Source of the DNA: an uncultured Ellagibacter sp. | GTDB lineage: Bacteria > Actinomycetota > Coriobacteriia > Coriobacteriales > Eggerthellaceae | Direction: 5' to 3' | DNA: 10,901 nucleotides | NCBI GenBank assembly: GCA_934613165.1 | Contig: CAKTSW010000022.1 | Coordinates: 1-10,901 of the forward strand | Shown: in pieces, positions 1 to 10,901 of the stretch | How the letters are laid out: each line of letters starts with the position of its first letter | Position numbering within the stretch: position 1 is the stretch's first letter | The notes under the pieces: generated by a model | What the model was told of the DNA's origin: nothing | Databases searched by the model: none | Seen by the model: the letters and a program-made list of their open reading frames with translations, nothing else | Translations under genes and position numbers: made by a program

Positions 1-866
1 GCCGTCGGGACGATGAACTTCTTGGAGAAGAGCACGTTCGGCGTGGTCTTGGCCGGTTTCGGCGGCACGACGAGCAGGCTCGGGTCGAAGTGGGTTTCTT
101 CCTGGCCAGCTGCGCGCTGCAGATGGTTCAGGGCCTTGCAGGCGTCTTCCATGCGGCCCGCGTTGGCGTACCAGTGCGGGGTCTCGTGCATGAAGAAGTG
201 GAGCACGATGCCGTAAACGATGGGCAGAGCGCCGATCAGGTAGCAGAGGCGCCAGTTGGCGTACATGGTGGCGGTGGAGCCGTCGGTGTCGACGTAGGTC
301 ACGAGGTTGGTGAAGTCGCCGAGAATCGGGCTCGTGGCGTTGCAGATGGGGTTGGCGCACACGCCGGCGAGAACCCAGCCGGCGACCATGCCGGCCATGC
401 CGATCGTCACGAAGACGCCGCGGGCGCGAGACGGGATGGTCTCGGAGAACACGGTGGTGACGATGGGGATGCAGGAGCCCACGCCGAAGCCGGCGATCAG
501 GCGGAACGCGGCGAAGAACACGATGTCGTTCGCGAACGCCTGGGGCAGGGTGAACAGGCCGTAGAAGATGACGGCGATGGTGAGCATCTTCTTGCGGCCG
601 ATGCGGTCGGACATGATGCCGCCGACGGCGCCGCCCAAGACCATGCCGAGCAGGCCCCACGTGGTGAGCGAGCCCATGAGCGTGCCCGGATTCGGATTAT
701 CGGGCCAGAACGTGTGGGCCACGAACAGGTTGGTGGAGTTGACGACCATGTAGTCGTAGCCGTCGAACACCATTGCGATGATCATAAGGAAGAAAGTCAG
801 CCAGGTGTGGCTGTTGATGCCCAGATGGTCTACGACCTCCGAGACGGTAAATTCCTTGTTATTCAC
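1..866 (-). CDS. MFS transporter, aromatic acid:H+ symporter (AAHS)-like, 3' end cut by window edge
   Basis: This gene encodes the first 288 residues of a cytoplasmic-membrane secondary transporter of the major facilitator superfamily; the rest lies beyond the left edge. I translated the minus strand through the whole stretch without a stop. After a short cytoplasmic N-terminus the first membrane helix carries D35-G-Y-D38, the acidic TM1 motif typical of the AAHS family (PcaK/BenK type). MFS motif A, G83-x-x-S-D87-R-I-G-R-K-K93, lies between helices 2 and 3, and a FRLIAGFGVG segment matches helix 4. After helix 6 comes the usual hydrophilic loop (HETPHWYANAGRMEDA). The start is GTG at 866-864, chosen because AGGAGGG lies 4 bases upstream and no ATG fits the family N-terminus. 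The gene is divergent from the second MFS gene, across about 620 bp. The substrate is probably a small aromatic or other organic acid by family; this is not shown by the sequence. Confidence 0.9.
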   Translation of the reverse strand, partial: MNNKEFTVSEVVDHLGINSHTWLTFFLMIIAMVFDGYDYMVVNSTNLFVAHTFWPDNPNPGTLMGSLTTWGLLGMVLGGAVGGIMSDRIGRKKMLTIAVIFYGLFTLPQAFANDIVFFAAFRLIAGFGVGSCIPIVTTVFSETIPSRARGVFVTIGMAGMVAGWVLAGVCANPICNATSPILGDFTNLVTYVDTDGSTATMYANWRLCYLIGALPIVYGIVLHFFMHETPHWYANAGRMEDACKALNHLQRAAGQEETHFDPSLLVVPPKPAKTTPNVLFSKKFIVPT

Positions 867-870
867 AGAT

Positions 871-877
871 CCCTCCT
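871..877 (-). promoter_or_regulatory. Shine-Dalgarno fixing the GTG start of the AAHS-type transporter
   Basis: Read on the minus strand this is AGGAGGG, four bases before GTG at 866-864. It is the best ribosome binding site in the left part of the window and is the reason a GTG rather than an internal ATG is taken as the start. Confidence 0.75.
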
Positions 878-1024
878 ATGCAGTGAATGACAAACGGGTG
901 GCGCAAGCGATGCGCAGCACCTTCGATGATCCATTCCCCTTGCGCGGTTGCAAGAACACGGCGGGACGCATGAGAGACGCTATGAACAGGTATTCGGCTA
1001 TCGAACCGAACGAGATAATCCCCG

Positions 1025-1054
1025 AATATATCCCCATAGCCGGGTGCCCTTTAA
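1025..1054 (-). promoter_or_regulatory. Possible promoter of the leftward MFS gene
   Basis: On the minus strand TTAAAG (1054-1049) is followed after 18 bp by TATATT (1030-1025). The -10 matches 5 of 6 consensus bases and the -35 only 3 of 6. This would give a leader of about 150 nt before the GTG start. It is the best sigma-70-like pair I found on that side, but it remains weak. Confidence 0.25.
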
Positions 1055-1147
1055 GGCCCCGGTCTCTCCCCAAGATTTCAGGTGCGCTCCGCGGCGTTAA
1101 GAATCGCCCGCGCAGCCTCCTCCTTTCGCTTTCGTTCTTTTCAGGAT

Positions 1148-1173
1148 GCGTTTCGTTATCCCTATCGAAACGC
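1148..1173. repeat. Inverted repeat GCGTTTCG / CGAAACGC in the divergent region
   Basis: Eight-base perfect arms (1148-1155 and 1166-1173) are separated by 10 bases (TTATCCCTAT). The size and spacing, roughly two helical turns between arm centres, would suit a dimeric regulator; a hairpin is the other option. A related 8-bp palindrome TTTCGAAA occurs at 1373-1380. No regulator is encoded nearby. Confidence 0.45.
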
Positions 1174-1413
1174 TTGGGTCGATTATCGGAGAGCGGCAGG
1201 CGGCGAAAAATAATCAAATCCGGTCAATCTGTCGGGTTGCGCGAAATTGAGGGATATGGCAGCAGGTTTCCCCGCGCGGTCGTCGTCGGCATTGCGCGGA
1301 CGTGCGGGAAGCATCGCCTTTCCCGGTGTACGAGGTGTCTTTCGGGCGGGTTCGTGTGCAGATATGGTCATGTTTCGAAAAACGGGCGGGGCGAGTGGTA
1401 GAACAACGAATGC

Positions 1414-1451
1414 TCTCGTTTGTCTTCGCAGGTGAAAGCGTGCAAACGAGA
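1414..1451 (+). repeat. Inverted repeat / stem-loop just upstream of the rightward MFS gene
   Basis: TCTCGTTTG (1414-1422) and CAAACGAGA (1443-1451) are perfect 9-base complements with a 20-base loop, ending 34 bases before the ATG at 1486. This could be a leader hairpin or an operator. It also argues against the upstream TTG at 1420 as the start, since that codon sits inside the left arm. Confidence 0.5.
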
Positions 1452-1485
1452 ATCTGATGGCAGGAAAGGAAGGCGAATCAGAGGC

Positions 1486-2862
1486 ATGAAAATAGGACAG
1501 GATGAGCCGTCGGGCTCGGCGGCATTCGACAGGGACCGAGAGGTGGAGCTTCGCCATCGCATGGACGCGACCAAGCCGACGGGCGTGTTCAAGAAGGTCA
1601 TGGCGCTCACTTCGGCCGGCGTTTTCGTGGATGCGGCGGATGTGTATCTGGCGGGCGGCGTGAAGAGCACGCTGACAGAAACGGGTTTCGCGAACGACGT
1701 GACCGTGGCGACGTTTCTATCAGCGGGCTTTCTGGGGCTGTTCGTCGGGTCGCTTATCGCGGGGCTCGTCGGCGACTTGTTCGGACGTCGACGCGCGTTC
1801 CAGTTCAACCTGCTCCTCTTCGGCATCGCGACGATCCTCGGCGCGTGCTCACCGAACATGGAGTTCATGATCGTCATGCGCTTCTTCGTGGGGCTTGGCC
1901 TTGGGTCCGAGCTCGTTACGAGTTTCTCGATGATCAACGAGTTCGCGCCGGTGAAGCGCCGCGGCATGTGGTGCGCCATCGGCTCGACGATCGCGAATTG
2001 CGGCTCGCCGATCGGCATGTTCCTGTGCCTATTCTTCATCACTATCTGGAGCCCGCTCGGCACCGACTCGTGGCGCCTCGTGTTCGCGGTGATCGGCGTG
2101 GCGGCCATCGTCGTATGCATTGCGCGCCAGTCGATGCCGGAGTCGCCGCGTTGGCTTATCCAGAAGCGCCGCTACGACGAGGCCGAGGCCATCATCGAGA
2201 AGATCGAGGGCGAGATGAAGGCGGCGGGCCTTGAACCCGCGTCCGACGTGGTCGAACACCACGAGAAGATGCAGTCCGACGTGCACTTCGCGCGCTATCT
2301 CTTCGTGGGCATCGTGGCCGTCGTGGGCACGTCGCTCACGCAGTACACCTACACCACGTTCGGGCCGTCCATCTTAAAGGAGGTCGGCCTCGCCACGCAG
2401 ACGTCGCTGCTCTCGACGACGATTACGATGCTCGCGGCCCCGCTCGGCGCGCTCTTGGGCGCGTTGCTCATCGAGCGCCTCGGCCGCCGCGTCGAGGTGT
2501 CGGGCGCGTTTCTGTGGGTGGCCGTGTTCGCGTTCCTGTACGCGATGGCGCTCGGCGCCGGCAACACGGCCGTCATCACCGTGCTCGGATTCCTCATGAC
2601 GATCGGTTTCTACGTGCTGAACGCTTCGGTGATCGGCGTGTACGTGGGCGAGCTTTTCTCCACCAAGTACCGCTTCCGCGGCGCGGGAATCTCCCAGGGC
2701 GCCGGCAAACTTGTGAACGTGGCCATGCCGTTCGCGGTGACGTGGCTGCTCGCCAATCTGCAGCCGAGTGTGATTTACTTCGCTATCGTCGGCATCGCGG
2801 TTGTTGCCGCCATCGTCGTTGTTGCCGTCGGCCCCGAAACGCGCGCCAAGCGCCTGGGGTAG
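1486..2862 (+). CDS. MFS transporter, sugar-porter/NiaP-like, 458 aa
   Basis: This gene encodes a proton-coupled or facilitative transporter of the cytoplasmic membrane with the 12-helix MFS layout. Helix 1 carries D49-x-x-D52, as in NiaP-like and related porters. Motif A (G96-D-L-F-G-R-R-R103) follows helix 2, RFFVGLGLGSE (132-142) marks helix 4, and the sugar-porter signature PESPRWL (218-224) opens the central loop. A second motif A (LIERLGRR) in the C-terminal half reflects the internal duplication. I chose ATG 1486, which leaves a hydrophilic N-terminus of about 40 residues; its ribosome binding site is poor (GGAAGG about 13 bases upstream). ATG 1561 is a possible shorter start, and the frame is open from TTG 1420, inside an inverted repeat. 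The downstream NSS gene is 71 bp away and could be co-transcribed or have its own promoter. The substrate is unknown: a sugar, an organic acid or a nicotinate-type compound are all possible. Confidence 0.9.
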   Translation: MKIGQDEPSGSAAFDRDREVELRHRMDATKPTGVFKKVMALTSAGVFVDAADVYLAGGVKSTLTETGFANDVTVATFLSAGFLGLFVGSLIAGLVGDLFGRRRAFQFNLLLFGIATILGACSPNMEFMIVMRFFVGLGLGSELVTSFSMINEFAPVKRRGMWCAIGSTIANCGSPIGMFLCLFFITIWSPLGTDSWRLVFAVIGVAAIVVCIARQSMPESPRWLIQKRRYDEAEAIIEKIEGEMKAAGLEPASDVVEHHEKMQSDVHFARYLFVGIVAVVGTSLTQYTYTTFGPSILKEVGLATQTSLLSTTITMLAAPLGALLGALLIERLGRRVEVSGAFLWVAVFAFLYAMALGAGNTAVITVLGFLMTIGFYVLNASVIGVYVGELFSTKYRFRGAGISQGAGKLVNVAMPFAVTWLLANLQPSVIYFAIVGIAVVAAIVVVAVGPETRAKRLG

Positions 2863-2877
2863 GCTCCCTTTCTGCGC

Positions 2878-2883
2878 TACAAT
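2878..2883 (+). promoter_or_regulatory. Possible -10 box (TACAAT) for the NSS transporter gene
   Basis: TACAAT, a 5 of 6 match to TATAAT, lies 50 bases before the NSS start and 15 bases after the MFS stop. There is no convincing -35 at 16-18 bp (TGGGGT at 2855-2860 is the nearest). If it is used, transcription starts just before the hairpin at 2891-2911. Confidence 0.35.
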
Positions 2884-2890
2884 AGGCGGT

Positions 2891-2911
2891 CGGCGCGCGT
2901 GGTGCGCGTCG
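2891..2911 (+). other. Stable short hairpin in the NSS gene leader
   Basis: CGGCGCGC (2891-2898) pairs with GTGCGCGTCG-region bases 2904-2911 over 8 positions including one G-U, with the 5-base loop GTGGT. It ends 22 bases before the ATG, with the weak ribosome binding site (AGGAAA, about 2920-2925) just after it. No T-run follows, so it is not a typical terminator; a role in leader stability or translation is possible. Confidence 0.4.
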
Positions 2912-2933
2912 GAAAAGATAGGAAACGAACACT

Positions 2934-4379
2934 ATGTCAGAGCAAAGCAACAACGCCGCGCCCGTGGCGGCGCCTTCGCGCGAGCATTTCGCGTCGCGCA
3001 TCGGGTTCATCCTCATCAGCGCCGGGTGCGCGATCGGCTTGGGAAACGTTTGGCGGTTCCCCTACATCACCGGTGAGTACGGCGGCGCGGCGTTCGTCCT
3101 TCTGTACCTGGTGTTCCTCGTCATCTTGGGGCTGCCCGTCATGGTGATGGAGTTCGCGGTCGGGCGCGCGGCGCAGAAATCGGCCGCTCAGGCGTTCGAC
3201 AAGCTGCAGCCGTCGAGGAAGTGGCACTGGTTTTCCTGGTGGGGCTACATTGGCTGCATGGTGCTCATGATGTTCTACGCCACCGTGTGCGGATGGATGC
3301 TTTCCTACGTGCCGAAGATGGCGTCGGGCGTGTTCAACGGCGCCGACGCGACGACGACTGCGGGCGTGTTCTCCGATATGCTCGCCGACCCTGCGGGGCT
3401 TATCGCATGGATGGTGGCCGCGGTCGTGATTGGCGCGGTCGTGTGCGGCATGGGGCTGCAGAAGGGCGTTGAGCGCATCACCAAGTGGATGATGGCGACG
3501 CTGTTCGTCGTTATGCTCGCGCTGTGCATCCGCGCGGTGACGCTTCCCGGCGCAGGCGAGGGCATCGCCTTCTACCTCGTGCCCGATTTCTCGCGCCTGT
3601 TCGCCGGCGCGACGCCCGCCGAGCAATGGGCGACGTTCGGCGACGCCGTGTACGCGGCCATGGGCCAGGCGTTTTTCTCTCTTTCACTCGGCATCGCCGC
3701 GATGGAGATCTTCGGGTCCTACATCGGGCGCGAGCGTAGCCTCACGGGCGAGGCGATTTCGGTGACCGCGCTGAACACGGTGGTTGCCATCCTGGCGGGG
3801 CTCATCATCTTCCCGGCGTGCTTCGCATACGGCGTAAGCCCCGACCAAGGGCCGTCGCTTGTGTTCGTGACGCTGCCGATGGTGTTTGGGCAGATGCCGC
3901 TCGGCAACGTGTGGGGCGCGCTGTTCTTCGTGTTCATGAGTTTCGCCGCGCTTTCCACGGTGATCGCCGTGTTCGAGAACCTCATCAGCTGGACGATCGA
4001 CAAGTGGAACGTGTCGCGCCGCCGTGCTGCGCTTATCACCGCCGTTCTCGTGCTTGTTCTGTCGCTCCCGTGCGCGCTCGGGTTCAATGTGCTTTCGGGC
4101 GTGACCATCCCCGCCATCGGCGACATCCAATCGATCGAGGATTTCATCGTGTCGAACAACATGCTTCCGCTCGGCAGTCTTTTCTTCGTGCTGTTCTGCA
4201 CGACGCGCAAGGGCTGGGGTTGGGGCAATTTCCTTGCCGAAGCAGACGCCGGCGAGGGCGTGCGCTTCCCAGCGCGGGCGCGCTTGTGGCTGAAGTACGG
4301 TATCCCCGCGCTCATCCTCGTCATTTTCGTGATGGGTTACGCTCCGAAGTTCGCCGTGTGGCTGGGGCTTGCGGGGTAG
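2934..4379 (+). CDS. Sodium-dependent transporter, NSS (SNF) family, 481 aa
   Basis: This gene encodes a LeuT-fold Na+-coupled importer in the cytoplasmic membrane. NSS members in bacteria usually take up amino acids or related amines. The hallmark of TM1 is clear: G31-CAIGLGNVWRFPY44, containing the unwound helix that binds substrate and sodium. TM3 is preceded by the usual VMEFAVGR segment (EL1). TM6 carries FFSLSLGIAAMEIFGSY, equivalent to the LeuT segment that closes the substrate site, and TM8 has FMSFAALSTVIAVFEN, where one sodium site lies. The 481-residue length is normal for bacterial members. The start at ATG 2934 gives a typical short hydrophilic N-terminus (about 20 residues), with AGGAAA about 9-11 bases upstream. 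The gene follows the MFS gene in the same direction after 71 bp and converges on the histidine kinase gene, with only 7 bases between the stop codons. The substrate cannot be read from the sequence. Confidence 0.95.
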   Translation: MSEQSNNAAPVAAPSREHFASRIGFILISAGCAIGLGNVWRFPYITGEYGGAAFVLLYLVFLVILGLPVMVMEFAVGRAAQKSAAQAFDKLQPSRKWHWFSWWGYIGCMVLMMFYATVCGWMLSYVPKMASGVFNGADATTTAGVFSDMLADPAGLIAWMVAAVVIGAVVCGMGLQKGVERITKWMMATLFVVMLALCIRAVTLPGAGEGIAFYLVPDFSRLFAGATPAEQWATFGDAVYAAMGQAFFSLSLGIAAMEIFGSYIGRERSLTGEAISVTALNTVVAILAGLIIFPACFAYGVSPDQGPSLVFVTLPMVFGQMPLGNVWGALFFVFMSFAALSTVIAVFENLISWTIDKWNVSRRRAALITAVLVLVLSLPCALGFNVLSGVTIPAIGDIQSIEDFIVSNNMLPLGSLFFVLFCTTRKGWGWGNFLAEADAGEGVRFPARARLWLKYGIPALILVIFVMGYAPKFAVWLGLAG

Positions 4380-4397
4380 CGCTCGCTTAAGCGAGCG
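4380..4397. terminator. 18-bp perfect palindrome between convergent genes, possible bidirectional terminator
   Basis: CGCTCGC, the loop TTAA and GCGAGCG make a 7-bp hairpin (the full 18 bases are self-complementary) directly after the NSS stop. It contains the last codons and the TAA stop of the histidine kinase on the other strand. Neither side has a T-run, so it would be an imperfect intrinsic terminator. Its position exactly between convergent stops still favours a role in transcript ends. Confidence 0.4.
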
Positions 4398-5769
4398 GCA
4401 GCGTTGCCGTGAACGTGGTTCCGGCCTCATCCGAGCTTGCGGCCTCGATGGTGCCGCCGTGCTCCTCGGCGACTTCGCGGGCGATGGAAAGCCCCAGGCC
4501 GTAGCCGCCGGCGCCGCTCGTGCGCGCCTTGTCGGCGCGGTAGAAGCGGTCGAACACGTGCGGCAGGTCGCCTTCGGCGATGGCGGGGCCGCTGTTGTGC
4601 ACGGCGAAGACGACGGAGTTCCCTTTTCGGGACAGGGCCACGTCGATCTCCCCTCCCTTGTCGGCGTACTTGCACGCGTTGTCCAGAAGCGTGGTGACGA
4701 GCCGGCGCAGGCGTTCTTGGCTTCCAAGCACGAAGAGTTCGGGGCCGATGCTGCCGTCGAGCGACACGTTGCGCTCGAAAGCCACCGACTCGAACTGCAG
4801 AAGCTCGCCTTCCACCAGGTTCGACAGGTCGATCCGCTCCTTCGGCTTCGTTTTGACGAGGTCGGTTTCCTCGGCGTCGATGCGCGCGAGCAAAAGCAGG
4901 TCGGCGACGAGCTCCTGCATGCGCGTTCCTTCGGCCTGGGTGCTTTCGACCCACTGGCTTTGGCTCGCCACCGTTCGCTCGGGGTGCGCCATGAGGATTG
5001 ACGTGTTCGCGAGGATGACGGTGAGCGGGGTCTTCAGCTCGTGCGAGGCATCGGCGACGAACTGGCGTTGCTGGTCCCACGCCTGCTTCACCGGGCGTAA
5101 GGCCCAGCGCGAGAAGAACACGCTGATCACGAAGAACACGGCGAGCGTCGCGACCCCGACGCCTGCGAGCGTGAGGGCGAGCGTTTGCCAGCCGCTTGCG
5201 GCGCTGACGTCGGCGAACGCGAGATGAATCTGGCCCGTGTCCGAGGTGCGCTTCTCGTAGAACAGCCCGAGCGATTCGAGCTCCCCGCTGCCGTCGGGCG
5301 CGTCCTTGAGCGCGTTGGACGCTTCGGCGAGCACGTCATCGGCGATGGAAGCGGACGCCTCCGCGGAGGAAAGCTCGCATGATCCGTCGTCGGCCACGGT
5401 GTAGATGGCGATGGGCACGTGGGGCCCGCTGCCCGTGGGCTTACCGCCGATCTGCGGCGGCGTTCCCTGCTGGTTGCTTGTTCCGGGGTCAGCCTGGGCG
5501 CTTTCGCCATTGGCGGCGGGAGCTGCCTGGTCGTCGGCGGTGGAGGCCACTTGGTCGTCGGCGGTGGGGGACGCTTGGCCGTCGGGTTCGGGCTGGGTGG
5601 TGCGCCCCTTCGCCTCGGTGAAGGACAGCGCGTTGCCGAGCGCCTCGTACACAGAGTTCACGTTCTGCTGGTGGCTGATCGCGCAGATGGCGGAAAAGAC
5701 CACGACGAGCACGATCGCCACGGTGACCATGTTGAGCGCGATGAACTTGGCACGGAGCTTCTTCAGCAT
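4387..5769 (-). CDS. Two-component sensor histidine kinase (EnvZ/PhoR-type), 460 aa
   Basis: This is a membrane-bound kinase that should phosphorylate the response regulator encoded 22 bp upstream. Residues about 10-30 form TM1 and about 195-220 form TM2, enclosing an extracytoplasmic sensor region of about 160 residues. The sensor includes a low-complexity stretch (about 56-115) rich in T, A, D, Q, P and G. A RWALRPV segment follows TM2. The HisKA box DASHELKTPLT has the phospho-acceptor H243. The catalytic domain shows the N box LLDNACKYAD (N364), a G1-type HNSGPAI (391-397), the F box VFDRFYRAD (405-413) and the G2 box GGYGLGLSIA (421-430). All key residues are present, so it should be active. 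The start ATG (5769-5767) has AGGGGG about 5-8 bases upstream. The stimulus is unknown; the G1 box has N and S where many kinases have D and G, a common variant. Confidence 0.97.
   Translation of the reverse strand: MLKKLRAKFIALNMVTVAIVLVVVFSAICAISHQQNVNSVYEALGNALSFTEAKGRTTQPEPDGQASPTADDQVASTADDQAAPAANGESAQADPGTSNQQGTPPQIGGKPTGSGPHVPIAIYTVADDGSCELSSAEASASIADDVLAEASNALKDAPDGSGELESLGLFYEKRTSDTGQIHLAFADVSAASGWQTLALTLAGVGVATLAVFFVISVFFSRWALRPVKQAWDQQRQFVADASHELKTPLTVILANTSILMAHPERTVASQSQWVESTQAEGTRMQELVADLLLLARIDAEETDLVKTKPKERIDLSNLVEGELLQFESVAFERNVSLDGSIGPELFVLGSQERLRRLVTTLLDNACKYADKGGEIDVALSRKGNSVVFAVHNSGPAIAEGDLPHVFDRFYRADKARTSGAGGYGLGLSIAREVAEEHGGTIEAASSDEAGTTFTATLPLA
5528..5567 (-). repeat. 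Short direct repeat in the kinase sensor region
   Basis: The 16-base word TGGTCGTCGGCGGTGG occurs at 5528-5543 and again at 5552-5567, a 24-bp period. It encodes the octapeptide-like repeat around TADDQ in the extracytoplasmic low-complexity segment (residues about 68-84). A third, more diverged TADDQ-like unit is not evident. Such repeats often vary in copy number between strains. Confidence 0.6.
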
Positions 5770-5791
5770 GGGCGTCCCCCTTAGGCGCTCT

Positions 5792-6469
5792 TTATGCGGC
5801 TTCTGCAGCGAAGCGGTACCCCGCGCCGCGCAGCGTCTCGATGGCGGACGCGGAGCCGAGGAACTTCATCTTCTTGCGGAGGAACGACACGTAGGCTTCC
5901 ACGTTGTTCTCGTCGGCCGCGGCCTCAAGCCCCCATACCTTCTCGATGAGCGTCATCTTCGAGATCGTCTGGCCGGCGTTCGCCATGAGCACCCGGGCGA
6001 GCGAGAATTCCTTGTAGCTGAGATGGATCGACTGGCCCTTGCAGGTCAGGTCGTGGCTTTCCAGGTTGAGCGACAAATCGCCCGCGGTGATGGACTCGAA
6101 GACCACGTCTCCCTGGCGTCGGGTGAGCGCGCGCAGGTGCGCCATGAGCTCGGCGGGGGAAAACGGCTTGGTCATGTAGTCGTCGGCGCCCGAATCGAGC
6201 CCGGTGATCTTGTCGGGAACGGCGTCTTTCGCGGTGAGGAGCAGCACCGGCGTGCCCACGCCCGCGCGGCGCAGTTCGGCCACCACGGTGAAGCCGTCCA
6301 TCTTCGGGAGCATCACGTCGAGGATGACCACGTCGTAGATGCCGCTTTTCGCGTAATCGAGCCCCGATTGCCCGTCGTGAACGGCGTCGGCGCCGTAGCC
6401 GCTTTCTTCGAGAATGCGGCAGAGCGCCTGGGCGAGCCGCACGTCGTCTTCCACTACGAGAATCTGCAC
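5792..6469 (-). CDS. OmpR/PhoB-family response regulator, 225 aa
   Basis: This is a DNA-binding regulator, the partner of the adjacent kinase. The receiver domain (about 1-115) has the complete active site: D8, D9, phospho-acceptor D51 (ILDVMLPKMDG), T79 (LLLTAKDA) and K101 (YMTKPF). The C-terminal winged-helix domain (about 125-222) has the family ending LRGAGYRF. The start is GTG 6469-6467: it gives the classic N-terminus QILVVEDD and has AGAAGGA four bases upstream. The frame stays open for 59 more codons upstream, but those read arginine-rich, unconserved-looking sequence through the hairpin region. It is transcribed with the kinase (22-bp gap). OmpR-family proteins bind direct hexamer repeats with 11-bp spacing, exactly what is found in the control region at 6661-6707, so it probably activates itself and the divergent VTC operon. 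Confidence 0.96.
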   Translation of the reverse strand: MQILVVEDDVRLAQALCRILEESGYGADAVHDGQSGLDYAKSGIYDVVILDVMLPKMDGFTVVAELRRAGVGTPVLLLTAKDAVPDKITGLDSGADDYMTKPFSPAELMAHLRALTRRQGDVVFESITAGDLSLNLESHDLTCKGQSIHLSYKEFSLARVLMANAGQTISKMTLIEKVWGLEAAADENNVEAYVSFLRKKMKFLGSASAIETLRGAGYRFAAEAA

Positions 6470-6473
6470 AGCG

Positions 6474-6480
6474 TCCTTCT
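6474..6480 (-). promoter_or_regulatory. Shine-Dalgarno fixing the GTG start of the response regulator
   Basis: Read on the minus strand this is AGAAGGA, four bases before GTG 6469-6467. It decides the start against the longer open frame that extends up to 6646. Confidence 0.7.
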
Positions 6481-6512
6481 TTCGCCTCGGTTGCCGGCGT
6501 TGGTTTCTTGAA

Positions 6513-6521
6513 ATACTAGCA
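6513..6521 (-). promoter_or_regulatory. Possible extended -10 promoter for the regulator-kinase operon
   Basis: On the minus strand TGCTAGTAT contains TGn joined to TAGTAT (4-5 of 6 consensus bases), about 44 bases before the GTG start. There is no good -35, as is usual for extended -10 promoters. It lies downstream of the terminator-like hairpin at 6537-6560, so it could supply basal expression independent of the regulated promoter. Confidence 0.35.
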
Positions 6522-6536
6522 CGGCCGGTATATGGA

Positions 6537-6560
6537 AAACGCCTCGCTAAGGAGGCGTTT
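6537..6560 (-). terminator. Terminator-like hairpin in the regulator leader (possible attenuator)
   Basis: AAACGCCTC (6537-6545) and GAGGCGTTT (6552-6560) are perfect 9-base complements with a 6-base loop. On the minus strand the stem ends in GCGTTTTCC, a short T-run, so it resembles a weak intrinsic terminator placed between the predicted distal promoter and the response regulator gene. On the plus strand the T-run is only three bases. Confidence 0.45.
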
Positions 6561-6568
6561 GGGAAGTC

Positions 6569-6636
6569 TGCCTCGGAAAAGGCAAGGGTCGCGCCGCTAC
6601 CGCGCTGGGGATCGTGGTTCAAAGGGCGGCGCGACC
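6569..6636 (-). other. Two further stem-loops in the predicted regulator leader
   Basis: TGCCT (6569-6573) pairs with AGGCA (6580-6584) around a 6-base loop. GGTCGCGCCGC (6587-6597) pairs perfectly over 11 bases with GCGGCGCGACC (6626-6636), with 28 bases between that can fold further. Together with the hairpin at 6537-6560 they make three stem-loops in 100 bases, lying wholly between the predicted transcription start and the response regulator start. The strand is inferred from the promoter layout; the stems alone would also fold on the plus strand. Confidence 0.4.
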
Positions 6637-6644
6637 GTGATTTC

Positions 6645-6650
6645 ATTGTC
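6645..6650 (-). promoter_or_regulatory. Predicted -10 box of the regulated leftward promoter
   Basis: GACAAT on the minus strand (4 of 6 to TATAAT) begins exactly 10 bp after the nearest TTTCAG repeat and is the exact mirror position, about the dyad at 6684, of the plus-strand box at 6718-6723. No -35 is visible, as expected when an activator bound to the repeats replaces it. Confidence 0.45.
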
Positions 6651-6660
6651 GGGGATGTTC

Positions 6661-6707
6661 CTGAAAAGAACCTGAAAGGGCGAGGGCATCTTTCAGGGTT
6701 CTTTCAG
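6661..6707. promoter_or_regulatory. Dyad of two OmpR-type direct repeats (operator for the divergent operons)
   Basis: CTGAAA occurs at 6661-6666 and 6672-6677, and its complement TTTCAG at 6691-6696 and 6702-6707. Each pair is a direct repeat with N5 spacing (11-bp period, one helical turn). The two pairs are mirror images around 6684. OmpR-family regulators bind such tandem hexamers (for example CiaR and PhoP boxes), and the only regulator in the neighbourhood is of that family. I infer binding by this response regulator and activation in both directions. Confidence 0.7.
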
Positions 6708-6717
6708 CGGCGCTTCG

Positions 6718-6723
6718 TAGCAT
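6718..6723 (+). promoter_or_regulatory. Predicted -10 box of the VTC operon promoter
   Basis: TAGCAT (4 of 6 to TATAAT) begins exactly 10 bp after the rightmost TTTCAG. The repeat occupies the -35 region, the usual geometry of promoters activated by OmpR-family proteins. The predicted start of transcription is near 6730, leaving a leader of about 90 nt before the VTC gene. Confidence 0.5.
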
Positions 6724-6821
6724 GGGGCTCGTCGCCCGGGGCGCGAATCCTTCCCTTTCCTTTTCCGCTGCGCCCCGGCGACTCTGAAAACGATGCATAA
6801 CCGCAGATGAGGAGTTCGACC

Positions 6822-7646
6822 ATGATGAGCTATCAGGACGTTTTCGAGCGCAAGGAAGTGAAATACGTGCTTTCCGCCGACCAGCGCGAGGCACTTGTCG
6901 GCGCGCTGTGCGGCCGCATGGCGCCCGATGCGTACGGCACGACCAACATCGTCAGCCGATATTTCGACACGCCGGAGCGCCTGCTGATCGAGCGCTCGCT
7001 CGACAAGCCGACGTACAAGGAGAAGCTCCGCGTGCGCAGCTACGGGCTTCCCGCCGAGGAGGACCAGGTGTTCGTCGAGCTGAAGAAGAAGTACAAGGGC
7101 ATCGTCTACAAGCGTCGGGTCGGCTGCTCGTATGCGGCGGCGCGCGCCTATATGGGCGGCATGCCCTACGAGGAGGCGTGCGCGGCGTACCCGCTCGCAA
7201 GCCCGCTGCTCGCCGAAGCGTCGCTCGCGCCGCGCAGCCTGCAGATCGCGCACGAGATCGACGCGTTCAAGGAGCGCTGGGCGCCGCTGCGCGCGTCGAT
7301 GGTGACGCTGTGCGATCGCATTGCGTACGCGCCCATCGTGGCGGGCGGCGGGGAAAGCGATGACCCGTCGGTTCCCTTCACCCTCCGTATCACCTTCGAC
7401 GCCAACGTCGCGTACCGCGACCTGTTCGAGGAAGAGCGCATCGCGATGGCGTCGCTGCGGCGCCCGCCGGCGGGGTTCGGCCGCCCGCGCCCGCTCCTCG
7501 ATGCGGGGCAGGCCATCATGGAGGTGAAATGCGCGGGGCCGTTTCCTCTGTGGCTTACCCGTGCGCTCGATTCGTGCGGGGCGTACCCCTCGTCGTTCTC
7601 GAAGTACGGCGCCGCGTACCGCGCGAGCATGCGCAAGGCGTCTTAA
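6822..7646 (+). CDS. VTC-domain (polyphosphate polymerase domain) protein, 274 aa
   Basis: This is a cytosolic triphosphate-tunnel enzyme domain. In yeast Vtc4 the same domain makes polyphosphate from ATP. The activity of bacterial stand-alone forms is less settled, so polymerase activity is an inference. The alternating charged residues that line the tunnel are visible: E9-R-K-E-V-K-Y15, YFDTP (47-51), K66-E-K-L-R-V-R72, V85-E-L-K-K-K90, Y96-K-R-R99, T187-L-R-I-T191, M223-E-V-K226 and S260-K-Y262. There is no membrane segment and no SPX domain. GAGGAG at 6809-6814 sits 7 bases before ATG 6822; ATG 6825 and 6807 are alternatives, and 6807 overlaps the ribosome binding site. It is the first gene of a three-gene operon, 66 bp before the DUF4956 gene. 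The pairing of VTC-domain and DUF4956 genes is a recurring bacterial arrangement, often with a CotH gene, which is absent here. Confidence 0.9.
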   Translation: MMSYQDVFERKEVKYVLSADQREALVGALCGRMAPDAYGTTNIVSRYFDTPERLLIERSLDKPTYKEKLRVRSYGLPAEEDQVFVELKKKYKGIVYKRRVGCSYAAARAYMGGMPYEEACAAYPLASPLLAEASLAPRSLQIAHEIDAFKERWAPLRASMVTLCDRIAYAPIVAGGGESDDPSVPFTLRITFDANVAYRDLFEEERIAMASLRRPPAGFGRPRPLLDAGQAIMEVKCAGPFPLWLTRALDSCGAYPSSFSKYGAAYRASMRKAS

Positions 7647-7712
7647 GGGGCGCTCGCCTTCGGGCACGCGACGTCTTGATTCAGCACCCATCGCTACCTT
7701 GAAAGGATTTCC

Positions 7713-8411
7713 ATGTCAGACCTCGTATTCTCCTCCGTGTTCGGGAGCAGCGACTCCGTCGTCGCGTCGGTTTCCGCGCAGAGCTTCCTTCTATGCAGCG
7801 TCGCGTCGATCGTGCTCGGCGCGGTCATCGCGTGCGTTTACATGTTCCGCCACAAATACTCGAAGAACTTCGTGGTGACGCTTGCGCTTTTGCCGCTCAT
7901 CGTGCAGATGGTCATCACGCTCGTGAACGGCAACCTGGGCGCCGGCATCGCGGTCATGGGCGTGTTCAACCTGGTGCGTTTCCGCTCGATCCCCGGCAGC
8001 GCGAAGGACATCGGCAGCGTGTTTCTGGCGATGGCCGTCGGTTTGGCGACCGGCATGGGATTTTTGGGCCTCGCCGTCCTGTTCACTGCGATCGTCGCCA
8101 TTGTGAACGTGGCGTACGTGCTTTCCCCCTTCGGCAAGCCGCGCGAAAGCGAGAAGACGCTCAAGATCGTGGTTCCCGAGGACCTCGATTTCGACGGCGT
8201 CTTCGACGAGGTGCTCGACCGTTACGCGAGCGAGCACGAGCTCACCGAGGTGCAAACGTCCAACATGGGAAGCCTTTACACGCTGCAGTACACGGTGCGC
8301 CTGCGCGAGGCGGGGCTTGAGAAACACCTGATCGACGAGGTGCGCTGCCTGAACGGCAACCTGAAGGTGACGCTTGGCGCATGCGTGCCCCAACCGCAGG
8401 GGGTGCTGTAG
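7713..8411 (+). CDS. DUF4956 integral membrane protein, 232 aa
   Basis: This is a membrane protein of unknown function. Hydrophobic helices are visible at about 24-44, 53-71, 75-88, 100-117 and 118-138. A hydrophilic C-terminal domain of about 90 residues follows, probably cytosolic. The family signature is FNLVRFRSIPGSAKDI (85-100), with charged residues R89, R91 and K98 at a membrane border. Length and order match DUF4956 proteins encoded beside VTC-domain genes. Start ATG 7713 has GAAAGGA about 6 bases upstream. The stop at 8411 is two bases before the lipoprotein ATG, so the two are probably translationally coupled. By analogy with yeast VTC, where the polymerase is held by a membrane part that accepts the growing chain, this protein may anchor the VTC enzyme or move its product. 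That is a hypothesis. Confidence 0.9.
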   Translation: MSDLVFSSVFGSSDSVVASVSAQSFLLCSVASIVLGAVIACVYMFRHKYSKNFVVTLALLPLIVQMVITLVNGNLGAGIAVMGVFNLVRFRSIPGSAKDIGSVFLAMAVGLATGMGFLGLAVLFTAIVAIVNVAYVLSPFGKPRESEKTLKIVVPEDLDFDGVFDEVLDRYASEHELTEVQTSNMGSLYTLQYTVRLREAGLEKHLIDEVRCLNGNLKVTLGACVPQPQGVL

Positions 8412-8413
8412 CC

Positions 8414-10576
8414 ATGAGAAGAAGAGCGATCGACGAGAAAGCTTCCGTGGGGCCGAGAGGCGGGGCTATACCCAGTCGCTCAAACAGTCCTCGCTTCGCT
8501 GCGGAATTCGCTTTGTGGGCACAGCCCCGCCTCTCGGCGCTCTGTGCCGCTACCGCACTCGTTCTTGCACTCATGGGAATGGGCGGTTGCGCCGTCGCGG
8601 GGGCTTCCTCGGATTCGGCTGCCGATACCGTCGCGGCCTCGTCGGAGGAAACCTCGTTCGAGAGCGTGGCGGCCGAATTCGACGTCGCCAACCTCGACCT
8701 CGACTACTCGAATCGCGATATGGACGCAAGCTACGACGATTCCTCGGCGACGCATATCGCGCTTTCCGGCACGTCGGCGAGCGTCGAGGGCGAGGGCGCT
8801 TCGGTCGACGGGGACACCGTGACGATTTCCCAGGCGGGCACCTACGTCGTGTCGGGAACCCTTTCCGATGGGCAATTCGTCGTCGACGCGCCGGACGACG
8901 CGAAGGTGCAGATCGTGCTTGCGGGCGCCTCGATCCACAACGAGGACGGCCCCGCCATCTACGTGGAGAATGCCGACAAATGCTTCGTGACCTTGGCCGA
9001 CGGTACGGAGAACGCGCTTTCCGACGGTACGGACTACGCGCTTGAAGAGGATCCGGACGAACCGTACGCGACGCTTTTCAGCTCCTGCGACCTGACGCTG
9101 AACGGTTCGGGGTCGCTTACCGTTGCGGCGAACTACCGTCACGGCATCTGCTCGAAGGACGACCTCGTCGTCACGGGCGGCACGATCGACGTCACGGCCG
9201 TCGAGGACGCCCTGCGCGGCCACGACAGCGTGAAAATCGCCGACGGCACGTTCAACCTGATCGCGGGCGGCGATGCCGTGAAGTCGAACAAGGACACGAA
9301 GGCGACGAAGGGATTCGTGAACATCACGGGCGGAACCTTCTTTATCCAGGCGGGCGATGAGGCGATGCAGGCGAAAACCTACATCGGGGTGAGCGGCGGC
9401 TCGTTTGACATCACCGCGGGAGACGACGCGTTCCACTCCGACCTCGAGATGGCGATTTCGGGTGGAACCTTCTCCGTCACCGCAGGCGACGACGCATTCC
9501 ATGCCGAAACCGTTCTTACGATCGACGACGGAACGATCGACGTCGCAAGCTGCTATGAGGGATACGAGGCCGAGAAGGTGTACGTGAACGGCGGCACGAC
9601 GCATATCGTGGCGACCGACGACGCCCTGAATGCGAGCGCGGCCGACCTTACGGGCGACGACTCGTCGACGACGGGGAACGAAGGCGCTCTGCCCGAGGCG
9701 CCGGGCGACGCGAGCGCGATGGCCGCGGGCGGCGGTAAGGCTCCCGAAGCACCGAGCGACGGGCAGGCCCCTGAGGCACCGAATGACGGGCAGGCTCCGG
9801 GCGCATCGGGCGACGGCGCTTCCTCAGACGCGTCGAACGCTTCCGGGGAAGCTGCGCCTGCTGGGCAGGCCCCGAGCGCGCCCGACCAGGGCGGCGCTGC
9901 TCCCGACGGGGGCGCGTCGCGGGGCGAGACGCCGCAGCAAGGTGCGGACCCAAGCGGCGATGCGGCGGGACAACCTGGCGGAAACGGCGGCCAAGGGGAT
10001 TTCTCCGGGGGCAACGCGCCTGGTCAGGCCGATGACAACTGCCTGATCCAGATCAACGGCGGCTACATCGAGATCGACGCCCAAGGCGACGGAGTGGACA
10101 GCAACGGCAACGTGGAGGTGACGGGCGGCGTGCTTCTCGTCAACGGAACGACGAGCAATGGCGACGGCGCGTTCGACTACGATGGCGAGGCGACCGTGAC
10201 GGGCGGCACCGTTGTCATGGTCGGGTCGACCGGCATGGCCCAGAACTTCTCGGGCGGCACCCAGCCGTTCCTCTTCAGCGCGGACGTTTCCGGCAACGCC
10301 GGCGATACGGTTGCCATCGTGGACGGGTCGGGCAATGTCGTCGCGTCGCTTACCGCTTCCAAGGCGTTCGCCATGGTGTGCGCGAGCAGTCCGGCCCTTA
10401 CCGAGGGCGGCAGCTACTCGGTAGTCGTGGGTGGGACGGTTGCAGGCGCGAACGCCGACGGCTACACCGATTCCGGGACGGTAACGGGTGGCGCGTCTGC
10501 GCCGGTTTCCGCAAGCACCACCCCGTCTTCGACCTCCACGATGATGGGCGGCGCCGCGCCGTCGGCAAGGAAGTAG
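8414..10576 (+). CDS. Carbohydrate-binding-type beta-helix lipoprotein (Cthe_2159-like), 720 aa
   Basis: This is an exported, lipid-anchored surface protein. An unusually long N-terminus (RRR at 2-4) precedes the hydrophobic stretch (about 43-55) and the lipobox MGGC, with lipidated C59. A beta-helix follows (about 115-410), with coils of 22-23 residues marked by GGTF and AGDDAFH (for example 334-341 and 356-363), typical of the Cthe_2159 carbohydrate-binding family, whose characterised member binds acidic polysaccharide and calcium. A 130-residue insert (about 411-541) rich in A, P, G, S and D interrupts it. The helix resumes at about 542-615 (INGGYIEIDAQGDGVDSNG), and a beta-rich domain and S/T-rich tail end the protein. 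It is very acidic, with many Asp clusters. Start ATG 8414 has AGGGGG about 10 bases upstream; GTG/ATG 8381 is not preferred because it overlaps the DUF4956 gene further. It is the last gene of the operon. Ligand unknown: sugar polymer, calcium or polyphosphate. Confidence 0.88.
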   Translation: MRRRAIDEKASVGPRGGAIPSRSNSPRFAAEFALWAQPRLSALCAATALVLALMGMGGCAVAGASSDSAADTVAASSEETSFESVAAEFDVANLDLDYSNRDMDASYDDSSATHIALSGTSASVEGEGASVDGDTVTISQAGTYVVSGTLSDGQFVVDAPDDAKVQIVLAGASIHNEDGPAIYVENADKCFVTLADGTENALSDGTDYALEEDPDEPYATLFSSCDLTLNGSGSLTVAANYRHGICSKDDLVVTGGTIDVTAVEDALRGHDSVKIADGTFNLIAGGDAVKSNKDTKATKGFVNITGGTFFIQAGDEAMQAKTYIGVSGGSFDITAGDDAFHSDLEMAISGGTFSVTAGDDAFHAETVLTIDDGTIDVASCYEGYEAEKVYVNGGTTHIVATDDALNASAADLTGDDSSTTGNEGALPEAPGDASAMAAGGGKAPEAPSDGQAPEAPNDGQAPGASGDGASSDASNASGEAAPAGQAPSAPDQGGAAPDGGASRGETPQQGADPSGDAAGQPGGNGGQGDFSGGNAPGQADDNCLIQINGGYIEIDAQGDGVDSNGNVEVTGGVLLVNGTTSNGDGAFDYDGEATVTGGTVVMVGSTGMAQNFSGGTQPFLFSADVSGNAGDTVAIVDGSGNVVASLTASKAFAMVCASSPALTEGGSYSVVVGGTVAGANADGYTDSGTVTGGASAPVSASTTPSSTSTMMGGAAPSARK
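8452..8538. repeat. 87-bp palindromic element (REP/MITE-like) inside the lipoprotein signal-peptide region
   Basis: GCCGAGAGGCGGGGCT (8452-8467) and its exact complement AGCCCCGCCTCTCGGC (8523-8538) are 16-base perfect inverted ends with 55 bases between. The pairing continues symmetrically through T8469/A8521 and CCCA (8471-8474)/TGGG (8516-8519), giving 21 pairs in 23 positions around a centre at 8495. The element is 87 bp, exactly 29 codons, so it keeps the frame and adds 29 residues before the hydrophobic core. No clear target-site duplication is visible, and no second copy lies in the window. Confidence 0.65.
9743..9823 (+). repeat. 27-bp tandem repeats in the lipoprotein linker
   Basis: Three 27-bp units encode PEAPSDGQA, PEAPNDGQA and the diverged PGASGDGAS. 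A further diverged unit, PEAPGDASA, lies at 9692-9718. They sit in the flexible insert between the two beta-helix parts and may change copy number between strains. Confidence 0.7.
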
Positions 10577-10594
10577 CGCCCTGTCGTTGCGAGA

Positions 10595-10621
10595 AGGCGA
10601 AAACGACCGCAGGCGAAAACG
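10595..10621 (+). repeat. Short direct repeat AGGCGAAAACG after the lipoprotein gene
   Basis: The 11-base word occurs at 10595-10605 and 10611-10621, a 16-bp period, in the stretch between the lipoprotein stop and the terminator. No function is evident; chance or a small regulatory site are both possible. Confidence 0.3.
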
Positions 10622-10647
10622 CACTCTCGCGCTTTAGTCTGTTGGAG

Positions 10648-10653
10648 TAGAAT
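10648..10653 (+). promoter_or_regulatory. Possible -10 box (TAGAAT) upstream of cimA
   Basis: TAGAAT (5 of 6) lies 67 bases before the cimA start and immediately before the terminator stem. No good -35 is seen at 16-18 bp. If used, transcription would begin inside the left arm of the hairpin, leaving the terminator in the cimA leader. Confidence 0.25.
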
Positions 10654-10654
10654 A

Positions 10655-10694
10655 ACCGACCGTACGGGCAAAGCGCCCGTACGGTCGGTTTTTT
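10655..10694 (+). terminator. Strong intrinsic terminator
   Basis: Bases 10655-10669 and 10675-10689 are perfect 15-base complements (core CCGACCGTACGGGC) around the loop AAAGC, followed by a run of six T (10689-10694). It should end the VTC-DUF4956-lipoprotein transcript about 80 bases after the last stop codon. Only 21 bases separate it from the cimA ATG. Confidence 0.93.
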
Positions 10695-10715
10695 CGTATC
10701 AGAGGTACCGTTTCC

Positions 10716-10901
10716 ATGCCATCACGGGTTTTCACATACGATTGCACCTTGCGCGATGGCGAGCAGTGCGAAGGCGTCAACCTTTCCCTCGACGACAAGC
10801 TGCGCATCGTGCAAAGGCTCGACGAGTTCGGCATCGACTTCATCGAAGGCGGCTTTCCCGCGTCGAACCCGAAGGACATCGAGTTCTTCCGTCGCGTGAA
10901 A
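10716..10901 (+). CDS. cimA: (R)-citramalate synthase, N-terminal 62 residues, cut by window edge
   Basis: This is a cytosolic enzyme of the DRE-TIM metallolyase group that condenses acetyl-CoA with pyruvate to citramalate, feeding isoleucine synthesis through 2-oxobutanoate. Only the start is present. [10 protein letters not shown] (8-17) contains the R-D-x-x-Q metal and catalytic motif at the end of the first strand. The following [20 protein letters not shown] and the [12 protein letters not shown] segment (43-54) match the citramalate-synthase branch better than 2-isopropylmalate or homocitrate synthases, which usually read differently after the second strand. ATG 10716 has GAGGT about 9 bases upstream. 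It begins straight after a strong terminator, so its promoter must overlap or lie upstream of that terminator. The exact substrate specificity needs the rest of the gene. Confidence 0.85.

Follow-up and report, generated by a model that had tools for sequence, protein, structure and literature searches.

Two divergent operons and the element between them

The DNA analysed here, called the window, is a stretch of 10,901 nucleotides from an uncultured Ellagibacter sp. Two operons leave an intergenic region of 352 nt in opposite directions: one encodes a two-component system and the other a set of three proteins with VTC, DUF4956 and Cthe_2159 domains. The locus raises the question of how these operons are controlled, and of whether a single regulator could serve both. 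The features relevant to this question are, in order of position:

4387 to 5769, minus strand: sensor histidine kinase (HisKA and HATPase_c), in the same operon as the regulator
5792 to 6469, minus strand: OmpR-family response regulator (Response_reg and Trans_reg_C), GTG start chosen by alignment with relatives
6645 to 6650, minus strand: -10-like hexamer GACAAT (ATTGTC on the plus strand) of the predicted regulator promoter, 10 bp from the box
6661 to 6677, minus strand: direct repeat TTTCAG-N5-TTTCAG, putative activator box of the regulator promoter
6691 to 6707, plus strand: direct repeat TTTCAG-N5-TTTCAG, putative activator box of the VTC operon promoter
6718 to 6723, plus strand: -10-like hexamer TAGCAT of the predicted VTC operon promoter, 10 bp from the box
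6822 to 7646, plus strand: VTC-domain protein (polyphosphate polymerase-like), first target gene, start as in relatives
7713 to 8411, plus strand: DUF4956 protein, second gene of the target operon
8381 to 10576, plus strand: Cthe_2159 carbohydrate-binding-domain protein, putative lipoprotein, third gene of the target operon

Both PF00072 and PF00486 matched the regulator above their cut-offs, which places it in the OmpR/PhoB family by domain content. An alternative open reading frame of the regulator with an ATG start (5792-6646) would begin inside the -10 hexamer. The start of the VTC gene is 6807 in the list of open reading frames, as against 6822 by comparison with relatives; among the few named relatives of its product, the closest was that of Ellagibacter isourolithinifaciens (76% over 92%).

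The element consists of CTGAAA at 6661-6666 and 6672-6677 and TTTCAG at 6691-6696 and 6702-6707, which form two outward-facing direct repeats, each with a 5-bp spacer, around a common centre at 6684. The -10-like hexamers occupy exact mirror positions beyond the two pairs. An earlier note, made from the sequence of the window, had described this arrangement, and its description of the four hexamers and of the two -10 positions was correct to the base. All four hexamers carry G at the sixth position.

The arrangement is rare by chance. When up to two mismatches were allowed, CTGAAA-N5-CTGAAA matched three times in the window, against 0.40 expected, and both exact matches were at this element. 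Two exact copies of the repeat were found in none of 60 shuffles of the whole window, and no four-copy divergent arrangement of any hexamer with an equal spacer of 3 to 8 bp arose when the intergenic region (352 nt) was put through 2000 dinucleotide shuffles. A generic sigma-70 scan of this region found no promoter, and a standard sigma-70 promoter was rejected.

Conservation of the two promoters in the Eggerthellaceae

The reference set comprised 138 genomes of the family of Enteroscipio rubneri (genome G003, locus L004). A VTC match was present in 81 of the 138, and 82 VTC loci were compared, made up of the window, 79 loci of these genomes and two from the wider VTC search described below, with one genome contributing two; close relatives were kept, and the rows being related, the counts and Fisher tests overstate independence. 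A match allowed at most one mismatch across the two TTTMAG hexamers, with N5 between them and TANNNT at the exact distance, the VTC side being the last 300 nt.

TTTMAG-N5-TTTMAG-N10-TANNNT was found on the VTC side of 72 of the 82 loci, and each other combination of spacer and distance in two loci at most. Among the ten loci without a match, three had CACAAT or CAGAAT, three had two mismatches and four were of other kinds, two of these lying at contig ends. In the 54 divergent loci, the regulator-side box stood 9 bp from TANNNT in 46 and 10 bp from it in one. The box followed by a -10 hexamer at fixed spacing did not occur in any of 50 rounds of shuffling.

Sequences more than 85% alike were then removed, leaving 60 from the VTC side and 39 from the regulator side. 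Hexamer positions carried 0.9 to 2.2 bits, against 0.0 to 0.8 bits in spacer and flanks, the hexamer values being inflated by the choice of sequences through the pattern; the G position of the hexamer reached 1.7 to 1.8 bits in the sequences so chosen. The boxes of the family are a mixture of TTTCAG and TTTAAG, and the fourth base is C, not A, in most of them. Between the window and its nearest relatives (loci L097 and L098), every hexamer and both -10 hexamers are invariant despite an insertion of 19 bp between the pairs. It had been proposed that the hexamers, their 11-bp period and the spacing to the -10 hexamers should be conserved while the surroundings drift, and this is what was found throughout the family.

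No -35 element accompanies these promoters: the best match to TTGACA at 16-18 bp from the -10 hexamer reached only one to three of six bases in 59 of the 60 VTC-side sequences and in all 39 regulator-side sequences, no better than random. Such a lack is the pattern of activator-dependent promoters in which the activator lies over the -35 position.

Spacing and layout across loci

With a looser -10 hexamer (xAxxxT), both sides could be assigned in 53 of the 54 divergent loci. The spacing from box to -10 hexamer, on the VTC side and the regulator side respectively, was 10 and 9 bp in 46 of these and 10 and 10 bp in seven, among which are the window and its two nearest relatives. The equal spacing of 10 bp that the earlier note had taken as a property of the element is thus the minority state, the family rule being 10 bp for the VTC operon and 9 bp for the regulator. 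In the same way GACAAT at 10 bp, shared by the window and L097/L098, departs from the usual state of the family, TACAAT at 9 bp (found in 32 of the 46 loci at that spacing).

The distance between the pairs ranged from 6 to 733 bp among the 53 loci and was 13 bp in the window against 32 bp in the two nearest relatives. The layout is thus variable, the exact mirror symmetry seen in the window being one of its states, and the view of the region as a single compact mirror element had to be given up. Two separate promoters are what is conserved, with a spacing of 10 bp for targets and mostly of 9 bp for the regulator. The distances were unevenly distributed: 23 of the 53 loci had 10-14 bp and four had 6 bp, and none had 7-9 or 15-19 bp. 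A case of 10-14 bp occurred in 11 of the 23 regulator clusters formed at 80% identity, and this recurrent layout may reflect ancestry or a preferred arrangement.

The regulator and comparison with known systems

In the recognition helix of the window regulator, NVEAYVSFLRKKM, the residues E, Y, R and final K are the same in all 60 rows compared, three of which are second copies from the same genomes. Compared by this 13-residue helix alone, 8 of 13 residues are identical to the CiaR helix VVEVYVSKVRKKL (taken from PMC3091779).

CiaR of Streptococcus binds TTTAAG-N5-TTTAAG (consensus NTTAAG-N5-TTTAAG), and a -10 hexamer ten bases from the last hexamer was used in the prediction of csRNAs, according to the part of PMC3091779 used here, with which the mention of CiaR in the earlier note agrees. 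The window has the same geometry: a TTTxAG direct repeat with N5, an OmpR-family regulator and, on both sides, a -10 hexamer ten bases from the last hexamer, a distance kept in the family on the VTC side and mostly shortened to nine on the regulator side. TTTCAG is one base off the consensus in each hexamer, and the G at the sixth position is shared. The two systems differ in that the main targets here are the VTC/DUF4956/Cthe_2159 operon and DUF4405 genes, and in that the regulator's own promoter has a spacing of 9 bp in most of the family. The promoters of CiaR are not known to have a -35 element. A search of the open-access literature by title and abstract gave no report of the element found here.

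The BAS0540 box of a Bacillus two-component system is of the same repeat type (NTTAAG-N5-TTTAAG), the system's own upstream region was among the bound probes, and its targets include the gene of a membrane-fusion protein (PMC4938410); genes of membrane-fusion proteins with a box were found here at loci L185 and L242. In that system, however, the box lies upstream of a predicted -35 element, whereas none is seen here, and no VTC operon is among the targets named in the part of PMC4938410 used for the comparison.

None of the best 25 NCBIfam models reached its cut-off for the window regulator, and membership was rejected for PmrA/BasR (185 bits, cut-off 330), CzcR/CopR (201 bits, cut-off 279) and RppA (197 bits, cut-off 250). 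Of the NCBIfam and PDB relatives of the regulator, PmrA/BasR types nevertheless score among the better ones, and the box of PmrA is a direct repeat resembling CTTAAG. Loci L140 and L154 have helix variants, and their VTC-side boxes end in TTTTAG, a suggestive association, but one of only two related loci.

Proposed mode of action

The best explanation, to which we assign a probability of about 0.85, is that the element is a back-to-back pair of activator-dependent promoters of the CiaR type, through which the adjacent OmpR-family regulator would activate both its own operon and the VTC/DUF4956/Cthe_2159 operon. A dimer of the phosphorylated regulator would bind each TTTCAG-N5-TTTCAG repeat, over the place of the missing -35 element, and would recruit RNA polymerase to the -10 hexamer downstream, in the manner of a streptococcal CiaR promoter. 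One dimer would drive the VTC operon and the other the regulator/kinase operon; activation of both promoters by the regulator, its own included, would amount to positive autoregulation. We infer that the adjacent regulator binds the repeats, that it activates the promoters instead of repressing them, and that a feedback results. The proposal that one regulator serves both operons is retained at its core, for which the conservation, the box that accompanies the regulator when it is encoded elsewhere (29 of 39 cases, see below) and the CiaR-like helix argue; the compact unit and the equal spacing that came with it are not.

A box in this position would also allow the regulator to block the polymerase, so that one or both promoters would be repressed through covering of the -35/-10 region, with negative autoregulation, and the -10 hexamer on the regulator side is indeed usually a good one (TACAAT at spacing 9 in 32 of 46 loci). 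We consider this unlikely. Neither promoter has a -35 element, the distance from box to -10 hexamer equals or nearly equals that of the CiaR-activated promoters described in the part of PMC3091779 used here, and an invariant distance of 9 or 10 bp is expected of an activator that contacts the polymerase but needless for a repressor.

Rarity of the box and linkage to the regulator gene

Exact copies of TTTCAG-N5-TTTCAG were searched for in seven genomes. Gordonibacter pamelaeae (G001) and Enteroscipio rubneri (G003) have two copies each, all in this intergenic region. Four copies were found in G005 and three in G007, two of them at the VTC locus in each genome, and the single copy of G004 is also at the VTC locus; the three copies of G002 and the one of G006 are not. 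Four of the seven genomes thus carry exact repeats also, or solely, away from the VTC locus.

The repeat together with the -10 pattern was found in 82 of the 138 family genomes, against one of 138 for the reversed control. When TTTMAG was allowed for each half, matches were found in 140 of the 395 genomes of the order (reversed control, 5 of 395): 92 of the 138 of the family, 24 of the 208 in block G147-G354 and 24 of the 49 in block G355-G403. Eight genomes of the same order (G261-G268) have a similar site in common, TTTAAG-N5-TTTAAG followed 10 bp on by TACGAT.

An orthologous regulator, defined by a best E value better than 1e-75 (seven genomes at 1e-50 to 1e-65 being counted as lacking it), was present in 91 of the 138 family genomes; three weak VTC matches were dropped from the co-occurrence count. 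The TTTCAG-type box was found in 76 of the 91 genomes with the regulator against 6 of the 47 without, a difference whose p-value is descriptive only, the genomes being related. Fifteen genomes have the regulator without an exact TTTCAG-type box and six have the box without an orthologous regulator at the cut-off; in five genomes the box occurs with neither an orthologous regulator nor a VTC gene at the cut-offs.

In 39 genomes a regulator match was found that is not divergently beside a VTC gene (one of them, G083, also has a VTC-adjacent regulator), and up to 401 nt upstream was inspected. A box pointed at the regulator in 29 of these 39 cases, always 9 bp from TANNNT: in 20 of the 24 where the VTC gene is elsewhere or on another contig, and in 9 of the 15 in genomes without a VTC match. 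Some of the 24 separated cases may be assembly breaks, as in G046 and G047 (L220 and L221), where the genes are near contig ends; on one contig, the two genes are about 67 kb apart in G002 and about 86 kb apart in G100. Ten of the 39 regulators have no box toward them, and five of these ten have one that points away (L337, L340, L342, L348 and L349, with none toward the regulator in the stretch inspected). One of these five is the regulator of G088, whose divergent gene encodes a Cthe_2159 protein (L233).

Other genes behind the box

DUF4956 genes located away from VTC had their own box, at 10 bp, in all five loci from four genomes, L007 and L137 being the same place. Non-VTC box sites were inspected at 45 loci among the matches listed. 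The first genes downstream included at least ten regulators (four orthologous with 67-78% identity, one with 42% and five with about 38%), at least one DUF4956 gene, at least three Cthe_2159 genes by match and at least four by cluster, and at least five DUF4405-like genes (one checked in Pfam). They also included at least two genes for membrane-fusion proteins (one checked), one for an FtsX/MacB permease at least, at least two for HtrA-type proteases (one checked), at least one for PspA and at least two for MreB-like proteins, named by eye; several other genes occurred once each. Three of the 45 sites had no open reading frame of 90 amino acids within 400 nt.

The DUF4405 genes were taken further with a set limited to E values up to 1.4e-35, weaker matches being excluded. 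A box was found in 19 of 23 loci, and its distance was 10 bp in 18; the pattern search had already given five of these 19, the query included. On these counts the DUF4405 gene is a second predicted target. The DUF4405-like proteins at L216, L235 and L240 share a C-terminal cysteine motif, CxLCxKRCxxSxxxCDxPYxxGL, possibly a metal or redox site.

htrA is a strong target of CiaR in pneumococcus (PMC3091779), and HtrA genes have a box here too, in 6 of the best 30 loci (two exact, which include the query's own site, and four with one mismatch). HtrA is present in 135 of the 138 genomes, and it was rejected as a core target on the box count. In other Gram-positives, Pel polysaccharide clusters come with a related gene set, consisting of CotH, a polyphosphate polymerase and DUF4956 (PMC7112168). 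A role of the VTC/DUF4956/Cthe_2159 operon and its regulon in the cell envelope is our guess, DUF4405 being a frequent target and PspA and HtrA occasional ones.

The distances at these sites follow those of the divergent loci. Regulators have a spacing of 9 bp in 46 of the 53 loci beside VTC and in 29 of the 29 boxes found away from it; targets have a spacing of 10 bp in 53 of 53 VTC loci, 5 of 5 separate DUF4956 loci and 18 of 19 DUF4405 loci. Tentatively, the same activator might through this single base drive itself and its targets at different thresholds, and the compact layout might let two dimers cooperate across the centre. If true, the regulon would have a built-in hierarchy set by one base.

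For the widespread operon of VTC polymerase-like, DUF4956 and Cthe_2159 proteins, and likewise for the membrane proteins with DUF4405, these data provide a candidate regulator with its binding word and a predicted core regulon. They also make it possible to test which signal the kinase receives and what role the operon has.

Occurrence of the box beyond the family

A wider set of 65 VTC upstream regions, mostly clostridial, was obtained from the best 80 of 592 loci. In 30 of the 65 regions a box with N5 stood 9 or 10 bp from the -10 hexamer, against 0.04 in shuffles. Variants with N4 at 10 bp were present in ten loci and variants with N6 at 9 bp in eight, so that the spacer would be less strict, or less well read, in this mostly clostridial set.

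The type of the neighbouring regulator was related to the presence of the box: among the best 80 of 592 loci, a box was present in 9 of 10 loci with a window-like helix and in 10 of 21 with a W-type helix (p = 0.046; helix types were assigned by hand and two loci of neither type left out). In divergent loci of the same set, boxes were on both sides in all four with a window-like helix (L019, L046, L051 and L060), and no box was found in the two with a W-type helix. Eight such genomes gave 25 full-pattern matches against 2 for the reversed control, one genome being without a match. That VTC genes are preceded by the box in these records, most of them clostridial, suggests that the operon and this type of regulator have long been linked. 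A Desulfoscipio genome (G140, L035; contig C13 and others) has eight similar sites, four of them in two divergent pairs 6 bp apart.

These observations bear on whether the boxes could be read mainly by another OmpR-family regulator, the adjacent one being merely one of its targets. A different OmpR-type regulator, of about 38% identity, is preceded by a box in five loci (L213, L214, L219, L226 and L227), 9 bp from TACAAT or TAGAAT. Another regulator may therefore share the box, through a cascade or as a shared site; the five genomes that have a box at the cut-offs with neither orthologous regulator nor VTC gene point in the same direction. That such a regulator is the main reader is nevertheless quite improbable. 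The box strongly co-occurs with the orthologous regulator, which, where not adjacent to VTC, has a box of its own in 29 of 39 cases, and the helix of the adjacent regulator is CiaR-like and nearly invariant, while the example at L219 differs, by eye, in the helix region. The preference for the window-like helix in the mostly clostridial set (9 of 10 against 10 of 21 among the best 80 of 592 loci, p = 0.046) also argues for the adjacent regulator.

Possible RNA features of the intergenic region

The stretches 6661-6678 and 6690-6707 form an inverted repeat with arms of 18 nt, 83% complementary and separated by 11 nt, which could be taken for an RNA hairpin, a terminator or attenuator, between the divergent genes. 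This is hardly credible: each arm is located upstream of both -10 hexamers, and the predicted transcripts would therefore contain neither of them; a search for T-run terminators found none; the variation of the pair distance from 6 to 733 bp in relatives contradicts a hairpin; and loci that have just one of the genes carry a single box. Rfam gave no match in the window at gathering thresholds. A chance repeat without function is refuted by the 2000 shuffles and the family-wide conservation.

Near the start of the regulator, a hexamer TAGTAT (6513-6518, minus strand) is conserved in the window, L097 and L098; by eye, it is not preceded by a TTTCAG box at 9-10 bp in the window, and it is possibly a second promoter. 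In the window 191 nt separate the box of the regulator from the start of its gene, against a distance within 93 nt in 45 of 53 loci. The leader of the regulator operon (6470-6638, minus strand), about 170 nt long and similar in the two nearest relatives, folds better than shuffled sequences (z -3.75) and contains the conserved block CCGCGCTGGGGATCGTGG (plus strand).
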